64,000 nt of DNA from an uncultured Cohaesibacter sp. Lineage in GTDB: Bacteria > Pseudomonadota > Alphaproteobacteria > Rhizobiales > Cohaesibacteraceae. Under the pieces are notes generated by a model. It was not told the DNA's origin. It worked only from the letters and a program-made list of their open reading frames with translations, and did not search any database. The position numbers and the translations under genes are program-made. Below are positions 1-64,000 of the stretch, one piece after another (position 1 is the first letter of the stretch; the number at the start of each line of letters is the position of its first letter). The stretch is from NCBI RefSeq assembly GCF_963677725.1, contig NZ_OY782507.1, forward strand, positions 2,108,001 to 2,172,000, written 5' to 3'.

Positions 1-104
1 TCGATGGAAGCAAGGCTATTTTCCGGCGCGGTCTGCCAGTAACCGCGATGGGCAACAATGGCCGGTTTCTGAGCGAGTGAGCCAAACAGGCTGCGGTCCT
101 GCAT
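1..104 (-). CDS. Glycerophosphodiester phosphodiesterase, N-terminal fragment (runs off the window)
   Basis: Only the first 34 codons are in the window; the gene continues beyond base 1. The visible protein contains the stretch IVAHRGYWQTAPENSLASI, which fits the N-terminal family signature (A-H-R-G followed by P-E-N-[ST]-L) that supplies the catalytic His-Arg and metal-binding Glu of GDPD enzymes. These hydrolyse glycerophosphodiesters to glycerol-3-phosphate and an alcohol. The start ATG at 104 follows a GGGAGA-like ribosome site. Whether the protein is cytoplasmic cannot be judged from a fragment, but no signal peptide precedes the motif. It is transcribed away from the methionine catabolism genes. 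The family call rests on one motif, so substrate is open. Confidence 0.72.
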   Translation of the reverse strand, partial: MQDRSLFGSLAQKPAIVAHRGYWQTAPENSLASI

Positions 105-457
105 TCCAAGTCTCCCATACGCTGCTTCTCATGAACCAGACGCGGATTGATCCAAAAGCAGTGGGCATTGATTGACTGCCGCAATGCCTTGCGCATTTGC
201 TTGGCTGGACTATGAGCGGTGTCCGCAAGCAATTGATGCCGCCAGATATGCATTTTGTGCAATTTTCGACATTCATGGTCTTGTTCAGGATGGTTATTTT
301 TCTTCTGGCTTATTGTCTGGGAAAAGCCGCAAGAACCATAAAAAGTCCCCATCAAGATAGTACGTATTTATCCTAATGTCCACTCTTTCCTAAAAGCCAG
401 CCCCTCGCTTGCCTTGGGTTGACGCCCCAAGCTGATCCGGTTCTCTATTTTGCTTGC
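105..457. other. Intergenic region, no convincing gene
   Basis: This stretch separates the phosphodiesterase start from the end of the Lrp-type regulator gene. Short open frames exist on both strands but none resembles a known family or has a good ribosome site. A 6-bp stem (CTTGGG/CCCAAG, 413-431) lies just past the regulator stop codon but lacks a T-run, so it is at best a weak terminator. The phosphodiesterase promoter should lie in the left part. Confidence 0.5.
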
Positions 458-916
458 TTATGGCATATCGGGATAAACTGTCTGGCTTTTGACCGTGCTA
501 TAGACAAAACTGGTGTCGATTGAGGCAACACCGCCGATCGGGTGGATCCTTGAGCGAATAAAAGTCTCATAGTGATCCAGCCCGGGCACCAGCACGCGCA
601 ATTGATAATCCATCTGGCCGGTGAGAACGTGGCACTCGAGCACCTCGTCAATTTGCTGGATGTGCCGCTCGAAATTGCGCACATCCTCTTCATTATGCCG
701 TTCCAGACGGATTCGGACAAAGACCATCACCGGCAAGCCATAAGCGGCAGGCTCGACGGTCGCGCTATAGCCCTTGATGACCCCCTTTTCCTCCAAAATC
801 CTTACCCGTCGCAAACAGGGGGATGGAGAGAGATTGACCTGTTCGGCCAGTTCCAGATTTGTCATGCGGCCATTTGACTGCAAGGCGCGAATGATCTGAC
901 GATCCTTATTGTCCAT
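458..916 (-). CDS. mdeR: Lrp/AsnC-family transcriptional regulator of methionine gamma-lyase (MdeR-like)
   Basis: A 152-residue Lrp/AsnC protein. Residues 1-50 form the helix-turn-helix (DRQIIRALQSNGRMTNLELA, then SPSPCLRRVRILEEKGVI), and the rest is the ligand-sensing RAM domain. The ATG at 916 is preferred over an upstream ATG because GGAGG lies six bases before it and homologues begin here. It is divergent from methionine gamma-lyase, as mdeR is from mdeA in Pseudomonas putida, where the regulator activates the lyase gene in response to methionine. Two inverted repeats (931-947, 971-987) lie between the genes, the nearer only 15 bp from this start, so autoregulation is likely. The name rests on context as well as family. 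Confidence 0.85.
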   Translation of the reverse strand: MDNKDRQIIRALQSNGRMTNLELAEQVNLSPSPCLRRVRILEEKGVIKGYSATVEPAAYGLPVMVFVRIRLERHNEEDVRNFERHIQQIDEVLECHVLTGQMDYQLRVLVPGLDHYETFIRSRIHPIGGVASIDTSFVYSTVKSQTVYPDMP

Positions 917-930
917 ATCAATCCTCCATT

Positions 931-947
931 TTGGCATATCATGCCAA
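931..947. promoter_or_regulatory. Inverted repeat, probable MdeR operator 1
   Basis: TTGGCATATCATGCCAA: six-base arms TTGGCA/TGCCAA around a 5-bp centre. It sits 15 bp upstream of the regulator start codon. The same arms and spacing recur at 971-987, 40 bp away (about four helical turns), which fits an oligomeric Lrp-type regulator. Binding is inferred. Confidence 0.75.
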
Positions 948-970
948 TTCTCATCCAAATCTTAGCAAGA

Positions 971-987
971 TTGGCAACACTTGCCAA
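971..987. promoter_or_regulatory. Inverted repeat, probable MdeR operator 2
   Basis: TTGGCAACACTTGCCAA: the same TTGGCA-N5-TGCCAA structure as 931-947. It lies 42 bp upstream of the methionine gamma-lyase start, so it overlaps or adjoins the promoter of that gene. The pair is the only occurrence of this arrangement I noticed in the window. Confidence 0.75.
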
Positions 988-1029
988 AGAAAATAAGGCA
1001 GAATGGAGAAAAGCGAGAAGGATAACAAA

Positions 1030-2247
1030 ATGACCAATCACCACACCAAACAGACGCAGGGCTTTTCAACGCGCGCAATTCATCACGCCTATGACCCACA
1101 GGAGCATGAGGGCGCATTGACCCCTCCCTTGCATCTGACATCGACCTTTGCATTCGAGACAGCGGAGGCCGGAGGTGAAATGTTTGCCGGTGAACGCGAG
1201 GGGCATATTTACAGCCGCATTTCCAACCCGACTTGCCAGTTGCTGGAACAGCGCATCGCTGTTCTTGAAGAGGCCGAAGCCGGGCTGGCGTTGGCGTCCG
1301 GCATGGGCGCGGTGACAGCAACCCTTTGGACGTTGCTCTCACCGGGGGATGAGGTGATCGTCGACGAGACGCTTTACGGCTGCACCTTTGCCTATCTGCA
1401 TCACGGGCTGGCCAAATTCGGTATCACCATCACCCATCTCGATCTGACCGATCCGGCCAATCTGAAAGCCGCGATCAGCGACAAGACCAAGGTGGTCTAT
1501 TTTGAAAGTCCGGCCAATCCGAACATGCGACTGGTGGACATCGAAGAAATGGCGACCATTGCTCATGCGGCCGGAGCCAAGGTGGTGGTCGATAATACCT
1601 ATGCCACCCCTTACCTGACCCGGCCAATCACACTGGGTGCTGATCTGGTGGTCCATTCAGCGACAAAATATCTGGGTGGCCATGGAGATGTGATTGCCGG
1701 TTTCGTGGTGGGCTCTGCCGAACAGATCGCCGAAATTCGCCTTTATGGCATGAAGGACATGACTGGTGCCGTGATGGCTCCTTTCAATGCCATGTTGATC
1801 CTGCGCGGCCTCAAGACCCTTGCGCTGCGGATGGATCGCCATTGTGCCTCGGCGTTGCGCGTGGCTGAGTGGCTGGAACAGCAACCGGGAATCAGCCGCG
1901 TCTATTATCCGGGACTTGCAAGTTTTGATCAGAAGGCGTTGGCCGAGAAGCAGATGAAGCTGCCCGGCGGCATGATCGCCTTTGAACTGGAAGGCGGGAT
2001 CGAAGCAGGCCGTTTCATGATGAACCAGTTGCAGATGATCCAGCGCGCGGTGTCTTTGGGCGATGCGGAAACCCTGATCCAGCACCCCGCCTCGATGACC
2101 CATTCCACCTATACGGCGGAAGAACGCGCGGAGCATTTGATCAGTGACGGATTGATCCGGATGTCTGTGGGACTTGAAGAAGTGGAGGACATCCTGGCCG
2201 ATCTGGCGCAAGCCCTGCCCGCCCCGACAAAAGTGGCTGCCGAATAA
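1030..2247 (+). CDS. megL: Methionine gamma-lyase
   Basis: A 405-residue PLP enzyme of the Cys/Met metabolism family that splits L-methionine into methanethiol, 2-oxobutyrate and ammonia in the cytoplasm. The PLP lysine is K213 in SATKYLGG. The stretch [12 protein letters not shown] places Tyr116 and Cys118 at the active site; this Cys distinguishes methionine gamma-lyases from cystathionine gamma-lyase and synthase. Length matches the Pseudomonas enzyme (about 398). The ATG at 1030 follows GAGAAGG at good spacing; an upstream in-frame start at 1003 is less likely. It is followed by an AceE-like gene and is divergent from an Lrp-type regulator, the mdeR-mdeA-mdeB arrangement. Expression is probably methionine-inducible through the paired operators upstream. 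Confidence 0.92.
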
Positions 2248-2255
2248 GCAGCCAC
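2233..2255 (+). other. Hairpin over the megL stop codon
   Basis: GTGGCTGC (2233-2240) and GCAGCCAC (2248-2255) form an 8-bp stem with a 7-base loop that includes the TAA stop. No T-run follows, so it looks like an intercistronic stem that may protect or uncouple the megL message rather than a terminator. Confidence 0.4.
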
Positions 2256-2443
2256 CAACAGAGTCAATGGTGTCACCGTACTTGGTGGGAAGCGGACAGT
2301 TCAGGATGTTCGTTGGCCAAGCCTTGCAGGGGGCATTTTGACGCAGTTTCTCGGTGAAAAGCAATAAGAGGCTGAGAAAGCCAGAAACACGCCATCGAGA
2401 TCGGCTATTCTATCTCGAAGACCAATTCCCCGGGAGGAAAGAC

Positions 2444-4825
2444 ATGGGCAATCCACATCTCAAGACCATCGAGCAGCGGCTTTTGTGGCTGTCGCATTGG
2501 ATGATCCATCATGCCAACCACATTCGCCCCAAGTCCGATGGCATCAAGATCGGCGGCCATCAGGCAAGTTCGGCTTCGAAGGTGTCGATCATGACCGCGC
2601 TCTATTTCTCAGCCCTCAAGCCGGAGGACCGGGTGGCGGTAAAGCCTCATGCCTCGCCGATTTTCCATGCGATGCAATATTTGATGGGCAATCTGAGCCG
2701 GGACCGGATGGAAAATTTCCGTGGCTTTGGCGGGGTGCAATCCTATCCGTCCCGAACCAAGGATGTCGATGATGTGGATTTCTCCACCGGCTCGGTGGGG
2801 CTTGGGGTTGCCATCACCTCCTTTGCCTCGCTCATTCAGGATTATATTGCTGCCAAATCCTGGGGTGCCGAGCAACCGCTTGGCCGCATGGTGGCTCTGG
2901 TGGGGGATGCGGAGCTGGATGAAGGCAATGTCTATGAATGCCTGCAGGAAGGCTGGAAGAATGATCTGCGCAATTGCTGGTGGATCATCGATTATAACCG
3001 CCAGTCGCTGGATGGCATTGTCCGCGAAGGCCTGTTTGAGCGGGTTGAAAAGATATTCGATGCCTTTGGCTGGCACGTTGTGCGGGTCAAATATGGCAAG
3101 CTGCAACAGGCTGCCTTTAAGGAGCCGGGTGGCGACAAGCTGCGCGACTGGATTGACCAATGCCCCAATCAGGATTATTCGGCCCTGACCTTCATGGGCG
3201 GTGCTGTCTGGCGCAAGCGACTGATGGATGATCTGGGAGATCAGGGGGATGTGACGGCGCTGATTGACAGGCGCAGCGATACAGAGTTGGCCGAGCTGAT
3301 GGAAAATCTCGGCGGCAACTGCGTTGACACCATGGCCGATGTCTTTGCCTCCATCACCGATGACCGACCGACCTGCTTCCTTGCCTATACGGTCAAGGGC
3401 TGGGGTACGCCGATTGCTGGCCACAAGGACAATCATGGCGGACTCATGAACAAGAGCCAGATGGCCGACTGGCAGACCCATATGGGCGTACCAAACGGGG
3501 CTGAATGGGAACCCTTTGCCACTATCAAGGATGTGTCTGGCTTCAAGGCTTTTCTTGCTTCTGTGCCTTTCTTTGCCAAAGGCACTCGTCGGCATAGCGA
3601 TGCACAAATCGCCGTTCCAGCGATTGAGGCGGTGACGGATCGGGAGATTTCGACACAGGCCTCTTTTGGCAAGATCCTCGACGCCTTGTCAAAGTCCGAC
3701 AGTGGGCTGGCAGAGCGGATTGTTACTGCCTCACCGGATGTGACAGGAACAACCAATCTGGGACCATGGGTCAATCGGCGCAAGCTGTTTGCCCGGTCAG
3801 CACAAGCCGATGCCTTTATCGAGCATCGCATCCCGTCGACCGCCAAATGGGAATTTAGGCCCGAAGGCCAGCATATCGAGCTTGGCATTGCCGAAATGAA
3901 CCTGTTTCTGCTGCTTGGGGCGGCCGGCCTGTCGCACAGCCTGTTTGGCAAAAGGCTGATTCCGATTGGCACGGTCTATGATCCCTTTGTCTGCCGCGGC
4001 CTCGATGCGCTCAATTATGCCTGCTATCAGGATGCCCGCTTCATGATCGTCGGCACGCCGTCCGGTGTGACGTTGGCGCCCGAAGGCGGGGCGCATCAGT
4101 CCATAGGCACGCCGCTGATCGGTATGAGCCAGGATGGTTTGGCAGCGTTTGAGCCTGCCTTTGCCGACGAGTTGGGCATCATCATGGAATGGGCCTTTGA
4201 CTATTTGCAGCGCGATGGCGATGGCAATCCGTGTGAACGCACTTGGCTGAGGGACGAGACTGGCGGATCGGTCTATTTGCGTCTGACCACCAACCCGATC
4301 GAACAGCCGGGCAAGCGCGTCAATGATAGCTATCGCCAAGGGGTGATTGATGGGGCCTATTGGCTGCGTGAGCCGGGACCCAATTGCGAAGTGGTGATTG
4401 CGTATCAAGGGGCGGTTGCCAGTGAGGCCATTAAGGCCGCCGGTGCCATAGCTGAAACCCGCCGGGATATTGGCGTGCTGGCGGTTACGTCGGCCGATAG
4501 GCTCAATGCTGGCTGGACGGCAGCACAACGGGCGCGATCCCGCGGCAACAAGGCGGCCTTTTCCCATATTGAAAGCCTGCTTGGTGGTCTGCCGCCCCAT
4601 TGCAAGATCATCACGGTGATTGACGGCCATCCGGCAACTCTGGCCTGGATGGGCGGGGTGATCGGTCATCAAACAATCTCGCTGGGGGTCGAGCATTTCG
4701 GCCAGACCGGCACGATTGGGGATCTCTATCACCATCACGGTATTGATGCAGCCTCGCTGGTGGAGAAGATCGAGGGTTTGTCCGCGGGTCGCCGGTTGGG
4801 CACTGGCATGCGGGACGCGCTCTAG
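2444..4825 (+). CDS. mdeB: AceE-like 2-oxoacid dehydrogenase E1 (2-oxobutyrate dehydrogenase E1, MdeB-like)
   Basis: A 793-residue homodimeric-type pyruvate dehydrogenase E1, somewhat shorter than E. coli AceE (887). The thiamine-diphosphate segment begins near residue 153 with GDAELDEGN and ends at YNRQSLDG; the C-terminal two thirds carry the transketolase-like pyrimidine and C-terminal domains. The ATG at 2444 follows GGGAGG; earlier in-frame codons lack homology. In Pseudomonas putida the gene after methionine gamma-lyase (mdeB) encodes an E1 that oxidises 2-oxobutyrate, the lyase product, and the same order here supports that role. E2 and E3 partners are not in the window, so they would have to be borrowed from the housekeeping complex. 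About 195 bp separate it from megL. Confidence 0.85.
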   Translation: MGNPHLKTIEQRLLWLSHWMIHHANHIRPKSDGIKIGGHQASSASKVSIMTALYFSALKPEDRVAVKPHASPIFHAMQYLMGNLSRDRMENFRGFGGVQSYPSRTKDVDDVDFSTGSVGLGVAITSFASLIQDYIAAKSWGAEQPLGRMVALVGDAELDEGNVYECLQEGWKNDLRNCWWIIDYNRQSLDGIVREGLFERVEKIFDAFGWHVVRVKYGKLQQAAFKEPGGDKLRDWIDQCPNQDYSALTFMGGAVWRKRLMDDLGDQGDVTALIDRRSDTELAELMENLGGNCVDTMADVFASITDDRPTCFLAYTVKGWGTPIAGHKDNHGGLMNKSQMADWQTHMGVPNGAEWEPFATIKDVSGFKAFLASVPFFAKGTRRHSDAQIAVPAIEAVTDREISTQASFGKILDALSKSDSGLAERIVTASPDVTGTTNLGPWVNRRKLFARSAQADAFIEHRIPSTAKWEFRPEGQHIELGIAEMNLFLLLGAAGLSHSLFGKRLIPIGTVYDPFVCRGLDALNYACYQDARFMIVGTPSGVTLAPEGGAHQSIGTPLIGMSQDGLAAFEPAFADELGIIMEWAFDYLQRDGDGNPCERTWLRDETGGSVYLRLTTNPIEQPGKRVNDSYRQGVIDGAYWLREPGPNCEVVIAYQGAVASEAIKAAGAIAETRRDIGVLAVTSADRLNAGWTAAQRARSRGNKAAFSHIESLLGGLPPHCKIITVIDGHPATLAWMGGVIGHQTISLGVEHFGQTGTIGDLYHHHGIDAASLVEKIEGLSAGRRLGTGMRDAL

Positions 4826-4953
4826 TGCCCTGATTGGGCAGCGCTCAGTTTGGGTGCAGTTCAAATTGCACTCATTGAAGTTAAGCTGGCCCGAGCGGAT
4901 GAATTGAGGCATTCTTTGGCGTGATTCGACCCTCACACTGCCAGAGACTTGCC

Positions 4954-5688
4954 ATGGCCAAGAAAATTGCGATCAAGGAAACGGCGCTTTATGAGCCGGT
5001 AAAGCAATTTCTGGTCGCTCAGGGCTATGAGGTGAAAGGGGAAGTGGGCGCGGTCGATATTGTCGGCTGTCGCGATGGCGACGAACCGGTGGTGGTCGAG
5101 CTTAAAACCGGTTTTTCCCTTACGCTGTTCCATCAGGCAATCCAGCGCCAGAGCATGACGGACGCGGTCTATATCGCCGTGCCACAAGGTTCAGGCAAGG
5201 CCTATCACCGGGCGTTCAAATCCAACAAGAGTCTGTGCCGTCGCCTTGGTCTGGGGTTGATCACCGTGCGGCTTGCGGAGGATCCTGCGTCGGTTTTGGT
5301 GACCGTGCATGCGGACCCGGCCCCCTATAAACCGCGTCAGATGAAGCCACGCAAGAGCCGTCTCCTGCGCGAATTTGCCCGTCGGGTTGGCGATCCCAAT
5401 GAAGGCGGCCAAACCCGCAAAGGCCTGATTACCTCCTACCGGCAGGATGCTCTCAAATGCCTTAAATTTCTCTCGCAAGCAGGCGCGACCAAGGCGTCAG
5501 ACGTCGCCAAGGCAACCGGGGTGGAGAAGGCGCGTCCGATCATGGCGGATGATCATTATGGCTGGTTCGAACGGGCGGATCGCGGCATTTATCAAATGAC
5601 GTCGAAGGGAGAATCGGCTCTTGAGCAGTTTCGTGACGAACTGGCGGGACTCGATGTCACGCTTGCGAAAGGCGCGCCAAAGGCTTAA
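4954..5688 (+). CDS. DUF2161 family, PD-(D/E)XK nuclease-like protein
   Basis: A 244-residue cytoplasmic protein. The N-terminal half fits a PD-(D/E)XK fold: a conserved early Glu in LYEPVKQFL, then Asp35 in GAVDIVG and Glu49-x-Lys51 in VVVELKTG. The C-terminal half, after about residue 150, looks like a winged-helix unit (QDALKCLKFLSQAGATKASD, then GWFERADRGIYQMTSKG). This matches DUF2161, an alphaproteobacterial family of predicted phosphodiesterases with unknown substrate. The ATG at 4954 is chosen over a GTG at 4921 because similarity starts at MAKKIAIKETALYEPV. It lies 38 bp before the NifX-like gene and may be co-transcribed with it. No function is known to me. Confidence 0.75.
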   Translation: MAKKIAIKETALYEPVKQFLVAQGYEVKGEVGAVDIVGCRDGDEPVVVELKTGFSLTLFHQAIQRQSMTDAVYIAVPQGSGKAYHRAFKSNKSLCRRLGLGLITVRLAEDPASVLVTVHADPAPYKPRQMKPRKSRLLREFARRVGDPNEGGQTRKGLITSYRQDALKCLKFLSQAGATKASDVAKATGVEKARPIMADDHYGWFERADRGIYQMTSKGESALEQFRDELAGLDVTLAKGAPKA

Positions 5689-5726
5689 ATCCGGATGAGA
5701 GACCGTCCCCTTGTTCGGAGCTATCC

Positions 5727-6137
5727 ATGAAGATCGCCGTAACATCGCAGAATTTCAAAAGCGTCACCAATCATGCAGGTCGCGCCCGTCGCTTTCTTGT
5801 CTATCGGGTCGAAACGGGCCAGCCACCGGTCGAGGTCGAACGCTTCGATCTACCCAAGGATATGTGCATTCATGAATTGGGCGGGCAGGATGTGGCTCAT
5901 CCACTGGACACGGTAGATGTGCTCATCTCGGCGTCCTTTGGTCCGGGCTTTGCCCGCAATATGGCGCGGCGCAATGTCATTGCCAGCCTGACGGAAGAGA
6001 CCGACCCGATCCAGGCAATCAAGCAGTTTTTGGTCCAGGGTCAACGTCTGCCGGCTGCGTCCGGATGTGGTCATGAGCACGACCATGGCCATGGCCATAA
6101 ACACGAGCATGGGCACGGGCACGGGCACGGACATTGA
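5727..6137 (+). CDS. NifX/NifB-type dinitrogenase iron-molybdenum cofactor family protein with His-rich tail
   Basis: A 136-residue protein. Residues 1-105 match the small Mo-Fe cofactor-binding (NifX/NafY C-terminal) domain: MKIAVTSQNFKSVTNHAGRA at the start, then DVLISASFGPGFARNMARR. Such domains carry metal clusters or bind nucleotides and also occur outside nitrogen fixation. The last 22 residues are an almost pure His-Gly/Glu run with 11 histidines after a Cys, a probable Ni, Zn or Cu buffer. No nif gene is in the window. Position next to the DUF2161 gene is the only context. It may be a metal-handling protein; the role is inferred. Confidence 0.7.
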   Translation: MKIAVTSQNFKSVTNHAGRARRFLVYRVETGQPPVEVERFDLPKDMCIHELGGQDVAHPLDTVDVLISASFGPGFARNMARRNVIASLTEETDPIQAIKQFLVQGQRLPAASGCGHEHDHGHGHKHEHGHGHGHGH

Positions 6138-6155
6138 TCGCAAAGCCTGTTGAAC

Positions 6156-7253
6156 TCAAGTGATGTCCAGTATCCGCGTCTGAGGATGATCACTTGTCAT
6201 GGTGTTGCACCATGTCTCCACCTGATCATCGGCGAGCAAAGCGACAATCGCCCCGCCAAACCCACCACCGGTCTGGCGGGCGCCCAAGGCCCCGGCGGAG
6301 AGCGCCGCCTCGACCAAAGTGTCGGTTTCCGGTACGGTGATGGCATAATCATCGCGTTGGGAGGCATGGCTTTCAACCATCAGGCGGCCAAAGGTGGCGG
6401 CATCGCGGGCTTTCAGCGCCGCAACCCCATCAAGTACCCGCTGATTTTCGGTGATGATGTGGCGAGCGCGACGGGTTTCAACCCCACCCAGCGCTTCGAT
6501 CCGGTCAAGATCGTCCATGCCGACATCACGCAATTGATCGATGCCCAGCATAGCGCAGGCACTGGCGCATTCTTTCACCCGCTGCTCATAGGAGCCATCG
6601 GTCAATTTGTGGGCCACACCTGAATGCATCGTGATGATCTTGTGACCGGGAATAAGCGGGGCGAGTTCATAATCCATCGAACGGGCATAGAGAAACAGCG
6701 CCATGGCTTCTACGCCGACAGATGAGGCAAACTGGTCCATGATGCCACAAGGCATACCGACAAACTCATTCTCCACCCGCCGCGCTGTATGCGCTATGGC
6801 GACAGGATCGATGGTAACACCCTTATAGGCGGCAATGGCGCGCAGGCTACACACTTCCAATGCAGCAGAGCTGGAAATACCCGCCCCCATCGGCAAACTG
6901 CTGCCAATGGCAAGGCGATAGCCTGTTTTCAGATCCGGGTTCTGCTCGGACAGCTGGAAACTGCCAAGGATATAGTCGCTCCAATGGTCCGACTTCGTGC
7001 CCGTAAGCGCGATCTCGCATGTCGCATCGAAGGATTGGCTATAGAGCGTTGCGAAGCCGGGTTTGTCGCCCGGGCCGATGGCAATACAGACTTGGAGCGT
7101 CAGCGGCATTGGCAGGACATAGCCGCCGTTATAATCGGTATGCTCGCCCAGCAGATTGACCCGGCCGGGAGCGGTGACCACATGGACGGGGGCAGTGCCA
7201 AACTGCGCCTTAAAGGCTTCAGAAACACTTTGGGTCAGAGAATCAGAGCTCAT
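6156..7253 (-). CDS. galK: Galactokinase
   Basis: A 365-residue GHMP kinase that phosphorylates alpha-D-galactose to galactose-1-phosphate (Leloir pathway, cytoplasm). Visible motifs are the galactokinase signature [16 protein letters not shown] (residues 29-44), the ATP-binding [14 protein letters not shown], and [11 protein letters not shown] near the C-terminus. The start ATG at 7253 overlaps the galT stop codon (ATGA) and has AAGGAAG upstream, so the two are translationally coupled. Galactose epimerase and mutarotase genes are not nearby, so those steps would be encoded elsewhere. Length is normal for the family. Confidence 0.95.
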
Positions 7254-8296
7254 TGGTCCGCTTCCTTGTAATGGATTTCCGACAGGTTACGGAGCTGTTC
7301 GGCTGCGCTTTCGGCGGTCATGTCCCGTTGGCTTTCTGCCAGCATTTCAAATCCGACCATAAATTTGCGCACTGTGGCCGAGCGCATCAATGGCGGATAG
7401 AAATGGGCGTGCAAGTGCCAGTGATCAAAGTTGCCCTCCATGGTCGGTGCGCCATGCCAGCCCATGGAATATGGGAATTCGGTTTTGAACAGATTGTCAT
7501 AGCGGCAGGTCAGACGCTTCAAAATATCAGCGCAGCCATCGCGCTCGCTATCGCTGAGATCGGTGATCCGCAATATATGACGCTTTGGCATGACAAGGGT
7601 TTCAAACGGCCAGATCGCCCAATAGGGCACAACGGCGATCCAGTCGTCATTCTCAACGACGGTCCGCTCGCCACGCTCGCTTTCCGCCTTTGCATAATCC
7701 ACCAACAGAACCGACCCGTGCTTTTCGTGATAGGCTCTTTGATTGTCATCTTCGCGGGCAATTTCGTTGGGCAGATAGTTGGTCGCCCAGATTTGGCCGT
7801 GTGGATGGGGTTGGGAACAGCCCATCATCTCGCCCTTATTCTCAAACAGGGCAACCCAGCCATGGGTCTGGCCGAGATCTTCAAGCTGGGCGGCCCACAG
7901 ATCAATCACCTTGCGAATGCTGACCCGGGAGAGCTCCGGCAAGGTCTTATCATGACGCTCGGAAAAACAAATGACGCGCGCGGTGCCGCGGACAGTTTCG
8001 CTGATGAAAAGCTGATCATCCCCCGTCCGATCAAGCGGCGTGTCAGTCAGCAGGGCTGGAAAGTCATTGTCAAAGACATAAGGCCCGCGATAGAGCGGGT
8101 TGACCGCACCTGAGGTTCGCGGATTGCCTGGACAGAGATAACAGCCCGGATCATGGGCCGGTTTATCACTGAGAACCGGCTTTTCCTGCCGCCCCATCCA
8201 TGGCCGCTTGTTGCGGTGGGGAGAGACCAGAACCCACTCGCCCTTCAAGGGATTGAAACGTCGGTGCGGATCGTCTTCGAGATTGATTGCACGCAT
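7250..8296 (-). CDS. galT: Galactose-1-phosphate uridylyltransferase
   Basis: A 348-residue HIT-superfamily enzyme that exchanges galactose-1-phosphate with UDP-glucose. The nucleophile is His166 in HPHGQ (164-168), the same number as in E. coli; Cys52 and Cys55 in CYLCPGN are zinc ligands, and [11 protein letters not shown] near the C-terminus gives further metal and substrate contacts. The start at 8296 is supported by GGGAGAGG just upstream; longer in-frame extensions have no similarity. It is the first gene of galT-galK. About 195 bp separate it from the opp operon, whose terminator lies in that space. Confidence 0.95.
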
Positions 8297-8422
8297 GGTT
8301 CCTCTCCCTTTATTCATCCAATTGGCGTTTTTTTCGCCCTTCCTTCTTAGCGGAAAGACTATGACTTTTAAACAGATGAAATGAAGTCCCACATAATGAA
8401 CCCTGCTGATTTCATTCTCACA

Positions 8423-8451
8423 AAAAAGGGCCGCCGATGGCGACCCTTTTT
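8423..8451 (-). terminator. Terminator of the opp operon
   Basis: AAAAAGGG-c-CGCC, loop GAT, GGCG-a-CCCTTTTT: a 12-pair stem with one mismatch, flanked by A and T runs, 39 bp after the oppDF stop. Read on the minus strand it ends in a T-run, typical of a rho-independent terminator. Confidence 0.8.
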
Positions 8452-8489
8452 CTTGTTTCATTGTCTTGCCATATGCTGGCGTCTCGCAA

Positions 8490-10112
8490 TCAGGCCGAAA
8501 TTGGCTCAAGATCGAAAGCTGCGGCCATGAGCTGCTTGGTGTAAAGCTCGCGCGGCGCATCAAAGACCTGATCCGTGAACCCTTCCTCGACAATCTCACC
8601 TTGTTTCATCACCATGACATAGTCAGACATGGCGCGAACCACCGTCAGATCGTGAGAAATGAAGAGATAGGACAAATCATGGACTTTTTGCAGATGGCGC
8701 AAGAGTTCAACAATCTGCTTTTGGACCGAACGATCCAGAGCAGACGTCGGCTCGTCGAGCACCACGATGCGCGGCTTGAGCACCATCGCACGGGCAATGG
8801 CAATTCGTTGACGCTGTCCGCCTGAAAATTCATGCGGATAACGGTTGCGCATCGCCGGATCAAGCTGCACTTCCTTAAGGGCTTCAATAGCCCGCTGATC
8901 CCGTTCCTTGGCAGAAATGCCGGGCTGATGGACCAGAAGGCCCTCGGTGATGATCTGGCCGACCATCATGCGCGGGGACAGTGAGCCGAAGGGATCCTGA
9001 AAGACCAACTGCAACTCGCGGCGATGCTGCCGCAGGTCCTCATCGGAGATGGTGTTCATGTTCTGGCCATCGAGCATCACGTCACCGGTGGCCTTGTTGA
9101 GGCGCAAAAGCGCCCGACCAAGGGTTGATTTGCCCGAACCGGATTCCCCCACAATGCCAATGGTCTGGCCCTTGCGAAGCCTCAGATTGACATCATTGAC
9201 CGCTTTGAGGACGTGGACGTCCTGTCCGAACAAGCCTTCGGTGATGGTGAAGGTGACATTGACCTTTTTGCCTTCCAGCAATGTCGGCGCATCAATGGGC
9301 GGTGGCTCCTTGCGGCCTTCCGGCTCGGCCGAGAGCAGCATCTTGGTATATTCATGGTGTGGATTGTTGAAGATGGCCTGGGTTTCGCCCTCTTCCACCA
9401 CTTCACCGGTTTTCATCACATAGACCCGGTCGGCAAACCGTTTGACGATATTGAGGTCATGGGTGATGAACAGGATGGCCATGCCGAATTTCTTTTGCAG
9501 ATCCGCAAGCAATTGCAGGATCTGGGCCTGAATGGTCACATCGAGCGCCGTTGTCGGCTCATCGGCAATCAGCAGGTCCGGATTGTTGGCAAGCGCCATG
9601 GCAATCATCACGCGTTGGCGCTGACCACCCGACATTTCATGCGGATAGGATTTGAGGCGCTTTTTGGGTTCAGGGATCCCCACAAGCTCCAGCAGTTCCA
9701 GCGCCCGTTCCATGGCTCGCTTCTTGTCCATCTTCTGATGCACCCGCAGCGGCTCGCAAATTTGCCGTCCGATCGTGTAGAGCGGATCAAGGGAGGTCAT
9801 GGGCTCCTGGAAGATCATGGTCATCTTGGAGCCACGATAGCTGTTGAGCTTGCGTCTTGGCAGTCCGAGAATTTCATCGCCCGCATATTTGACGGAACCG
9901 GTCGCCTGGCCATTGTCAGCCAACAGGCCCATGGCGGACATCATAACCTGACTTTTGCCAGAGCCGGACTCGCCCACCACCGCAACGGTTTCGCCTTTTT
10001 GCACGGACATATGGATACCGCGCACAGCATGGATATCCTTGTCAGAATTGGTCTCGAAATGGACATTGAGATTTTCGATTTCGAGCAGAGGTGCCTTGTT
10101 TTCCATCATCAT
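8490..10112 (-). CDS. oppDF: Oligopeptide/dipeptide ABC transporter ATP-binding protein, fused OppD-OppF type
   Basis: A 540-residue protein with two complete ABC ATPase domains, equivalent to OppD and OppF joined. First domain: Walker A GESGSGKS at about 47-54, signature MSGGQRQRV near 164, Walker [13 protein letters not shown]. Second domain: Walker A near 320, signature FSGGQRQRI, Walker [13 protein letters not shown]. The two are linked at about residues 260-285. Four consecutive start codons (GTG-ATG-ATG-ATG) follow AGGAG; the first ATG has the best spacing. It is the last gene of oppA-oppB-oppC-oppDF, 9 bp after oppC, and would energise peptide import at the inner membrane. Confidence 0.93.
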
Positions 10113-10121
10113 CACTTGCTC

Positions 10122-11273
10122 CTATCGATCTTTCGGGTCCAACGCGTCGCGCAGACCATCACCGATGAAATTGAGCGCGAACAGGGTCGTGGTGAGGAAG
10201 ATGGATGGGAAGATCAGCATCCAGCTGGCCCCTTGCAGATTGCGTGCGCCTTCAGAGATCAACACGCCCCATGAAGTCATGGGCTCCTGAACCCCAAGTC
10301 CAAGGAAGGACAAGAAGCTCTCCAGCAGGATGACTTTGGGCACCAGAAGGGTGACGAAAATGACCACAGGCCCCAATGTGTTAGGGATCACATGGCGGCG
10401 CAAGATGCCGCTAGCTCCAACGCCCATGGCTTCGGCGGCGAGCACATATTCCTGACGTTTGATCGTCAGGGTCTGGCCACGGACAATTCTGGCCATATCA
10501 AGCCATTCAACGGCCCCCACAGCGATGAACATCAGGACAAAGTTTCGTCCGAAAAACACCACCAGCAGGATAACGAAAAAGATGAAAGGTAGGGAATAGA
10601 GCACATCGACGATACGCATCATGATCAGATCGACCCGCCCCCCCAGATAGCCAGACAGGGAGCCATAGGTGACGCCAATCAACAGGGCAACACTGGACGC
10701 CAGAAGGCCGATCAGCAAGGACACGCGACCGGCAATCAGGGTACGGGTCATCAGGTCGCGACCGTTGGCATCGGTGCCAAAATAGAAATGCATCCTGTCG
10801 ATCTGGGCCGTGATCGTCACACTTTTCTTGTCTGCAGAAAAGTTGGAAAAAGCGGCCTGTTTGAAGAGATCCGAGCGATCGAAATAGCGCACGGCTTTCT
10901 CATTAATCTCACGCTTGGAGGTGGCCTTTACGATCACTTCCTTATCGGCAATTTCGATATTCTCAGCGGTAAGCCGTGCGCGCTTGAGCACCTTTTCGAG
11001 GGCTGGCGCAATTTCATTATCGCGCGGATAGGCCGCCAGAGAACTGGGCACTTTCACATAGTTCCGATAGACAGTGTCATACTGGTGACCAGTGAAGAAG
11101 GGGCCAATGAAGCAGGCTATGGCTATCACAAACAGCACGACAAAAGATGTCATTGCTGCACGGTTGGCCTTCAGGCGAGCCCATGCGTCGTCCCAGAGGG
11201 AGCGACCAACCTGCGCTTCGAGTGCGCGTTCGGCGGCCTGTCCGGCAGGGGTTTTGAGTTTTTCTGAGGTCAT
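10122..11273 (-). CDS. oppC: Oligopeptide ABC transporter permease, OppC type
   Basis: A 383-residue inner-membrane permease. After a cytoplasmic N-terminus the first membrane segment is at about 40-60 (VVLFVIAIACFIGPFF). A periplasmic insert of about 125 residues (roughly 61-185) precedes the BPD-transporter core, longer than in E. coli OppC (302 residues), as in several alphaproteobacterial and chlamydial forms. The conserved coupling loop is EAMGVGASGILRRHVIPN. The start at 11273 gives MTSEKLKTPAG; a longer in-frame start lies inside oppB. It lies 7 bp after oppB. Confidence 0.92.
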   Translation of the reverse strand: MTSEKLKTPAGQAAERALEAQVGRSLWDDAWARLKANRAAMTSFVVLFVIAIACFIGPFFTGHQYDTVYRNYVKVPSSLAAYPRDNEIAPALEKVLKRARLTAENIEIADKEVIVKATSKREINEKAVRYFDRSDLFKQAAFSNFSADKKSVTITAQIDRMHFYFGTDANGRDLMTRTLIAGRVSLLIGLLASSVALLIGVTYGSLSGYLGGRVDLIMMRIVDVLYSLPFIFFVILLVVFFGRNFVLMFIAVGAVEWLDMARIVRGQTLTIKRQEYVLAAEAMGVGASGILRRHVIPNTLGPVVIFVTLLVPKVILLESFLSFLGLGVQEPMTSWGVLISEGARNLQGASWMLIFPSIFLTTTLFALNFIGDGLRDALDPKDR

Positions 11274-11280
11274 GTGTTTC

Positions 11281-12204
11281 TCAATCGTACCGCACGCGTG
11301 GATCGAGCCAGGCATAGAGCAGGTCAACGATCAGGTTGAAAATCATGATGAAGACAGCGATCACAATCACGGTGCCCATAACGAGGGTATAGTCGCGATT
11401 GAGAGCGGCCTGAACGAAATATCGGCCAACACCGGGAATGCCATAGATGGTTTCGATCACCACCGAACCGGTCAGCAAGGCGGCAGCGGCCGGGCCTGCA
11501 TAGGAGACCACAGGCAACAGCGCACCGCGCAGGGCATGGACCACAACCACCATCCATTGCGGCAGGCCGTTGGCCCGCGCTGTGCGGATATGGTGGGACC
11601 GCAGGGCTTCTATCATCGAGCCACGTGTCAGACGCGCGACGATGGCGACCTGTGGCAGACCAAGCGTCAGGATCGGCAAGATCTTGTTCTCCCAAGCACC
11701 ATTGTTCCAGCCGCCGACCGGCAACCAGCCGAGCATGACACCGAAAATCAGGGTCAGAACCGGAGCGACAACGAAATTGGGGATGGTGATGCCCATGGTT
11801 GCCAGGGTCATGACCGCATAGTCGGGACCCTTGTTTTGTTTCATGGCCGCCAGAATACCGAGCAGTCCACCAACAAACAGCGCGAGCAGAAGCGCATAGC
11901 CACCAATCTCGATGGAAATTGGCAGCCCCTGACGGAACAGCTCACCAACGGTGAAGTCACGAAAGAAGAAGCTTGGGCCCAGATCTCCCCTGAGCACATT
12001 GCCCATATAGATCAGATATTGCTCCCAGATGCTTTTGTCGAGCTGATAGATCTTGTTCAGATTCTCCATCACCTTGGCATCCAGCGGACGTTCCAGATCG
12101 AACGGACCGCCGGGCGCGACACGGATGAGGAAGAACGAGATGGTGACAATGAGGAACAATGTCGGAATTGCGGTCAGCAAACGCTTGAGCACATATCTCA
12201 GCAT
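11281..12204 (-). CDS. oppB: Oligopeptide ABC transporter permease, OppB type
   Basis: A 307-residue inner-membrane permease, matching E. coli OppB in length. It opens with MLRYVLKRLLTAIPTLFLIV (first membrane segment) and the typical RVAPGGPFD; six segments are predicted, with the EAA-type coupling loop TARANGLPQWMVVVVHALR. The ATG at 12204 follows AAGGA. It forms the membrane channel with OppC. A gap of 379 bp containing a hairpin separates it from oppA, so membrane components are probably expressed below the binding protein. Confidence 0.94.
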   Translation of the reverse strand: MLRYVLKRLLTAIPTLFLIVTISFFLIRVAPGGPFDLERPLDAKVMENLNKIYQLDKSIWEQYLIYMGNVLRGDLGPSFFFRDFTVGELFRQGLPISIEIGGYALLLALFVGGLLGILAAMKQNKGPDYAVMTLATMGITIPNFVVAPVLTLIFGVMLGWLPVGGWNNGAWENKILPILTLGLPQVAIVARLTRGSMIEALRSHHIRTARANGLPQWMVVVVHALRGALLPVVSYAGPAAAALLTGSVVIETIYGIPGVGRYFVQAALNRDYTLVMGTVIVIAVFIMIFNLIVDLLYAWLDPRVRYD

Positions 12205-12583
12205 AATGCGTCCTTCTCGAGCGTATCTCTTTTTTCTGGTTATCAATATCCAGATTGATACGTGTTTTACCTGAAATTCAGGATATCTCTCTCGCAGCTG
12301 GCGAGACAATATCTCAAACAAGTTTCGTCCGCTTGCAATCCGTGTGATCATCAAGGCCCCGGTGAGAGGCCCTTTGCTCACCTGTATAGAGCGATTGCGC
12401 GAACTCCGGGCAGACCATAGCGGGAAAAGGTCCGAGCTGATTTGACTCAGGTTAAATACGAAAGGTCATAACTTGTTTGTCGGTAATGGGCTTTGAGTGA
12501 TCAGGATTGCTAATTATTTGCAATCACAGGACTTTTTACGAAAGGGCTGCCACAGGGGCAGCCCTCTCCTTTGGACCAAGTCC
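12205..12583. other. oppA-oppB intergenic region
   Basis: Apart from the hairpin listed at 12544-12564 it holds no convincing gene. A second promoter for oppB could lie here, since the space is much longer than the other gaps of the operon. I could not assign a specific -35/-10 pair. Confidence 0.4.
12544..12564 (-). terminator. Intercistronic hairpin after oppA (attenuator/stabiliser)
   Basis: GGGCTGCC (12544-12551) and GGCAGCCC (12557-12564) form an 8-bp GC-rich stem with a 5-base loop, 19 bp past the oppA stop. On the minus strand only three T residues follow immediately, so read-through is likely. It probably sets the oppA to oppBCDF ratio. Confidence 0.65.
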
Positions 12584-14173
12584 TTACTCGTCCACAGACA
12601 TCCAGCGAGAAGGATGAACGTTCAGCAGGTTATCTTCCCAGCCGTGCAGCTTGTCGGAAACAAGGCTGAGGGAGCTGTAGTAAAGCAGCGGCAGATATGG
12701 CTGACTTTCCGCGAAGATCTTTTCCGCTTTGAAGAGAATTTCAGCGCGTTTTTCGAGATCAACGGTCTTGGCAGCCTCGTCCATCAGCGCATCATATTCA
12801 GGATTCTTCCACTGTGCATAGTTGAAGCCGGAATCCGATTCAAGGAGCATCAGGAAGTTCTGCGGGTCGGAATAGTCGCCGATCCAGCCAGCGCGCGCAA
12901 AGTCGAACGGAGCATGTTCGCGCAGGTTCGCATAGTGGGTTTTGGTATCGGTGTTGAGCAGTGTGGTTTTCACACCGATCTGTTTCCACATATCAGCAAT
13001 GGCAACGGCCGTATTTTTGTGGTTTTCCGAGGTGTTGTAACGGATTTCCACTTCAAGCGGCTTGTCTTCGGTGTAACCGGCTTCTTTCAGAATAGCTTTT
13101 GCTTTGTCTTCACGGTCGAACTGATCCATGCCCTTGAAGTCGGCATAGGCAGGCTCGCCATAGTTGCCAATTCCAGGAGGAACGAGCGAGTAACCCGCCA
13201 GCATGGTGCCGCCCCAGATATCGTCAGCGATAAATTCACGATCGATAGCCATGGACAGAGCGCGACGGATTTTCGGATCGGCCAGCTTTTTTTCCGTGGT
13301 GTTCACGGCATAATAATAGGTGCCCAGATAAGGGGCGACGCGGAACTGGTCACCCAGATTTTCGCGCATGAATTCGACCTGCTCGATCGGAGCATCGTTG
13401 TTGGAATCGAGCTCGCCAGCCTGGAAGCGGCGCAGAGCAGCCCCACGATCTTCGGTCGGATAATACATGACAGCGTCGATTTTCACATTCGCTGCATCGC
13501 GGTACATCGGGTTCTTGACGGATTTCACATGGCTGTTCGGAACGAACTCAGCCAGAGTGAAGGCGCCGTTGGAAACCATGTTGCCCGGTTTGGAGAAATC
13601 TTCACCATATTTCTCAACACTTGCCGGATGTACAGGCAGAGCAGACTGGTGGCAAAGCTGCCCCAGGAAATAAGGGGTCGGCGCATTCAGCTTGATTTCC
13701 AGAGTGGCATCATCAATTGCCTTCACACCGAGCTCTTCGGTTGACAACTCGCCCTTGTTGACTTTCTCGGCATTCACAATCGGATACATGATTGTTGAAT
13801 ACTGGGCTGCCGTTGCCGGATCTTCAATGCGGCGCAGAGAATATACAAAATCACTTGCGACCACAGGATCGCCATTGGACCATTTTGCATCATCGCGGAA
13901 ATGGAAGGTATAAACCATGCCATCTTCGGAGATATCCCAAGACTTGGCAACACCAGCTACGCATTTGCCATCAGCGCTATAGGTCAAGAGACCTTCATAC
14001 AGGTCGCGTAGAATATGCGCTTCATAGACCGTCTGTGTCTTGTGTTGATCAAGAGTTTCCGGATCAGCAGCATTCCCTCGGTGATACACGACTTCTGCCG
14101 CTGCAGTCGTCGCTGCAAGCGGAAGTGCGCAGGCACTGGCCAGCAGCATGGCTGCAATGGTTCTTTTGAGCAT
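12584..14173 (-). CDS. oppA: Periplasmic oligopeptide-binding protein
   Basis: A 529-residue solute-binding protein of family SBP_bac_5 that captures peptides in the periplasm for OppBC-DF. Residues 1-26 form a signal peptide with probable cleavage after ATTAAA. The mature start EVVYHRGNAADPETLDQHKT and the segment YTFHFRDDAKWSNGDPVVASDFVYSLRR are hallmarks of OppA/MppA. Length is close to E. coli OppA (543). It leads the operon; the divergent neighbour across about 460 bp is a chemoreceptor. MppA-like murein-peptide binding is possible and cannot be excluded from sequence. Confidence 0.94.
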   Translation of the reverse strand: MLKRTIAAMLLASACALPLAATTAAAEVVYHRGNAADPETLDQHKTQTVYEAHILRDLYEGLLTYSADGKCVAGVAKSWDISEDGMVYTFHFRDDAKWSNGDPVVASDFVYSLRRIEDPATAAQYSTIMYPIVNAEKVNKGELSTEELGVKAIDDATLEIKLNAPTPYFLGQLCHQSALPVHPASVEKYGEDFSKPGNMVSNGAFTLAEFVPNSHVKSVKNPMYRDAANVKIDAVMYYPTEDRGAALRRFQAGELDSNNDAPIEQVEFMRENLGDQFRVAPYLGTYYYAVNTTEKKLADPKIRRALSMAIDREFIADDIWGGTMLAGYSLVPPGIGNYGEPAYADFKGMDQFDREDKAKAILKEAGYTEDKPLEVEIRYNTSENHKNTAVAIADMWKQIGVKTTLLNTDTKTHYANLREHAPFDFARAGWIGDYSDPQNFLMLLESDSGFNYAQWKNPEYDALMDEAAKTVDLEKRAEILFKAEKIFAESQPYLPLLYYSSLSLVSDKLHGWEDNLLNVHPSRWMSVDE

Positions 14174-14637
14174 GAAAAAGACTCCCTGTTGTTCCCTAAA
14201 AGGGTCGGTGTTTTATTGCTGGCTAAGTAAAATCGAATAATCCGAAACTAGCAAGCCTTTCAAATCGTTTCACTCCCGACATCCCAGCAAACAAATGATT
14301 ATTGTGATTGTTCTGTGATTTTCGGAAGAAAGTGTTTGAGCGATCGGCTGTCAGACAATCGCCTCCCACCGATACAACCTGAAGGACCTGATCAGGCAGT
14401 ATAGGGCCGGACTCACGGATGATTCCATTCATTTCTGAACCTGTGTATGGAAGCCTCAGTTCTACCTATAGGTACAATAGCTTAGCTTTCGTCTCCGCTT
14501 GGGACAAGTTCGTGAATAAGTCATGAACATTATCCGCCATATTGTTGCAATTTGCTTCTCCTTTAGACTTGGTAATAATTTAATAACCATTTCAACCAGT
14601 AATAGGTATTCATGTGAAGATAAAAGGAATCAACAGC
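14174..14637. promoter_or_regulatory. Divergent promoter region, oppA / chemoreceptor
   Basis: A 464-bp AT-rich spacer with no credible gene. It contains a perfect 12-bp palindrome TACCTATAGGTA at 14464-14475, about 165 bp before the chemoreceptor start, which could be an operator. Promoters for oppA (left) and the receptor (right) should lie here; I could not assign specific boxes. Confidence 0.45.
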
Positions 14638-16725
14638 ATGCCCTATGATTCGCGGACTGGCCCGACCGAATCGGACAGAACCAGCGCCCGGCCTCAGGCC
14701 TCAGGCCCCTTCTCCCTCATGAAGACATTAAAGATAGGCACGCGCATTTATGCAGGCTTTGGCATCTTGCTGGTGACCATGGTGGCGCTGGTTCTGGCCA
14801 GCATCTCCGAGTTGAAAGATCTGGGCATTGCGTTCAACGCCGTCAACAAGATGTCTCATCAGGCAGCATTGAGTGCCGACATCCGCTCGACTGTCTATGA
14901 TGTGCAGATGAAAGCCGCTTCCTATATCAAGAGCGGCAATCAGGAAGACCAACGCGCATTTGTCGTGGGGCAGCAGCATCTCAAAGAACAGATCGCCAAG
15001 GCGCATGAAATTATGACCGCGCCAAGTTACAAAGCCGCCATGACCTCTGTCGAAATGGAGATGGATTCCTACAAGAAAGCCTATCAGCAGATAGCCACTC
15101 AAATGCAGATGCGCCAAGACATTGTCTATGAGATCCTGTCGCCGACCGGCATGGCAATTCTTGACAATTTGTCGGCGATTGCAGACGGGGCATTCAAGGA
15201 CGGGCGCTATGAAGCCGCCAATTATGCAGGCATTGCCCAGCAGGCTCTCTTGAAAGCCCGTCTTCTGGTGATGAAGTTTCTGGACGTCAACGAAGCGAAG
15301 CTGGCCACGCAAACGAAGAGCGAATTCAAGGCCCTTGAGCAGACGCTTGCCAAACTTGATAGCGGCATGAGCGATCGTGGTCGCCTCACCAAGCTGGCGC
15401 AAGTGCGTCAGGATTTGTCGGAATATGTCCGCTCCTTTGAGCGTCTGGTCAAGCTGATCAATGAACGCAACCGCTTGCGCGACGATGTGCTTAACAAGAA
15501 TGCCACAGCGATGATCGCCCTCACGGCCAAGATCGAACAATTGATCGAAACGGACAGTCAGGGCTTGCGCGGACAAACCACGCAGAATCTCGATGATGCC
15601 CAGAATTTCCAGCAGATCTTTGGCCTGTTGGCGGTGCTGTTTGGTCTGATTGCAGCCGTCTTCATTGCCCGTGGCATTGCCATCCCGGTTGTTACCTTGA
15701 CGCATGCAATGAAAAAACTGGCTGACGATGATCTCAGCGTCACTGTTCCGGGCTGCGAACGCAGGGATGAGCTTGGTGAAATGGCCGCAGCGGTGGAAGT
15801 CTTCAAGCTCAATAGCATTCACAGCCGTGAGCTGGAAGAAGAGCAGGCATTGGCCAAAAAGCAGGCTGAGGAAGAGAAGCGTCAATTGATGATGCAGATG
15901 GCCGATGATTTCGACGATCATGTTGGCGGTATCGTCAATGCAGTCTCCTCTGCCTCATCGCAATTGAGTGGTACGGCGCAATCCATGTCGGATGTTTCGG
16001 AGGAAACCGCACAGCAGGCTGCGCAGGCTTCAGCCGCCTCGACCCAGACCCTGAGCAATGTCCAAACCATTGCGTCGGCGACCGAAGAAATGACGGCGAC
16101 CATTGGCGAAATCAGCGAGCAGGTCTCACTGGCAGCCAATGCGGCGGTGGAAGCGGTCGACAAGGTCAATCAAACCAATCAGCAAATGGTCACACTGGCA
16201 GATACCGCAGACAATATCGGCAAGGTGGTGGAAATGATTGCCAGCATCGCCGAACAGACCAACCTGCTGGCGCTGAATGCCACCATTGAATCGGCCCGCG
16301 CAGGCGCAGCTGGCAAGGGCTTTGCCGTGGTGGCAGGTGAAGTGAAGGCGCTCGCAGGCCAGACGGCAAAAGCGACCGAAGAGATTGGTCAACAGATCTC
16401 CAGCATTCAGGCCGCCAGCAAGCAAGCGTCGGGATCGATGGAGAATGTCAGCACGGTCATTCAGAAAGTCAGCGACATTTCCACTGCCATCGCCGCAGCG
16501 ATGGAAGAACAGAATACCGCCACCCACGAGATTTCCAGCAGCATCAATCAGGCGGCTCAAGGGTCGGAAGTCGTCAATACCAATGTCGAGGCAGTCTCTG
16601 ATGCTTCCAAGCGGGCGGGTTCCGCCTCAAGCGAAGTGATGGGCGCTGCCCGAGAATTGTCGGATCAGGCAAAAAATCTCAAGCTCGAGGTTGAGCGTTT
16701 CATCCGGCAAGTGCGGACAGGCTAA
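14638..16725 (+). CDS. Methyl-accepting chemotaxis protein
   Basis: A 695-residue transmembrane chemoreceptor. Cytoplasmic N-terminus, first membrane segment at about 38-57, a mainly helical periplasmic domain of about 265 residues (size and helicity fit the helical bimodular HBM sensor class), second membrane segment at about 323-345, HAMP to about 400, then the signalling coiled coil. The hairpin tip ([18 protein letters not shown]) lies at about 540-557 and marks the CheA/CheW contact. No C-terminal CheR-binding pentapeptide is seen. The ATG at 14638 follows AAAGGA; a GTG at 14614 is possible. Ligand unknown. It stands alone, divergent from opp, and is followed by a strong terminator. Confidence 0.92.
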
Positions 16726-16753
16726 TTTGGCCCATGCCATCGTCAGCACACAA

Positions 16754-16784
16754 AACCCGGAAAAGCGCATGTCTTTTCCGGGTT
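16754..16784. terminator. Bidirectional terminator
   Basis: AACCCGGAAAA / TTTTCCGGGTT, an 11-bp perfect stem with a 9-base loop, between the convergent chemoreceptor and uxuA genes. It has A and T tracts on both sides and should stop transcription from either direction. Confidence 0.88.
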
Positions 16785-16826
16785 CTTGTTTGTCTGCGGG
16801 GAGTATAGTCTTTGGATAGTTGCGGC

Positions 16827-17984
16827 CTATTCGACCTGCGCACCAAGCGCCAGCATTGCACCGCGCAATTCGGCCAATCCCTTAAGGCGACCAATCGCCG
16901 GATAGCCCGGATTGGAGCGGCGGGTCAGATCATCCAGAATCTGATGGCCATGGTCAGGCCGGAATGGCAGTGAGCGGCCCAGACGATCTTCAAGGGCCTT
17001 GAAGGACCGGATCACTTCAACCATATCGACGTCGCCGCCAAAGTGATCCGCTTCATAGAAGCTGTTGCCATCTCGCTTGGTGGCACGCAGATGGAAGAAA
17101 TGAATCACTTGCTCAAATTCCTCGATCATCGCGACAAGATCATTGCCTTCGCGCACCCCATAGGAGCCGGAACATAGGGTGAAGCCGTTGGCCGGGCTGT
17201 CATTGATGGCACGAAGAGCCCGCATGTCTTCGATGGTAGAGACGATGCGTGGCAGACCAAACATCGAGCGCGGAGGATCATCGGGATGGATGGCCAAGGT
17301 GGCCCCCACTTCATCGGCGACCGGCAGAACACCATTGAGGAAATCAGCCAGATGGGCGCGCAGGCGATCCTCATCGATATCATCATAAAGCGCGATCTGG
17401 GCGGCGAATTGCTCAATCGTGTAGCTTTCTTCCGATCCCGGCAGGCCCGCAATGATGTTGCGGATCAACTGGTCTTTTTCTTCATCGCTCATGGTCTCGA
17501 AAGCTTTGCGGCCCGCTTCGATATCTTGCGGCGAATAATCGGCTTCGGCGCCTTCGCGCTTGAGAATGAACAGATCAAAGGCCACAAAGCGGTCCTGATC
17601 AAACCGCAGACACCGGGCCCCATTGGGCAACGCCCAGGCCAGATCCGTACGGGTCCAGTCGATCACCGGCATGAAATTGTAACAAATGTTGGTGACGCCT
17701 TCAGCTGCCAGATTGCGCAAGCTTTCCGCCCAATTGGCAATCAATTGCTGCCAGTCGCCGCGCTGCAGCTTGATATCCTCGTGAATCGGAATTGATTCCA
17801 CAACGGACCAGACCAGACCTGCATCCTCGATCATATTCTTGCGTTCGGCGATAGCCTCGCGCGACCAGACAACCCCGTTGGGAAGGTCATGCAGGGCAGT
17901 GACGATCCCCGAGGCTCCGGCCTGTCGGATATCTTGCAGGGTTACAGGGTCATTTGGCCCAAACCAGCGCCAAGTCTGCTTCAT
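16827..17984 (-). CDS. uxuA: D-mannonate dehydratase
   Basis: A 385-residue enzyme (E. coli 394) that dehydrates D-mannonate to 2-keto-3-deoxygluconate in the cytoplasm. It begins [21 protein letters not shown], typical of UxuA. The metal-site regions include [34 protein letters not shown] and [22 protein letters not shown], with His, Cys, Asp and His ligands for Mn/Fe. It is the last gene of the minus arm of the glucuronide locus (dctP-gusA-uxuR-uxuA), 76 bp after the regulator. A degenerate half-conserved operator-like site (TTTGGTACGCCG, about 18002) lies in that gap. Confidence 0.95.
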
Positions 17985-18060
17985 GGCTTTGCCTCTTATT
18001 GTTTGGTACGCCGTTCAGTTCGCAGCCCCTGGGGCGAAACGGGTACAGTCTTGGTGAGCA

Positions 18061-18819
18061 TCATGGCTTATTGAGTTTCACGACTTTCGGGGTCTTGAAC
18101 AAATAGCCGTCAAATTTCGGATCCTCGACATCTGACAGGATCAACAAGGTGTTGCGGACATTTTCCAGATGGTTCCACATGGCATCGCGCGCTTTGCCCG
18201 GATCCTTGCGGTTGAGCGCGGTCAGGATCTGCTGATGGTCGTCCAACCATTGCTTGCGATAGCTTTCATCAAAGATGCGGGCATGCAGGCCATCCCAGAT
18301 CTTGTTGCCCTCACGCAGGCGCCACATGTCAGCGACCATATCGACCAGCACACTATTCTGAGTGGATTCAGCAATCAGCCGATGAAACCATTCATCGCCG
18401 TCATAATCATCGCGCCCGGCCTCAATGGCCTGAATTTCCATATCAAGCGCTTCCTGCATGCGCGTGATGTCATTCTTGGTGACCATGGTCGCAGCAAAGG
18501 CGGCAATGTTGCTTTCCAGCAATTGGCGGGCCTGCAACAGCTCGAACGGGCCGATATCGCTGCGCGCCATCTCGGACTTCTCGGACTGGTTGGGCAGGCG
18601 AGCGATGTAGGTACCAGAGCCTTTGCGCACCGAAACCAGCCCCTCAATTTCGAGCATGATGATGGCTTCGCGCACAACGGAGCGTGACACTTCGAAGTCT
18701 TCAGAAATCTGCCGTTCCGTGCGCAGGCGGGTGCCGAGCGTGAGATGCTGTTCGATCATCTCTTTCTTCAGCGCCTCTGCGACTTCCTGATAGCGTCTCT
18801 TGCCTGCTTCGAGGATCAT
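18061..18819 (-). CDS. uxuR: GntR-family (FadR subfamily) regulator of hexuronate genes, UxuR/ExuR-like
   Basis: A 252-residue repressor. Residues about 8-70 form the GntR winged helix (GTRLRTERQISEDFEVSRSVVREAIIMLEIEGLVSVRKG); 90-235 form an FCD sensor with metal/effector ligands, including the Asp and His in DEWFHRLI. The ATG at 18819 is preceded by GAGG and lies 7 bp after gusA; upstream in-frame codons lie inside gusA. UxuR and ExuR of E. coli bind TTGG-N4-CCAA type palindromes, and several such sites lie at 21914-22252 between the divergent TRAP genes, so this protein very probably represses both arms until a hexuronate or fructuronate-type intermediate is present. Confidence 0.88.
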   Translation of the reverse strand: MILEAGKRRYQEVAEALKKEMIEQHLTLGTRLRTERQISEDFEVSRSVVREAIIMLEIEGLVSVRKGSGTYIARLPNQSEKSEMARSDIGPFELLQARQLLESNIAAFAATMVTKNDITRMQEALDMEIQAIEAGRDDYDGDEWFHRLIAESTQNSVLVDMVADMWRLREGNKIWDGLHARIFDESYRKQWLDDHQQILTALNRKDPGKARDAMWNHLENVRNTLLILSDVEDPKFDGYLFKTPKVVKLNKP

Positions 18820-18826
18820 CTGGGCC

Positions 18827-20656
18827 TCACTTCCCGTCCATTTTTGATTGCGCGTCTTCCTCTTGCTGCTTCTCTGCATAAAATGCAGCAAGCTTGTGGA
18901 AGGCTTCCTTCTTGGTCTGTTTGTCTCCGGCAATCAGCCCCTTCTTGTTGCGGCCTTGCTGGAAGATATTCTGGCGCCTCTCGACACGGAAATCATAGAG
19001 AATCCAAGGTGAAATCCCCTTTACATAATCCAAGGCGCGCAAAGTCTCAATCTGCCGTTCATAAACATGGGTCTGATAGGCTTCGCTGAACAACCCGGCT
19101 TTTGGACCGGTTGCGCTGATGTCGGCATCGGCCCCGGTTTCAGAAATCACCACGGGCTTCTCCGGTGAGCTGTTGACGCCAATCTCGACCAGATCGTCAA
19201 AATTCTCTTCATACCAGCCGTAATATTCATTGATGCCGATCACATCGATATAGTCCGAGAGGCGATCCTCGATCTTCTTTTTGGCATGATTGATCAGGCA
19301 CGCCGCTGACGTCAGGCGGGTCGGATCATAGGCCTTGGCGGTTTCAGCCAGCGACCGCATGAAATGAAGTCGGGCATCGGTGTCCGGGTTTTCGTTGCCG
19401 ACCGACCAGATGATGACACTGGCGCGGTTGCGATCGCGCTTGATCAATTCGATCAGCTGGTTCTGGGCATCCTTGTAGGTGGCCGGATTTTCAAAGTCGA
19501 TGGCCCAGTAGACAGGAATTTCTTCCCAAAGGAGAAAGCCCATCTCGTCGGCGATTTTGGCGGCCATTTCGTGATGTGGATAGTGGGCGAGCCGCAGGAA
19601 ATTGCAATTAAGCTCGCGGGCATGCTCGAAGCGACGGCGAATATCATTCTCGCAAGTCACCTTGCCGATGTCGAAATCGTCTTCATGCACGGAAATGCCG
19701 CGCAGGAATAAAGGCTGGCCATTTAGCAACAGGTCAGCCCCGATCTGCTCGATCTGGCGAAAACCGACACGATCGCGGACCTCGTCCTCGCCGATGCGGG
19801 CGACCACATCATAGAGTTTCGGCGCGGCAGGGGACCACAGCTCCGGCGCCGCCTCCAGCACCGCTTTGGCGAGACCATTCTCATTCGGCGTGAGGCTGGC
19901 ATAAAGGCGCAACTCAGGAATGGAAAAGTCCACATCGCCTCGGGCCGGGCCGTCGACTTGCACTTCAACCGCAATGCGCGCATAGGCCCCATCGGCCACG
20001 AGCGATACATAGAGATCCCGGATGATGGTTTTGGGCGTTGTATAAAGGGCGACTTCGCGATAGATGCCACCATAATTGAACCAGTCGGTATTGCGCATGG
20101 GCACCCGATCAGTGGTGCGGGTGTTGTTGACGCAGACCATCAACCAATTCTCCCCTTCGCGGAGCGCATCGGTCAGCTCGACACAAAAAGGGGTGGAGCC
20201 GCCATAATGGTTGCCGAGGAAAGCACCATTGAGGAAAATCTTGCAATCATATTGCGCCGCGCCGATGCGCAGGAATTTGCGCTCGTCTGCGGACAGTTTC
20301 TCGACCTGCAACGGACGGGTGTACCAGGCGCTGCCTTCAAAGAAATACCATTTCTCTTTCAACATCTGCCAGTTGGATGGGACTTCGACCTGCTCACCCA
20401 TATAGGGGTCATAATCATAAGGCTCCAAACGATCGATAGGGTCCATCTTTTCGAACGCGAACCATTTCTGGCGCAGGCCGGTATCGAGCAGATCGACACA
20501 GAAATTCCACTGGCCGTCGAGGCTTTCCCCTTCACGCGCTTCGATAAACAGCATGGTTTCGTGATTGAGCGCCTGATTGTTGTAAGGCAGATCATAGGCC
20601 TCATCATGGAGGCATTGGAGTGCATTGTCAGCCAGTTCGGAGCGTTCGAGGGCCAT
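18827..20656 (-). CDS. uidA: Beta-glucuronidase (GH2)
   Basis: A 609-residue GH2 enzyme (E. coli GUS 603) that releases D-glucuronate from beta-glucuronides. Domain order: sugar-binding jelly roll, immunoglobulin-like, TIM barrel. Acid/base Glu422 in WSVGNEN, nucleophile Glu506 in VISETGADA, and the glucuronate-recognition N-x-K motif at Asn570-Lys572 (RNKKG), which separates glucuronidases from galactosidases. No signal peptide, so the substrate must be imported whole, consistent with the TRAP receptor gene directly upstream. The ATG at 20656 has AGGA eight bases before it. There is no long bacterial loop-1-like insertion that I can recognise, so small or compact glucuronides are plausible substrates. 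Confidence 0.92.
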   Translation of the reverse strand: MALERSELADNALQCLHDEAYDLPYNNQALNHETMLFIEAREGESLDGQWNFCVDLLDTGLRQKWFAFEKMDPIDRLEPYDYDPYMGEQVEVPSNWQMLKEKWYFFEGSAWYTRPLQVEKLSADERKFLRIGAAQYDCKIFLNGAFLGNHYGGSTPFCVELTDALREGENWLMVCVNNTRTTDRVPMRNTDWFNYGGIYREVALYTTPKTIIRDLYVSLVADGAYARIAVEVQVDGPARGDVDFSIPELRLYASLTPNENGLAKAVLEAAPELWSPAAPKLYDVVARIGEDEVRDRVGFRQIEQIGADLLLNGQPLFLRGISVHEDDFDIGKVTCENDIRRRFEHARELNCNFLRLAHYPHHEMAAKIADEMGFLLWEEIPVYWAIDFENPATYKDAQNQLIELIKRDRNRASVIIWSVGNENPDTDARLHFMRSLAETAKAYDPTRLTSAACLINHAKKKIEDRLSDYIDVIGINEYYGWYEENFDDLVEIGVNSSPEKPVVISETGADADISATGPKAGLFSEAYQTHVYERQIETLRALDYVKGISPWILYDFRVERRQNIFQQGRNKKGLIAGDKQTKKEAFHKLAAFYAEKQQEEDAQSKMDGK

Positions 20657-20737
20657 TGAACCATTCCTGTCTTGGAGTGCCGGGAGCTTTGCCAGCGGGA
20701 AGGCATGACGGACCACCGCCATGCCGAAGCGTGTCAT

Positions 20738-20767
20738 CCGATTGCCCAAAAGGGGATAGGCAACCGG
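20738..20767 (-). other. Intercistronic hairpin after dctP
   Basis: CCGATTGCC (20738-20746) pairs with GGCAACCGG (20759-20767), nine positions with one A-C mismatch, 11 bp past the dctP stop. There is no T-run on the minus strand, so it is more likely an RNA stabiliser or processing stem than a terminator. Confidence 0.55.
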
Positions 20768-20778
20768 ACGGTGCGGCC

Positions 20779-21759
20779 TTATTTGGCAGCCTTGATGCGT
20801 TTGATCAGGTCAGCAACGCGCTCGGATTTTGCAGCTGCTTCCTCATGCATTGGCAAAACGGCTTCAATGAATGGGCCTTTTTCGACTTCAACGAATTTCA
20901 CGCCGAGTTCGGTTTTGGCTTTTTCAATTTCAGCGGCAACCGTCTTGTTCCATTCTGAGCGATGGTAGTCCATGGACTCACGCGCAGCCTGTTTGAGGGC
21001 TTTTTGCTGATCTTCTGTCAGGCTGTCCCAAACCTTGGTGGACATGACGACAACAGAAGGAATCATGGTGTGGCCATCGTTGGAATAGACTTTGGACACT
21101 TCACCATGACGGGCGGTGGTCAGAGCGGTCGGATTGTTTTCGGCACCATCAACAACACCCTGTTTCAGAGCAGAGTAAAGCTCACCCCAGGAAATCGGGG
21201 TTGGGTTGCCGCCGAGCAGTTCAACCATGCGGATCGCGGATGGAGAAGGCTGAACGCGGATTTTCATGCCTTTGAGGTCTGCCGGAGAATTGATCGCCTT
21301 GTTGGCATAGAAGGAGCGTGCGCCTTCCACATAGTAGGTCAGACCAATGAAGCCCTTGTCACGGGACGCCATCATCACATCGTCGCCGATTTCACCGGAC
21401 AGCACATTGTAATAGTGATCATCGGACGTGAAGATGTAAGGCAGGTTGAAAGCGGTGTAGGATTCTTCAAAGGCTTCCAGTTCGGAGCCGTTGGATTTGG
21501 CCATGGCAAGGGTGCCATTCTGAACCAGCTCCATGGATTCGCGCTGGGTGCCAAGCTGGGCGTTGGCATAGACGCGGATCTTCACTTCACCGTTGGTCAG
21601 CTCTTTCACACGGTCGGCCATGAATTCCATGGATTTGTGCAGCTGATGCTCTGGCGGGTTGTTGTGGTTCAGCTTCAGGGTCACTGCGCTGGCGGCGGTT
21701 GCGGTCAGTGCAAATGCGGCACCAGCCACTGCACCAAGAATGGCAAGATTGCGTTTCAT
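20779..21759 (-). CDS. dctP: TRAP transporter solute-binding protein, probable glucuronide/glucuronate receptor
   Basis: A 326-residue periplasmic DctP-family receptor. Signal peptide 1-25 (cleavage after TATAASA), then VTLKLNHNNPPEHQLHKSME. The segment DLKGMKIRVQPSPSAIRMVELLGGNPTPI holds the conserved Arg that clamps the substrate carboxylate. It is divergent from its own membrane genes dctQ and dctM across a 561-bp regulatory region, and is followed by beta-glucuronidase, so the ligand is probably a glucuronide or free glucuronate. Family members of this type bind hexuronates; the exact ligand is inferred from context. Confidence 0.9.
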   Translation of the reverse strand: MKRNLAILGAVAGAAFALTATAASAVTLKLNHNNPPEHQLHKSMEFMADRVKELTNGEVKIRVYANAQLGTQRESMELVQNGTLAMAKSNGSELEAFEESYTAFNLPYIFTSDDHYYNVLSGEIGDDVMMASRDKGFIGLTYYVEGARSFYANKAINSPADLKGMKIRVQPSPSAIRMVELLGGNPTPISWGELYSALKQGVVDGAENNPTALTTARHGEVSKVYSNDGHTMIPSVVVMSTKVWDSLTEDQQKALKQAARESMDYHRSEWNKTVAAEIEKAKTELGVKFVEVEKGPFIEAVLPMHEEAAAKSERVADLIKRIKAAK

Positions 21760-21913
21760 CGATTTCCCTCCCGATTGAAGAATTCAGTCGGCTTCGTTGT
21801 CTCAAGACCGCCCGCATTATTGATTGTTCGGGTGGCCGCGGTGAGCTTTGTATGGCGCAATGCAACAGGAAATGCCCTTCCAATGCTGCGATGCGGTCTA
21901 ACCAATTTTTAGA

Positions 21914-21927
21914 TTTGGTCGACCAAA
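21914..21927. promoter_or_regulatory. UxuR-type operator 1
   Basis: TTTGGTCGACCAAA, a perfect 14-bp palindrome with the TTGG-N4-CCAA core, about 155 bp upstream of dctP. It is the best-conserved of the sites. Confidence 0.8.
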
Positions 21928-21967
21928 CAATTCGTCATTTTGGGATTTTTGTCAAACAATTTTTATT

Positions 21968-21979
21968 TTGGTTGACCAA
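21968..21979. promoter_or_regulatory. UxuR-type operator 2
   Basis: TTGGTTGACCAA, core TTGG-N4-CCAA, centred 53 bp from operator 1 (about five helical turns), so both sites face the same side of the helix. Confidence 0.75.
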
Positions 21980-22234
21980 TTTTGATTTTTGAGCGATGTG
22001 TATAGGCGAGAGAGATGCCGGAGGGTTCCGATACTGACTGGCTTGGCTCGTCTTTTTGCTGTTATTTTCGCATAAAAACCGCAAAAATCCGGGTCTTAAC
22101 TTGCCAGAGCTCTTTTCGGGAGGAAAAAACGTGCCAGCATCCCCCAAACGCATTGCGCGTTGATTTTTGGTTGATCACCTGATTTCAGGTAACTACCAAA
22201 AGCGCGCGCATATCCTGCATTTTGGGTTCTGTGG

Positions 22235-22252
22235 AAATTGGACAACCAATTT
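22235..22252. promoter_or_regulatory. UxuR-type operator 3
   Basis: AAATTGGACAACCAATTT, an 18-bp palindrome except for its 4-bp centre. It is close to the enterobacterial UxuR/ExuR consensus as I know it (AAATTGG-N4-CCAATTT). It lies about 70 bp before the dctQ start and should overlap that promoter. Confidence 0.8.
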
Positions 22253-22320
22253 CAGTCTCCCAAAATGTCAATCCGAGCCTGATCCTGTCGGGCCGATCGC
22301 TTTTTAATGGGAGTGCGGGC

Positions 22321-22818
22321 ATGAAACATGCTGTTCGCTTTGTGAACGGGATCCTGGGCAGCCTGACGGTTGCGATTTTCACCATATTGGTCATTTGTGT
22401 CGTGTGGCAGGTCGTGTCTCGCTTCATCCTGGGCACACCGAGCACCACGACCGATGAGATTGCCCGCTTCTTGTTCATGTGGGTTGCCTTCATGGGGGCG
22501 GCTTACACGTTGGGACAGAAGCGCCATCTGGCCATCGACATTGTCAGCCTGTGGCTTGAGGGCAAGAGCCTGCGCAATGTCCGCATTCTGGTCTATGTCA
22601 TCGTCGCCGCCTTTGCCAGCGTCGTCATGACGTATGGCGGCTGGCAACTGATGATGAAGACCCTTGACTCCGGTCAGGTCACCCCCGCCCTGCGTATTCC
22701 CATGGGCTATGTCTATGGGGCAATCCCGGTGGCTGGCGTCACGATGCTCTTTTATTGCGTCGCTCTGGTGGTGGAACTGTTCAACCCTGAAGCCCAATCC
22801 GACGTCTCCGACTCCTGA
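22321..22818 (+). CDS. dctQ: TRAP transporter small membrane subunit
   Basis: A 165-residue DctQ-family protein with four predicted membrane helices, the first at about 13-35 (GSLTVAIFTILVICVVWQVVSRF). The conserved TTDEIARFLFMWVAFMGAAYTLGQKRHLAIDI lies in the middle. The start at 22321 is chosen because GGGAG precedes it and DctQ proteins begin close to the first helix; an earlier ATG at 22222 would place operator 3 inside the coding region. It pairs with DctM, 24 bp downstream, and with the divergent DctP. Confidence 0.92.
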   Translation: MKHAVRFVNGILGSLTVAIFTILVICVVWQVVSRFILGTPSTTTDEIARFLFMWVAFMGAAYTLGQKRHLAIDIVSLWLEGKSLRNVRILVYVIVAAFASVVMTYGGWQLMMKTLDSGQVTPALRIPMGYVYGAIPVAGVTMLFYCVALVVELFNPEAQSDVSDS

Positions 22819-22842
22819 GATCGAAAAGAGGAATTCTAAGTT

Positions 22843-24147
22843 ATGGAATGGCAAGCAACGATCACGCTGTTTTCGATCTTCATTGTGTTGATGGCCCTCA
22901 GTGTCCCCATCTCCTTCGCCATCGGCATCGCAACGGTGTTCACCTTCATGGTGATCCATATGTCGTTCGATCAGTCAATCTTCATTGTTGCCCAGCAGAT
23001 GGCGTCGGGTCTGGACAGCTTCACTTTGTTGGCGATCCCCTTCTTCATTCTGGCAGGCAACATCATGAACCGGGGCGGCATCGCCATGCGGTTGATCGAA
23101 TTTGCCAAGATTCTTGGTGGGCGCCTGCCGGGTTCTCTGGCGCACTGCAATGTGCTTGCCAACATGATGTTCGGGGCAATTTCCGGCTCTGCTGTCGCCT
23201 CTGCTGCTGCCGTGGGCGGCGTGATGGCACCGGTGCAAAAGAAAGAAGGCTATGATCCGGCCTATTCGGCTGCGGTCAATATTGCCTCTTGCCCGACCGG
23301 TCTATTGATCCCGCCATCGACCACCTTCATCGTTTATTCGCTGATCACCAACGGCACCTCGATCGCCGCCCTGTTTGTTGCCGGTTACATTCCGGGCATC
23401 ATGATGGGCGTCGGGCTCATGGTGGTTGCGGGCATTATCGCCAAGAAGCGCGGCTATCCACTGGCTCCAAAGCCGAGCTGGAAGGAAATTGCCGACAAGA
23501 CATTGGATGCGATCCTGCCACTTGGTCTTATCTTCATTATTATGGGCGGTATCATTGGCGGCATCTTTACCGCCACCGAAGCCTCAGCCGTCGCGGTTGT
23601 CTATACCCTGTTTCTTGCTCTGGTCTGGTATCGGGAAATTTCAATCTTCGATCTGCCGCGGATTATCCTTGAATCGGCGGTCACCACCTCGATTGTGCTG
23701 TTGATGATCGGCTGTTCGATTGCCATGTCAAAGGCGATGGCCTTTTCGGATATTCCGTTCACCATCTCTGACGCGTTGCTTGAGCTGTCGGACAATCCGA
23801 TTGTCATCCTTCTTGTGATCAACCTCGCCCTGCTGGTGATTGGCACCTTCATGGACATGACCCCTGCCCTCTTGATCTTCACCCCGATCTTCCTGCCCGT
23901 TGTGCAGGATCTGGGCATGGATCCGGTGCATTTCGGTGTGATGATGACGTTCAATCTCTGCATCGGCATTTGCACGCCGCCGGTTGGCTCGGCTTTGTTT
24001 GTCGGTTGCTCGGTGGGCAAGGTTGCCATTTCGCAGGTCCTCAAACCAATGCTGCCCTTCTATGCGGTGCTGGTGGTGCTGCTGTTGGCCGTGACCTACA
24101 TCCCGCAGCTGTCGCTGTTCCTGCCTCAGCTGTTCCTTGGCTACTAG
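22843..24147 (+). CDS. dctM: TRAP transporter large membrane subunit
   Basis: A 434-residue DctM-family permease with about 12 predicted membrane segments, which carries out Na+- or H+-coupled uptake of the substrate delivered by DctP. Family features include FFILAGNIMNRGGIAMRLIEFA, the substrate-path segment FGAISGSAVASAAAVGG, and SCPTGLLIPPSTTFIVYSL. It follows dctQ by 24 bp with AGAGGA as ribosome site. A strong hairpin at 24158-24191 follows the stop, so dctQM may be its own transcript. Confidence 0.94.
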   Translation: MEWQATITLFSIFIVLMALSVPISFAIGIATVFTFMVIHMSFDQSIFIVAQQMASGLDSFTLLAIPFFILAGNIMNRGGIAMRLIEFAKILGGRLPGSLAHCNVLANMMFGAISGSAVASAAAVGGVMAPVQKKEGYDPAYSAAVNIASCPTGLLIPPSTTFIVYSLITNGTSIAALFVAGYIPGIMMGVGLMVVAGIIAKKRGYPLAPKPSWKEIADKTLDAILPLGLIFIIMGGIIGGIFTATEASAVAVVYTLFLALVWYREISIFDLPRIILESAVTTSIVLLMIGCSIAMSKAMAFSDIPFTISDALLELSDNPIVILLVINLALLVIGTFMDMTPALLIFTPIFLPVVQDLGMDPVHFGVMMTFNLCIGICTPPVGSALFVGCSVGKVAISQVLKPMLPFYAVLVVLLLAVTYIPQLSLFLPQLFLGY

Positions 24148-24157
24148 GCCAATCATT

Positions 24158-24191
24158 GAGGGATGCCGCAAGATCTATTGCGGCATCCCTC
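24158..24191 (+). terminator. Terminator after dctM
   Basis: A perfect 14-bp stem GAGGGATGCCGCAA / TTGCGGCATCCCTC with a 6-base loop, followed by CTTTT. Strong, although the T-run is short; some read-through into the GH31 gene is possible. Confidence 0.82.
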
Positions 24192-24361
24192 CTTTTGACG
24201 TCCGCCAGCAATCCGTCTGATTTTTGCTGGCTTTGCGGGCGCCTCGCCCGGTGCATCCATGCACCAGCATCGCGAAAGAGCCAAACCCTTGCGGGGCCTC
24301 GCCCCTGCCTCAAGTCCTTGCCCCTTTTTGAGGACTTCGAGCCCCATTCAGGACATTGACC

Positions 24362-26746
24362 ATGTATCAACTCAAACACTGGAGCCTGGCCAGCCAATCG
24401 GACACAGGCATTGCGCTCGCTGTCGAAGGCCGTCATGTCATGCGGATCGACATTCTGGACCCCAAAATGATGCGGGTGCAATTGCTCAAGGATGGGGCCT
24501 ATCGTCTGGACCGCAGCTGGACGGTCGCACCCAATGGGGATGCTCCATTGGAGGGCCGGGATCGGTCGCGGCTTGATGGATTTCCCTGCCCGCGCTTTGA
24601 CGTGATCAATGAAGGCGACCAGCTGACGCTGGAAAGTGATTGCCTCAAAGTGACTGTTATGACACCGCTTCGGCTGGTTTGGCATGGGCGTGTGAGCAAA
24701 GACGCAGCATGGCAGAAAATAGCCGAAGACCGCCCAACCGGCGCTTATGAACTGGGGCGGAGCGATCATGCCCACCGCCACTATCTGTTGCGCCAGCCTA
24801 GCGACCGTTTCTTTGGCCTTGGCGAGAAATCCGGCGCGCTTGAACGCACCGGCCGCCGCTTCGAGATGCGCAATCTTGATGCCATGGGCTATGATGCCAG
24901 CAAGACCGACCCGCTCTACAAGCATGTGCCTTTCACCATCACGCGGCTGGAAAGCGGTCTGTCCTATGGCCTCTATTACGACAATCTGGCCCCGTGCTGG
25001 TTCGATCTGGGCAATGAGCTCGACAATTACCACAAGCCCTATCGTGCCTATCGGGCCGATGATGGAGATCTTGACTATTATTTCACCCTTGGGCCGACCA
25101 TTGCCGATGTCACCAAAGCCCATGTGAGGCTGACCGGCGGCACAGCCTTTATGCCGCGCTGGTCGCTGGGTTATTCCGGCTCGACCATGTCCTACACGGA
25201 CGCACCCAATGCGCAGGAACAGCTTGAAGGCTTTGCCCGGCTGGTCGCCGAACATGACATTCCGTGCGACAGTTTCCAGCTTTCCTCGGGCTATACCTCG
25301 ATTGGAGACAAACGCTATGTCTTCAACTGGAACCACGACAAGGTGCCAGACCCCAAAGGCATGGCGAAGCTGTTTGCCGACTCCGGGCTTGAGCTGATCG
25401 CCAATATCAAGCCGTGCCTGCTGCAGGATCATCCACGCTATAAGGAAGCGGACCGCAAGGGCCTGTTTGTCCGCGACAGTGAGACAGGCAATGCAGAGCG
25501 CTCGGCCTTCTGGGATGATGAAGGCAGCCATCTGGACTTCACCAATCCGGACACGCAGGCCTGGTGGCAGGCCAATGTGAAGACCGCCCTGCTTGATTAC
25601 GGTATCAACAGCACGTGGAACGACAATAACGAATATGAAATCTGGGACCGTCAGGCCCAATGTGCTGGCTTTGGCAGCCCGATTGACATCGATCTCATTC
25701 GTCCGGTCCAGCCGTTGCTGATGAACCGCGCTTCGATTGCCGCCCAGCTGGATTTTGAACCAACCAAGCGACCCTATCTGATTTCGCGTTCGGGCTGTCC
25801 GGGTATTCAGCGCTATGCCCAGACATGGTCCGGCGACAACCGCACCAACTGGACGAGCCTCAAATACAACATCCCGATGGGTCTGGGCATGAGCCTGTCC
25901 GGGCTTTACAATATCGGCCATGATGTGGGCGGCTTTGCAGGTCCACGGCCTGAGCCGGAATTGTTTGTCCGCTGGGTGCAAAATGGCATTTTCCATCCGC
26001 GCTTCACCATCCATAGCTGGAATGATGATGCAACGGTGAATGAAGCCTGGATGTTCCCGGAAGTCACCCACCATATCCGCAATGCGATCAAGCTGCGTTA
26101 CAGCCTGCTGCCGTATCTGTACACACTGCATTATCAGTCGGTGGTCGATGATGAGCCAATGCTACGGCCCACCTTCCTTGACCACGAGGGAGATCAACGC
26201 TGCTTTGAAGCGACCGATGACTTCTTCCTTGGCCGCGATCTGCTGGTTGCCTCCGTTGTTGAGGAAGGCGCAACAAGCCGCTCTGTCTATCTGCCACAAA
26301 ATGGTGCTGGCTATTATGATTTCTGGACCGGCACCTATTATCAGCCCGGACAGGTGATCAGCCAAAGCGTCGATCTTGCCTCGATCCCGCTTTTTGTTCG
26401 GGCAGGAGCTGTTCTGCCACTCTCGCCCGGTGTTGATCGATCTGGCTCGGTCGCGGGGCAAATGCGTCATCTGGTGATCTATCCACGCAAAGGGGCGCAG
26501 CGCGCGGCCTGTCACTCCTTCCTCTATGAGGATGGGGTCGACAATGCAGACGCCCTTGACGGAGCCCACCGCCTGACCGAGCTGTCTGTGGTGGAACAGG
26601 AGGATATACTCTTGCTCAACTGGCACCATTCAGGCACATTCGACCCGCAACTCGCGGGATGCAAAATCAGTGTCTGCGGTGACGATCCTCGCCCCGTTCT
26701 GGTGAATGGGGATGCCTATCTCGCCGACACGATCCTTCGCTTCTAA
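24362..26746 (+). CDS. Glycoside hydrolase family 31 (alpha-glucosidase/alpha-xylosidase type)
   Basis: A 794-residue retaining glycosidase. N-terminal galactose-mutarotase-like beta domain to about 240, then the GH31 barrel. Nucleophile Asp421 in TWNDNNEYEIWD and acid/base Asp492 in WSGDNRTNW are present. No signal peptide, so it acts on imported oligosaccharides. It lies between dctM (after a terminator) and uxuB (26 bp downstream), inside the glucuronate locus, which suggests it removes an alpha-linked sugar from a uronate-containing oligosaccharide. Specificity (glucose, xylose, or another) cannot be read from these motifs. The ATG at 24362 follows AGGA; a TTG six bases earlier is less likely. 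Confidence 0.85.
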   Translation: MYQLKHWSLASQSDTGIALAVEGRHVMRIDILDPKMMRVQLLKDGAYRLDRSWTVAPNGDAPLEGRDRSRLDGFPCPRFDVINEGDQLTLESDCLKVTVMTPLRLVWHGRVSKDAAWQKIAEDRPTGAYELGRSDHAHRHYLLRQPSDRFFGLGEKSGALERTGRRFEMRNLDAMGYDASKTDPLYKHVPFTITRLESGLSYGLYYDNLAPCWFDLGNELDNYHKPYRAYRADDGDLDYYFTLGPTIADVTKAHVRLTGGTAFMPRWSLGYSGSTMSYTDAPNAQEQLEGFARLVAEHDIPCDSFQLSSGYTSIGDKRYVFNWNHDKVPDPKGMAKLFADSGLELIANIKPCLLQDHPRYKEADRKGLFVRDSETGNAERSAFWDDEGSHLDFTNPDTQAWWQANVKTALLDYGINSTWNDNNEYEIWDRQAQCAGFGSPIDIDLIRPVQPLLMNRASIAAQLDFEPTKRPYLISRSGCPGIQRYAQTWSGDNRTNWTSLKYNIPMGLGMSLSGLYNIGHDVGGFAGPRPEPELFVRWVQNGIFHPRFTIHSWNDDATVNEAWMFPEVTHHIRNAIKLRYSLLPYLYTLHYQSVVDDEPMLRPTFLDHEGDQRCFEATDDFFLGRDLLVASVVEEGATSRSVYLPQNGAGYYDFWTGTYYQPGQVISQSVDLASIPLFVRAGAVLPLSPGVDRSGSVAGQMRHLVIYPRKGAQRAACHSFLYEDGVDNADALDGAHRLTELSVVEQEDILLLNWHHSGTFDPQLAGCKISVCGDDPRPVLVNGDAYLADTILRF

Positions 26747-26772
26747 GCCGAACGCCAAAAAGGACCCCCCGC

Positions 26773-28242
26773 ATGACCATATCAGATCTTATGAATGCCC
26801 CGGGCAAGCCGCAATTGCCAACCTATGACCGGGAAAAGCTCCGGCCCCGGCTGATCCATCTGGGTTTTGGTGCGTTTGCCCGTGCCCACTGGATGAGCTA
26901 CCATCAGGACTTCCTGCTCCAGACTGCGGATAGCGACTGGGGCGTTGTGGTCAGCGACATCCTGTTTGGTGCCGACCGGTTTGGCCAACTTGAAGAGAAT
27001 GATCATCTCTATACGGTGCTGGAACATAGCGACACGGTCAGCAATGTGCGGATCATCGGCTCGATCGTCAAAACCGCCCATCCGGAGCGCGGTGGCATGG
27101 ATGCCTTCTTTGCGCCCTTCCTTGAGCCCGATATCGCCATTGTTTCGATGACTGTGACCGAGAAAGGCTATTGCCTGTCCGGTGGCGCGCTGGACCTGTC
27201 CAATCCGGCCATTGCCCATGATCTTGACAATCCGACCGCGCCCAAGTCGGCCATCGGGGCGCTGGTTGAAGCGCTTCATCGCCGCCGGAAAGCCGGGCTA
27301 GACGGCTTCACTATTCTATCGCTCGACAATCTGCCAGCCAACGGCAAATTGTGCCAAAAGGCGGTTCTAAGCTTTGCCGACGAACGCGACGCTGACTTGG
27401 CAAACTGGATCCGTGAGCATGTGACTTTTCCCTGCTCGATGGTCGACCGGATCGTCCCTGCACTGACCGATGAAAGTCGGGCACTGATCACCGCAAAACT
27501 TGGCGGTATGGAAGACCCCAATGGCATTGTTTGCGAGCCATTCCGGCAATGGGTGATCGAAGATGCCTTCGTCAAGGGTCGCCCCGCTTGGGAAGAGGTT
27601 GGAGCACAATTTGTGCCCGATGTTGAGCCATTTGAGGAGATGAAGCTGCGCACGCTCAATGGGGCCCATTCCTTCCTTGCCTATCTGGGTTATCTGGCGG
27701 GCTATGAAACCATCGATGCCTGCATGGAGGACGAGAATTTCCGCTCGGCTGCCCATGCCTTGATGGTCAAGGAACAGCAGCCGACCCTTGATGTCCCCGA
27801 TGATGTTGATCTTGATGCCTATGCGGCGGCACTGATCGAGCGCTTTTCCAACAGCCTGCTGAAACACAAGACCGCACAGATCGCCTCGGACGGCAGCCAG
27901 AAACTGCCTCAGCGCATGCTCGCATCCATTGCCTGGCATCTGGAGCATGATGGCGAGTGGGCACGGTTGGCGATGGGGGTAGCCGGTTGGCTGCGCTTCA
28001 TGACCGGCGAGGATGAGCAGGGCGACCCGACACCGATCAATGACCCGCTCGCAGAGCCAATTGCCAAAGCGGCGTCGCTGCTGCCCGATTGGGAAGCCTA
28101 TATTGATGCTGTCTTTGCGATTGACTCCATCTTCCCGCCGTCACTTGTTGCTGATATGCGGTTCGTGACCGGCGTAAAACAACAATATGCTGCACTGATC
28201 CAACTTGGGTCAAAGCGCCATATGAGTGCAATGATAGATTGA
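26773..28242 (+). CDS. uxuB: D-mannonate oxidoreductase (fructuronate reductase)
   Basis: A 489-residue polyol-specific long-chain dehydrogenase (E. coli UxuB 486) that reduces D-fructuronate to D-mannonate with NADH. Nucleotide-binding segment HLGFGAFARAHW at about 29-40; catalytic K-x4-N-x2-H with Lys291, Asn296 and His299 in MKLRTLNGAHSFL. Mannitol dehydrogenase has the same motif, so UxuB rather than MtlK is assigned from the surrounding uxaC, uxuA and kdgK. It lies 26 bp after the GH31 gene and ends at a good terminator. Confidence 0.88.
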   Translation: MTISDLMNAPGKPQLPTYDREKLRPRLIHLGFGAFARAHWMSYHQDFLLQTADSDWGVVVSDILFGADRFGQLEENDHLYTVLEHSDTVSNVRIIGSIVKTAHPERGGMDAFFAPFLEPDIAIVSMTVTEKGYCLSGGALDLSNPAIAHDLDNPTAPKSAIGALVEALHRRRKAGLDGFTILSLDNLPANGKLCQKAVLSFADERDADLANWIREHVTFPCSMVDRIVPALTDESRALITAKLGGMEDPNGIVCEPFRQWVIEDAFVKGRPAWEEVGAQFVPDVEPFEEMKLRTLNGAHSFLAYLGYLAGYETIDACMEDENFRSAAHALMVKEQQPTLDVPDDVDLDAYAAALIERFSNSLLKHKTAQIASDGSQKLPQRMLASIAWHLEHDGEWARLAMGVAGWLRFMTGEDEQGDPTPINDPLAEPIAKAASLLPDWEAYIDAVFAIDSIFPPSLVADMRFVTGVKQQYAALIQLGSKRHMSAMID

Positions 28243-28260
28243 TGCTTCAAGCCTGATTTG

Positions 28261-28294
28261 AAAGAGGCGTGGATCCATTTGCGCCTCTTTTTTC
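28261..28294 (+). terminator. Terminator after uxuB
   Basis: AAAGAGGCG (28261-28269) and CGCCTCTTT (28282-28290) form a 9-bp stem with a 12-base loop, followed immediately by more T residues. A standard rho-independent terminator 18 bp after the uxuB stop. Confidence 0.88.
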
Positions 28295-28356
28295 CGGCTA
28301 TCGCGTCGCTTTTGCCCTTATCTCGTGGTGGCACCCTTTTGACAGGAGAGACTTGA

Positions 28357-29772
28357 ATGCAAAATTTCCTCGGCCCTGATTTTCTGCTGGATACAGCCGC
28401 TGCGCGCCATCTTTATCATGATGTCGCCGAAGAGCTGCCGATTGTCGATTATCACAATCATCTCATCCCGGCAGAAATCGCACAGGATCGCAAATGGGAC
28501 AATATCGGAGCGATCTGGCTGGAAGGCGACCATTACAAATGGCGCGCCATGCGCTGGGCCGGGATTGACGAGCGCCGGGTGACTGGGGATGCTTCCTTCC
28601 GCGAAAAATTCGACGCCTTTGCGCAGATCATGCCCCATTGTGTTGGCAATCCGCTTTTCCATTGGACGCATCTGGAACTGCAGCGCTATTTCGGCATTCG
28701 CGACTTGCTGACGCCAGACTCCGCAGACCGCATCTGGGACATGACCGCAGAGATGCTGGCTCAAGACAGTCATTCGGCACGTGGCCTGTTGCGCAAGATG
28801 AAGGTGGAATTTGTCGGCACCACTGACATGCCGTGCGACAGCCTTGAGCATCACAAGGCCATTGCCGGGGATGACAGCATCAAGGATATCGTGGTGGCCC
28901 CAAGTTTCCGCCCGGATCCGGCCTTCAAGATTGACCTGCCGGGTTTCCCGGCCTTCCTCTCCTCGCTTGCCAAAGTCAGCGGTTCGATCATTGAAACCTA
29001 TGAGGCCATGATGAAGGCGCTGATCGAACGGCTCGATCATTTTGTCGCTCATGGCTGTCAGGCCACCGATCACGGCATCGAGATCCTGCGATTTGCTCCC
29101 CCGGTCGATCCTGCAACGCTTGACCTTATTCTTGAGAAACGGCTTGCCGGTGACACCTTGTCGGAGCTGGAAATCGCCCAGTTCCAGACCACAATGCTGG
29201 TTGATCTGTCGCGCGCCTATCACAGCCGCAATCTGGTCATGCAGCTGCATATCGGGGCGATCCGGAACAACAGCCCGCGCCTGTTTGAAAGCATCGGGCC
29301 TGATGTGGGTGGCGATTCCATTGCGGACCGACCCATTGCCGCGCCGCTCAATGGCTTGCTGGCGGAGATGGATCGCAACGGCCACTTGCCACGCACGGTG
29401 CTTTATTGCCTCGATCCGACCAAAAATGAAGTGATTGTCTCAACTGCAGGCAATTTTCAGGACGGGTCAATGCCGGGCAAGATTCAGGCCGGATCCGGCT
29501 GGTGGTTCAATGACCAGCTTGACGGCATGGAACGGCAGATGACCCAGCTTTCCCAAATGGGCTTGATGTCTACCTTCATCGGCATGCTGACCGATAGCCG
29601 CTCCTTCCTGTCCTTCCCACGGCATGATTATTTCCGGCGTCTGTTATGCAGGATGGTGGGCCGCTGGGCGGAAGACGGTCATGTCCCCAATGAGCGCGCG
29701 CTTCTGGATGGTCTGGTCAAACGGGTCTGCTATCAGAATGCGGCGGACTGGTTCCTCAAGGAGCGTGGCTGA
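28357..29772 (+). CDS. uxaC: Glucuronate isomerase
   Basis: A 471-residue enzyme (E. coli 470) of the amidohydrolase-related UxaC family; it isomerises D-glucuronate to D-fructuronate. Metal-ligand motif His33-x-His35 in VDYHNHLIP. The segments GDHYKWRAMRWAGI and FVGTTDMPCDSLEHH are typical. The start follows GGAGAG. Its stop overlaps the kdgK start by one base (TGATG), so uxaC-kdgK-eda form one operon, separated from uxuB by a terminator and therefore with its own promoter in 28295-28356. No UxuR-type site is visible in that short gap. Confidence 0.96.
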   Translation: MQNFLGPDFLLDTAAARHLYHDVAEELPIVDYHNHLIPAEIAQDRKWDNIGAIWLEGDHYKWRAMRWAGIDERRVTGDASFREKFDAFAQIMPHCVGNPLFHWTHLELQRYFGIRDLLTPDSADRIWDMTAEMLAQDSHSARGLLRKMKVEFVGTTDMPCDSLEHHKAIAGDDSIKDIVVAPSFRPDPAFKIDLPGFPAFLSSLAKVSGSIIETYEAMMKALIERLDHFVAHGCQATDHGIEILRFAPPVDPATLDLILEKRLAGDTLSELEIAQFQTTMLVDLSRAYHSRNLVMQLHIGAIRNNSPRLFESIGPDVGGDSIADRPIAAPLNGLLAEMDRNGHLPRTVLYCLDPTKNEVIVSTAGNFQDGSMPGKIQAGSGWWFNDQLDGMERQMTQLSQMGLMSTFIGMLTDSRSFLSFPRHDYFRRLLCRMVGRWAEDGHVPNERALLDGLVKRVCYQNAADWFLKERG

Positions 29773-30725
29773 TGACTGAAGGTTCCAATCCGGCACCATT
29801 GAAAGCCGTTTGTATCGGTGAATGCATGGTGGAGATGTCGCCTGCGGGCAATGGTCTGTTTCGGCAGGCCTTTGCCGGGGACAGTTATAACACGGCGACT
29901 TATCTGGCCCGTCAATTTGCTCCTGATGTCACGGTCTCCTATCTGACGGCGCTCGGCACCAATGGCCTTAGCCTTCAAATGATCGAACATTTCAAGGCTG
30001 AAGGCATCGGGGTGGAGTCGATCCGAAAGCTGGATGGCAAGAATCCCGGTCTTTACATGATCGAGAATGACGCAACGGGCGAGCGCTTCTTTGAATATTG
30101 GCGTGGCCAATCAGGCGCGCGCGCCATGTTTGCTGGCCAAAGCGCAGAAGAGCTGGCCAATGAGCTTCGCGCCTTTGATGCGATCTATCTGTCGGGCATT
30201 TCTCTTGCCATTCTGGATGAGAGCCAGCGCAGCAATCTTTTGCAGGCTCTGGAGCAATTGTCGCAAGAAGGCTCGATCCTTGTGGCTTACGACCCCAATC
30301 ATCGCGCGGCCCTTTGGTCATCGCCCGCCGCTGCGCGCGCCGTCTCAGAAGCTATGGCGGGCCTTGCGTCCCTCTGCCTTGTGGGGCTTGAAGATGATGC
30401 GGCGATCATGGAAGAAGCAAGCGATGCAGAAGCCACCGCCAGCCGCTGGCAGGCATGGGGTGCGCGCGAGGTGGTCATCAAGAATGGTGGCGCCAACTGC
30501 CTGATCCGGCAGGGGGATGCGAGCCTGACCATCGCGCCGGAAGCCTCGCTGTCACCGGTTGATACAACGGGCGCGGGGGATTCCTTTGCTGCCGGTTATG
30601 TCGGGGCGCGACTGACGGGCAAGGAACCCGGTGAGGCCGCCCAGCTCGCCCACCGCATTGCCGGACAGGTTATCATGCATCCCGGCGCGGTGATTGCCCG
30701 CGATCTGTGGCACAAAGTGGATTGA
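29772..30725 (+). CDS. kdgK: 2-keto-3-deoxygluconate kinase
   Basis: A 317-residue PfkB-family kinase (E. coli KdgK 309) that makes 2-keto-3-deoxy-6-phosphogluconate. The PfkB signature DTTGAGDSFAAGY starts at residue 264, with catalytic Asp270. N-terminal CIGECMVEMSPAG and GDSYNTATYLAR provide the sugar pocket. Translationally coupled to uxaC by the one-base TGATG overlap and followed by eda. It joins the UxuA product to the Entner-Doudoroff aldolase. Confidence 0.93.
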   Translation: MTEGSNPAPLKAVCIGECMVEMSPAGNGLFRQAFAGDSYNTATYLARQFAPDVTVSYLTALGTNGLSLQMIEHFKAEGIGVESIRKLDGKNPGLYMIENDATGERFFEYWRGQSGARAMFAGQSAEELANELRAFDAIYLSGISLAILDESQRSNLLQALEQLSQEGSILVAYDPNHRAALWSSPAAARAVSEAMAGLASLCLVGLEDDAAIMEEASDAEATASRWQAWGAREVVIKNGGANCLIRQGDASLTIAPEASLSPVDTTGAGDSFAAGYVGARLTGKEPGEAAQLAHRIAGQVIMHPGAVIARDLWHKVD

Positions 30726-30762
30726 GCCCGACCGGCTCACAAAAACAAAGTTAGGTTCGATC

Positions 30763-31389
30763 ATGACGAAATCTCCCACCAGTCTGCTTGCAGGCAACAA
30801 GGTCATTCCGGTTCTTGTCATCGAGGACAAAGCCGATGCCCTGCCGCTCGCTCAGTGCCTTGTCGACAATGGCCTGCCTGTGCTGGAAATCACCCTGCGC
30901 AGCGACGCCGCTCTGGCTTCGATTGAAGAGATTGCCAACAAGGTAGAAGGGGCCATTGTCGGGGTTGGCTCGATCCTCAATGGCGAGCATTTGCGGTTGG
31001 CCAAAGATGCTGGCGGCCAATTTGGTGTGTCACCCGGTGTGTCGAATGCCTTGCTTGAAGTGCTGATTGACAATGACTGGCCCTTCCTGCCCGGAGCCGC
31101 CACCTTGTCTGAGATGCTCACCCTGCGCGATGCGGGCTACAGCCAGCAGAAGCTGTTCCCGGCGGCCGTGCTGGGTGGCTTGTCGATGCTGAAGGCCGTT
31201 GCCGGGCCAGTTGCCGATATCAGCTTCTGCCCGACCGGCGGCATCAAACCGGACAATGCGAGCGAGTTTCTGGCCCAGCCAAATGTCTTTGCCATTGGCG
31301 GCACATGGATCGCACCGCTCGATCTGGTTCGTGCGCGCGATTGGGCCGAGATCGGCAGGCGGGCGGCAGAGGCTGCAAAACTGGCATAG
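30763..31389 (+). CDS. eda: KDPG/KHG aldolase
   Basis: A 208-residue class I aldolase that cleaves KDPG to pyruvate and glyceraldehyde-3-phosphate. Catalytic base Glu42 in LEITLRS and Schiff-base Lys130 in QQKLFPA align with E. coli Glu45 and Lys133; SFCPTGGIKPDNA binds phosphate. The ATG at 30763 has a weak TAGG site; an in-frame start at 30694 falls inside kdgK. It completes the glucuronate route and is the last gene before a strong terminator. Confidence 0.95.
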   Translation: MTKSPTSLLAGNKVIPVLVIEDKADALPLAQCLVDNGLPVLEITLRSDAALASIEEIANKVEGAIVGVGSILNGEHLRLAKDAGGQFGVSPGVSNALLEVLIDNDWPFLPGAATLSEMLTLRDAGYSQQKLFPAAVLGGLSMLKAVAGPVADISFCPTGGIKPDNASEFLAQPNVFAIGGTWIAPLDLVRARDWAEIGRRAAEAAKLA

Positions 31390-31467
31390 GATTGGGTCCT
31401 ATGCCAAATGAGCTGGACGGCAAAGCCCTTTGCCCCTAGGCTGGCGGGTAGGTATTTTCCCGTTTAA

Positions 31468-31499
31468 AAAGCCTTGCATGCGCACACATGCAAGGCTTT
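31468..31499 (+). terminator. Terminator after eda
   Basis: AAAGCCTTGCATG / CATGCAAGGCTTT, a perfect 13-bp stem with a 6-base loop. It separates the glucuronate operon from the secreted protein gene that starts 18 bp later. Confidence 0.88.
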
Positions 31500-31517
31500 C
31501 AGCTTGCCGGAGCGCTT

Positions 31518-32666
31518 ATGTTTTTACCTCTTTTTTCTTCTAAAGTCTCTTTACCCGCATTTCCTTTGAACCGCCTTGCCCGCTCGCTGATGGCACCGCT
31601 GGCGGCCTTGCCTTTGCTGATGATGTCTGCATTGGGTGCGCCTGCGCTGGCGGAGGAGGGCTACGCAATCGATCTGCGTCTGTTCGGCACCAATGTCACC
31701 CAAAGTTATGACGGCTGTCGACTTGCCTTCTGGCAGGCCAACAAAGACCCGGACACAGATAAATATGCCTATGTTTTCTATGCGCCCTTCAATGACGGCG
31801 AGGAATTGCCTGCCTGGATGAAGGTCGGCAAGGAGGTTGTGAGCCTTTCAAGGCGCGATGGCATGCAGGCCTCTGGTCGGCGGCTTGAAGATTTGCGCCT
31901 CTATCGCGATGAGAAGAAAAACTACAGCGTGTTTGTAGAAGTGACCGAGCAGCACGAGGATGGCGACGATCTGCGGGTCGACAAGGCACTGCTGACCATC
32001 ACGCAGCGGGGCCATTTCCCCTTCATGATTTCGGTGAAAGGCGGGATTATCTGCCCCTCGGCGAGCGAGACGAGTGCAGCCGACCCGGATCGTGCAGCCG
32101 CGGCGCAACAAGCGACGTCTCCAGTCGAGCCGATCCGTATTCCGGCCAGTCTTTATGGAGATGCCATTTCACTTGGTCGCGGCGTTGCCTTCAACAATCT
32201 CTCTGCGGTGCCGTCCGGCGTACTTGATGCGATCGGTCGCGATGCCACCGATTGTGCACCTGCCAATACGCCGGGCATGGGCATGCGCTATGCGATCAGT
32301 GATGCCATGACCCTCTGGGAAGTGCCGTGCAACCTTTATGCACGAACAGGCAGCTCGGTTTATGTAACCTCGCTCAACGACAATCCTTCTTATTCTAGCG
32401 TGCTTGTCCTGCCTTCCGTACCAGATCACCGCGATGGCCATGATCTGTATGAGCTGCGCTCGCCACAGGTTAATCCCTCCAATGCGCTGGTGACGTCTGC
32501 CTTTTATGATGGTGACGGGACCTGCGGCAGCTTCGAAGCCTATCAATTGCGGGCCGTCGAGGGGGAAGCCTTGGAGTTTTTCCTGATTGAATATCGCGAA
32601 AAGCCAAGCTGTGATGGTGTCGAAGGGGACGCAAGACGCTTCCCCCTCATTTATCGTGCCCAATAG
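31518..32666 (+). CDS. Secreted protein with DUF1176-like C-terminal half
   Basis: A 382-residue exported protein. Residues about 1-45 form a signal peptide (RSLMAPLAALPLLMMSALGAPALA, then EEGYAI). The C-terminal half resembles DUF1176: TLWEVPCNLYARTG, a YDGDGTCGSFEAYQL segment with a conserved Cys, and the end KPSCDGVEGDARRFPLIYRA. Six Cys in the mature part could form disulphides. The middle has an Ala-rich linker near 195. The start follows GGAG at five bases. It is transcribed alone, between a terminator and a convergent acyltransferase gene. Function unknown. Confidence 0.65.
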   Translation: MFLPLFSSKVSLPAFPLNRLARSLMAPLAALPLLMMSALGAPALAEEGYAIDLRLFGTNVTQSYDGCRLAFWQANKDPDTDKYAYVFYAPFNDGEELPAWMKVGKEVVSLSRRDGMQASGRRLEDLRLYRDEKKNYSVFVEVTEQHEDGDDLRVDKALLTITQRGHFPFMISVKGGIICPSASETSAADPDRAAAAQQATSPVEPIRIPASLYGDAISLGRGVAFNNLSAVPSGVLDAIGRDATDCAPANTPGMGMRYAISDAMTLWEVPCNLYARTGSSVYVTSLNDNPSYSSVLVLPSVPDHRDGHDLYELRSPQVNPSNALVTSAFYDGDGTCGSFEAYQLRAVEGEALEFFLIEYREKPSCDGVEGDARRFPLIYRAQ

Positions 32667-32743
32667 GCCTTGTTGGATGTGACAAGGTGTGGTGTCTGAC
32701 GGCCAGCCTTGTTGCATGAGGCACACTGGTTGAGATCGGGGCC

Positions 32744-33643
32744 TTATGAGGCCCTGAGGCGCTGCTTCTGTTTGTGTTTTTCCTCAAACTCGAAGCCCAG
32801 TTCTTCAATCCTCAGCGGGGTAGGAGACAGGGCATAGGTCGCCTTGCGCAAATGCTCCATCATGGCGCGGCTATCGGTAGAGAGCGGATCAAGCACGTCG
32901 CGGCCAATTGGCTTGCCAATCACGACCTTGACCGGGGTGTCGATGCGCTTGCGGAACTCCTTGATCAGGAGACCCATCCGCAAGGTATAGTGCAGGTGGC
33001 TGGCGATCTGGAACAGGCGCGATGTATGGCCTTCAAAGAAGACCGGAACAACGGTGGCGTCGGATTTGCCGACCATGCGAGCGGTAAAACTGCGCCAGCC
33101 CGGATCCATAGGGTGAGAGAAGGGCTTTGCTGCGGTGCTCACCGTGCCGCCGGGGAAAATGCCGATCGCTCCGCCCTGTCCGAGATAGTCGAGCGCCAGC
33201 TTGCGGGTCTGGACATTCTCCCTCACGGCTTCTTTGGTCTCGTCGAACGAGATTGGCAGGATGATCCGGTTGAGATCTTCGGATTTTCGGAAGACATGAT
33301 GGGCAAGGATGCGGAAATCACCGCGGGTCATGGACAGGATCAGTCCCATCATCATGCCATCGAGTATGCCATAGGGATGGTTGGCAATCAGGATCAGCGG
33401 GCCATCTCTGGGAATGCTGGAGAGGCAACCGCCGATCACATCAAGGCTCAAGCCATAGCGCTCGGCGATGACGGACCAGAAATCCCGCCCTGCTGCCACT
33501 TCGCGCTCATAACCATTGGCGCGCTTGATCAGTTGCAGGCGGCCGGTGGTGTTTTCCAACAAACGAATGACAGCTCTGCCGCGCTTGGTGACAGCCGAGT
33601 GAGCATAGGATATGTCTCGCGCAACATGGCGGTGAGAATGCAT
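32744..33643 (-). CDS. Lysophospholipid acyltransferase-like protein (PlsC/hemolysin superfamily)
   Basis: A 299-residue acyltransferase. The catalytic His lies in ANHPYGILDG (His-x5-Asp instead of the usual His-x4-Asp), and the second block is GIFPGGTVST, both as in the Acyltransf_2 or OlsA/hemolysin-like branch that acylates lysolipids or lyso-ornithine lipids at the inner membrane. The ATG at 33643 follows GGAG; a GTG nine codons earlier is possible. No partner (olsB) is adjacent, so the acceptor lipid is open. A short stem (GGGCCT/AGGCCC, 32739-32754) overlaps its stop codon. Confidence 0.8.
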   Translation of the reverse strand: MHSHRHVARDISYAHSAVTKRGRAVIRLLENTTGRLQLIKRANGYEREVAAGRDFWSVIAERYGLSLDVIGGCLSSIPRDGPLILIANHPYGILDGMMMGLILSMTRGDFRILAHHVFRKSEDLNRIILPISFDETKEAVRENVQTRKLALDYLGQGGAIGIFPGGTVSTAAKPFSHPMDPGWRSFTARMVGKSDATVVPVFFEGHTSRLFQIASHLHYTLRMGLLIKEFRKRIDTPVKVVIGKPIGRDVLDPLSTDSRAMMEHLRKATYALSPTPLRIEELGFEFEEKHKQKQRLRAS

Positions 33644-33845
33644 GGGGCTGGCTCCGGTCTCTGCGGCCACCCGGTGGCCTCATCCAACACTTGCCTAGCC
33701 TGTATGGCATTCCTGTGAAGGTTGTGTGTCACAGGGTGATGCGGCGCTCGAACCCATGTGGTTTCTCTTAAGTGAGTGTGACCCTATAGTCAGGCCAGAA
33801 TTGAGAAAAAAGCCCCTGTTTGATGACAGGCGCACGGGATACTAA

Positions 33846-33870
33846 AAAAGGCGAGGAATCCCCGCCTTTT
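33846..33870 (-). terminator. Terminator after the NSS transporter gene
   Basis: AAAAGGCG-a-GG, loop AAT, CC-c-CGCCTTTT: ten pairs with one mismatch and A/T ends, about 30 bp beyond the stop of the minus-strand transporter gene. On that strand a T-run follows the stem. Confidence 0.82.
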
Positions 33871-33898
33871 CTTGATAAAGCTTTTTCTCGCCCGTGGT

Positions 33899-35242
33899 TT
33901 AGAAGGAGATGACTTCCAGACCGGTCAGCAGGATCAGCGTAATGGCCAATGGTGCGATAAAGCGCAGGATGAACATCCAGGCCTTGGCCAAACCACTTGG
34001 CTCGCCTTCGCCGGACACTTCGCGCATGGCGCTAGGCGCCATGACCCAACCAACAAACAGACAGATTAGCAGACCACCAATTGGCAGCAGCAGCTTGTCG
34101 GTCAACCAGCTTGCGGAATCAAGGAAGCCCTGACCCTTGATGAGATGAATGTCGCTCCAGACCCCCAGAGACAGGGAGGACGGGATGCCCATGAGGAAGG
34201 CCAGAATACCGGAGCCTATGGTGACCTGTGTGCGGGTGAAGCCTTTGGTCGAGAAGAAGGAGACGATTGGCTCCAGCAGAGAGATCGACGAGGTCAGCGC
34301 CGCAATGGTCAAGAGGACGAAGAAGACGATGGCGAAGATCGTGCCGCCCGGCATGGCTTGGAAGACAGCTGGCAGGGTGACGAAAGTCAGGCCCGGACCG
34401 GCTGCAGGATCCATGTTGAAGGCAAAGACGGCAGGCAGAATGGCGAGACCAGCAAGGATGGCCACCAAGGTGTCAAGGAAGGCAATCTGGAAAGCGGATT
34501 TACCCAGATTGGCATCGCGACCCAGATAGGAACCATAGGTCAGCATGACGCCCATGCCCAAGGACAGGGAGAAGAAGGCCTGACCAAGCGCAGCCATGAC
34601 GGTGCTTGCCGTGATTTTCGAGAAATCTGGCGACAGGAAGAACTCGATGCCCTTGCTTGCATTTGGCAGGGTCATGGAGCGTGCTGCCAGACCAATCAGG
34701 ATGATGAAGAGCGCAGGCATCAGGATTTTGCTGGCGCGCTCGATACCACCGGACACACCGCCCAGAACAACGATCACGGTGAGGGTCGTGAAAATGCCAT
34801 GGTAGATGATCGGCTCGACAGGGGAGCTGACAAAGGCCCCAAAGGCACTGCCGATGGCTGCCGCGTCCATGCCATTGAAAGCACCAGTGGCGGATTTCAG
34901 CACATAGGCAATCGTCCAGCCAGCGACAACGCTGTAGAAGGAGAAGATCACGAAAGCGGTGACAATGCCGATGATACCGATGATCGACCATCCGCCTTTG
35001 CCCAGTTTGCGGAAGGCGGTGATGGCGTCAGCCTGGGTATGGCGACCGATCACGATTTCAGCCAGCATCAGAGACAAGCCGATGGTGAAGACGAGGCCGA
35101 GATAGATGAAAATGAAGGCTGCACCGCCATTTTCACCAGCCATGTATGGGAATTTCCAGATGTTACCAAGGCCAACCGCAGACCCGGCAGCTGCCATGAT
35201 GAAACCGAGACGGGAGCCCCAGTGTTCGCGTTTTACACTCAT
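33899..35242 (-). CDS. Neurotransmitter:sodium symporter (NSS/LeuT-type) family transporter
   Basis: A 447-residue inner-membrane protein with 11-12 predicted helices. The N-terminal signature EHWGSRLGFIMAAAGSAVGLGNIWKFPY covers the unwound TM1 Na+ and substrate site; the TM6 region is GQAFFSLSLGMGVMLTYGSYL. Bacterial members (LeuT, TnaT, MhsT) import hydrophobic or aromatic amino acids with Na+. Substrate cannot be deduced. It stands alone, with a terminator downstream and almost 500 bp of apparently gene-free DNA upstream. Confidence 0.9.
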   Translation of the reverse strand: MSVKREHWGSRLGFIMAAAGSAVGLGNIWKFPYMAGENGGAAFIFIYLGLVFTIGLSLMLAEIVIGRHTQADAITAFRKLGKGGWSIIGIIGIVTAFVIFSFYSVVAGWTIAYVLKSATGAFNGMDAAAIGSAFGAFVSSPVEPIIYHGIFTTLTVIVVLGGVSGGIERASKILMPALFIILIGLAARSMTLPNASKGIEFFLSPDFSKITASTVMAALGQAFFSLSLGMGVMLTYGSYLGRDANLGKSAFQIAFLDTLVAILAGLAILPAVFAFNMDPAAGPGLTFVTLPAVFQAMPGGTIFAIVFFVLLTIAALTSSISLLEPIVSFFSTKGFTRTQVTIGSGILAFLMGIPSSLSLGVWSDIHLIKGQGFLDSASWLTDKLLLPIGGLLICLFVGWVMAPSAMREVSGEGEPSGLAKAWMFILRFIAPLAITLILLTGLEVISF

Positions 35243-35740
35243 TGTTCTTCAACCCAACAGAGTTTATTTTTCGCAAGACAGTGGACCTCTTCGGGCCCTC
35301 GTCTAGCCAGTTCGCTTCTTGACTGCTTGGGACCCGGACAAGGCTGACCAACATCCGGTCCTGACATGCATATGATTCCGACATATCCCGGAATCATGAG
35401 ACGAACTAGCCTGTTTGCGCGCCTGACGAAAGCGCACATGATGCATGACAGATGGGATGGAAACGCTGGTCTCCTCGCTGTTGTAGTATACGACACACAC
35501 GTCCCACTTATCCTCCGTGCGCACGCCGTCCAAGATCTAACAAACAGTAAAGGGAGTTCTGCGCAATTTTCGCAGCGGAGTCGATGATAGATGTAGCAAT
35601 TAGTCCAAAAAAACCGATTAAGTCACAAGTTTATTGCTCAAAAATACACCCATTGCCCATTTATTGATCCAAATCAAGCAGATTTGTGGATTTAAATTGC
35701 GCCGTATTGTACGATTATTACGTGCATTTTGTTCTCAAAA
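35243..35740. other. Intergenic region upstream of the NSS transporter
   Basis: Nearly 500 bp between two minus-strand genes with no convincing gene or RNA. The right part (about 35580-35740) is clearly richer in AT than its surroundings. No riboswitch core such as glycine or lysine aptamers was recognised by eye. The NSS promoter should lie near 35250-35400, and I see no good terminator for the TRAP permease that ends at 35741. Confidence 0.45.
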
Positions 35741-37549
35741 TCAGATCAAATTTCCTGCTTCCCGTACGAAAATGACACACAAACCGCCGACCAGAAGCAA
35801 TAGACGAATGGGTAGGCGATAAGATGCAATAATGCCAAAGGAGAGCATTGCGAGGCCCAAACCGACCTGAAGGGCACTGCCGACTGCCAGCAACGGGTCA
35901 GTACCAAGGCGGATGAGGCCGGGATTGGCGATCATGCCAAGTGGGATGATGTAAAGACCGATCCCCAGCGCCATCGCCGTCAACGCAACCTTCAGCCAAT
36001 CTTCTCCAATCATACCAGCGGCAATGAAGACTGCGCCGCAGACCGGTGGGGTGATGGTGGAAATGAGCGCAAACCAGAAGACAAACAGATGGGCTTGCAA
36101 AGGCTCAAGGCCTGACTGGATGAGAGCGGGGCCGGCGACTGACACGCAAATAACATAGGCGGCGGTGGTAGGCACTTCCATGCCGAGCACCAGACAGGCC
36201 AGCGCCGTCAGGAACAGGGATGGCCAGAGCAGGCCAGAGGAGCCGGACAAGATCAGCGAGGTGATTTTCACCCCCAAGCCAGTGATCGACAAGACACCGA
36301 TGACGATCGAGGCGCAAAGGATGATCGAGGCGATCATCGATACCTGACGGGCGGCGGTGCAAAAAGCCTGCTCCAGACGCAGCAGCACCTGTTTCAAATC
36401 GAACGTCAGATGCCGGTTGAACAGCAGCATCACGGCACCGGCCAGAATGGCCAGACAGGCAGCATATTGCGGGGTGTAGCTGGCGACAAACATACCCCAT
36501 AGCAACACGGTGAAGGGCACAAGGAAGAAGCAGGAGGTGATCAGCACGTCGCGCGCTTCAGGCCGGTCTTCCTGCGCGATGCCGGACAGGTCGAATTTGG
36601 TAGCATAGGCATTGATGCCGATCCAGACCGCAAAGAAATAGAGCAAGGCCGGAAGGAAGGCGGCAATGATGATGTCGGTATAGGGGGTCGAGGTCAATTC
36701 GACCATGACAAAGGCCCCTGCTCCCATCAATGGCGGCATGATCTGACCGCCCGACGAGGCCACGGCTTCCACGGCTGCGGCCAGTCGCTTGGGGTAACCA
36801 AGGCGTGTCATGGCGGGCAAGGTGATGGCACCGGTGGATGCGACATTGGCACTGGCAGACCCAGAGATGGAGCCAAACAGGGCGGATGAGACAACCGACA
36901 CCTTGGCGCCGCCGCCCTTGAGACGACCAGCGGCGGCTGCAGCGACATTCATAAAGCCCTGCCCCGCCTCGCCTGCATTGAGCACTGCCCCGAAAATAAC
37001 GAAAATCGCCACGACCGAGACGGACACCCCTGTCAGACTGCCCCAAAGGCCCCCTTCTGACACCGTCAGGGTGCCAAGGAAAGAGGTGAGCGGGGTGCCG
37101 GAATGGCCGAATTCGCCGGGAATATATTGCCCAAACAGCCCATAAAGCAGCGCCAAGCCAGCCACTATGGGCAAGGGCCAGCCGATGGCGCGGCGGGCAG
37201 CTTCGAGCACCACGAGCAACAGGGTGGCTGCGACCCAAATCTGAAAGTCACCCTCAAGAGAGCCATATTGATCGGCCAACGCGGATTCATTCAGCGCAAT
37301 ATAGAGGCAGGCTGCGATGCCAGCCAAGCCCAAAACCCAGCCACTCAATCGGAACAAAGCTCCACTGCTGGCATTGGAGCCAAGGATCAGGATCCAGGGC
37401 AGGGCCAACGCCATGTGAATGGGACGCGAGAACAGATTGGGCACCAGGCCGGAAAAGATCAGCCCCAGATGGAAGGCCACCAATAGAATGGCAAGAAGCA
37501 CCATTGTCAGGCGCAGGGGCAGGCTTTTCACCGTCGGGGCTTGCAGCAT
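35741..37549 (-). CDS. TRAP transporter fused 4TM/12TM permease (TAXI-associated)
   Basis: A protein of about 602 residues that joins the small (DctQ-like) and large (DctM-like) subunits, as usual for TAXI-type TRAP systems. Helices before about residue 160 correspond to the Q part; the M part holds SSALFGSISGSASANVASTGAITLPAM and SSGGQIMPPLMGAGAFVM. The start is uncertain: an ATG at 37654 lies inside the hairpin after the receptor gene, so the ATG at 37549 (MLQAPTVKSLPLRLT) is preferred. It lies downstream of the TAXI receptor gene. Substrate is unknown; TAXI systems often carry dicarboxylates or glutamate. Confidence 0.88.
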   Translation of the reverse strand: MLQAPTVKSLPLRLTMVLLAILLVAFHLGLIFSGLVPNLFSRPIHMALALPWILILGSNASSGALFRLSGWVLGLAGIAACLYIALNESALADQYGSLEGDFQIWVAATLLLVVLEAARRAIGWPLPIVAGLALLYGLFGQYIPGEFGHSGTPLTSFLGTLTVSEGGLWGSLTGVSVSVVAIFVIFGAVLNAGEAGQGFMNVAAAAAGRLKGGGAKVSVVSSALFGSISGSASANVASTGAITLPAMTRLGYPKRLAAAVEAVASSGGQIMPPLMGAGAFVMVELTSTPYTDIIIAAFLPALLYFFAVWIGINAYATKFDLSGIAQEDRPEARDVLITSCFFLVPFTVLLWGMFVASYTPQYAACLAILAGAVMLLFNRHLTFDLKQVLLRLEQAFCTAARQVSMIASIILCASIVIGVLSITGLGVKITSLILSGSSGLLWPSLFLTALACLVLGMEVPTTAAYVICVSVAGPALIQSGLEPLQAHLFVFWFALISTITPPVCGAVFIAAGMIGEDWLKVALTAMALGIGLYIIPLGMIANPGLIRLGTDPLLAVGSALQVGLGLAMLSFGIIASYRLPIRLLLLVGGLCVIFVREAGNLI

Positions 37550-37619
37550 GGCGGAGATCTCTAGTTTGGATTGGCTCTGGGTGGACTTGCCTGTTGCAGC
37601 GATCACCTTGGTCGCAAAA

Positions 37620-37652
37620 GCGCCCCTCCTGATGGGACATCTGGAGGGGCGC
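37620..37652 (-). terminator. Hairpin between TAXI receptor and fused permease genes
   Basis: GCGCCCCTCC (37620-37629) pairs perfectly with GGAGGGGCGC (37643-37652), 10 bp, 13-base loop, starting 22 bp past the receptor stop. On the minus strand TTTT follows, so it is a partial terminator that should lower permease expression relative to the receptor. Confidence 0.75.
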
Positions 37653-37674
37653 ATGATGTTTCAGACAAGTTGGC

Positions 37675-38631
37675 TTACATCTGCTTGTCGGTCAGGGGGA
37701 AGCCTGCTTCCTTGTAATATTTGATCGCACCGGGATGCAGTTTGGTGGTGATGTTGGCCATCAGGGCCTTGTCAACGCCTTTCCACCATGCAGCGGCATC
37801 GCTCATTTTGGCTTTCTGCTCCCAGAATGTCTTGGTGAGCGTATATGCGGTGTCTTCATCCATCGCGGAGGTGGTATAGGCAGCCACTGGCAGCGATGTG
37901 GTGGTGATGTCCGCATCCTGACCGGCATAGGTGCCCGCCGGAATGGTCAGTTTGGTGCGCTTGGTCTTGGCAATTTGGTCATCAGACAAGGACAGAATGG
38001 TGACGCCGGTGGACGCAGCGGCTTCAACCACATTCGGTGCAGGCCATGATCCCGACGTCACAAAGCCGTCAATCTGGCCATTTTTCAGTGCAGCCACGGC
38101 GTTGGACAATTCAACCTGAGCCAGTTTGACCTTGCCTTCAAGACCGAACAGCTTGAGATATTTCTCCCCTTCGCGGGCACCGAACGAGCCTTTGCCAAGC
38201 AGCACGGTCTTGCCTTCCATATCGGCAAATTTGCTTGCACCGCTTTTCTCGCTCATGACGAAATGCATGGTGAGGCTGGGAATCGGGAAAAGGCCCCGGA
38301 TTTCAGCAAATTTCGGATGTTCCTTGCCCTTGAACATGGCCTTGCCACCCTGAGCGAGCGAGACCAGAACCGGGGGCGTGGTGAAGACATAATCAGCGCC
38401 ACGGCCTTTGACTTCCATGACATTCTGCACCGAGCCCTGGCTTTCTTCCAGAGTGACGATGATGTCGCCGTCCGTGCCTTCTTTCATGGCTTCAGCAATC
38501 TGCACGCCCATCTGATAGTAGGATGAGGTGGATTTCGCGGACTTGTAGGTTACACGCGTTTCGGCCTGCGCCAATGCGCTGCTCATCAACAGAGCGGCGC
38601 CCGCCAGCAAGGTGGCTCCAAATTTCAGCAT
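37675..38631 (-). CDS. TAXI-family TRAP transporter solute-binding protein
   Basis: A 318-residue periplasmic receptor of the TAXI (TRAP-associated extracytoplasmic immunogenic) family. Signal peptide 1-23 (MLKFGATLLAGAALLMSSALAQA), then ETRVTYKSAKSTSSYYQMG, the family's N-terminal ligand loop. The segments LKNGQIDGFVTSGSWPAPNVVEAA and KLHPGAIKYYKEAGF fit the second lobe. It is the first gene of the pair with the fused permease. An inverted repeat at 38737-38791 upstream may control it. Ligand unknown. Confidence 0.9.
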   Translation of the reverse strand: MLKFGATLLAGAALLMSSALAQAETRVTYKSAKSTSSYYQMGVQIAEAMKEGTDGDIIVTLEESQGSVQNVMEVKGRGADYVFTTPPVLVSLAQGGKAMFKGKEHPKFAEIRGLFPIPSLTMHFVMSEKSGASKFADMEGKTVLLGKGSFGAREGEKYLKLFGLEGKVKLAQVELSNAVAALKNGQIDGFVTSGSWPAPNVVEAAASTGVTILSLSDDQIAKTKRTKLTIPAGTYAGQDADITTTSLPVAAYTTSAMDEDTAYTLTKTFWEQKAKMSDAAAWWKGVDKALMANITTKLHPGAIKYYKEAGFPLTDKQM

Positions 38632-38736
38632 TTTGTCCCTCCGGTAGGTCTTATCTGATTATTGTTCGCAACAAGACTACTGAAAATCGACAGCGCTGCA
38701 AGCCTCTCGGTTCAAGTTGAATCCAATTGCGCAAAG

Positions 38737-38791
38737 ATTGTTCAATTTGCAACGGTGAAAGCTACAAACCATTCAGAAAATTGAACAAAAT
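38737..38791. promoter_or_regulatory. Inverted repeat upstream of the TAXI-TRAP operon
   Basis: ATTGTTCAATTT (38737-38748) and AAATTGAACAAAAT (38778-38791) are inverted copies about 30 bp apart; a further TTGTTC element lies nearer the gene at about 38663. It may be a paired operator of an unidentified regulator, or the stem that ends MFS transcription. Weak evidence. Confidence 0.4.
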
Positions 38792-38872
38792 CGCCTTTCC
38801 TTTGCGTAGAAGAACGCAATTCAGGCGAAAAATTTTCAACAATCCACCTTGGTCATGCGTTGATTTCACAGC

Positions 38873-40102
38873 TCACTTGGCTCGACCCGCAGCTGGCGGC
38901 TCCAGTACGGGCGCAAGGATGGCGATCAGAACGGCCAAGGCGGAGAGAAGTAAAAAGGCCCATCGAATGAAGAAGATATCGGCCAGAAAGCCGATTAGAA
39001 CGGGGCCCAGAAGCCCTCCGCCATAGCCAAAGGTGGCGACCGATGCGATGGCCGCTCCGGGGGGGAGCTTGTCATCATTGGCAGCACGCGAGAAGATCAA
39101 TGGGAAGACCAGAGCGTAACCGACCCCCATCAAGGCAAAGCCGCAAAGAGCTGCAGGCAAGGTCCCGGCGAGAATCGCCAAAAGGGACCCGCAGATCGCC
39201 GCAAAGCTGCTCATCCTTGCGGAGCGCACCGCGCCAAGGCGTGTGATGATCTTGTCACCCACGAGCCGCATCACCACCATCACAACCGAGAAGGTGGCAA
39301 AGCCCAGTGCAGCGATGCCTTCATCGACCGAAGTGACCTGCACGAGGAAAATGGCACTCCAATCGGCCATGCCCCCTTCGCCCAAGGCCGAGCAGAATCC
39401 GATGATGCCCGCCAGAGCCAAGGCCCCCTGCGGCAGGGGAAAGAGTTTTGTCTTGCGTTTTGGGCCTGCCCCCTTCTCAGCGCCCTCGGGCTCTTCCTCT
39501 TGCTTTGAGGTGGTTTTTGGGGAATCCCAAGGAATAAGGCCGAAATAGAGCGAGAGGGCCAGACAGAAGCTGGCGGCAACCAGAAAATGGACCATGGGTT
39601 CTGCGCCCAACCGTACTGCAAAATAGCCCGAGGCCGCGCCTGCACCAGTGCCAAGGCTCCACATGGCATGAAAGGACGACATAATCGGCTTTTTCAAATG
39701 CCGTTCGACCTCGCCCGCCCAGGCATTCATGCTGACATCCATCGAACCATGGGCCGCGCCAAACAGAAAGAGTGACAAACCAAGAAGCCAGACATTGGGC
39801 GCAACAGCCAGGGCTACAAGGGTTGCGCCATAGGCAAAGGAAACTTTCTTGGTGACATCGGCACTGCCATAAAGATCAACCAACTTGCCCGCCAGCGGAA
39901 ATGACACAATGGCGCCCGCAGCCATACTGAGAAGCAGGATACCAAGGAGGGATTCGCTCAGTTGGTGCATTTCGGCAATGGCCGGCACGCGGGAGGCCCA
40001 GATCCCATAAAGCGAGCCATTAAGGAAGAACATCGCCACAACGGCACGGCGCGGGGTGCGTCCGCCGCCATACCGAATGGGCTGTTGCAGGGTTTCAGAC
40101 AT
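38873..40102 (-). CDS. MFS transporter (12 TM)
   Basis: A 409-residue inner-membrane transporter. The first helix lies at about 19-40 (VVAMFFLNGSLYGIWASRVPAI), the helix 2-3 loop is GKLVDLYGSADVTKK, and a charged central loop (EEEPEGAEKGAGPKRKTK) separates the two six-helix halves. It resembles bacterial sugar or efflux permeases of the FucP/YbjJ-like group; the substrate cannot be told. Its start overlaps the stop of the DeoR-type regulator by 8 bp (ATGTCTGA), so the two are translationally coupled and the regulator probably responds to the transported compound. Confidence 0.82.
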   Translation of the reverse strand: MSETLQQPIRYGGGRTPRRAVVAMFFLNGSLYGIWASRVPAIAEMHQLSESLLGILLLSMAAGAIVSFPLAGKLVDLYGSADVTKKVSFAYGATLVALAVAPNVWLLGLSLFLFGAAHGSMDVSMNAWAGEVERHLKKPIMSSFHAMWSLGTGAGAASGYFAVRLGAEPMVHFLVAASFCLALSLYFGLIPWDSPKTTSKQEEEPEGAEKGAGPKRKTKLFPLPQGALALAGIIGFCSALGEGGMADWSAIFLVQVTSVDEGIAALGFATFSVVMVVMRLVGDKIITRLGAVRSARMSSFAAICGSLLAILAGTLPAALCGFALMGVGYALVFPLIFSRAANDDKLPPGAAIASVATFGYGGGLLGPVLIGFLADIFFIRWAFLLLSALAVLIAILAPVLEPPAAGRAK

Positions 40103-40859
40103 GGATTATCTCCGCTCCGGTCTCCTGGAAAGGCTGCATGGACGCTGCATCCGCATCGGTGATGATGAGGGACAGTTGATCGGGGTCGAGCACCCGATGA
40201 CGGCCCTTGTGACCGAGCTTGTCCTTGCGGCAGATAAGGGCGGTTCTGCGGGCAGACCGAGCCATGGCCAGCTTCAGAGCCGCCTCATCGCAATCATCGG
40301 CGCTCAGGCCAAAGGCTTCATCAAGGCCGCAAACCCCAAGGAAGGCCAGATCGACCGCCATATCGGCCAAGGCATGTTCTGCCTCTCGGCCCACGGCGAC
40401 ACCACCCCATTGACTGATACGCCCCCCAAGCAAATAGGTCGGGATATCCTTGTCCAGCAGGATGGTTGCAAGGATTGGCGATGGCGTGATGACAAGCAAA
40501 CCCGGTAGCGGGTCGATCCGTTCGGCCAATTTGGCAAGGGTCGTGCCGCCGTCAAGGATGAGGCTCATGCCCGGCTTGATGTGTGGCAAAGCGGCATCGA
40601 CAAGCGCAGAGACATCCCTGTCCGGGCTTTTTCGCCTCTGGCGCAACGGTTGAAGTGGCTTGGTTGCAGGCACTGCACCCCCACGCACGCGCTGAGCACA
40701 GCCTTCTTCGGCCAGCACCAACAGATCCCGCCGGATGGTATCAAGCGAGATGCCAAATTCCACCGCCAGATCGGCCGCAACCAATTGGGTGCCTTCTTGC
40801 AGGCGCCGGCGCAGCAAATCCTGACGGACAAGAGGATTGTTCAAGGGCAGTTCAGACAC
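40095..40859 (-). CDS. DeoR-family transcriptional regulator
   Basis: About 254 residues. N-terminal DeoR helix-turn-helix (LLRRRLQEGTQLVAADLAVEFGISLDTIRRDLLVLAEEGCAQRVRGGA), then a phosphosugar-binding DeoR C-terminal domain (GGTTLAKLAERI, VGREAEHALADMAVDLAFLG, CRKDKLGHKG). I choose a GTG start at 40859 preceded by GAGAAG, because the longer frame begins with TTG inside the repeat array at 40891-40970. It is likely autoregulated through that array, which also lies before the divergent oxidoreductase gene. First gene of a pair with the MFS transporter. Confidence 0.82.
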   Translation of the reverse strand: MSELPLNNPLVRQDLLRRRLQEGTQLVAADLAVEFGISLDTIRRDLLVLAEEGCAQRVRGGAVPATKPLQPLRQRRKSPDRDVSALVDAALPHIKPGMSLILDGGTTLAKLAERIDPLPGLLVITPSPILATILLDKDIPTYLLGGRISQWGGVAVGREAEHALADMAVDLAFLGVCGLDEAFGLSADDCDEAALKLAMARSARRTALICRKDKLGHKGRHRVLDPDQLSLIITDADAASMQPFQETGAEIIHV

Positions 40860-40890
40860 GGTTGTTTGCTTCTCTATGGGCCATTTCCAG

Positions 40891-40970
40891 ATATGCAGTT
40901 TCTTGCATCTTTTTGCAATATTTTGCAATCTTTTGCGTGTTATTGCATTTTTACGCGGAATGTTGCAAGT
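40891..40970. repeat. Eight 10-bp phased degenerate repeats (probable DeoR-type operator array)
   Basis: Eight successive 10-bp units with TTGC or a one-to-two-base variant at the same place: units 2-6 and 8 contain TTGC, unit 1 has ATGC and unit 7 has ACGC; typical units are TTTTGCAATA and TTTTGCAATC. The 10-bp period places every copy on the same face of the helix. Located between the DeoR-type gene and the divergent oxidoreductase. DeoR-family proteins are known to bind tandem direct repeats. Confidence 0.7.
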
Positions 40971-41093
40971 TCTTTTCGCTCTCGCGGATCAAAGATGTCT
41001 GCATTGATGCGTGAAGCAATCTGTAGTTTAGTAGGTAAATGACTGTTTTATCGCCAGAATCGAGTTTGGTGGTCATCAGATAGGGAGAATGTG

Positions 41094-42080
41094 ATGATAC
41101 GTTGGGGAATCTTGAGCACCGCAAAAATAGCCCGGGAGCATTTGGTTCCGGCCATTCAGCAGGCTCGCAATGGCACCTTGCAGGCTGTTTCCAGCCGCCA
41201 TCAGGAAAAGGCCGACGCCTTTGCCCAGCAGTTTGGCATCCCGGAAGCCTTTGGCAGCTATGAGGCCATGTTGGCAAGCGACACGATTGATGCGGTCTAT
41301 ATTCCGCTACCGACCTCGCAGCATGTGGAATGGAGCCTGAAGGCGCTTCAGGCGGGCAAACATGTGCTGTGCGAAAAGCCGATTTCTCTGCATGCCAAGG
41401 AAATCGAACCGATCATCGCCGAGCGCAACCGCACTGGCCTGCTGGCGACCGAAGCTTTCATGGTTACCTTTCACCCGCAATGGCACAAAGTCCGCGCCCT
41501 GCTTTCCGAGGGAGCGATTGGCACGCTGCGGCATATTCAGGGGGCCTTTTCCTATTATAATGTCGATCCGTCCAACATGCGCAACCAGCTGGAGTTGGGC
41601 GGCGGTGGCCTGCCCGATATTGGCGTTTATCCCACGGTGACGGCGCGCTTTGCCACAGGCAAGGAGCCGGTCCGGGCGCGGGCCTCAATCATTCGCGATC
41701 CGGATTTCGGCACCGATATCTATGCCAATTGTCAGTATGACTTTGGCAGCTTCGACATGACCTTTTATTGTGCCACCCAGTTGGCAGCGCGTCAGGTGAT
41801 GGTCTTTCACGGTGACAAGGGCTTCATCGAAATCACCGCACCGTTCAACGCAGATCTTTATGAGGCGGTGGATGTATGCCTTTACAACAATGATCACACG
41901 CAGGTTCAGCGCTGGACCTTCCGGGGCATCAATCAGTATCGAGAGGAAATCGAGGCGATTGGCGATCATTTGGCAGGCAAGACAGTTGAGATCTTCAGCC
42001 TTGAAAGCTCCATCGCCAATCAGGCGGCGATTGATGCGCTTTATGAAGCCGATCTGACTGATGGCTGGGTGACGATCTAA
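41094..42080 (+). CDS. Gfo/Idh/MocA-family NAD(P)-dependent oxidoreductase
   Basis: A 328-residue dehydrogenase. N-terminal Rossmann fold (MIRWGILSTAKIAREHLVPAI), the family's EKP motif in AGKHVLCEKPISLHA with the catalytic Lys, and a C-terminal substrate domain with GGGGLPDIGVYPTVTARF. Such enzymes oxidise or reduce sugars, inositols or dihydrodiols; similarity to D-xylose or trans-dihydrodiol dehydrogenases is likely but not decisive. The ATG at 41094 follows GGGAGA; a GTG sits directly before. Divergent from the DeoR-MFS pair and separated from it by the repeat array, so it probably acts on the compound moved by that transporter. Confidence 0.85.
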   Translation: MIRWGILSTAKIAREHLVPAIQQARNGTLQAVSSRHQEKADAFAQQFGIPEAFGSYEAMLASDTIDAVYIPLPTSQHVEWSLKALQAGKHVLCEKPISLHAKEIEPIIAERNRTGLLATEAFMVTFHPQWHKVRALLSEGAIGTLRHIQGAFSYYNVDPSNMRNQLELGGGGLPDIGVYPTVTARFATGKEPVRARASIIRDPDFGTDIYANCQYDFGSFDMTFYCATQLAARQVMVFHGDKGFIEITAPFNADLYEAVDVCLYNNDHTQVQRWTFRGINQYREEIEAIGDHLAGKTVEIFSLESSIANQAAIDALYEADLTDGWVTI

Positions 42081-42108
42081 CTTTGGTTCTGCTTAGGCCA
42101 AGAATAGA

Positions 42109-42142
42109 AAAAGGGCATTTCCTTTGCAGGAAATGCCCTTTT
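42109..42142. terminator. Bidirectional terminator
   Basis: AAAAGGGCATTTCCT / AGGAAATGCCCTTTT: a perfect 15-bp stem with a TTGC loop between the convergent oxidoreductase and SatP-type genes; A and T ends serve both directions. Confidence 0.9.
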
Positions 42143-42162
42143 GTGTTTCAGCAAGGATCTGC

Positions 42163-42789
42163 TTATTCAGCAGGAGCCATTGGAGGCTTTTTGCTCTGAC
42201 CAATGAGTTCCGATGGGTGATTTTGTACCCATGCCTTGCCCATTGGCAGGATTTCGTGGCCATAGACATCCTTCAGGATGGCGCCAATCATCATGTACCA
42301 GGCGCCAAAGGCACAGGCGATCAGGACGAAGGCAGCAACGGTGTTCATCACTGGGAAGCCGAAATGGCCAAGGTCAAGCAGGATGAAACCGGCCAGCAGC
42401 AGCACGAAAGTGGTGGCCATGGCAGAGTGGATGCGAATTGCAGCCATGGTCATGAAGACCGTATAGATGGTCCAAGCAACCAGGAACCAACCAAGGTCGG
42501 TCGCCGAGCTTACGAATACGCCATAATGGTTACCCATGAAGAGCAGGCAGAGGGCGATCCAGAATGCGCCATAGGAAACGAAGGCGCTGTAACCGAAATG
42601 GTTGCCAGTTTTCTGCTCCTGGAAGCCAGCAATCATCTGTGCAAGACCGCCATAGATGAAGCCAACCCAGACAACCGGGCCCGTTTCGATCAGGCCGAGA
42701 TTGTGGATTTGCAGCAAGAAAGTGGTGAGGGCAAAGCCACCCAGACCGACCACGGCAGGGTTTGCATTGATTACACCTTTAGAAGACAT
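42163..42789 (-). CDS. satP: Acetate/succinate uptake channel (SatP/GPR1-FUN34-YaaH family)
   Basis: A 208-residue inner-membrane protein with six predicted helices. The family signature NPAVVGLGGFALTTFLL lies at residues 10-26, with FGYSAFVSYGAFWIAL and GWFLVAWTIYTVFM further on. SatP-type proteins take up acetate, succinate and other short carboxylates. The C-terminal tail (QSKKPPMAPAE) is cytoplasmic. It stands alone between two terminators; an AT-rich region of about 290 bp lies upstream. Acetate uptake suits a window rich in carboxylate transporters, and citrate lyase releases acetate. Confidence 0.88.
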   Translation of the reverse strand: MSSKGVINANPAVVGLGGFALTTFLLQIHNLGLIETGPVVWVGFIYGGLAQMIAGFQEQKTGNHFGYSAFVSYGAFWIALCLLFMGNHYGVFVSSATDLGWFLVAWTIYTVFMTMAAIRIHSAMATTFVLLLAGFILLDLGHFGFPVMNTVAAFVLIACAFGAWYMMIGAILKDVYGHEILPMGKAWVQNHPSELIGQSKKPPMAPAE

Positions 42790-43081
42790 GTCAGATACTC
42801 CCGCTTGTAAAAGCTTTGTCTGTCTGAGGTAATACTCGTTAAACTTTCGTCTGGATAACCAGTTAAAACAAACGAGACAACCTGTCTTTTCGGGCGTGTT
42901 TTTAGGATGACTCTAGATTTTCTATGGTTTAATACTTAAAAAACACCGCAAAATCCTAAGTAAAAATCCTTGTTTTTGCCAAACCTAGCCGTTTTGTCAG
43001 TCCATTTTTCACAGCAAAATGGATCTTGCAACGTTCCAAACGTTGCTTTTATGCGCTTGCAGAGCATCCAAAAGGCAACAG
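42790..43081. other. AT-rich spacer upstream of satP
   Basis: No credible gene. Strongly AT-rich from about 42900 to 42970. It should contain the satP promoter; no operator-like palindrome stands out. Confidence 0.4.
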
Positions 43082-43112
43082 AAAAGCCGGGATCACAGGG
43101 ACCCCGGCTTTT
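43082..43112 (-). terminator. Terminator after the AGCS symporter gene
   Basis: AAAAGCCGGG / CCCGGCTTTT, a perfect 10-bp stem with an 11-base loop, about 40 bp past the symporter stop; the minus-strand transcript ends in TTTT. Confidence 0.85.
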
Positions 43113-43153
43113 ATTATCATCAGATCTGACCAGCTGATTGAAGCCAGTCAGGC

Positions 43154-44584
43154 TTACTTGGCGGTATAATCGTTCCAAGCGGAGCGATCGACATTCAAGT
43201 CTGGGAACTTGTCCGGATCAAAGACCGGGCGCTCCACACCACTTTTCAGCTGGTCGCGGAAGTCCTTCAGGATCCGCAGGCAGGTCGGCAACAGCATCAT
43301 GATGACCACCAGGTTGACCACGGCCAATACGCCCATCAGCGGATCGGAGAAGAAGAAGACCGATGTTGCCCCCGGAGCCACAGCACCAAGGAAGACAACG
43401 CACACCACCAGCACACGCAGGATGGTCAAAGACATCGTGCTGCTGGAGATAACGGTCAGCGCATTCTCACCCAGATAGTAGTTGTAGATGATGGAACTGA
43501 AAGCAAACAGCAGGATCATCAGGGAGAGATAATATTGCGCCCAGTCGCCGAGATGGTAAACCAGCGACTGCTGGGTGAGAACCACACCGTCAACATTCTC
43601 GGCACCCGGTACATAGACATCACCAAGCAGGATGACGAAGGCGGTGCAGGAACAGATAAAGATGGTGTCGATGAATACGGACAGGGATTGAGTGATGCCC
43701 TGACTGATCGGATGGCGCACATGAGCCGTTGCGGCAACGTTCGGTGCGGAGCCAAGACCTGCTTCGTTGGAGAAGAGACCACGACGCAGACCCTGCGCAA
43801 TAGCAGCGCCCATTCCGCCGCCAACCGCTTCCTTCAGGCCAAAGGCATTCATCACAATGTCGCTGATAACGCGCGGCAATTCAGTGATATTCAGCACGAT
43901 GACGACAATTGCCATGGCAATATAGCCAACGGCCATGATCGGCACGATCACGTCTGCGGCCTTGGCGATACGCTTGATGCCGCCAAAGACAATGAGGGCG
44001 GTCACAATGGCAAGACCTGCGCCCGTGACGTAACGGCTGATGCCAACGGAATCAACCAGCGCGCCTGCTACGGTGTTGCCCTGAAAAGCGTTAAAGCCGA
44101 ACCCGAATGCTGCAATCAGACAGAAGCCATAGAGAACGGCCAGCCAGCGGAAATTGGCACCCAGACCGAAGATGATGGAGCGTGCAGGACCACCACGGAA
44201 ATGCCCATCCGGTTCGCGGCGCTTATATAGCTGGGCAAGAGAACATTCAACAAGGCTGGTGGCCATGCCAACCATTGCGATGGCCCACATCCAGAAAACC
44301 GCACCGGATCCGCCCAGCGTGATGGCAACAGCGACCCCTGCAATGTTGCCGCCGCCAACGCGTCCCCCAACGGACAGCAGCAAAGCCGCACGCGCAGTAA
44401 TGGCGTTCGGGTCGGCAGACTGGTTTTTACCAGAAAGAACCCGGAACATGCGGCCAAAAAACTCGAACTGGACAAAGCCCGTCAATGCAGTGATGAAAAT
44501 ACCAAAGACGACCAGAAGCGGGATCAGCGCCCAGCCCCACGTGAGATCACCGATCAGGCCGAAGAAACTCTCTATATATTGCAT
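43154..44584 (-). CDS. Alanine/glycine:cation symporter (AGCS) family protein
   Basis: A 476-residue inner-membrane symporter with about 11 helices. Family motifs: SVGGRVGGGNIAGVAVAITLGGSGAVFWMW (around 71-100) and GLFSNEAGLGSAPNVAATAH. AGCS members import alanine or glycine with Na+ or H+. The start follows GGAG. Monocistronic; the upstream 488 bp contains no aptamer I can recognise, in particular no glycine-riboswitch core. Confidence 0.9.
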   Translation of the reverse strand: MQYIESFFGLIGDLTWGWALIPLLVVFGIFITALTGFVQFEFFGRMFRVLSGKNQSADPNAITARAALLLSVGGRVGGGNIAGVAVAITLGGSGAVFWMWAIAMVGMATSLVECSLAQLYKRREPDGHFRGGPARSIIFGLGANFRWLAVLYGFCLIAAFGFGFNAFQGNTVAGALVDSVGISRYVTGAGLAIVTALIVFGGIKRIAKAADVIVPIMAVGYIAMAIVVIVLNITELPRVISDIVMNAFGLKEAVGGGMGAAIAQGLRRGLFSNEAGLGSAPNVAATAHVRHPISQGITQSLSVFIDTIFICSCTAFVILLGDVYVPGAENVDGVVLTQQSLVYHLGDWAQYYLSLMILLFAFSSIIYNYYLGENALTVISSSTMSLTILRVLVVCVVFLGAVAPGATSVFFFSDPLMGVLAVVNLVVIMMLLPTCLRILKDFRDQLKSGVERPVFDPDKFPDLNVDRSAWNDYTAK

Positions 44585-44956
44585 GTTCTACTCCAAATGG
44601 TTCTGCCGGTCGGGTGGCCTTACCATTTTCCCATATGCCTGATACGCGATGACAGGGTTTTCGGGAGTTCAGGTTTGCCTGTTCTTGTTTGACCAGCCAG
44701 CAGCAATCAACATCCGATCTCGGCCGCACCCCAACAGCGTGTGACGAGACGATGATCAAACCTAAACAAAAACTTAACGGCGCGCCTTACCAAAGTTTAA
44801 CAATGCACAAGCCTATGCCCCTTTTTTTGGCATAAATCGATCAAATGGCTGCAATTTTGGGCAGTAGCTACCAATATTTAGCGATATATACTTAGCTCAA
44901 ACACCGCGATATGTGAATTAATAGGAAAATATTCCCGTCTTTGCTGACCACAAAAA
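44585..44956. other. Spacer between the AGCS symporter and the tct operon terminator
   Basis: No credible gene. The part from about 44760 to 44940 is AT-rich. It should hold the symporter promoter. Nothing else is visible. Confidence 0.4.
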
Positions 44957-44984
44957 AGGAGCCTACACGTGCGTGTAGGCTCCT
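44957..44984 (-). terminator. Terminator of the tctCBA operon
   Basis: AGGAGCCTACAC / GTGTAGGCTCCT, a perfect 12-bp stem with a 4-base loop. On the minus strand it is followed by six T residues. It lies about 90 bp beyond the tctA stop. Confidence 0.9.
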
Positions 44985-45072
44985 AGCAACCTTGCCAACT
45001 ATCAGACGATGTGCGGTTTTATGGGCCTTCCGACACATGTCTTATTTGGGATATCACCCCTGTTTTTGAGAT

Positions 45073-46614
45073 TTAGGGTGCAACCTCTTCTTCCGCTTCT
45101 TTGGCAAGTTTCTTCATTTTATTGGGCATAATGCGACCGACAAAGATCGGCAGAACGAACCCGATAATGGCCACGGCCCAAAGGGTGAGCGAGAGCGGGC
45201 TGCGGAACAGCACCGTCCAGTCGCCATCGGAGATGGTCACAGCGCGACGCAAGTTCACTTCCATATTGTTGCCCAGCAGAACGCCCAAGATCACAGGGAC
45301 CAGTGGCACATCCAGTTTTCTAAGAGCCCAACCGATGATGCCGAAGAAGACCATGATGGTCAAATCGAAGCTTGACCCGGCAATGCCATAGATGCCGACA
45401 AAGCTGATCATGGCAACCGCTGGCATCAGGATGCGCGGTGGGACCAACAGGATGCGGATGAAGATACCGACGAACGGAATATTCAGCAGCAACAGGATGA
45501 TGTTGGAAATGAACAACGCTGCGATCAGCCCCCATACCACGTCGGGATTGTTGTTGAACAACAATGGGCCAGGTGTGATGTTCAGTGCCAACAGAACGGC
45601 GAGCAACACAGCCGTGGTACCTGAACCGGGCACACCAAGCGCCAGCATTGGCACCAAGGCACCACCGGCGGCGGCGTTGTTGCCTGCTTCAGGAGCGGCA
45701 ACACCACGCGGGTCGCCTTTCCCGAACGTGCCGTCCTTGTCGCAAATGCGCTTTTCCATCGAGTAGGACAGGAAAGAGCCAAGCGACGCACCGGCACCGG
45801 GCAGAACCCCGGCAATGAAGCCAACAATCGTCGAGCGGATGGTTGGCATGATGCTGCTTTTCATGGTTTCCTTTGACGGGGTCAGGCGCCCAAGCTCGAC
45901 CTTTTTGCCTTCCACATCAGACGCACCATGACGATGCTCGATGAAGATGAAGACTTCCGAGAGGGCAAACAGACCGACGATGGCAACCAAGAAGTCGATG
46001 CCGTCATAGAAATGGACCATGCCGAAGGTAAAGCGCGGCACGCCGGTCTGGGTGTCAACGCCCACCATGGCCAGACCAAGACCGAGCATGGCAGCAAGTG
46101 CGGCTTTGCCCTGGTTCTTCGAAGATACGCCGCCAAGGGTGGCAAATGCCAGCACGAACAGGGCGAAATATTCCGCAGGCCCAAAGGCCAGAGCAATTTT
46201 CACCAGTTGTGGTGCGAGCAGAACCAGACCGATCGTGGCCATGAAAGAGCCGAAGAAAGACGCGAAACCGGAAAGGGCAAGCGCTTCACCACCGCGTCCC
46301 TGCTTGGCCATCGGGTGGCCATCAATACAGGTCATCAAGGCCGGCGCATCACCGGGAATGTTGAGCAGGATCGAGGAAATACGACCGCCATACATGGCGC
46401 CATAATAAACCGAAGTCAGCAGGATAAGGGAAGGCGTGGCACCAAGCCCAAGGGTAAAGGCCAGCGGAATGAGAATGGCAACGCCATTCGAGGGACCAAG
46501 GCCCGGCAGGGCACCCATGACTGTGCCCAGAAAGCACCCAAGAAGCGCCAGAAGCAGGTTTTGCCATGTCATCGCAACCACGAAGCCATCGGCAAGAGAG
46601 GAGAAGGTTTCCAT
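45073..46614 (-). CDS. tctA: Tripartite tricarboxylate transporter, large permease subunit
   Basis: A 513-residue TctA-family membrane protein with about 12 helices. Conserved blocks: GTVMGALPGLGPSNGVAILIPLAF near residue 30, YYGAMYGGRISSILLNIPGDAPALMT near 70-95, and the second ALPGLG-like block IAGVLPGAGASLGSFLSYSMEKR near 265. It forms the cation-coupled channel for citrate or other carboxylates. It is last in tctC-tctB-tctA, 12 bp after tctB. The operon is divergent from citrate lyase genes, so citrate is the likely substrate. Confidence 0.94.
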   Translation of the reverse strand: METFSSLADGFVVAMTWQNLLLALLGCFLGTVMGALPGLGPSNGVAILIPLAFTLGLGATPSLILLTSVYYGAMYGGRISSILLNIPGDAPALMTCIDGHPMAKQGRGGEALALSGFASFFGSFMATIGLVLLAPQLVKIALAFGPAEYFALFVLAFATLGGVSSKNQGKAALAAMLGLGLAMVGVDTQTGVPRFTFGMVHFYDGIDFLVAIVGLFALSEVFIFIEHRHGASDVEGKKVELGRLTPSKETMKSSIMPTIRSTIVGFIAGVLPGAGASLGSFLSYSMEKRICDKDGTFGKGDPRGVAAPEAGNNAAAGGALVPMLALGVPGSGTTAVLLAVLLALNITPGPLLFNNNPDVVWGLIAALFISNIILLLLNIPFVGIFIRILLVPPRILMPAVAMISFVGIYGIAGSSFDLTIMVFFGIIGWALRKLDVPLVPVILGVLLGNNMEVNLRRAVTISDGDWTVLFRSPLSLTLWAVAIIGFVLPIFVGRIMPNKMKKLAKEAEEEVAP

Positions 46615-46626
46615 TAACAGATCTCC

Positions 46627-47058
46627 TTAGAAGCCAAGAGGGCCTTTGGCCAAGGACAGGCCAAAAATGAGGTGGAAGACGACATAGATGCTTGCAGAGA
46701 TCGACAGGCCAATAATCACGGACTGGATCGGCTTGGACCCCAAACGCCAGGTCAGGTAGGCCGATGCAACAGCGGTGGAGATGGCAAAGCCAACGACAGG
46801 CAGCAGTTCGGCATAGGCAAGCATCACGACAAGTGCGGCAAAGATTTCAGCCAGACGCTTGACATTTGGCCAATCCGGCTCGGAATCCGGTTTCAGGATA
46901 ATCGAGATGCTGGATATGGCCAAAATCGCTGCAATGATTAGCGGGAAGGCCTTGGGTCCAACCGCATCGGAAAGGAAGCTTTCTTGAATCTGCAACGCTG
47001 AATAGGCAAAGAGTACTGCAAGCAGGAGCCCTATGGCCCCAAAAATTCGATCACTCAT
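46627..47058 (-). CDS. tctB: Tripartite tricarboxylate transporter, small subunit
   Basis: A 143-residue TctB-family protein with four predicted helices (about 5-20, 38-55, 72-90, 112-135) that accompanies TctA. Start at 47058 with GAGGGG before it. It is separated from tctC by 86 bp containing a GC-rich hairpin, and from tctA by 12 bp. Confidence 0.9.
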   Translation of the reverse strand: MSDRIFGAIGLLLAVLFAYSALQIQESFLSDAVGPKAFPLIIAAILAISSISIILKPDSEPDWPNVKRLAEIFAALVVMLAYAELLPVVGFAISTAVASAYLTWRLGSKPIQSVIIGLSISASIYVVFHLIFGLSLAKGPLGF

Positions 47059-47095
47059 GATCCCCTCACTTGGGTAGAAAGAGTGGCGGGAGACC

Positions 47096-47131
47096 GCGGC
47101 GGGTCACAGGGCGCACCCCGGACACCGCCGC
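47096..47131 (-). other. Intercistronic hairpin after tctC
   Basis: GCGGCGG (47096-47102) pairs with CCGCCGC (47125-47131), and inside it GTC/GAC and GGG/CCC pairs can extend the stem with small bulges. It begins 13 bp after the tctC stop. No T-run, so an mRNA stabiliser or partial stop is likely. Confidence 0.55.
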
Positions 47132-47144
47132 AGCAAGGTTGGGA

Positions 47145-48128
47145 TTAGCGGATAATGCCAATGTCCCGGGAGATTTTCTGAATGGTCGCGACAGACTCGC
47201 TGACGAATTGCTCGAATTCGGCACCCTGCAGATCCAATGGAGCCAGGCCATTGTTTTTCATGACGGTTTTCCAAGCATCAGACGCATAGAGTTCGTCAAT
47301 TTTGGAAACCCAAGCCTCATAAGCTTCGTCGCTCATATTTTTAGGAGCATAGAAACCGCGCCAGTTGGCACCAATGGCGTCAATGCCCTGTTCCTTAGCG
47401 GTTGGGAAGGCTGCATAATCGCCACCAAGACGCTCTGGGGACAGCACAGCAATCACGCGGATGTCGCCGGAATCAACGAAACCTTTGGCTTCGGAGATGT
47501 CGCCGGAGAAGGCCTGTACGGAACCAGCCAGCAGCTGGGTTACCGCTTCACCACCACCAGCAAATGCGATGTATTTCACTTTGCGAACATCTTCGATGCC
47601 AGCTGCATTGGCTGCGATCAGGACTTTGAGATGGTCCCAACCACCCACAGCAGAGCCACCGGCAACAGCGATGGAAGCCGGGTCAGATTTCATTTTTTCC
47701 AGAAGCTCTGGCAAGGTCTTGATGTCGCTTTTCGCAGAAACGGCGATCACGCCATAGTCAGCGCCGATGGCACCAACCCAGCGAACCTGATCCATGGTGT
47801 TGCCAGGATAGGCACCCTGTGCAAGGCGAGTTGCGGTCGCAGAAGACGCAGCAACGATGAGATCATTGTCATCACCACGCTTGTTGACGACTTCAGCGTA
47901 AGCCACGCCGCCACCTCCACCGGAAAGGTTCACAACCTGCATGGTCGATTTAATCAGGCCAAGATCCTGAAGCGACTTGCCGACCTGACGGCAAGTGAAA
48001 TCCCAACCACCCCCCGGGTTGGCTGGCGCAATGCATTCCGGGCTTTCAGGTTCGAACGCTTGAACAGAGACTGGAACCAAGGCCAGACCCGCGACAGCAA
48101 CAGCTGTGCGAACGATTTTCGAGATCAT
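47145..48128 (-). CDS. tctC: Tripartite tricarboxylate receptor (Bug family)
   Basis: A 327-residue periplasmic receptor. Signal peptide 1-24 (VAVAGLALVPVSVQA, then FEPESPECIAPANPGGGWDFTCRQVG). The PANPGGGWD block and the DLIVAASSATATRLAQG segment belong to the ligand-binding loops of Bug proteins that hold a carboxylate. The start follows GGAGG. It leads tctCBA and is divergent from citC across more than 700 bp; a perfect palindrome (48151-48164) lies 22 bp upstream of its start. Citrate is the expected ligand. Confidence 0.92.
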   Translation of the reverse strand: MISKIVRTAVAVAGLALVPVSVQAFEPESPECIAPANPGGGWDFTCRQVGKSLQDLGLIKSTMQVVNLSGGGGGVAYAEVVNKRGDDNDLIVAASSATATRLAQGAYPGNTMDQVRWVGAIGADYGVIAVSAKSDIKTLPELLEKMKSDPASIAVAGGSAVGGWDHLKVLIAANAAGIEDVRKVKYIAFAGGGEAVTQLLAGSVQAFSGDISEAKGFVDSGDIRVIAVLSPERLGGDYAAFPTAKEQGIDAIGANWRGFYAPKNMSDEAYEAWVSKIDELYASDAWKTVMKNNGLAPLDLQGAEFEQFVSESVATIQKISRDIGIIR

Positions 48129-48855
48129 GTGAATTCCTCCAAATTCGGCCTGCCATTAATGGCAATGGCCATCTCACAAAGGGTTACGTTAAGTCCCCAG
48201 CCTGTCACCAAGCTGACATCCCACCAAGGCAGGTCCGCATCAAAAAGCCAAAGCACAACGTCACAAACTTGAGAAAATCTTCTCCCTATCCATTGAGCGT
48301 TGATTCTTTTCGGCTTTTTACATTTCTTTTAATAGATTTCGCGCTTTGGTAATGATCGGGAAAAAATATGTTTCCTGTTGGAATCTTTTTACGTTAGCAG
48401 CTTCCTATCCGACCTATCTGTCAGAATGCCATTGCGACGAGAAAACATTGCTTTGGATTTCGCTAAAAGGCACTGTTTCGCAAACCCACAAAGAGCACGT
48501 ATAGTGGTTTCTTGTTCGACGCGCCGGGGCACAGAAATGCATAGCTGCCCTGACGTCACTTTTCAGGTTACAGTGTCATTTCCGTCAGGAAAATGACAGG
48601 TTTTCCTCCTAAAGTGTAAGGATACAAAAGACAGCCCTGTCGCGAGCCCCGCACCACTGAGATTCGGTGCCGGATAAAGCGACAAAGAGCGACGTATGGG
48701 TCCCCATCTGCTCATACAAACAGCTCCAACGGAAGGCCGGAAGATGCCGTGTTGTAGCCCGATTTTTTGGCAAGGCTGGAGTCTTTTGACAAACCATGCA
48801 GTGGATCGTGGCATGGGCCAACCCTCCACCATTCAGTTTTCTGTCAAGCGAAGGA
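48129..48855. promoter_or_regulatory. Divergent control region, tctC / citC
   Basis: About 727 bp without a credible gene, unusually long for this window. Visible elements: a perfect 14-bp palindrome TGCCATTAATGGCA at 48151-48164; an imperfect inverted repeat with TGTCATTT and AAAATGACA arms at 48574-48598; and ATGGG-TC-CCCAT at 48696-48707. These may bind the citrate regulator, which is not encoded in the window. An untranslated leader for citC is possible. Confidence 0.6.
48151..48164. promoter_or_regulatory. Perfect palindrome upstream of tctC
   Basis: TGCCATTAATGGCA, 14 bp with no mismatch, 23 bp before the tctC start codon. Its position would block transcription, so a repressor site is plausible. 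A half-copy, TGCCATTGCG, occurs at about 48426. Confidence 0.55.
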
Positions 48856-49905
48856 ATGATGCTCGTGAGTGACGGATTGGATTTTTACACGGTGGAGCCA
48901 GCCGCTGATCCCGATTTGCGCAAGGAGATTGTTGCTTTTCTTGCCAGTTGCGGCCTTGACTTCGAAAAGCAAATCGAAGCCATGGTGCTGTGTCGCGAAA
49001 ATGGCAAGCTCGTTGCCTGCGCGGGCCTTGATCGCGGCATCATCAAGGATGTAGCCATCAGCCCGGCCTTACGCGGCACCTCGCTGAGCCTGCGCTTGGT
49101 AAGCGAAATCATCTATCTTGCCCATAGCCGCAATTACAAAACCCTGTTCGTTTATACCGAACCGCATAATGCGGATTTCTTCCTGGGTTGCGGCTTCTAT
49201 CCGCTGGTCGAGGTGCCGGGGCAAACGACCCTGATGGAAAATTCACCAGTAGGAATGAAATCCTATTGTCAGGAGTTGGCAGAGAAACGCGTTGAGGGTG
49301 AGACTATTGGCTGCGTTGTGGCCAACGCCAATCCATTCACGCGCGGTCACCTCTATCTGATCGAACAGGCGGCGAAAGCGAGCGACTGGCTGCATTTGTT
49401 CATTGTGTCGGAAGATGCGTCCCTCTTCAGCTATGATGACCGCCTTGCACTGGCACGGCAGAATGTGGGCCATATCCCGAACCTTACGCTGCATGAAGGC
49501 TCCAGATACATGATCTCGCGCGCCACCTTCCCGGCCTATTTTTTCAAGGACAAGGGGATGGTTGGCAAATGTCGCACGGCAGTGGATCTTTTACTGTTCC
49601 GCAAATATATCGCGCCGGCACTTGGCATTACTCACCGCTTTGTCGGAACAGAACCTTTCTGCGACACCACCCGCAAGTATAATGAAGACATGAAGCACTG
49701 GCTGCAAAATCCCCACGGCAAGGCGGAGCCGGTGACAGTGGTTGAAATGGAGCGTACCAGACTGGACGACATCGCCATTTCGGCCTCTGAGGTGCGGCGC
49801 CTTCTGACGCAGAATCATATGGAGCGCATTCAAGCCCTTGTCCCACCGGCGACCTTTGACCTGATCGTCGACAAATATGTCGCCAAGGTGCAGCAACAAG
49901 CCTAA
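48856..49905 (+). CDS. citC: Citrate lyase ligase (acetate:SH-citrate lyase ligase)
   Basis: About 349 residues (E. coli CitC 352). It acetylates the thiol of the CitD prosthetic group with ATP and acetate and so activates citrate lyase. An N-terminal GNAT-like domain (to about 130, with ISPALRGTSLSLRL) is followed by a nucleotidyltransferase domain with the HxGH-type motif in ANPFTRGHLYLIEQAA and ISASEVRRLL near the end. Start is ambiguous: ATG at 48856 or 48859 or GTG at 48865 (best spaced from AAGGA), and a longer ATG at 48796. First gene of citCDEFGX. Confidence 0.93.
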   Translation: MMLVSDGLDFYTVEPAADPDLRKEIVAFLASCGLDFEKQIEAMVLCRENGKLVACAGLDRGIIKDVAISPALRGTSLSLRLVSEIIYLAHSRNYKTLFVYTEPHNADFFLGCGFYPLVEVPGQTTLMENSPVGMKSYCQELAEKRVEGETIGCVVANANPFTRGHLYLIEQAAKASDWLHLFIVSEDASLFSYDDRLALARQNVGHIPNLTLHEGSRYMISRATFPAYFFKDKGMVGKCRTAVDLLLFRKYIAPALGITHRFVGTEPFCDTTRKYNEDMKHWLQNPHGKAEPVTVVEMERTRLDDIAISASEVRRLLTQNHMERIQALVPPATFDLIVDKYVAKVQQQA

Positions 49906-49955
49906 AAAGACCGCCGGGTTCCCCGACGGCGCCACGTAATCGAGAGGAAAAATAT

Positions 49956-50252
49956 ATGAAGATCGTACAGGAGGCGTTGGCGGGAACACTCGAATCCAGC
50001 GATCTCTTCGTCAGGGTCTCGCCTAATGACGGCCCGTTGGAAGTGATTGTCCAGAGTGAAGTCGAACATCAGTTCGGCGATCAGATCCGCAAAGTCATCG
50101 GTGAGGTGCTGGCAAAACTTGACGTAACGTCGGGAGCCACCTTGATTGTCGAAGACAAGGGCGCACTTGATTGCGTCATCGAAGCCCGGACCGAAGCCGC
50201 CATCATGCGAGCCGCCGGCAGTCCAGCCCTAGATTGGGAGGCTTTGTCATGA
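49956..50252 (+). CDS. citD: Citrate lyase gamma subunit (acyl carrier protein)
   Basis: A 98-residue acyl carrier. It carries the 2'-(5''-phosphoribosyl)-3'-dephospho-CoA group on Ser14 in AGTLESSD, the same position as in E. coli CitD. The conserved [10 protein letters not shown] and [12 protein letters not shown] follow, and it ends [10 protein letters not shown]. The stop overlaps the citE start (ATGA), so the two subunits are translationally coupled. The start follows GAGAGG. Confidence 0.96.
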
Positions 50253-51121
50253 CCTTGCGCCGTTCCATGTTGTTCATTCCCGGCTCCAGTGCGGCGATGT
50301 TGTCGACCGCCTTTGTGTTCAAGCCGGATTCGGTCATGTTTGACCTTGAGGATGCGGTTTCCCTGCGTGAGAAGGATGCAGGGCGCATGCTGGTCTATCA
50401 CACGCTGAAATCAAATCTGTATCAGGACATTGAGCGGGTCGTCCGCATCAATCCGCTGTCAACGCCCTTTGGTCATGACGATTTGCAGGCAGCCATCCGC
50501 GGCGGTGCCGACGTGATCCGATTGCCAAAAACCGAGACCGCCGATGATGTGGTCGAGCTGGAAGAAGCGGTCGAGGCAATCGAGAAAGCCTGCGGGCGCA
50601 CGGTTGGTTCCACCAAATTGATGGCGGCGATCGAAAGTGCGTCCGGTGTGGTCAATGCGGTTGCCATTGCCAACTCGTCGCCTCGCCTGATGGGCATCGC
50701 CGTGGCCGGGTTCGACTATGTCACCGACATGCAGACCGAACGCGGCGACGGCACCGAATTGTTCTATGCCCGCTGCGCGGTGTTGCATGCGGCACGCGCA
50801 GCCAAGATCGACGCTTTTGACGTTGTCTTTTCCGATCTCAATGACGAAGAAGGCTTCCTTCGCGAAGTTGACGTCATCAAACGCCTTGGCTTTAACGGCA
50901 AATCCCTGATCAATCCGCGCCAGATCGAGCTGCTGCATAATGCCTATGCGCCGACGCAGGAAGATGTGGACTATGCCAGCCGTGTTGTCGCGGCGGCCCA
51001 AAAAGCGGAAGAACAGGGGCTGGGGGTCATCGCACTGAATGGCAAGATGATCGATGCGCCAATCGTGGACAATGCCAAACGGGTGCTGAGCCGCGCTGCA
51101 GCCTCGGGGGTGAGACGATAA
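50249..51121 (+). CDS. citE: Citrate lyase beta subunit (citryl-ACP lyase)
   Basis: A 290-residue HpcH/HpaI-type lyase that cleaves citryl-ACP to oxaloacetate and acetyl-[34 protein letters not shown] at the N-terminus provides substrate and Mg2+ contacts; [13 protein letters not shown] holds the conserved Glu. Presence with citD, citF, citC, citG and citX excludes stand-alone CitE-like (citramalyl-CoA) proteins. It overlaps citD by 4 bp, has GGGAGG upstream, and citF begins one base after its stop. Confidence 0.96.
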
Positions 51122-51122
51122 G

Positions 51123-52658
51123 ATGGACAAGAAACAACTCGAAATCCTGAGGGCCTCCGTGCCTGCCAGCAGCGTCTATGCGGGCGAACTTGAGGAATAT
51201 TCCGGCTTTGCGGCCAAGATCCCCTATCTGGCGGATCCGGAAGAAAAAGTCGGACGCAAGGTCGTTGAGAGCATTCAGGAAGCGGTCCGCCGCTCCGGCC
51301 TCAAGGATGGCATGACCATTTCCTTCCACCACGCCTTCCGCGAAGGGGACAAGATCCTCAATCTGGTGGTTGGCATTCTCGCCGAGATGGGTTTCAAGGA
51401 TCTGACCCTTGCCCCCTCTTCGCTGGTCACGGCTCACTTCCCGCTGATCGAGCATATTGAAAATGGCGTGATCCGGAAGATCTATACTTCCGGCATGCGC
51501 GGCAAGCTCGCCGATGCGATTTCCCATGGTCTGATGGACGAGCCGATTACCATTCACTCCCACGGGGGGCGTGTCGGGCTGATCCAGAAGGGTGAAATCG
51601 AGATCGATGTGGCCTTTCTCGGTGTGTCTGCTTGCGATCCTTATGGCAATGCCAATGGGACGTCGGGCCGCTCCTGGTGCGGGTCTCTGGGCTATGCGAT
51701 GGTCGATGCCTCCTATGCCAAAAATGTAGTGATGCTGACCGAGGAAATCGTCCCCTACCCCAATGCACCAGCCAGCATCCGTCAGGATCAGGTTGACTGG
51801 ATTGTCGAAGTGGAAGAAGTGGGCGATCCGGCCAAGATCAGCGTCGGGGCCGCCCGTGCAACCACCAATCCACGAGAATTGCTGATTGCCCGCTGGTGTG
51901 CGGACGTCATGGAGCATGGGGGCTATTTCGAAGATGGCTTTTCCATGCAGACCGGCACCGGTGGATCCTCAACCGCAACGGCCCGCTTCCTTGAAGCCCG
52001 CATGCGGGCCAAGGATATCAAGGCAGCATGGGCGCTGGGTGGTCAGACCGGCGGCATGGTGGATCTGCATAACAAGGGGCTGATTGGCACCTTGCTCGAT
52101 ACCCAGTGCTTTGATTCTGTTGCTGCCCGTTCATTGGGTACGTCTCCCAACCATGTGGAGATTTCCACCCATTTCTATGCCAACCCGTTTGCCAAGGGTG
52201 CGACGGTCGACAATCTAGACATGGTCATCCTGTCGGCGCTTGAGATCGACCTCGATTTCAACGTCAATGTGCTGACCGGCTCGGACGGTGTGATGCGTGG
52301 CGCCTCGGGTGGCCACTGTGACACGGCAGCGGGTGCCAAGCTGTCAATCGTTGCGGCCCCCCTGATCCGCTCGCGTATTCCAACCGTGGTCAAGTCTGTC
52401 ACCACGCGGGTAACGCCGGGTGAAACCGTTGGTGTGTTGGTTACCGACCATGGCATTGCGGTGAACCCGAACCGGCCTGACGTGGCAGAGCGCCTGAAAG
52501 CGGCCAATTTGCCGGTCTTCACCATCGAAGAGCTGCATAACCGGGCGATTTCGATCACCGGAGAGCCAAAGCCAATCGAGTTTCTCGACAAGATCGTCGG
52601 CGTGGTTCGTTATCGTGATGGCACCATTATCGACACTGTTCGACAGGTTGCTTCATGA
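51123..52658 (+). CDS. citF: Citrate lyase alpha subunit (citrate:acetyl-ACP transferase)
   Basis: A 511-residue CoA-transferase-family subunit (E. coli CitF 510) that swaps acetyl for citryl on the CitD prosthetic group. Typical blocks: SFHHAFREGDKILNLVV, FLGVSACDPYGNANGTSGRS and FSMQTGTGGSSTATARFLE. Starts one base after citE and its stop overlaps citG (ATGA). Together CitDEF form the complete lyase that yields acetate and oxaloacetate. Confidence 0.97.
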   Translation: MDKKQLEILRASVPASSVYAGELEEYSGFAAKIPYLADPEEKVGRKVVESIQEAVRRSGLKDGMTISFHHAFREGDKILNLVVGILAEMGFKDLTLAPSSLVTAHFPLIEHIENGVIRKIYTSGMRGKLADAISHGLMDEPITIHSHGGRVGLIQKGEIEIDVAFLGVSACDPYGNANGTSGRSWCGSLGYAMVDASYAKNVVMLTEEIVPYPNAPASIRQDQVDWIVEVEEVGDPAKISVGAARATTNPRELLIARWCADVMEHGGYFEDGFSMQTGTGGSSTATARFLEARMRAKDIKAAWALGGQTGGMVDLHNKGLIGTLLDTQCFDSVAARSLGTSPNHVEISTHFYANPFAKGATVDNLDMVILSALEIDLDFNVNVLTGSDGVMRGASGGHCDTAAGAKLSIVAAPLIRSRIPTVVKSVTTRVTPGETVGVLVTDHGIAVNPNRPDVAERLKAANLPVFTIEELHNRAISITGEPKPIEFLDKIVGVVRYRDGTIIDTVRQVAS

Positions 52659-53617
52659 GGAAGGGACGCCTCCGGACCACCTCCTTGCACCGGTCAGGAG
52701 GCGTTTCGCTTCTTTCGCATCAAACAGTCAATCCGGCCCGTCTTTCAGATGGGCCGGACGTCGCTTTTGCACGAAATCTGGGTTCTCTTGCCCATCAGGC
52801 CCTGCTGGTGGAAGCCGAATTGACCCCCAAGCCGGGTCTGGTGGATGCCGCCAATGATGGCTCGCACCGGGATATGACACTTGCCACCTTTCAGGCGAGC
52901 GCCAAAGCGCTTCACCCTTATCTTGAGCGCTTTGTTCTGGCTGGCATGAAAACCGCTGACGAGCCTGCAACCGAAGCGCTGGCGCCATTGCGGGTGCTGG
53001 GGCTCGATGCGGAGCGGGCCATGCTGGCAGCAACCGCCAATGTCAACACCCATAAAGGCGGCATCTTTGCCTTTGGCCTGTTGCTCGGCGCGGCCGGACG
53101 CCTGTGGGCCAAGGGGCAAACTCTCACCGTTGATGCGCTTTGCACCGAAGCCGGGAGCTTTGTCTCCGGGCTGATCAGGAGCGAATTGAGCGAGCGGGTG
53201 AAAACCGCCAACAGTGCCGGGGAATATATCTTTTACCGATACGGCCTGACTGGCGCGCGGGGGGAAGCTGAAAGCGGCTTTTATTCAGCCCGTCGCTGGT
53301 CTTTGCCAGCTTTCAGGCGTGCCCTTGAAGCCGGGTTCGATCAGGAAAGCGCTCTTCTGGCGGCGTTGGTTGTGCTGATGGCCAACAATGACGACACCAA
53401 TCTGGTGGCCCGCGGGGGCATCGAGGGGCTTGACTTTGTCAAGGCGTTAGCGCGCCAATTAACCCCGCTGTCTCTTTGCGGCCCGGACGCCTTGAAAGCG
53501 CAACTCATGGCCATGGATGAGCAGCTGATGGCCCGCAACCTCAGCCCCGGCGGCTCTGCGGATTTGTTGGCCGTGACGTGGTTTCTGGCTGAAATGGACC
53601 AGTCAGAGGCGCCTTGA
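52655..53617 (+). CDS. citG: Triphosphoribosyl-dephospho-CoA synthase
   Basis: A 320-residue CitG-family enzyme that joins ATP and dephospho-CoA to make the precursor of the CitD prosthetic group. The family core is visible: EAELTPKPGLVDAANDGSHRDM, TANVNTHKGGIFAFGLL and the metal-binding NNDDTNLVARGG. The N-terminal 45 residues are not conserved, so translation could begin later, but ATGA coupling with citF supports 52655. Separate from CitX, unlike the CitXG fusion of some bacteria. Confidence 0.93.
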   Translation: MRKGRLRTTSLHRSGGVSLLSHQTVNPARLSDGPDVAFARNLGSLAHQALLVEAELTPKPGLVDAANDGSHRDMTLATFQASAKALHPYLERFVLAGMKTADEPATEALAPLRVLGLDAERAMLAATANVNTHKGGIFAFGLLLGAAGRLWAKGQTLTVDALCTEAGSFVSGLIRSELSERVKTANSAGEYIFYRYGLTGARGEAESGFYSARRWSLPAFRRALEAGFDQESALLAALVVLMANNDDTNLVARGGIEGLDFVKALARQLTPLSLCGPDALKAQLMAMDEQLMARNLSPGGSADLLAVTWFLAEMDQSEAP

Positions 53618-53656
53618 AGCCGTCACTTTTGGTACAGGGCAAAAGGAGGAGCGGAT

Positions 53657-54205
53657 TTGACAAGCGCAAGACGGGATGGACCGGTCATCGACCTGCAAGC
53701 GTTGCTTGCCTCGCGGGACGCGCGCGCCGCACGGCGGGCCAAGTGCCTTGCTGAAGGTGGCAAGCCAACCATCACCCTGACGCTGGTCATTCCCGGTGCG
53801 GTAAAGGATTGCCCCTTAAGCCGCGAGATTGCCGCCATTGCCCGCCGCGAAACTCTGGCGCTGCTGGCCCGGCATGGCTGGGCTTATGATTGCCCGTTCA
53901 GTGCCAATTTGCCAACGGGACCGGAAAGCCTTTATCAGGTGGACTGCGACGCCATCGCCCTCAAACGGGCCTTGGTGGCGTTGGAAAATACTCATCCGTT
54001 GGGGCGGCTTTGGGATCTCGATGTGCATGACGCCAACGGCCAGCCCCTGTCGCGCAGCAAGGTTGGCGTTCCTGCGCGGCTCTGCCTTGTTTGTGATGAC
54101 AATGCAAGAGCCTGCGGTCGGTCCCGCAAGCATTCGATCGAAGATCTTTGGCATGCGATAGAGACGCTTTATGATCAATGGCTTGCGGAGCAGGGCCACG
54201 GGTGA
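53657..54205 (+). CDS. citX: Apo-citrate lyase phosphoribosyl-dephospho-CoA transferase
   Basis: A 182-residue CitX-family protein that transfers the prosthetic group to Ser14 of CitD. Motifs: VIPGAVKDCPLSREIAA, ENTHPLGRLWDLDVHD and RLCLVCDDNARACGRSRKHS. It starts with TTG at 53657, seven bases after AAAGGAGGA, which fixes the start. Last gene of the citrate lyase operon, 39 bp after citG. Confidence 0.9.
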   Translation: MTSARRDGPVIDLQALLASRDARAARRAKCLAEGGKPTITLTLVIPGAVKDCPLSREIAAIARRETLALLARHGWAYDCPFSANLPTGPESLYQVDCDAIALKRALVALENTHPLGRLWDLDVHDANGQPLSRSKVGVPARLCLVCDDNARACGRSRKHSIEDLWHAIETLYDQWLAEQGHG

Positions 54206-54390
54206 ACTTTTGGCTCAAATGCCGCGCAGGAGTTGAAGATTGAAGACGAAGGGCCTATGGTATCGGCGCACTCCAACACCCGTGCCAATTTGCATATTTG
54301 GAGGCGACAGGAGATCACAGGTGACGATCCCTTGGTGGACCTGTTCGAAGCCAGTTCAAGGATAGCCATCCTGACATGGCATGACAGTTG

Positions 54391-55008
54391 ATGGAGCGAA
54401 ATTTGGTCAGGCAGCTTACACATCCGGATATTCTCGAAGCGCTGGAAGCCCATGCAGAGGAATTTGATTTCCTTTTGGTACCCGGTTTCAAGAATAGCGG
54501 GCCTGAACATTGGCAAAGCTTCTGGGAACGGGATATTGGCCTATTCAGCCGCATCTCCCATAGCCGCTGGGACCAGCGCGACATCGAATTGTGGATCGAT
54601 GCTATCGGCCGATCACTGAACAACTGCAATCATCCTGCCATACTCATCGGCCATTCCCTCGGGGCGCTTGCCTCTTCATACATCATTGCCCAGAAAAACC
54701 CCGATGTGGTAGGCGCAATGTTCGTGGCGCCTGCTGAACCTTTGCGGTTTGAAGCAGAAGACCGAATTCCGATGGAAAAGCTATCTGTGCCAACCTCTCT
54801 GGTCGCAAGCCACAACGACAATCTGCTCCGCTTTTCCCGCGCCCGTCATTTGGCTGAAACATGGGGATCTGACTTTATTGATCTGGGCGAGGCTGGCCAC
54901 ATCAATTCCGAAGCAGGCTTTGGCCGCTGGCCCTATGGTCTGACTATCCTGGTTGAGCTGTGCGACCGGATCAAACTGGAGCAGGAAAGCCTTGTGAGCG
55001 CCGTTTGA
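54391..55008 (+). CDS. Alpha/beta hydrolase of the RBBP9/YdeN family
   Basis: A 205-residue serine hydrolase. The triad is visible: Ser89 in IGHSLG (86-91), Asp143 in ASHNDNLL, and His170 in GEAGHINSEAGFGRWP. N-terminal FLLVPGFKNSGPEHWQSFWE is a hallmark of the Ser_hydrolase (RBBP9) family. No signal peptide. Ribosome site is weak (ATG at 54391, TTG three bases before). It lies 185 bp after citX with no clear terminator between, so it may be read from the cit operon. Substrate unknown. Confidence 0.82.
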   Translation: MERNLVRQLTHPDILEALEAHAEEFDFLLVPGFKNSGPEHWQSFWERDIGLFSRISHSRWDQRDIELWIDAIGRSLNNCNHPAILIGHSLGALASSYIIAQKNPDVVGAMFVAPAEPLRFEAEDRIPMEKLSVPTSLVASHNDNLLRFSRARHLAETWGSDFIDLGEAGHINSEAGFGRWPYGLTILVELCDRIKLEQESLVSAV

Positions 55009-55194
55009 TGGAAACCTTCCGATTCCGGAGCTGAGAAATCCATCAGGCGCGTCGAGAATCACGCTGACAGACGCCCTGCCCTGATCCCAATGTCGTTCAT
55101 CATAGAAATCAATTGATTTTGGCACCATAGGCCACTATTGGTTTACCCCTGTAAGACTACGGCAAAAGCGTGGTTTCTAACCTCGGGCAAGATA

Positions 55195-56151
55195 ATGGGA
55201 ATGGCGGACGTTAAACGAATTTTGGTGACAGGGGGCGCGGGCTTCCTTGGATCTCATCTATGCGAACGGCTTGTTAATGACGGGCAAGAAGTTTTGTGTG
55301 TCGACAACCTGTTCACAGGCACCAAGCGCAACATTGCTCATCTGCTCACGCAGAATGAACAGTTTGAATTCATGCGCCACGACGTCACTTTACCGCTCTA
55401 TGTCGAGGTTGATCAGATTTACAATTTGGCCTGCCCTGCCAGCCCTGTTCACTACCAGCATGATCCGGTGCAGACCACCAAAACCAACGTGCATGGTGCC
55501 ATCAATATTCTCGGCCTCGCAAAACGGTTGAATGCGCGTGTCTTCCAGGCATCGACGAGTGAAGTCTATGGCGACCCTGAGGTCCATCCTCAGGTTGAAA
55601 GCTATTGGGGAAGAGTGAACCCAATTGGGATCCGCGCCTGTTATGACGAGGGCAAGCGATGCGCAGAGACCCTCTTCTTCGACTATCACAGGCAACATAA
55701 TCTGGACATCAAGGTCGCCCGGATCTTCAACACCTATGGCCCGCGGATGGATGCCAATGACGGGCGTGTGGTGAGCAACTTTATCGTTCAGGCCCTGAAA
55801 GGGGATGATTTGACGATTTTCGGAGATGGCACCCAAACTCGCTCTTTCTGTTACGTTGATGATTTGATCGAGGCCTTTGTGCGCTTCATGGGCACCGATG
55901 CAGGCTTCCCCGGACCGATGAATCTGGGCAATCCCAATGAATTTACAATGCTCGAACTTGCGGAAGTCGTCCTTGAGCTTGTTGGCGGGCCATCGAAAAT
56001 CACGTTCATGCCTTTGCCTCATGATGATCCAAAGCAAAGAAAACCTGATATCTCACTCGCCGGGCGTGCCATCGATTGGGAACCGAAGGTGCAGTTGCGC
56101 GACGGTCTCAAGGAAACCATTCGATACTTCCAGACTGTTGTTGCTGCCTGA
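55195..56151 (+). CDS. UDP-glucuronate decarboxylase (UDP-xylose synthase)
   Basis: A 318-residue SDR-family enzyme. NAD site [10 protein letters not shown] (13-22), catalytic Ser/Thr at 121-122 in ASTSEVYGD, and Tyr150-x3-Lys154 in [18 protein letters not shown], the marker of UDP-xylose synthases. It converts UDP-glucuronate to UDP-xylose with transient NAD+ reduction. The ATG at 55195 is chosen; one at 55201 or an upstream GTG-rich extension from 55138 are alternatives. Followed after 74 bp by an exostosin-like gene, which suggests synthesis of a xylose-containing surface glycan. Confidence 0.92.
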
Positions 56152-56225
56152 TTATAATCTGATTGTGATCTGATTGTAATCTGGGCATAGGTCATTGATT
56201 GATTAAAAGGTATTGGGGCGAAGGC

Positions 56226-57218
56226 ATGTCTCTCAAGGATGATTATTCCTCGGACAATCATGAGGATGCGTGCGAGTTTGTGTCCAGCAGGGGCTTGGTG
56301 CGATCCGCGACCACCCACATGGCTGTTCCGATTTCATCCAGCCGGCGCATCCCCCGCGAGTTGGCGTTTCGCATTTGGGGCGATGTTGGCGTCATTCACT
56401 TGCCGGTCGAAGCACTTCGGCGGTTTGCGAAATGGCATATGTGGCGCATCAGCAAGCCATTTATTCTCGTAACAGGTGATTCCGATCTCTCCGTCTCTCA
56501 CGAGGATGTAGACGCCAAGACCTTGTCGCGGATCTTGCAGAACAGATTGCTGCAAGCCTGGTACGCCCAGAATCTGGTTCTCGACCATTCCAAACTCCAT
56601 GCCCTACCGATCGGCTTGGATTACCACACGCTGTCAAAGGCCCAAGAAGGTGAGAGCAGCCACAGTTGGGGCAAATCGCTGTCGCCGCTAGCACAAGAGC
56701 ACGAACTGAGAAAGGTGCATTTGGAGGCTGGGCCCCTATCCAAGAAAAGCTGCAGAGCCTTTTCAAACTGGCATTTTGCGGCCAATCGAGGCAATCGGCA
56801 GGACTGTCTGGATCAGGCACCCGAGGGTAGCATCCATTACCAACCATCCTTCGCCAACCGCCTTGAGAGCTGGCGCAGCAATGCAGGCTTTGCCTTCACA
56901 TCCAGTCCCTTTGGCAACGGGCTTGATTGCCACAGGACATGGGAAGCAATTTTATTAGGCTCCATCCCGGTCGTGACCCGTTCCTCGTTGGACTGTTTGT
57001 ATGACGACTTGCCGGTCTTGATCCTGGCCGATTGGTCCGAGCTTACCATTGAGCGCATGGAGGAAGAGCGCGCGCGCATGAGTGAGGAAATCTACAATTA
57101 CGCAAAGCTGACACTGCGCTATTGGCGCAAAAAGATCCGCGGGCAAGCAGATATACCCAATCGCTGGATGACGATGGAAGCGTTCCGCTTGTCGATGGCT
57201 GATCACGTGAATGCCTGA
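56226..57218 (+). CDS. Exostosin-like glycosyltransferase family protein
   Basis: A 330-residue protein without membrane segments. The C-terminal region FAFTSSPFGNGLDCHRTWEAILLGSIPVVTRSSLDCLYDDLPVLILADWSEL (residues about 220-272) is characteristic of exostosin-type and related glycosyltransferases, where the Glu of WEA contacts the sugar nucleotide. The N-terminal half (PFILVTGDSDLSVSHEDV) is less conserved. ATG at 56226 has GAAGG upstream. It follows the UDP-xylose synthase gene, so xylosyl transfer is a reasonable guess but not shown. Confidence 0.68.
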   Translation: MSLKDDYSSDNHEDACEFVSSRGLVRSATTHMAVPISSSRRIPRELAFRIWGDVGVIHLPVEALRRFAKWHMWRISKPFILVTGDSDLSVSHEDVDAKTLSRILQNRLLQAWYAQNLVLDHSKLHALPIGLDYHTLSKAQEGESSHSWGKSLSPLAQEHELRKVHLEAGPLSKKSCRAFSNWHFAANRGNRQDCLDQAPEGSIHYQPSFANRLESWRSNAGFAFTSSPFGNGLDCHRTWEAILLGSIPVVTRSSLDCLYDDLPVLILADWSELTIERMEEERARMSEEIYNYAKLTLRYWRKKIRGQADIPNRWMTMEAFRLSMADHVNA

Positions 57219-57334
57219 CACACAGAGCCTGAGCATGCCACTTAGTGAGAAAACCCCACCCGATGTGCGCAGCAGATGAGTGGTTGGGGGCGGCCTTGGG
57301 CCCACCCCACTGCGCCATTATCCTTGATCTGCGA

Positions 57335-58438
57335 TCAAATGATTTCGGTTCCGCTTATCTTCAGTCCGAAGCCTTCCAGCCCGACATAATGGCGTTCCTT
57401 TGAGCTGAGCAGGCGAATAGAGGATATTCCCAGTTCCTTGAGGATTTGCGCGCCCAGACCAATATCACGCCATTCTTCCTGACGGCCTTTTGCGGTTACG
57501 TGCTCCTCAGCTTCTGCAGCTTCCAGCCCGTCGCGCAGGCGCGTGGAGCTTTGAACGACACCCGGAGAGCCATCGCGAAGATAGACAAGGACACCTCGAT
57601 CCTCGCTGAACCGCTTGATGATGTCGTCAAGATTATCAGTCAACCCAAAGACATCGGACAGCACATTTTCCTGGTGCAATCGAACCGGAATATTCTCGCC
57701 ATCTCGAATATCACCAAAGACAAGAGCGAGATGCTCGACCTGATCATAGGGAGCGGTGAAGGTGACCGCCTGCGCTTCCCCATAGCGGGTGTCCATTGTG
57801 AAGGTTTCTTTTTTATCGATAAGGCGCTCGGTACGCTGCCGATAAGCAATCAGATCGGCAACTGAAATCATCTTCAAGCCATGCTCCTTGGCAAAGGCCG
57901 TGACTTCCGGACCACGCTTGACCGTGCCATTGTCATTGACCAGCTCGGACAAAACGCCAAACGGTTCTAGGCCAGCAAGATCACACAGATCAATGGCAGC
58001 TTCGGTGTGACCTGAACGGGTCAAAACCCCACCTTCCCTTGCGACCAGCGGGAAAACGTGACCCGGCTTGACGAAATCGACGGCCGCAGAGTTCGAATTT
58101 GCCAGAGCATGAACCGTCGCGCATCTTTCCTCGGCTGAAATACCCGTCGTCGTCCCATGTTTGTAATCCACCGACACAGTGAAGGCCGTCGAAAGAGGGG
58201 CATTGTTGTTTGCGACCATGGGGTCAAGATGCAGACGCGCTGCAGACTCCTTTTTCATGGGAGCGCAAATGATGCCTGAGGTATGGCGAACGAAAAAGGC
58301 CATTTGCTCTGGGGTTATCTTGGTAGCAGCGGCAATCAGATCACCCTCATTCTCGCGGTCATCATCGTCCATGACGACAACAATCTCACCTGCTTCAAAG
58401 GCCCGGATGGCTTCCGCAACTCGTTCCATATCGATCAT
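57335..58438 (-). CDS. ribB: 3,4-dihydroxy-2-butanone 4-phosphate synthase with degenerate GTP cyclohydrolase II domain (RibBX-like)
   Basis: A 367-residue protein. Residues 1-205 form an intact RibB domain: VVMDDDDRENEGDLI and HTEAAIDLCDLAG supply the Mg2+ and substrate ligands for the conversion of ribulose-5-phosphate. Residues 206-367 align with RibA, but where active RibA has three zinc Cys (ECLTGDVFGS...CDC) this one reads ENVLSDVFGLTDNLDDI, with no Cys, so cyclohydrolase activity is not expected. This RibBX-type form is common in Alphaproteobacteria. Start has GGAAGGG upstream. No FMN riboswitch is visible. Confidence 0.88.
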   Translation of the reverse strand: MIDMERVAEAIRAFEAGEIVVVMDDDDRENEGDLIAAATKITPEQMAFFVRHTSGIICAPMKKESAARLHLDPMVANNNAPLSTAFTVSVDYKHGTTTGISAEERCATVHALANSNSAAVDFVKPGHVFPLVAREGGVLTRSGHTEAAIDLCDLAGLEPFGVLSELVNDNGTVKRGPEVTAFAKEHGLKMISVADLIAYRQRTERLIDKKETFTMDTRYGEAQAVTFTAPYDQVEHLALVFGDIRDGENIPVRLHQENVLSDVFGLTDNLDDIIKRFSEDRGVLVYLRDGSPGVVQSSTRLRDGLEAAEAEEHVTAKGRQEEWRDIGLGAQILKELGISSIRLLSSKERHYVGLEGFGLKISGTEII

Positions 58439-58781
58439 GTCTTACCCTTCCCTGATGGCCCGACGGGTAGACACTTGCAGTCTCACATCAGGCACGATCC
58501 GTAACTCTGCCCTTTTTATAGATGTAAATTCAAAACGAAACAAAGCTATTCGAAGGAATTCTAAATAAAAATTCTCATATGAATACGAATTATTGCCGCG
58601 TGTTTTTGCTTGAAAATGAAAGGTCGGGTTGAATCTCGCTGGTTGCTGGATATTCGGACTGGAAGCAAAGTTCCGCGAGTACGGAAAACAAAAAGAGGTC
58701 ACAATTGCTTGTGGCCTCTCTCATCAAAGAATCCGATAAGGCTTGGACTGTCTCACTGCCAGCGCCTCGAAGCTGGCAGGA
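58439..58781. other. Spacer between ribB and the kinase/transketolase operon
   Basis: Holds the terminator listed at 58694-58719 and probably the ribB promoter in the AT-rich stretch 58505-58600. No FMN-aptamer consensus and no gene were seen. Confidence 0.45.
58694..58719 (-). terminator. Terminator of the SDR/SorC/kinase/transketolase operon
   Basis: AGAGG-t-CACAA / TTGTG-g-CCTCT: eleven positions with one T-G wobble and a 4-base loop. On the minus strand it is followed by a long T-rich tract. A strong rho-independent terminator 62 bp after the SDR stop. Confidence 0.9.
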
Positions 58782-59564
58782 TTACGACATGATCAATCCG
58801 CCATCGATATTGATCGTCTGGCCGGTTACATAGTCTGCATCCGCGCTGGCCAGAAATGCCACCGTGCCGGCGATATCCTTGCCGCTCCCGGCATATTTCA
58901 TCGGTATATTCTGGACCCATTCGGCAATCAGTTCACCCGGCTTGTAGTCACCAAGCATTTGGCCCCAGACCCGGTCATTGTAATCCCACATTTCGGTCTG
59001 GATGATGCCCGGGCAAATGGCATTGACCGTAATCTTCTCCAAGGCAACTTCTTTTGCCAGACTCTGGGTCAGGCCCATAACGGCAAATTTTGAAGCCGCA
59101 TAATGTGGTGTGTAGATGAAGCCTTCTCTTGCTTGGCCGGATGCGGTGTTGATCAACCGCCCCCCTTTGCCATGCTTGCGCATGCGTTTGATGGCTTCCT
59201 GACAACATAGAAAACAGCCGGTCGTGTTGACGGCAAGTGTCCGGTTCCATTCTTCCAGCGTCACATCCTCGAGCTTTGAGATGTAAATGATGCCAGCATT
59301 CTGAATGGAAATATTGACCTCGCCAAAGGCCTTTTCGGCTTCGTCATAGAGATTGGTGATCTGCTCTGGCTTGGTCACATCACAAACCACCGGAATTGCA
59401 TTTGCGCCAAGATCCGTGAGTTGGCCGGCCGCCTCGATGACCTGTTCTTCATAAGATGCAATGACGAGGTTAGCCCCTTCTTGAGCAAAGCGCTGCGCAA
59501 TCGCAAAGCCTATGCCCTTGTTGCCGCCAGTGACTACAACCGTCTGGCCGTTAAAGCGTTTCAT
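58782..59564 (-). CDS. Short-chain dehydrogenase/reductase, probable polyol or sugar dehydrogenase
   Basis: A 260-residue classical SDR. NAD motif TGGNKGIG (12-19), NAG at about 89, catalytic Ser142, Tyr155 and Lys159 in YAASK; C-terminal GQTINIDGGLIMS. Similar to sorbitol/xylitol and acetoin-type dehydrogenases. Two in-frame ATGs occur; the second at 59564 has six bases after GGAGG, while the first directly abuts it. Last gene of the operon. It may oxidise a polyol to the ketose that the adjacent FGGY kinase phosphorylates; substrate unknown. Confidence 0.88.
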   Translation of the reverse strand: MKRFNGQTVVVTGGNKGIGFAIAQRFAQEGANLVIASYEEQVIEAAGQLTDLGANAIPVVCDVTKPEQITNLYDEAEKAFGEVNISIQNAGIIYISKLEDVTLEEWNRTLAVNTTGCFLCCQEAIKRMRKHGKGGRLINTASGQAREGFIYTPHYAASKFAVMGLTQSLAKEVALEKITVNAICPGIIQTEMWDYNDRVWGQMLGDYKPGELIAEWVQNIPMKYAGSGKDIAGTVAFLASADADYVTGQTINIDGGLIMS

Positions 59565-59586
59565 CGTCATCCTCCTTGGAATATTG

Positions 59587-60549
59587 TCAGGTGCCCGGCC
59601 TGTCTGCCAAGCGTTGGGCGGTGAAGTTGTCTGTGATCAAGGTGCCAATGAAGCCCGATTTGAGGGCGCCAATGATGGCATCGGTTTTGGCACTTCCTCC
59701 CGCCAGAGCAACCACCCGCCTCACCTGTGCGAGATCTTCCAGCGGCATGCCGATGACGCGGTCATCGAGCGGCGTCTTGACGATCTTTCCATCCTCATCA
59801 AAGAATCGCAGGCTCATGTCTCCCACGGCTCCTGCTTCGGTCAGTTCGGTCAGTTCCTTGGGCGAGAAGACGTTGCCGGATCTTGCCAACATGGAGGATG
59901 GCTCGACGGCCCCGATCCCGACAATGGCAAGCGTGATTTTGCCGAACAGATCCATCGTTTCCCGAATATAGGTATCGCTCAGAAGGACGAGCTTGGCCTC
60001 ACGGGACTGGGCTACGCCGGGGGCTGACAGCAGCCGTGGCTCCGCTCCGGTCAGTCTTGCAAGGCGCGAGGTCAATTGCGTTGCGTGGGTCTGTACCGTC
60101 GGGTCTCCCATACCGCCAAGCGTTTGCACGACGAATTTTGCCTGTCCCTGCCGCATCGGGTGAATGTTCTCGACCATTTTAAGGATCGTTTCGCTCCAGC
60201 TGGCGACCCCGATGATTTCACCGCTTTGCAATGTGGTCTCAATCAAATGGGCTGCAGCTTCCCCAATCCTTGCCATGATTTGGGCAGGGCTATCCTCGGA
60301 CGTTTCGACAACAATCACCTCCTGCACCCCATATCTCGAACGCAGAATGGTTTCCAGTTCAGTGAAGGTGCCGGATGGAGAGACAATCGTCGTGCGAATG
60401 ATCCCTTCTTCCTGCGCCTTCTTGAGCATACGGGAAACCGTGGCTTGAGAGATGTGAAGGTGTTTTGCGATGTCAGCTTGTCTATGCCCATCTATGTGAT
60501 ACATTTGGGCAATCCGGGCGATCAATCTCAGTTCGTTTACGCGTGCCAA
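59587..60549 (-). CDS. SorC/DeoR-type sugar-binding transcriptional regulator
   Basis: About 320 residues. N-terminal helix-turn-helix (ELRLIARIAQMYHIDGHRQADIAKHLHISQATVSRMLKKAQEEGII), then the SorC sugar-phosphate-binding domain (GVASWSETILKMVENIHP and SPKELTELTEAGAVGDMSLRFFD). I choose TTG at 60549, nine bases after GGAG, because family members start ARVNELRLIA; a TTG at 60564 has no ribosome site. SorC proteins respond to phosphorylated polyols or ketoses. Located inside the operon, between the kinase and SDR genes, and preceded by a motif shared with the operon promoter. Confidence 0.88.
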   Translation of the reverse strand: MARVNELRLIARIAQMYHIDGHRQADIAKHLHISQATVSRMLKKAQEEGIIRTTIVSPSGTFTELETILRSRYGVQEVIVVETSEDSPAQIMARIGEAAAHLIETTLQSGEIIGVASWSETILKMVENIHPMRQGQAKFVVQTLGGMGDPTVQTHATQLTSRLARLTGAEPRLLSAPGVAQSREAKLVLLSDTYIRETMDLFGKITLAIVGIGAVEPSSMLARSGNVFSPKELTELTEAGAVGDMSLRFFDEDGKIVKTPLDDRVIGMPLEDLAQVRRVVALAGGSAKTDAIIGALKSGFIGTLITDNFTAQRLADRPGT

Positions 60550-60588
60550 GGGACGGAACTCCAATAAATAAAGCGGAAATTCATTCTA

Positions 60589-60603
60589 TTCCGAATATTT
60601 ATT
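60589..60603 (-). promoter_or_regulatory. AT-rich motif upstream of sorC-like gene, shared with operon promoter
   Basis: On the minus strand AATAAATATTCGGAA. Its first 11 bases (AATAAATATTC) are identical to 63875-63885 upstream of the first gene of the operon. It lies 40 bp before the regulator start, overlapping the end of the kinase gene region. Candidate binding site of the SorC regulator. Confidence 0.5.
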
Positions 60604-60606
60604 TAG

Positions 60607-62073
60607 TCAAAGCACCGTCCGTTTAATTGCTTCCCTCCACGCACTTATCGCCTCATTTCGCATATTTTTGTCAATGCTGGGCTTGATGACAGATCCGTGG
60701 TTGCCCAATGATGCAATGGCGTCGACACTGGGCCAGAACCCGGTCGCAAGCCCTGCAAGGTAGGCTGCGCCTTGGGCCGAGGCTTCCGTGCTTTCACCAA
60801 TGATCACCGAGTGGTCTATATAGTCGGCCACCATACCCATCAGGAAAGGATTGCGGCTCGGGCCGCCATCGACAAACAGCCGCCCGATGCCATTGCCGGA
60901 GTGCTTTTCAATGATTTCAAAGACATCCTGTACCTGAAAAGCCATGCTTTCGGCGGCTGCTCTTGCAATATGCGCCTTGCCCGCATTGAAGGACAAACCG
61001 CTTATGAGACCTCTTGCGGAAGCATTCCAATGGGGAGCGCCCAGTCCAACATGCGCGGGGACCAGCATCACCCCTTGGGTATCGTCCACAGTCTGGGCCA
61101 GTTCCAGAAGCGCGGTCACGTCTTTTTCATTCAGAATCTCTGCGACCCATGGGAGGATCGAGGCACTGACCAGAATATTGCCCTCAAATGCATAGGTCGG
61201 CTTGTCTTCCAAAGACCATGCAATCGTGGTGGTAATCCCGCGGGGTGGCACGATGAATTCCGGCATCGTCGTCATGACGGACGATCCGGTGCCAAAGGTC
61301 ACTTTCCCATCGCCCAAACCATAGGCGCCGTGACCAAACAGGGCCGCGTGCGAGTCTCCGATTGCGGATGCCACCGGGATCCCGTCTGGCACGCCCTTGA
61401 TACCGGCGGTATGGGTGAAAATATGGGAGGAATTTTCAACCTGCGGCAGCATACCGACCGGGACGCCAAACAGAGCACAAAGTTCTTCGTCCCAGCATCC
61501 CTTGGAGACATTGTATAGTTGCGTGCGCGCTGCATTGGATGCGTCGCAAGCATGGAGGCTGTGCCCGGACAGTTTCCAGATCAACCAGGAATCCACGGTG
61601 CCGACACATATGTCGGCTGCCATTTTCCCCTGACAATGGGCTTCTAGCAGCCAGCCAACTTTGGTTGCCGGGAACATCGGGTCAAGAGGCAACCCGGTGC
61701 GAGCAATCACCTTGTCCTCATGACCGGCTGCCTTGAGGGTCTCGCACGCTTTGGCCGTCCGTCTGCACTGCCAGGTGATAACAGGACCCAGGGGCTCACC
61801 ACTCTGTCTGTCCCACACGAGGATGGATTCCCGCTGATTGGAAATCCCGATCGCGACAATCTCAACATCGCCGTTTGCGGCTACAACACAAGACTGGATT
61901 GCCTTTCGGGTGCTTTCCCAAATCTGATTTGCGTCCTGCTCCACCCAACCGGGGTGCGGATGGCGGGTCTCAACTGGACATGATCCACGGCTGATAATCT
62001 CACCATCTTGGACAACAAGAATTGCCTTGCTGTTTGTTGTGCCTTCGTCAATGGCAAGGATAGCCCTGGTCAT
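60607..62073 (-). CDS. FGGY-family carbohydrate kinase (glycerol-kinase-like, substrate uncertain)
   Basis: A 488-residue kinase. ATP site DEGTTNSKAILV at the N-terminus; FGTGSSVMT and VDGGPSRNPFLMGMVADYI later. Overall closest to glycerol kinases (about 500 residues). The substrate Arg81-Glu82 and the Asp in GDSHAALFG are kept, but the position of the glycerol-contacting Tyr135 of E. coli GlpK (DPYFSATK) is Met133 here (DPMFPATK), which argues against glycerol. Strong AGGAGG site. Located between a split transketolase and a SorC regulator, so a ketose kinase is more likely. Confidence 0.85.
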   Translation of the reverse strand: MTRAILAIDEGTTNSKAILVVQDGEIISRGSCPVETRHPHPGWVEQDANQIWESTRKAIQSCVVAANGDVEIVAIGISNQRESILVWDRQSGEPLGPVITWQCRRTAKACETLKAAGHEDKVIARTGLPLDPMFPATKVGWLLEAHCQGKMAADICVGTVDSWLIWKLSGHSLHACDASNAARTQLYNVSKGCWDEELCALFGVPVGMLPQVENSSHIFTHTAGIKGVPDGIPVASAIGDSHAALFGHGAYGLGDGKVTFGTGSSVMTTMPEFIVPPRGITTTIAWSLEDKPTYAFEGNILVSASILPWVAEILNEKDVTALLELAQTVDDTQGVMLVPAHVGLGAPHWNASARGLISGLSFNAGKAHIARAAAESMAFQVQDVFEIIEKHSGNGIGRLFVDGGPSRNPFLMGMVADYIDHSVIIGESTEASAQGAAYLAGLATGFWPSVDAIASLGNHGSVIKPSIDKNMRNEAISAWREAIKRTVL

Positions 62074-62082
62074 GATTTCCTC

Positions 62083-63042
62083 CTAAGCCTTGGACTGCAG
62101 CAGCGTCTTGGCATGTTCAGCAATACCGTCTGGCGCCATACCAAATTCGTCCAGCAAAAAGTTGGCAGACCCGGTTGGAGGGAAGATACCGGGAAGCCCC
62201 AGCCGTTTCATTGGCACAGGATGGCTTTCCACCACTACCTCGGCGACTGCACTGCCAAGCCCACCGAAGATGGTGTGTTCTTCGCACGTCAATATCGCCC
62301 CGGTTTCCCTGGCTGCTTTTTGAATGGCTTCGACATCAATCGGACGTACGGTTGCCATGTTGAGAAGCCGCGCTGAAATCCCGTCCTTCTTTAGAAGATC
62401 TACCGCCATCATTGCCCGATGGGTCAAAACCCCGTTGGTGATGATGGTCAAATCCGCACCATCCGCCAGCATATTGGCCTTGCCCAACTCGAATGTGTGA
62501 CCGGCGGGGAGCAGGTCCGGCACGCCAACACGGCTAAGGCGCAAGAAGATCGGCCCTTGATATTGAACAGCAAAAGCGACCGCAGCGGCCGTCTCGATGG
62601 AATCGCACGGAGCAACAATCGGCATGTTGGGGATCGCACGAAGCCAAGCAAAATCTTCTGTTGAATGGTGCGTTGGACCCAATTCGCCATAGGCCATACC
62701 AGAGCTGATGCCAACGAGCTTCACATTGTTGTTCGAGTAAGCACAGTCCGCCTTGATCTGTTCGAGTGCCCGTCCGGTCAAAAAGCAGGCAGCCCCGCAC
62801 ACAAATGGGATCTTGCCGCCATTTGCAAGGCCAGCCCCAACGCCCACCATATTTTGCTCGGCAATGCCAACATTGATGAGGCGTTCAGGAAACTTGTCGC
62901 GAAAGCCATTGAGCTTCGAGGATCCGACCGAATCGTTGCAAACCGCGACGATGCTGTGATCCGTCTCGGCCATGGCTTCAAGGGTCTGGGTGAAGGCGTC
63001 ACGGCAATCGAAGAGTTTTGGTGCGGCATCTTGAACATTCAT
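62083..63042 (-). CDS. Transketolase, C-terminal subunit
   Basis: A 319-residue protein with the pyrimidine-binding and C-terminal transketolase domains. The conserved Glu lies in INVGIAEQNMVGVGAGLA, and ACEEHTIFGGLGSAVAE near the C-terminus marks the third domain. Together with the N-terminal subunit upstream it makes one transketolase. Its start overlaps the stop of the N subunit (ATGA), and the FGGY kinase gene follows after 9 bp. Confidence 0.92.
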   Translation of the reverse strand: MNVQDAAPKLFDCRDAFTQTLEAMAETDHSIVAVCNDSVGSSKLNGFRDKFPERLINVGIAEQNMVGVGAGLANGGKIPFVCGAACFLTGRALEQIKADCAYSNNNVKLVGISSGMAYGELGPTHHSTEDFAWLRAIPNMPIVAPCDSIETAAAVAFAVQYQGPIFLRLSRVGVPDLLPAGHTFELGKANMLADGADLTIITNGVLTHRAMMAVDLLKKDGISARLLNMATVRPIDVEAIQKAARETGAILTCEEHTIFGGLGSAVAEVVVESHPVPMKRLGLPGIFPPTGSANFLLDEFGMAPDGIAEHAKTLLQSKA

Positions 63043-63860
63043 AGTGCGGCCTCCTTCAGCTCGGCCATGGCTTGTTCATATTGTTCGGCGCTTGGTACTT
63101 TGTGATGCCAAGCGACATTGTCCGACATGAATGAAACGCCGTGGCCCTTATTTGTATGGGCAATGATGCATTTGGGACGATCCGGGTCGTGTGCTTCGGG
63201 AGCCAGGCTTGCACATATTTCGTCCATATTGTTACCGTCGATCTCCTCGACCTGCCAACCAAATGCTTTGAGCTTTGGAGGGAAAGGGGCGAGGTCGTTG
63301 GTGTCAGCCAACAAGGCCCCTTGCTGTAACCGATTGTGGTCGATGATGAGGGTCAAATTGTTCAACTTGAACTGGGCCGCGGCCATGATCGCCTCCCAGT
63401 TGCTGCCCTCCTGCATCTCGCCATCCCCGGTGATCACATACGTGCGCCAGTCCTCTTTGCTCAGTTTGGCTGCCTTGGCCATGCCAACCGCAACGGGAAG
63501 ACCGTGACCAAGAGGCCCGGTGTTGGTTTCCACCCCGGGAACCTTGTTCCGATTGGGATGACCGTTCAGTCTTGAATAAGGTTTGAGGAAGGTTGCGATC
63601 TCTTCCTTGGGCAGAAAGCCCCTTTGGGCCAAAGTGACATAGAGCGCACAAGCCGCATGACCTTTGGAGAGGATAAAGCGGTCGCGGGTGGGATCCTGAG
63701 GATCGTTGGGATTCACATTCAGAATGTGAAAATACAGTGCCGTCAACAGATCGATCACTGACAATTCACCTCCGATATGGCCTGCTCCAGCTTCATAAAC
63801 GGCCTCAAGATCGCGTCGGCGAATTTGGTTTGCTGTTCTGCGAAGTTCTGTAATGTCCAT
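63039..63860 (-). CDS. Transketolase, N-terminal subunit
   Basis: A 273-residue thiamine-diphosphate domain. The TPP motif runs GDGEMQEGSNWEAIMAAAQFKLNNLTLIIDHN (about 145-176), preceded by the phosphate and substrate His in RFILSKGHAACALY and PGVETNTGPLGHGLP. First gene of the operon, with AAGGA before ATG at 63860. Split transketolases of this kind occur in dedicated sugar catabolic operons (for example for apulose-4-phosphate) beside the housekeeping enzyme. Confidence 0.93.
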   Translation of the reverse strand: MDITELRRTANQIRRRDLEAVYEAGAGHIGGELSVIDLLTALYFHILNVNPNDPQDPTRDRFILSKGHAACALYVTLAQRGFLPKEEIATFLKPYSRLNGHPNRNKVPGVETNTGPLGHGLPVAVGMAKAAKLSKEDWRTYVITGDGEMQEGSNWEAIMAAAQFKLNNLTLIIDHNRLQQGALLADTNDLAPFPPKLKAFGWQVEEIDGNNMDEICASLAPEAHDPDRPKCIIAHTNKGHGVSFMSDNVAWHHKVPSAEQYEQAMAELKEAAL

Positions 63861-64000
63861 ATACCAAGTCCTTGAATAAATATTCTGACATAAATTAACA
63901 TACTATTTTGTGCGTCTGTCAAGTGAAAATATATGTCATAAGGACAAGTATGGCGGCTATGTCGAATTTCATTTGACATTATTTCTACTCTGAGATACAA
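63861..64000. promoter_or_regulatory. Promoter region of the transketolase/kinase operon
   Basis: AT-rich upstream region. The motif AATAAATATTCTGA at 63875-63888 shares 11 bases with a site upstream of the SorC gene. A candidate inverted repeat, TGACATAAATT and AATATATGTCA, spans about 63886-63938. The start of the neighbouring gene is beyond the window. Confidence 0.5.

Follow-up and report, generated by a model that had tools for sequence, protein, structure and literature searches.

A probable D-apiose utilisation cluster of Cohaesibacter with a pair of SDRs in place of an isomerase

Introduction

Which compound is degraded by a locus carrying a split transketolase, an FGGY kinase, a SorC-type regulator and an SDR, and how is that compound brought to the ketose level in a cluster with no isomerase gene? 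The question is raised by the right end of the window, i.e. the whole stretch of 64,000 nucleotides that was analysed, from an uncultured Cohaesibacter sp. The answer proposed here, to which a probability of about 0.78 is given on the strength of sequence comparisons, is that these genes serve D-apiose utilisation by the non-oxidative (transketolase) route, with an SDR pair in place of the aldose-ketose isomerase.

Apiose is a branched sugar of plant cell walls, and a non-oxidative D-apiose pathway using apiose isomerase was reportedly described by Carter et al. (2018, Nat Chem Biol). This pathway is mentioned in PMC13001218 and PMC6302742, apiose being placed in land-plant pectin in the latter and in the cell walls of seagrass and duckweed in PMC8815203. 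Furthermore, PMC13001218 describes a D-apiose cluster in the E. coli SE15, ST131 and ST14 lineages, which comprises aplK, aptA, aptB and two oxidoreductases; this SE15-type cluster is without apsI, and the two oxidoreductases are proposed as its replacement. Growth on D-apiose was seen in strains of E. coli and E. fergusonii that carry such a cluster; in the portion available, this is a strain-level phenotype obtained without gene deletions. PMC13001218 was the only report of isomerase-less apiose clusters found, in a search that covered few subscription papers.

Gene organisation of the locus

The locus is divergent: five minus-strand genes form one half, and a ribose-type ABC transporter together with a second SDR (SDR2) forms the other, which lies to the right of the window. 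Its features are the following:

63039..63860, minus strand: transketolase N-half, AptA-like (thiamine-diphosphate-binding) subunit, 273 aa; Pfam Transketolase_N
62083..63042, minus strand: transketolase C-half, AptB-like (pyrimidine-binding + C-terminal) subunit, 319 aa; Pfam Transket_pyr + Transketolase_C
60607..62073, minus strand: FGGY kinase, proposed D-apulose kinase (AplK-like) from its clade and pocket residues, 488 aa
59587..60564, minus strand: SorC/DeoR-type sugar-binding regulator, proposed to act locally, 325 aa, TTG start; Pfam Sugar-bind
58782..59570, minus strand: SDR1, one of the oxidoreductase pair and a proposed apiose reductase of predicted NADP(H) type, 262 aa
58685..58719, minus strand: intrinsic terminator 3' of SDR1, from sequence and fold
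63873..63886, no strand given: operator TGAATAAATATTCT, immediately upstream of the transketolase start; it differs from TGMATAWWTATKCA at one position
64017-64030, outside the window: second operator, exact TGMATAWWTATKCA, by the permease
64043-68435 (L004:6044-10436), right of the window: permease, binding protein, ATPase and SDR2

The initial annotation had described five minus-strand genes ending in a strong terminator, and both points are borne out. The ORF coordinates agree and the five families were confirmed with Pfam and NCBIfam; downstream of the SDR1 stop, a stem (58719-58694) is followed by a T-rich tract, and the 126-nt region has a folding energy of -44.8 kcal/mol (z = -3.64), matched by none of 200 shuffles. 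A simple terminator scan of the sequence did not list this terminator, probably due to the internal mismatches of its stem. The rightward extension that had been suggested in search of a transporter yielded the ribose-type system and, in addition, SDR2. The five-gene order is also found in Shinella, Agrobacterium and Sinorhizobium, with protein identities of 55-74%, so the arrangement is not a chance one.

Two adjacent genes overlapping by 4 bp encode the split transketolase, a feature of apiose clusters. The AptA-like subunit is 49% identical to SE15 aptA and 76-77% to its counterparts in L048-L050, three congeneric loci of the isomerase type, the respective values for the AptB-like subunit being 39% and 75-79%. 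On these similarities, the enzyme is proposed to be a D-apulose-4-phosphate transketolase.

The closest described system is that of E. coli SE15 (L066: SDR, SDR, permease, ATPase, DUF2291, binding protein, FGGY, SorC // transketolase halves). Both loci hold two SDRs, a ribose-type ABC transporter, an FGGY kinase, a SorC regulator and a split transketolase, with no isomerase, and they have the same operator sequence. The window locus differs in its gene order, in being without DUF2291 and in belonging to a different bacterial group; moreover, its transporter is only 27-38% identical (binding protein 27%), as against 42% for the kinase and 39-49% for the transketolases.

Affiliation of the FGGY kinase

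The initial annotation had placed the kinase outside both true glycerol kinases and xylulokinases, a view that stands. Glycerol kinase identity was rejected, as the protein scores below both of the curated cut-offs for GlpK (470.5 bits where 590.35 are required and, a narrow miss, 480.9 where 498 are), and xylulokinase identity likewise, the XylB score being 213.8 against 380.25 bits. In a tree that included 41 cluster kinases from the set of 83 loci described below, a clade of 40 cluster kinases, including that of E. coli SE15 (99*), is separate from 19 GlpK-type sequences (98*), and XylB is distant in the tree as in the profile score; the L112 kinase falls outside the cluster clade.

The substrate pocket is also altered. 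Residues R83, E84, W103, Y135, D245, Q246 and F270 of E. coli GlpK are those that we take to form the glycerol/substrate pocket. The window kinase carries M133/S241/S265 where GlpK has Y135/Q246/F270. The latter three are present in 19/19 GlpK-type sequences, and M or L/S/S in 81/81 cluster kinases across cluster types, a count that omits L112 and L152; in the same 81 kinases D245 is always kept, and R83, E84 and W103 are each kept in 80.

A locus search by kinase gave 11 loci with one true relative (L005); in the eight of the other ten that were compared (L009 and L015 stand outside the comparison), the kinase was alone among the genes sought.

The SDR pair and its exchange with isomerases

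SDR1 is 58% identical to WP_001189480.1 of E. coli SE15, as against 29-36% to the other SDRs compared, and SDR2 is 69% identical to the SE15 partner; over both proteins, the other SDRs of that comparison reach 27-36%. By these values each of the two has a one-to-one counterpart in the E. coli SE15 pair. Their cofactor signatures are opposite and nearly fixed, SDR1 looking NADP(H)-type and SDR2 NAD(H)-type. Among 48 SDR-pair loci, SDR1 has S144/Y157/K161 in 48/48 and a K/R before the second glycine in 48/48, and its strand 2 does not end in an acidic residue in 46/48.

These 48 loci belong to a set of 83 with a transketolase pair and an FGGY kinase. A fucose-isomerase-type gene is found in 25 others and a TIM-barrel isomerase in 7, the two isomerase types being unrelated to each other and either of them possibly the characterised ApsI; the remaining 3 have neither isomerase nor SDR pair in the stretch, and a fucose-type gene lies elsewhere in two of these genomes and a TIM-type one in the third. 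No two of these enzyme kinds were found together within any one of the 83 loci, and none holds only one of the two SDRs, save that SDR1 of L067 is divided over two ORFs. A quick tree of the transketolases requires 11 changes of cluster type.

The exchange extends into the genus itself. In three congeners (G175, G084 and G197) an isomerase replaces the SDRs beside kinases 69-73% and transketolases 75-79% identical to those of the window, and in five others (G599, G636, G668, G696 and G710) the SDRs are present. The window locus resembles the apiose-isomerase pathway in its kinase and split transketolase, which the three congeners combine with an isomerase-family gene, and differs from it in that SDR1 and SDR2 replace the isomerase. 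When a candidate apsI was sought in the genome of the window organism, no close relative of either isomerase type was found, only distant homologues of 22% for the fucose type and 35% for the TIM type; two SDR-type genomes (G726 and G750) have fucose-isomerase-type genes elsewhere. Both observations count against the proposal. Conversely, no SDR2 orthologue was found in 33 genomes of the other cluster types (best 45%), with 75 of 86 to 110 candidates scored in four of them; one further search scored 12 candidates per genome, so an SDR2 could have escaped in either. A swap at one and the same site within the genus is unsupported, since a comparison of the flanks with 12 congener loci gave a match for ribBA alone, in L049 and inverted. 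A pathway role for the neighbouring RibBA was likewise rejected, RibB-type genes being too few (9/83 fetched stretches, 8 SDR-type and 1 fucose-type).

The regulator and its operator

An exact palindrome search of the promoter regions proved too strict, and the operator was found through 7-mers common to the regions (21/21, where 20 shuffles gave no more than 6). Its exact form occurs at a single place in the 4.63-Mb genome, by the permease. The operator accompanies the SorC gene in 58/59 loci and appears in 0/24 loci without one, although its presence in the 31 SDR-type regions from which it was derived is partly circular. Outside the deriving regions, it lies upstream of the transketolase in 11/11 isomerase-type loci with SorC and in 0/24 without. 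Fisher p-values for such locus counts take no account of relatedness and carry no weight here. SorC-bearing clusters of isomerase type and SDR type alike have the same operator. The SorC-type regulator would act at the TGMATAWWTATKCA sites of both divergent promoters, in answer to an inducer.

Proposed pathway and alternatives

In the pathway that we infer, the ribose-type ABC transporter would import D-apiose, which one SDR (tentatively SDR1, with NADPH) would reduce to apiitol; the other (SDR2, with NAD+) would oxidise apiitol at C2 to apulose. The FGGY kinase would then form apulose 4-phosphate. With this as donor of the C1-C2 unit and glyceraldehyde 3-phosphate as acceptor, the split transketolase would yield dihydroxyacetone phosphate and xylulose 5-phosphate. 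In Sinorhizobium meliloti Rm41, SDR2 is followed by tpiA, tkt and fsa, as expected for these products; tpiA is nearby in only 4/83 loci, which counts against this reading of the products.

Reduction followed by oxidation with opposite cofactors is known from the fungal xylose route, in which xylose reductase and xylitol dehydrogenase convert aldose to polyol to ketose. The proposal differs in its enzyme families, its sugar and its bacterial host, and in the exchange with isomerases. An oxidoreductase acting on D-apiose and D-apiitol, EC 1.1.1.114, has Aerobacter aerogenes as its source, and to our knowledge no gene is assigned to it. Its reaction, KEGG R03577, is the proposed first step of the pathway and is listed with NADH in PMC1686944, whereas SDR1 is predicted to be NADP(H)-type, so SDR2 may be the D-apiose/apiitol enzyme instead.

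The transporter, with its binding protein at 27%, is unlike those of E. coli and of isomerase-type loci, and kinase and transketolase stand at 39-49%, so the imported compound could differ and be apiitol or an apioside. One SDR would then make apulose from apiitol, a step for which the NAD(H)-type SDR2 could suffice, and the other would perform a side reaction, with kinase and transketolase acting as proposed. This is improbable, given that Enterobacterales strains with the SDR-pair cluster grow on D-apiose (PMC13001218), that the Enterobacterales pair (L066, L077) occurs with the transporter type of isomerase clusters (L068, L069), and that a single SDR is seen only in L149, outside the 83-locus set, where SDR1 lies without SDR2 in a transketolase-bearing stretch. 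Slightly less probable still is another branched or linear ketose or polyol as substrate, the likeness to apiose clusters being due to common ancestry only. The same modest identities would fit it, as would L153 (G087), whose SDR pair and window-type transporter lie with other enzymes, with no transketolase or AplK-type kinase in the 20-kb stretch examined; the pair is thus not confined to the apiose pathway. Against it are the pocket residues shared by all 81 kinases over the cluster types, the repeated isomerase exchange and the common operator.

The initial annotation had held pentitol catabolism equally possible. In such an ordinary pentitol, glycerol or dihydroxyacetone route, an SDR would oxidise a polyol, the FGGY kinase phosphorylate xylulose, ribulose or dihydroxyacetone, and the transketolase feed the pentose-phosphate pathway. 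GlpK is indeed the nearest characterised family, with one cut-off narrowly missed, and the SDRs show similarity to acetoin reductases and to polyol dehydrogenases; these pathways were rejected on the separate kinase clade, its three changed pocket residues and its distance from XylB, and a simple polyol route leaves the exchange with sugar isomerases unexplained, which makes this the least probable of the alternatives by some way. The general logic of SDR oxidation, ketose phosphorylation and a dedicated transketolase for C2 transfer stands, and D-apulose catabolism had been named as a precedent; it was discounted for the missing isomerase or dehydrogenase, yet the evidence points to this very pathway, in which two SDRs, one of them outside the window, probably replace the isomerase. 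To call the pathway undescribed was too strong: D-apiose catabolism in a variant form is indicated, and the SDR-for-isomerase replacement was previously proposed for Escherichia in PMC13001218.

Significance

Beyond this locus, we lean towards a broader reading: that two unrelated isomerases have been exchanged several times for an SDR pair of opposite cofactors, which would isomerise apiose through the free polyol by NADPH-dependent reduction and NAD+-dependent oxidation, each apiose bringing about one NADPH-to-NADH exchange, and that the pair includes the first gene for a D-apiose/apiitol oxidoreductase. SDR1 and SDR2 are accordingly two candidate genes for that reaction. The scheme would give a concrete answer to how isomerase-less bacteria use apiose, including the E. 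coli lineages described in PMC13001218. Such clusters are annotated in records merely as FGGY kinase, transketolase or SDR, and the kinase pocket, the SDR pair and the operator may serve as simple markers for recognising them. Finally, the recurrent swap between isomerase and redox pair is a natural experiment through which one may ask what makes it worthwhile for a cell to pay NADPH for isomerising a sugar.

Organisation of the locus

The five minus-strand genes lie where the initial annotation had placed them, and Pfam and NCBIfam uphold the families assigned to them; the terminator described after the SDR1 gene is also present (stem 58719-58694, followed by a T-rich tract). The window corresponds to G000:C1:2108001-2172000, in a genome of 4.63 Mb. 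The transporter sought to its right was found in the rightward extension, L004, where position x equals window position x + 57999.

58782-63860, minus strand: split transketolase (N-half, C-half), FGGY kinase, SorC regulator and SDR1 (58782-59570)
L004:6044-7027, divergent from the transketolase gene: permease
L004:7024-8076, divergent from the transketolase gene: ribose-type binding protein
L004:8097-9608, divergent from the transketolase gene: ATPase of the transporter
L004:9621-10436, divergent from the transketolase gene: SDR2 (NF004774 score above the cut-off)

Relatives and the Escherichia apiose cluster

A DNA search with the operon gave 110 matching records, including Rhizobiaceae plasmids, and among the best 20 of them the match covers most of the query. 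Shinella, Agrobacterium and Sinorhizobium share both the five-gene order and the divergent ABC/SDR2 unit, their proteins being 55-74% identical to those of the five genes.

PMC13001218 describes SE15-like clusters (E. coli SE15 ECSF_RS02670 to RS02715) that combine the kinase aplK, the transketolases aptA and aptB and a pair of oxidoreductases, and that have no apiose isomerase gene. Growth on D-apiose was seen there in E. fergusonii and three E. coli strains with such a cluster, but not in K-12; its authors' hypothesis is that the isomerase has been supplanted by the oxidoreductases. Compared with the SE15 cluster (L066), SDR1 and SDR2 are 58% and 69% identical to one E. coli SDR each, as against 27-36% for the other SDR pairings. 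The kinases share 42%, the transketolase halves 49% and 39%, the regulators 41%, and the transporters 37% (permease), 38% (ATPase) and 27% (binding protein).

Exchange of the isomerase step

Searches with the window kinase supplied L005 and L048-L065, and those with the transketolase N-half, run on samples of the genus, order, class and phylum, a further 75 loci (L078-L152). Annotated records added L016 and L017, which resemble the complete operon at the DNA level (SDR1 being part of the query), L067-L070, L074 and L077, which resemble the regulator-transketolase DNA of E. coli, L071 and L073, reached through SDR2 itself, and L066, taken from the paper. Among the 106 loci classified, 83 had an FGGY kinase close to a transketolase pair and were kept; the 23 excluded lacked this combination, and two of them (L126, L151) contain a fucose-type gene. 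Outside the classification stood L153, L154 and L072, a Phyllobacterium locus with an isolated relative of SDR2. Two other excluded loci each have a transketolase pair: L149 (G974) adds a transporter, SDR1 (63%) and a more distant FGGY kinase, with SDR2 absent from the stretch, while in L083:8702-11760 (G735, of the window's genus) the pair, 77-78% identical to the window's, adjoins a PfkB-family kinase, with no FGGY.

A complete SDR1 and SDR2 pair occurs in 47/83 loci, and in one more (L067) SDR2 accompanies an SDR1 that the record divides between two ORFs. Another 25 carry a gene of the fucose-isomerase type (the Rahnella query belongs to PF02952), and seven (L141, at 6150-7157, L145, L130, L093-L096) encode, in the isomerase place, a xylose-isomerase-like TIM barrel of a different Pfam family (PF01261 in L141), these enzymes being 57-99% identical to that of L141. 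No locus of the 83 combines two of the three kinds. All three are absent from the stretch in three loci, whose genomes encode elsewhere a fucose-type gene (G583, 47%; G913, 76%) or a TIM-type gene (G1077, 85%).

A genome-wide search for SDR2 orthologues in 33 genomes (22 fucose-type, seven TIM-type, G583/G913/G1077 and G735; in four, only 75 candidates were scored) found none, the best match being 45%. Among 40 SDR-type genomes, only G726 and G750 gave a fucose-type gene with an E-value of 1e-30 or better, the other 38 giving none, and TIM-type homologues in SDR-type genomes reach at most 35% identity. G750 holds four fucose-isomerase-type homologues (38-52%; C9, C13, C22, C33) besides its SDR-type cluster.

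Within the window's genus, the transketolase N-half has a match of E 1e-70 or better in 12/18 genomes. Six are SDR-type (G000, G599, G636, G668, G696, G710), three (G175, G084, G197) are isomerase-type with kinase and transketolase close to the window's, and G682 and G770 are isomerase-type with a more distant transketolase (49% and 47%); the stretch of G735 has the pair without FGGY, SDRs or isomerase. The transketolase tree (83 rows) needs 11 changes of locus type (quick method, 14 open forks), and in it the isomerase-type L048 clusters with five SDR-type loci of this genus (support 100). Across the order, with 12 candidates scored in each of 199 genomes, SDR2 occurs at E 1e-70 or better in 15; 13 of these also have the cluster, G087 and G105 being the exceptions. 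In G087 (L153:988-11203), where the 20 kb retrieved contain no split transketolase, SDR1, SDR2 and the same transporter type have as neighbours an FGGY kinase resembling XylB and a DRL-type oxidoreductase; this gene set may route the same ketose into a different downstream pathway.

Kinase pocket and predicted SDR cofactors

A kinase tree of 62 rows comprises XylB, LyxK, 19 GlpK-type sequences and 41 of the cluster kinases from the 83 loci. Of these 41, 40 make up a single clade (support 99), L112 being placed outside it, and the GlpK-type sequences make up a second (98). Seven positions that contact glycerol in crystal structures of E. coli GlpK (R83, E84, W103, Y135, D245, Q246, F270), were compared between 81 cluster kinases (without L112 and L152) and the 19 GlpK-type. 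D245 is retained in 81/81 cluster kinases and R83, E84 and W103 in 80/81 each, whereas Y135 is replaced by M or L and both Q246 and F270 by S in all 81; the GlpK-type rows keep Y, Q and F in 19/19. Since the replacements are identical across SDR-type, fucose-type and TIM-type clusters, the alignment argues for one common, differently shaped substrate.

Both SDRs have the catalytic serine, tyrosine and lysine in 48/48 loci. According to the classical SDR rules, residues before the second glycine of the nucleotide motif and at the end of the second strand tell NADP(H) from NAD(H). SDR1 has K or R at the former (48/48) and S or A at the latter (46/48; D in two), and SDR2 serine and aspartate (48/48), by which SDR1 is predicted to use NADP(H) and SDR2 NAD(H).

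Regulation

Sites resembling TGMATAWWTATKCA are common to the promoter regions of 31 SDR-type divergent loci. The exact sequence occurs at a single place in the window's genome, 2172017-2172030 (64017-64030), adjoining the permease start; six more one-mismatch places lie elsewhere (control pattern: 1 per strand), besides the following feature.

63873-63886: putative operator with one mismatch, adjoining the transketolase start

When the 450 bp upstream of the transketolase are scanned and at most one mismatch is allowed, the site is present in 58/59 loci with a SorC gene (the exception being Deinococcus L071) and in 0/24 without one; a reversed control pattern occurs in 1/83. As it tracks SorC even in isomerase-type loci (11/11, none used in deriving the motif), regulator and putative operator travel together across cluster types. 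In L056:10772-13689 (G198), SDR1 lies between two SorC copies, each 68% identical to the window's.

Proposed pathway

The first step would be the reduction of D-apiose to D-apiitol, as in a KEGG reaction using NADH (PMC1686944); owing to this cofactor, either SDR1 or SDR2 may be the reductase. NADPH-driven reduction coupled to NAD+-driven oxidation would pull apiose towards apulose. Apulose 4-phosphate and glyceraldehyde 3-phosphate would then yield dihydroxyacetone phosphate and xylulose 5-phosphate, products deduced from the structures on the basis of established transketolase chemistry. In S. meliloti Rm41, SDR2 is followed by tpiA, tkt and fsa, in agreement with these products; tpiA relatives occur in only 4/83 loci, Rm41 included, and that tkt in Rm41 alone. 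In 9/83 loci the fetched stretch includes a gene for 3,4-dihydroxy-2-butanone-4-phosphate synthase (RibBA or RibB), among them the following.

Window:57335-58438: RibBA or RibB gene
L017:25114-25755: RibBA or RibB gene
L073:19093-19725: RibBA or RibB gene

No paper was found in the open-licence literature that treats this branch, the operator, the pattern of exchange, the kinase pocket or the cofactor signatures of the SDRs. The locus is read, with predicted enzyme activities, as a variant form of a known pathway, non-oxidative apiose catabolism, reportedly that of Carter et al. (2018); in Escherichia, this variant had already been noticed and hypothesised.
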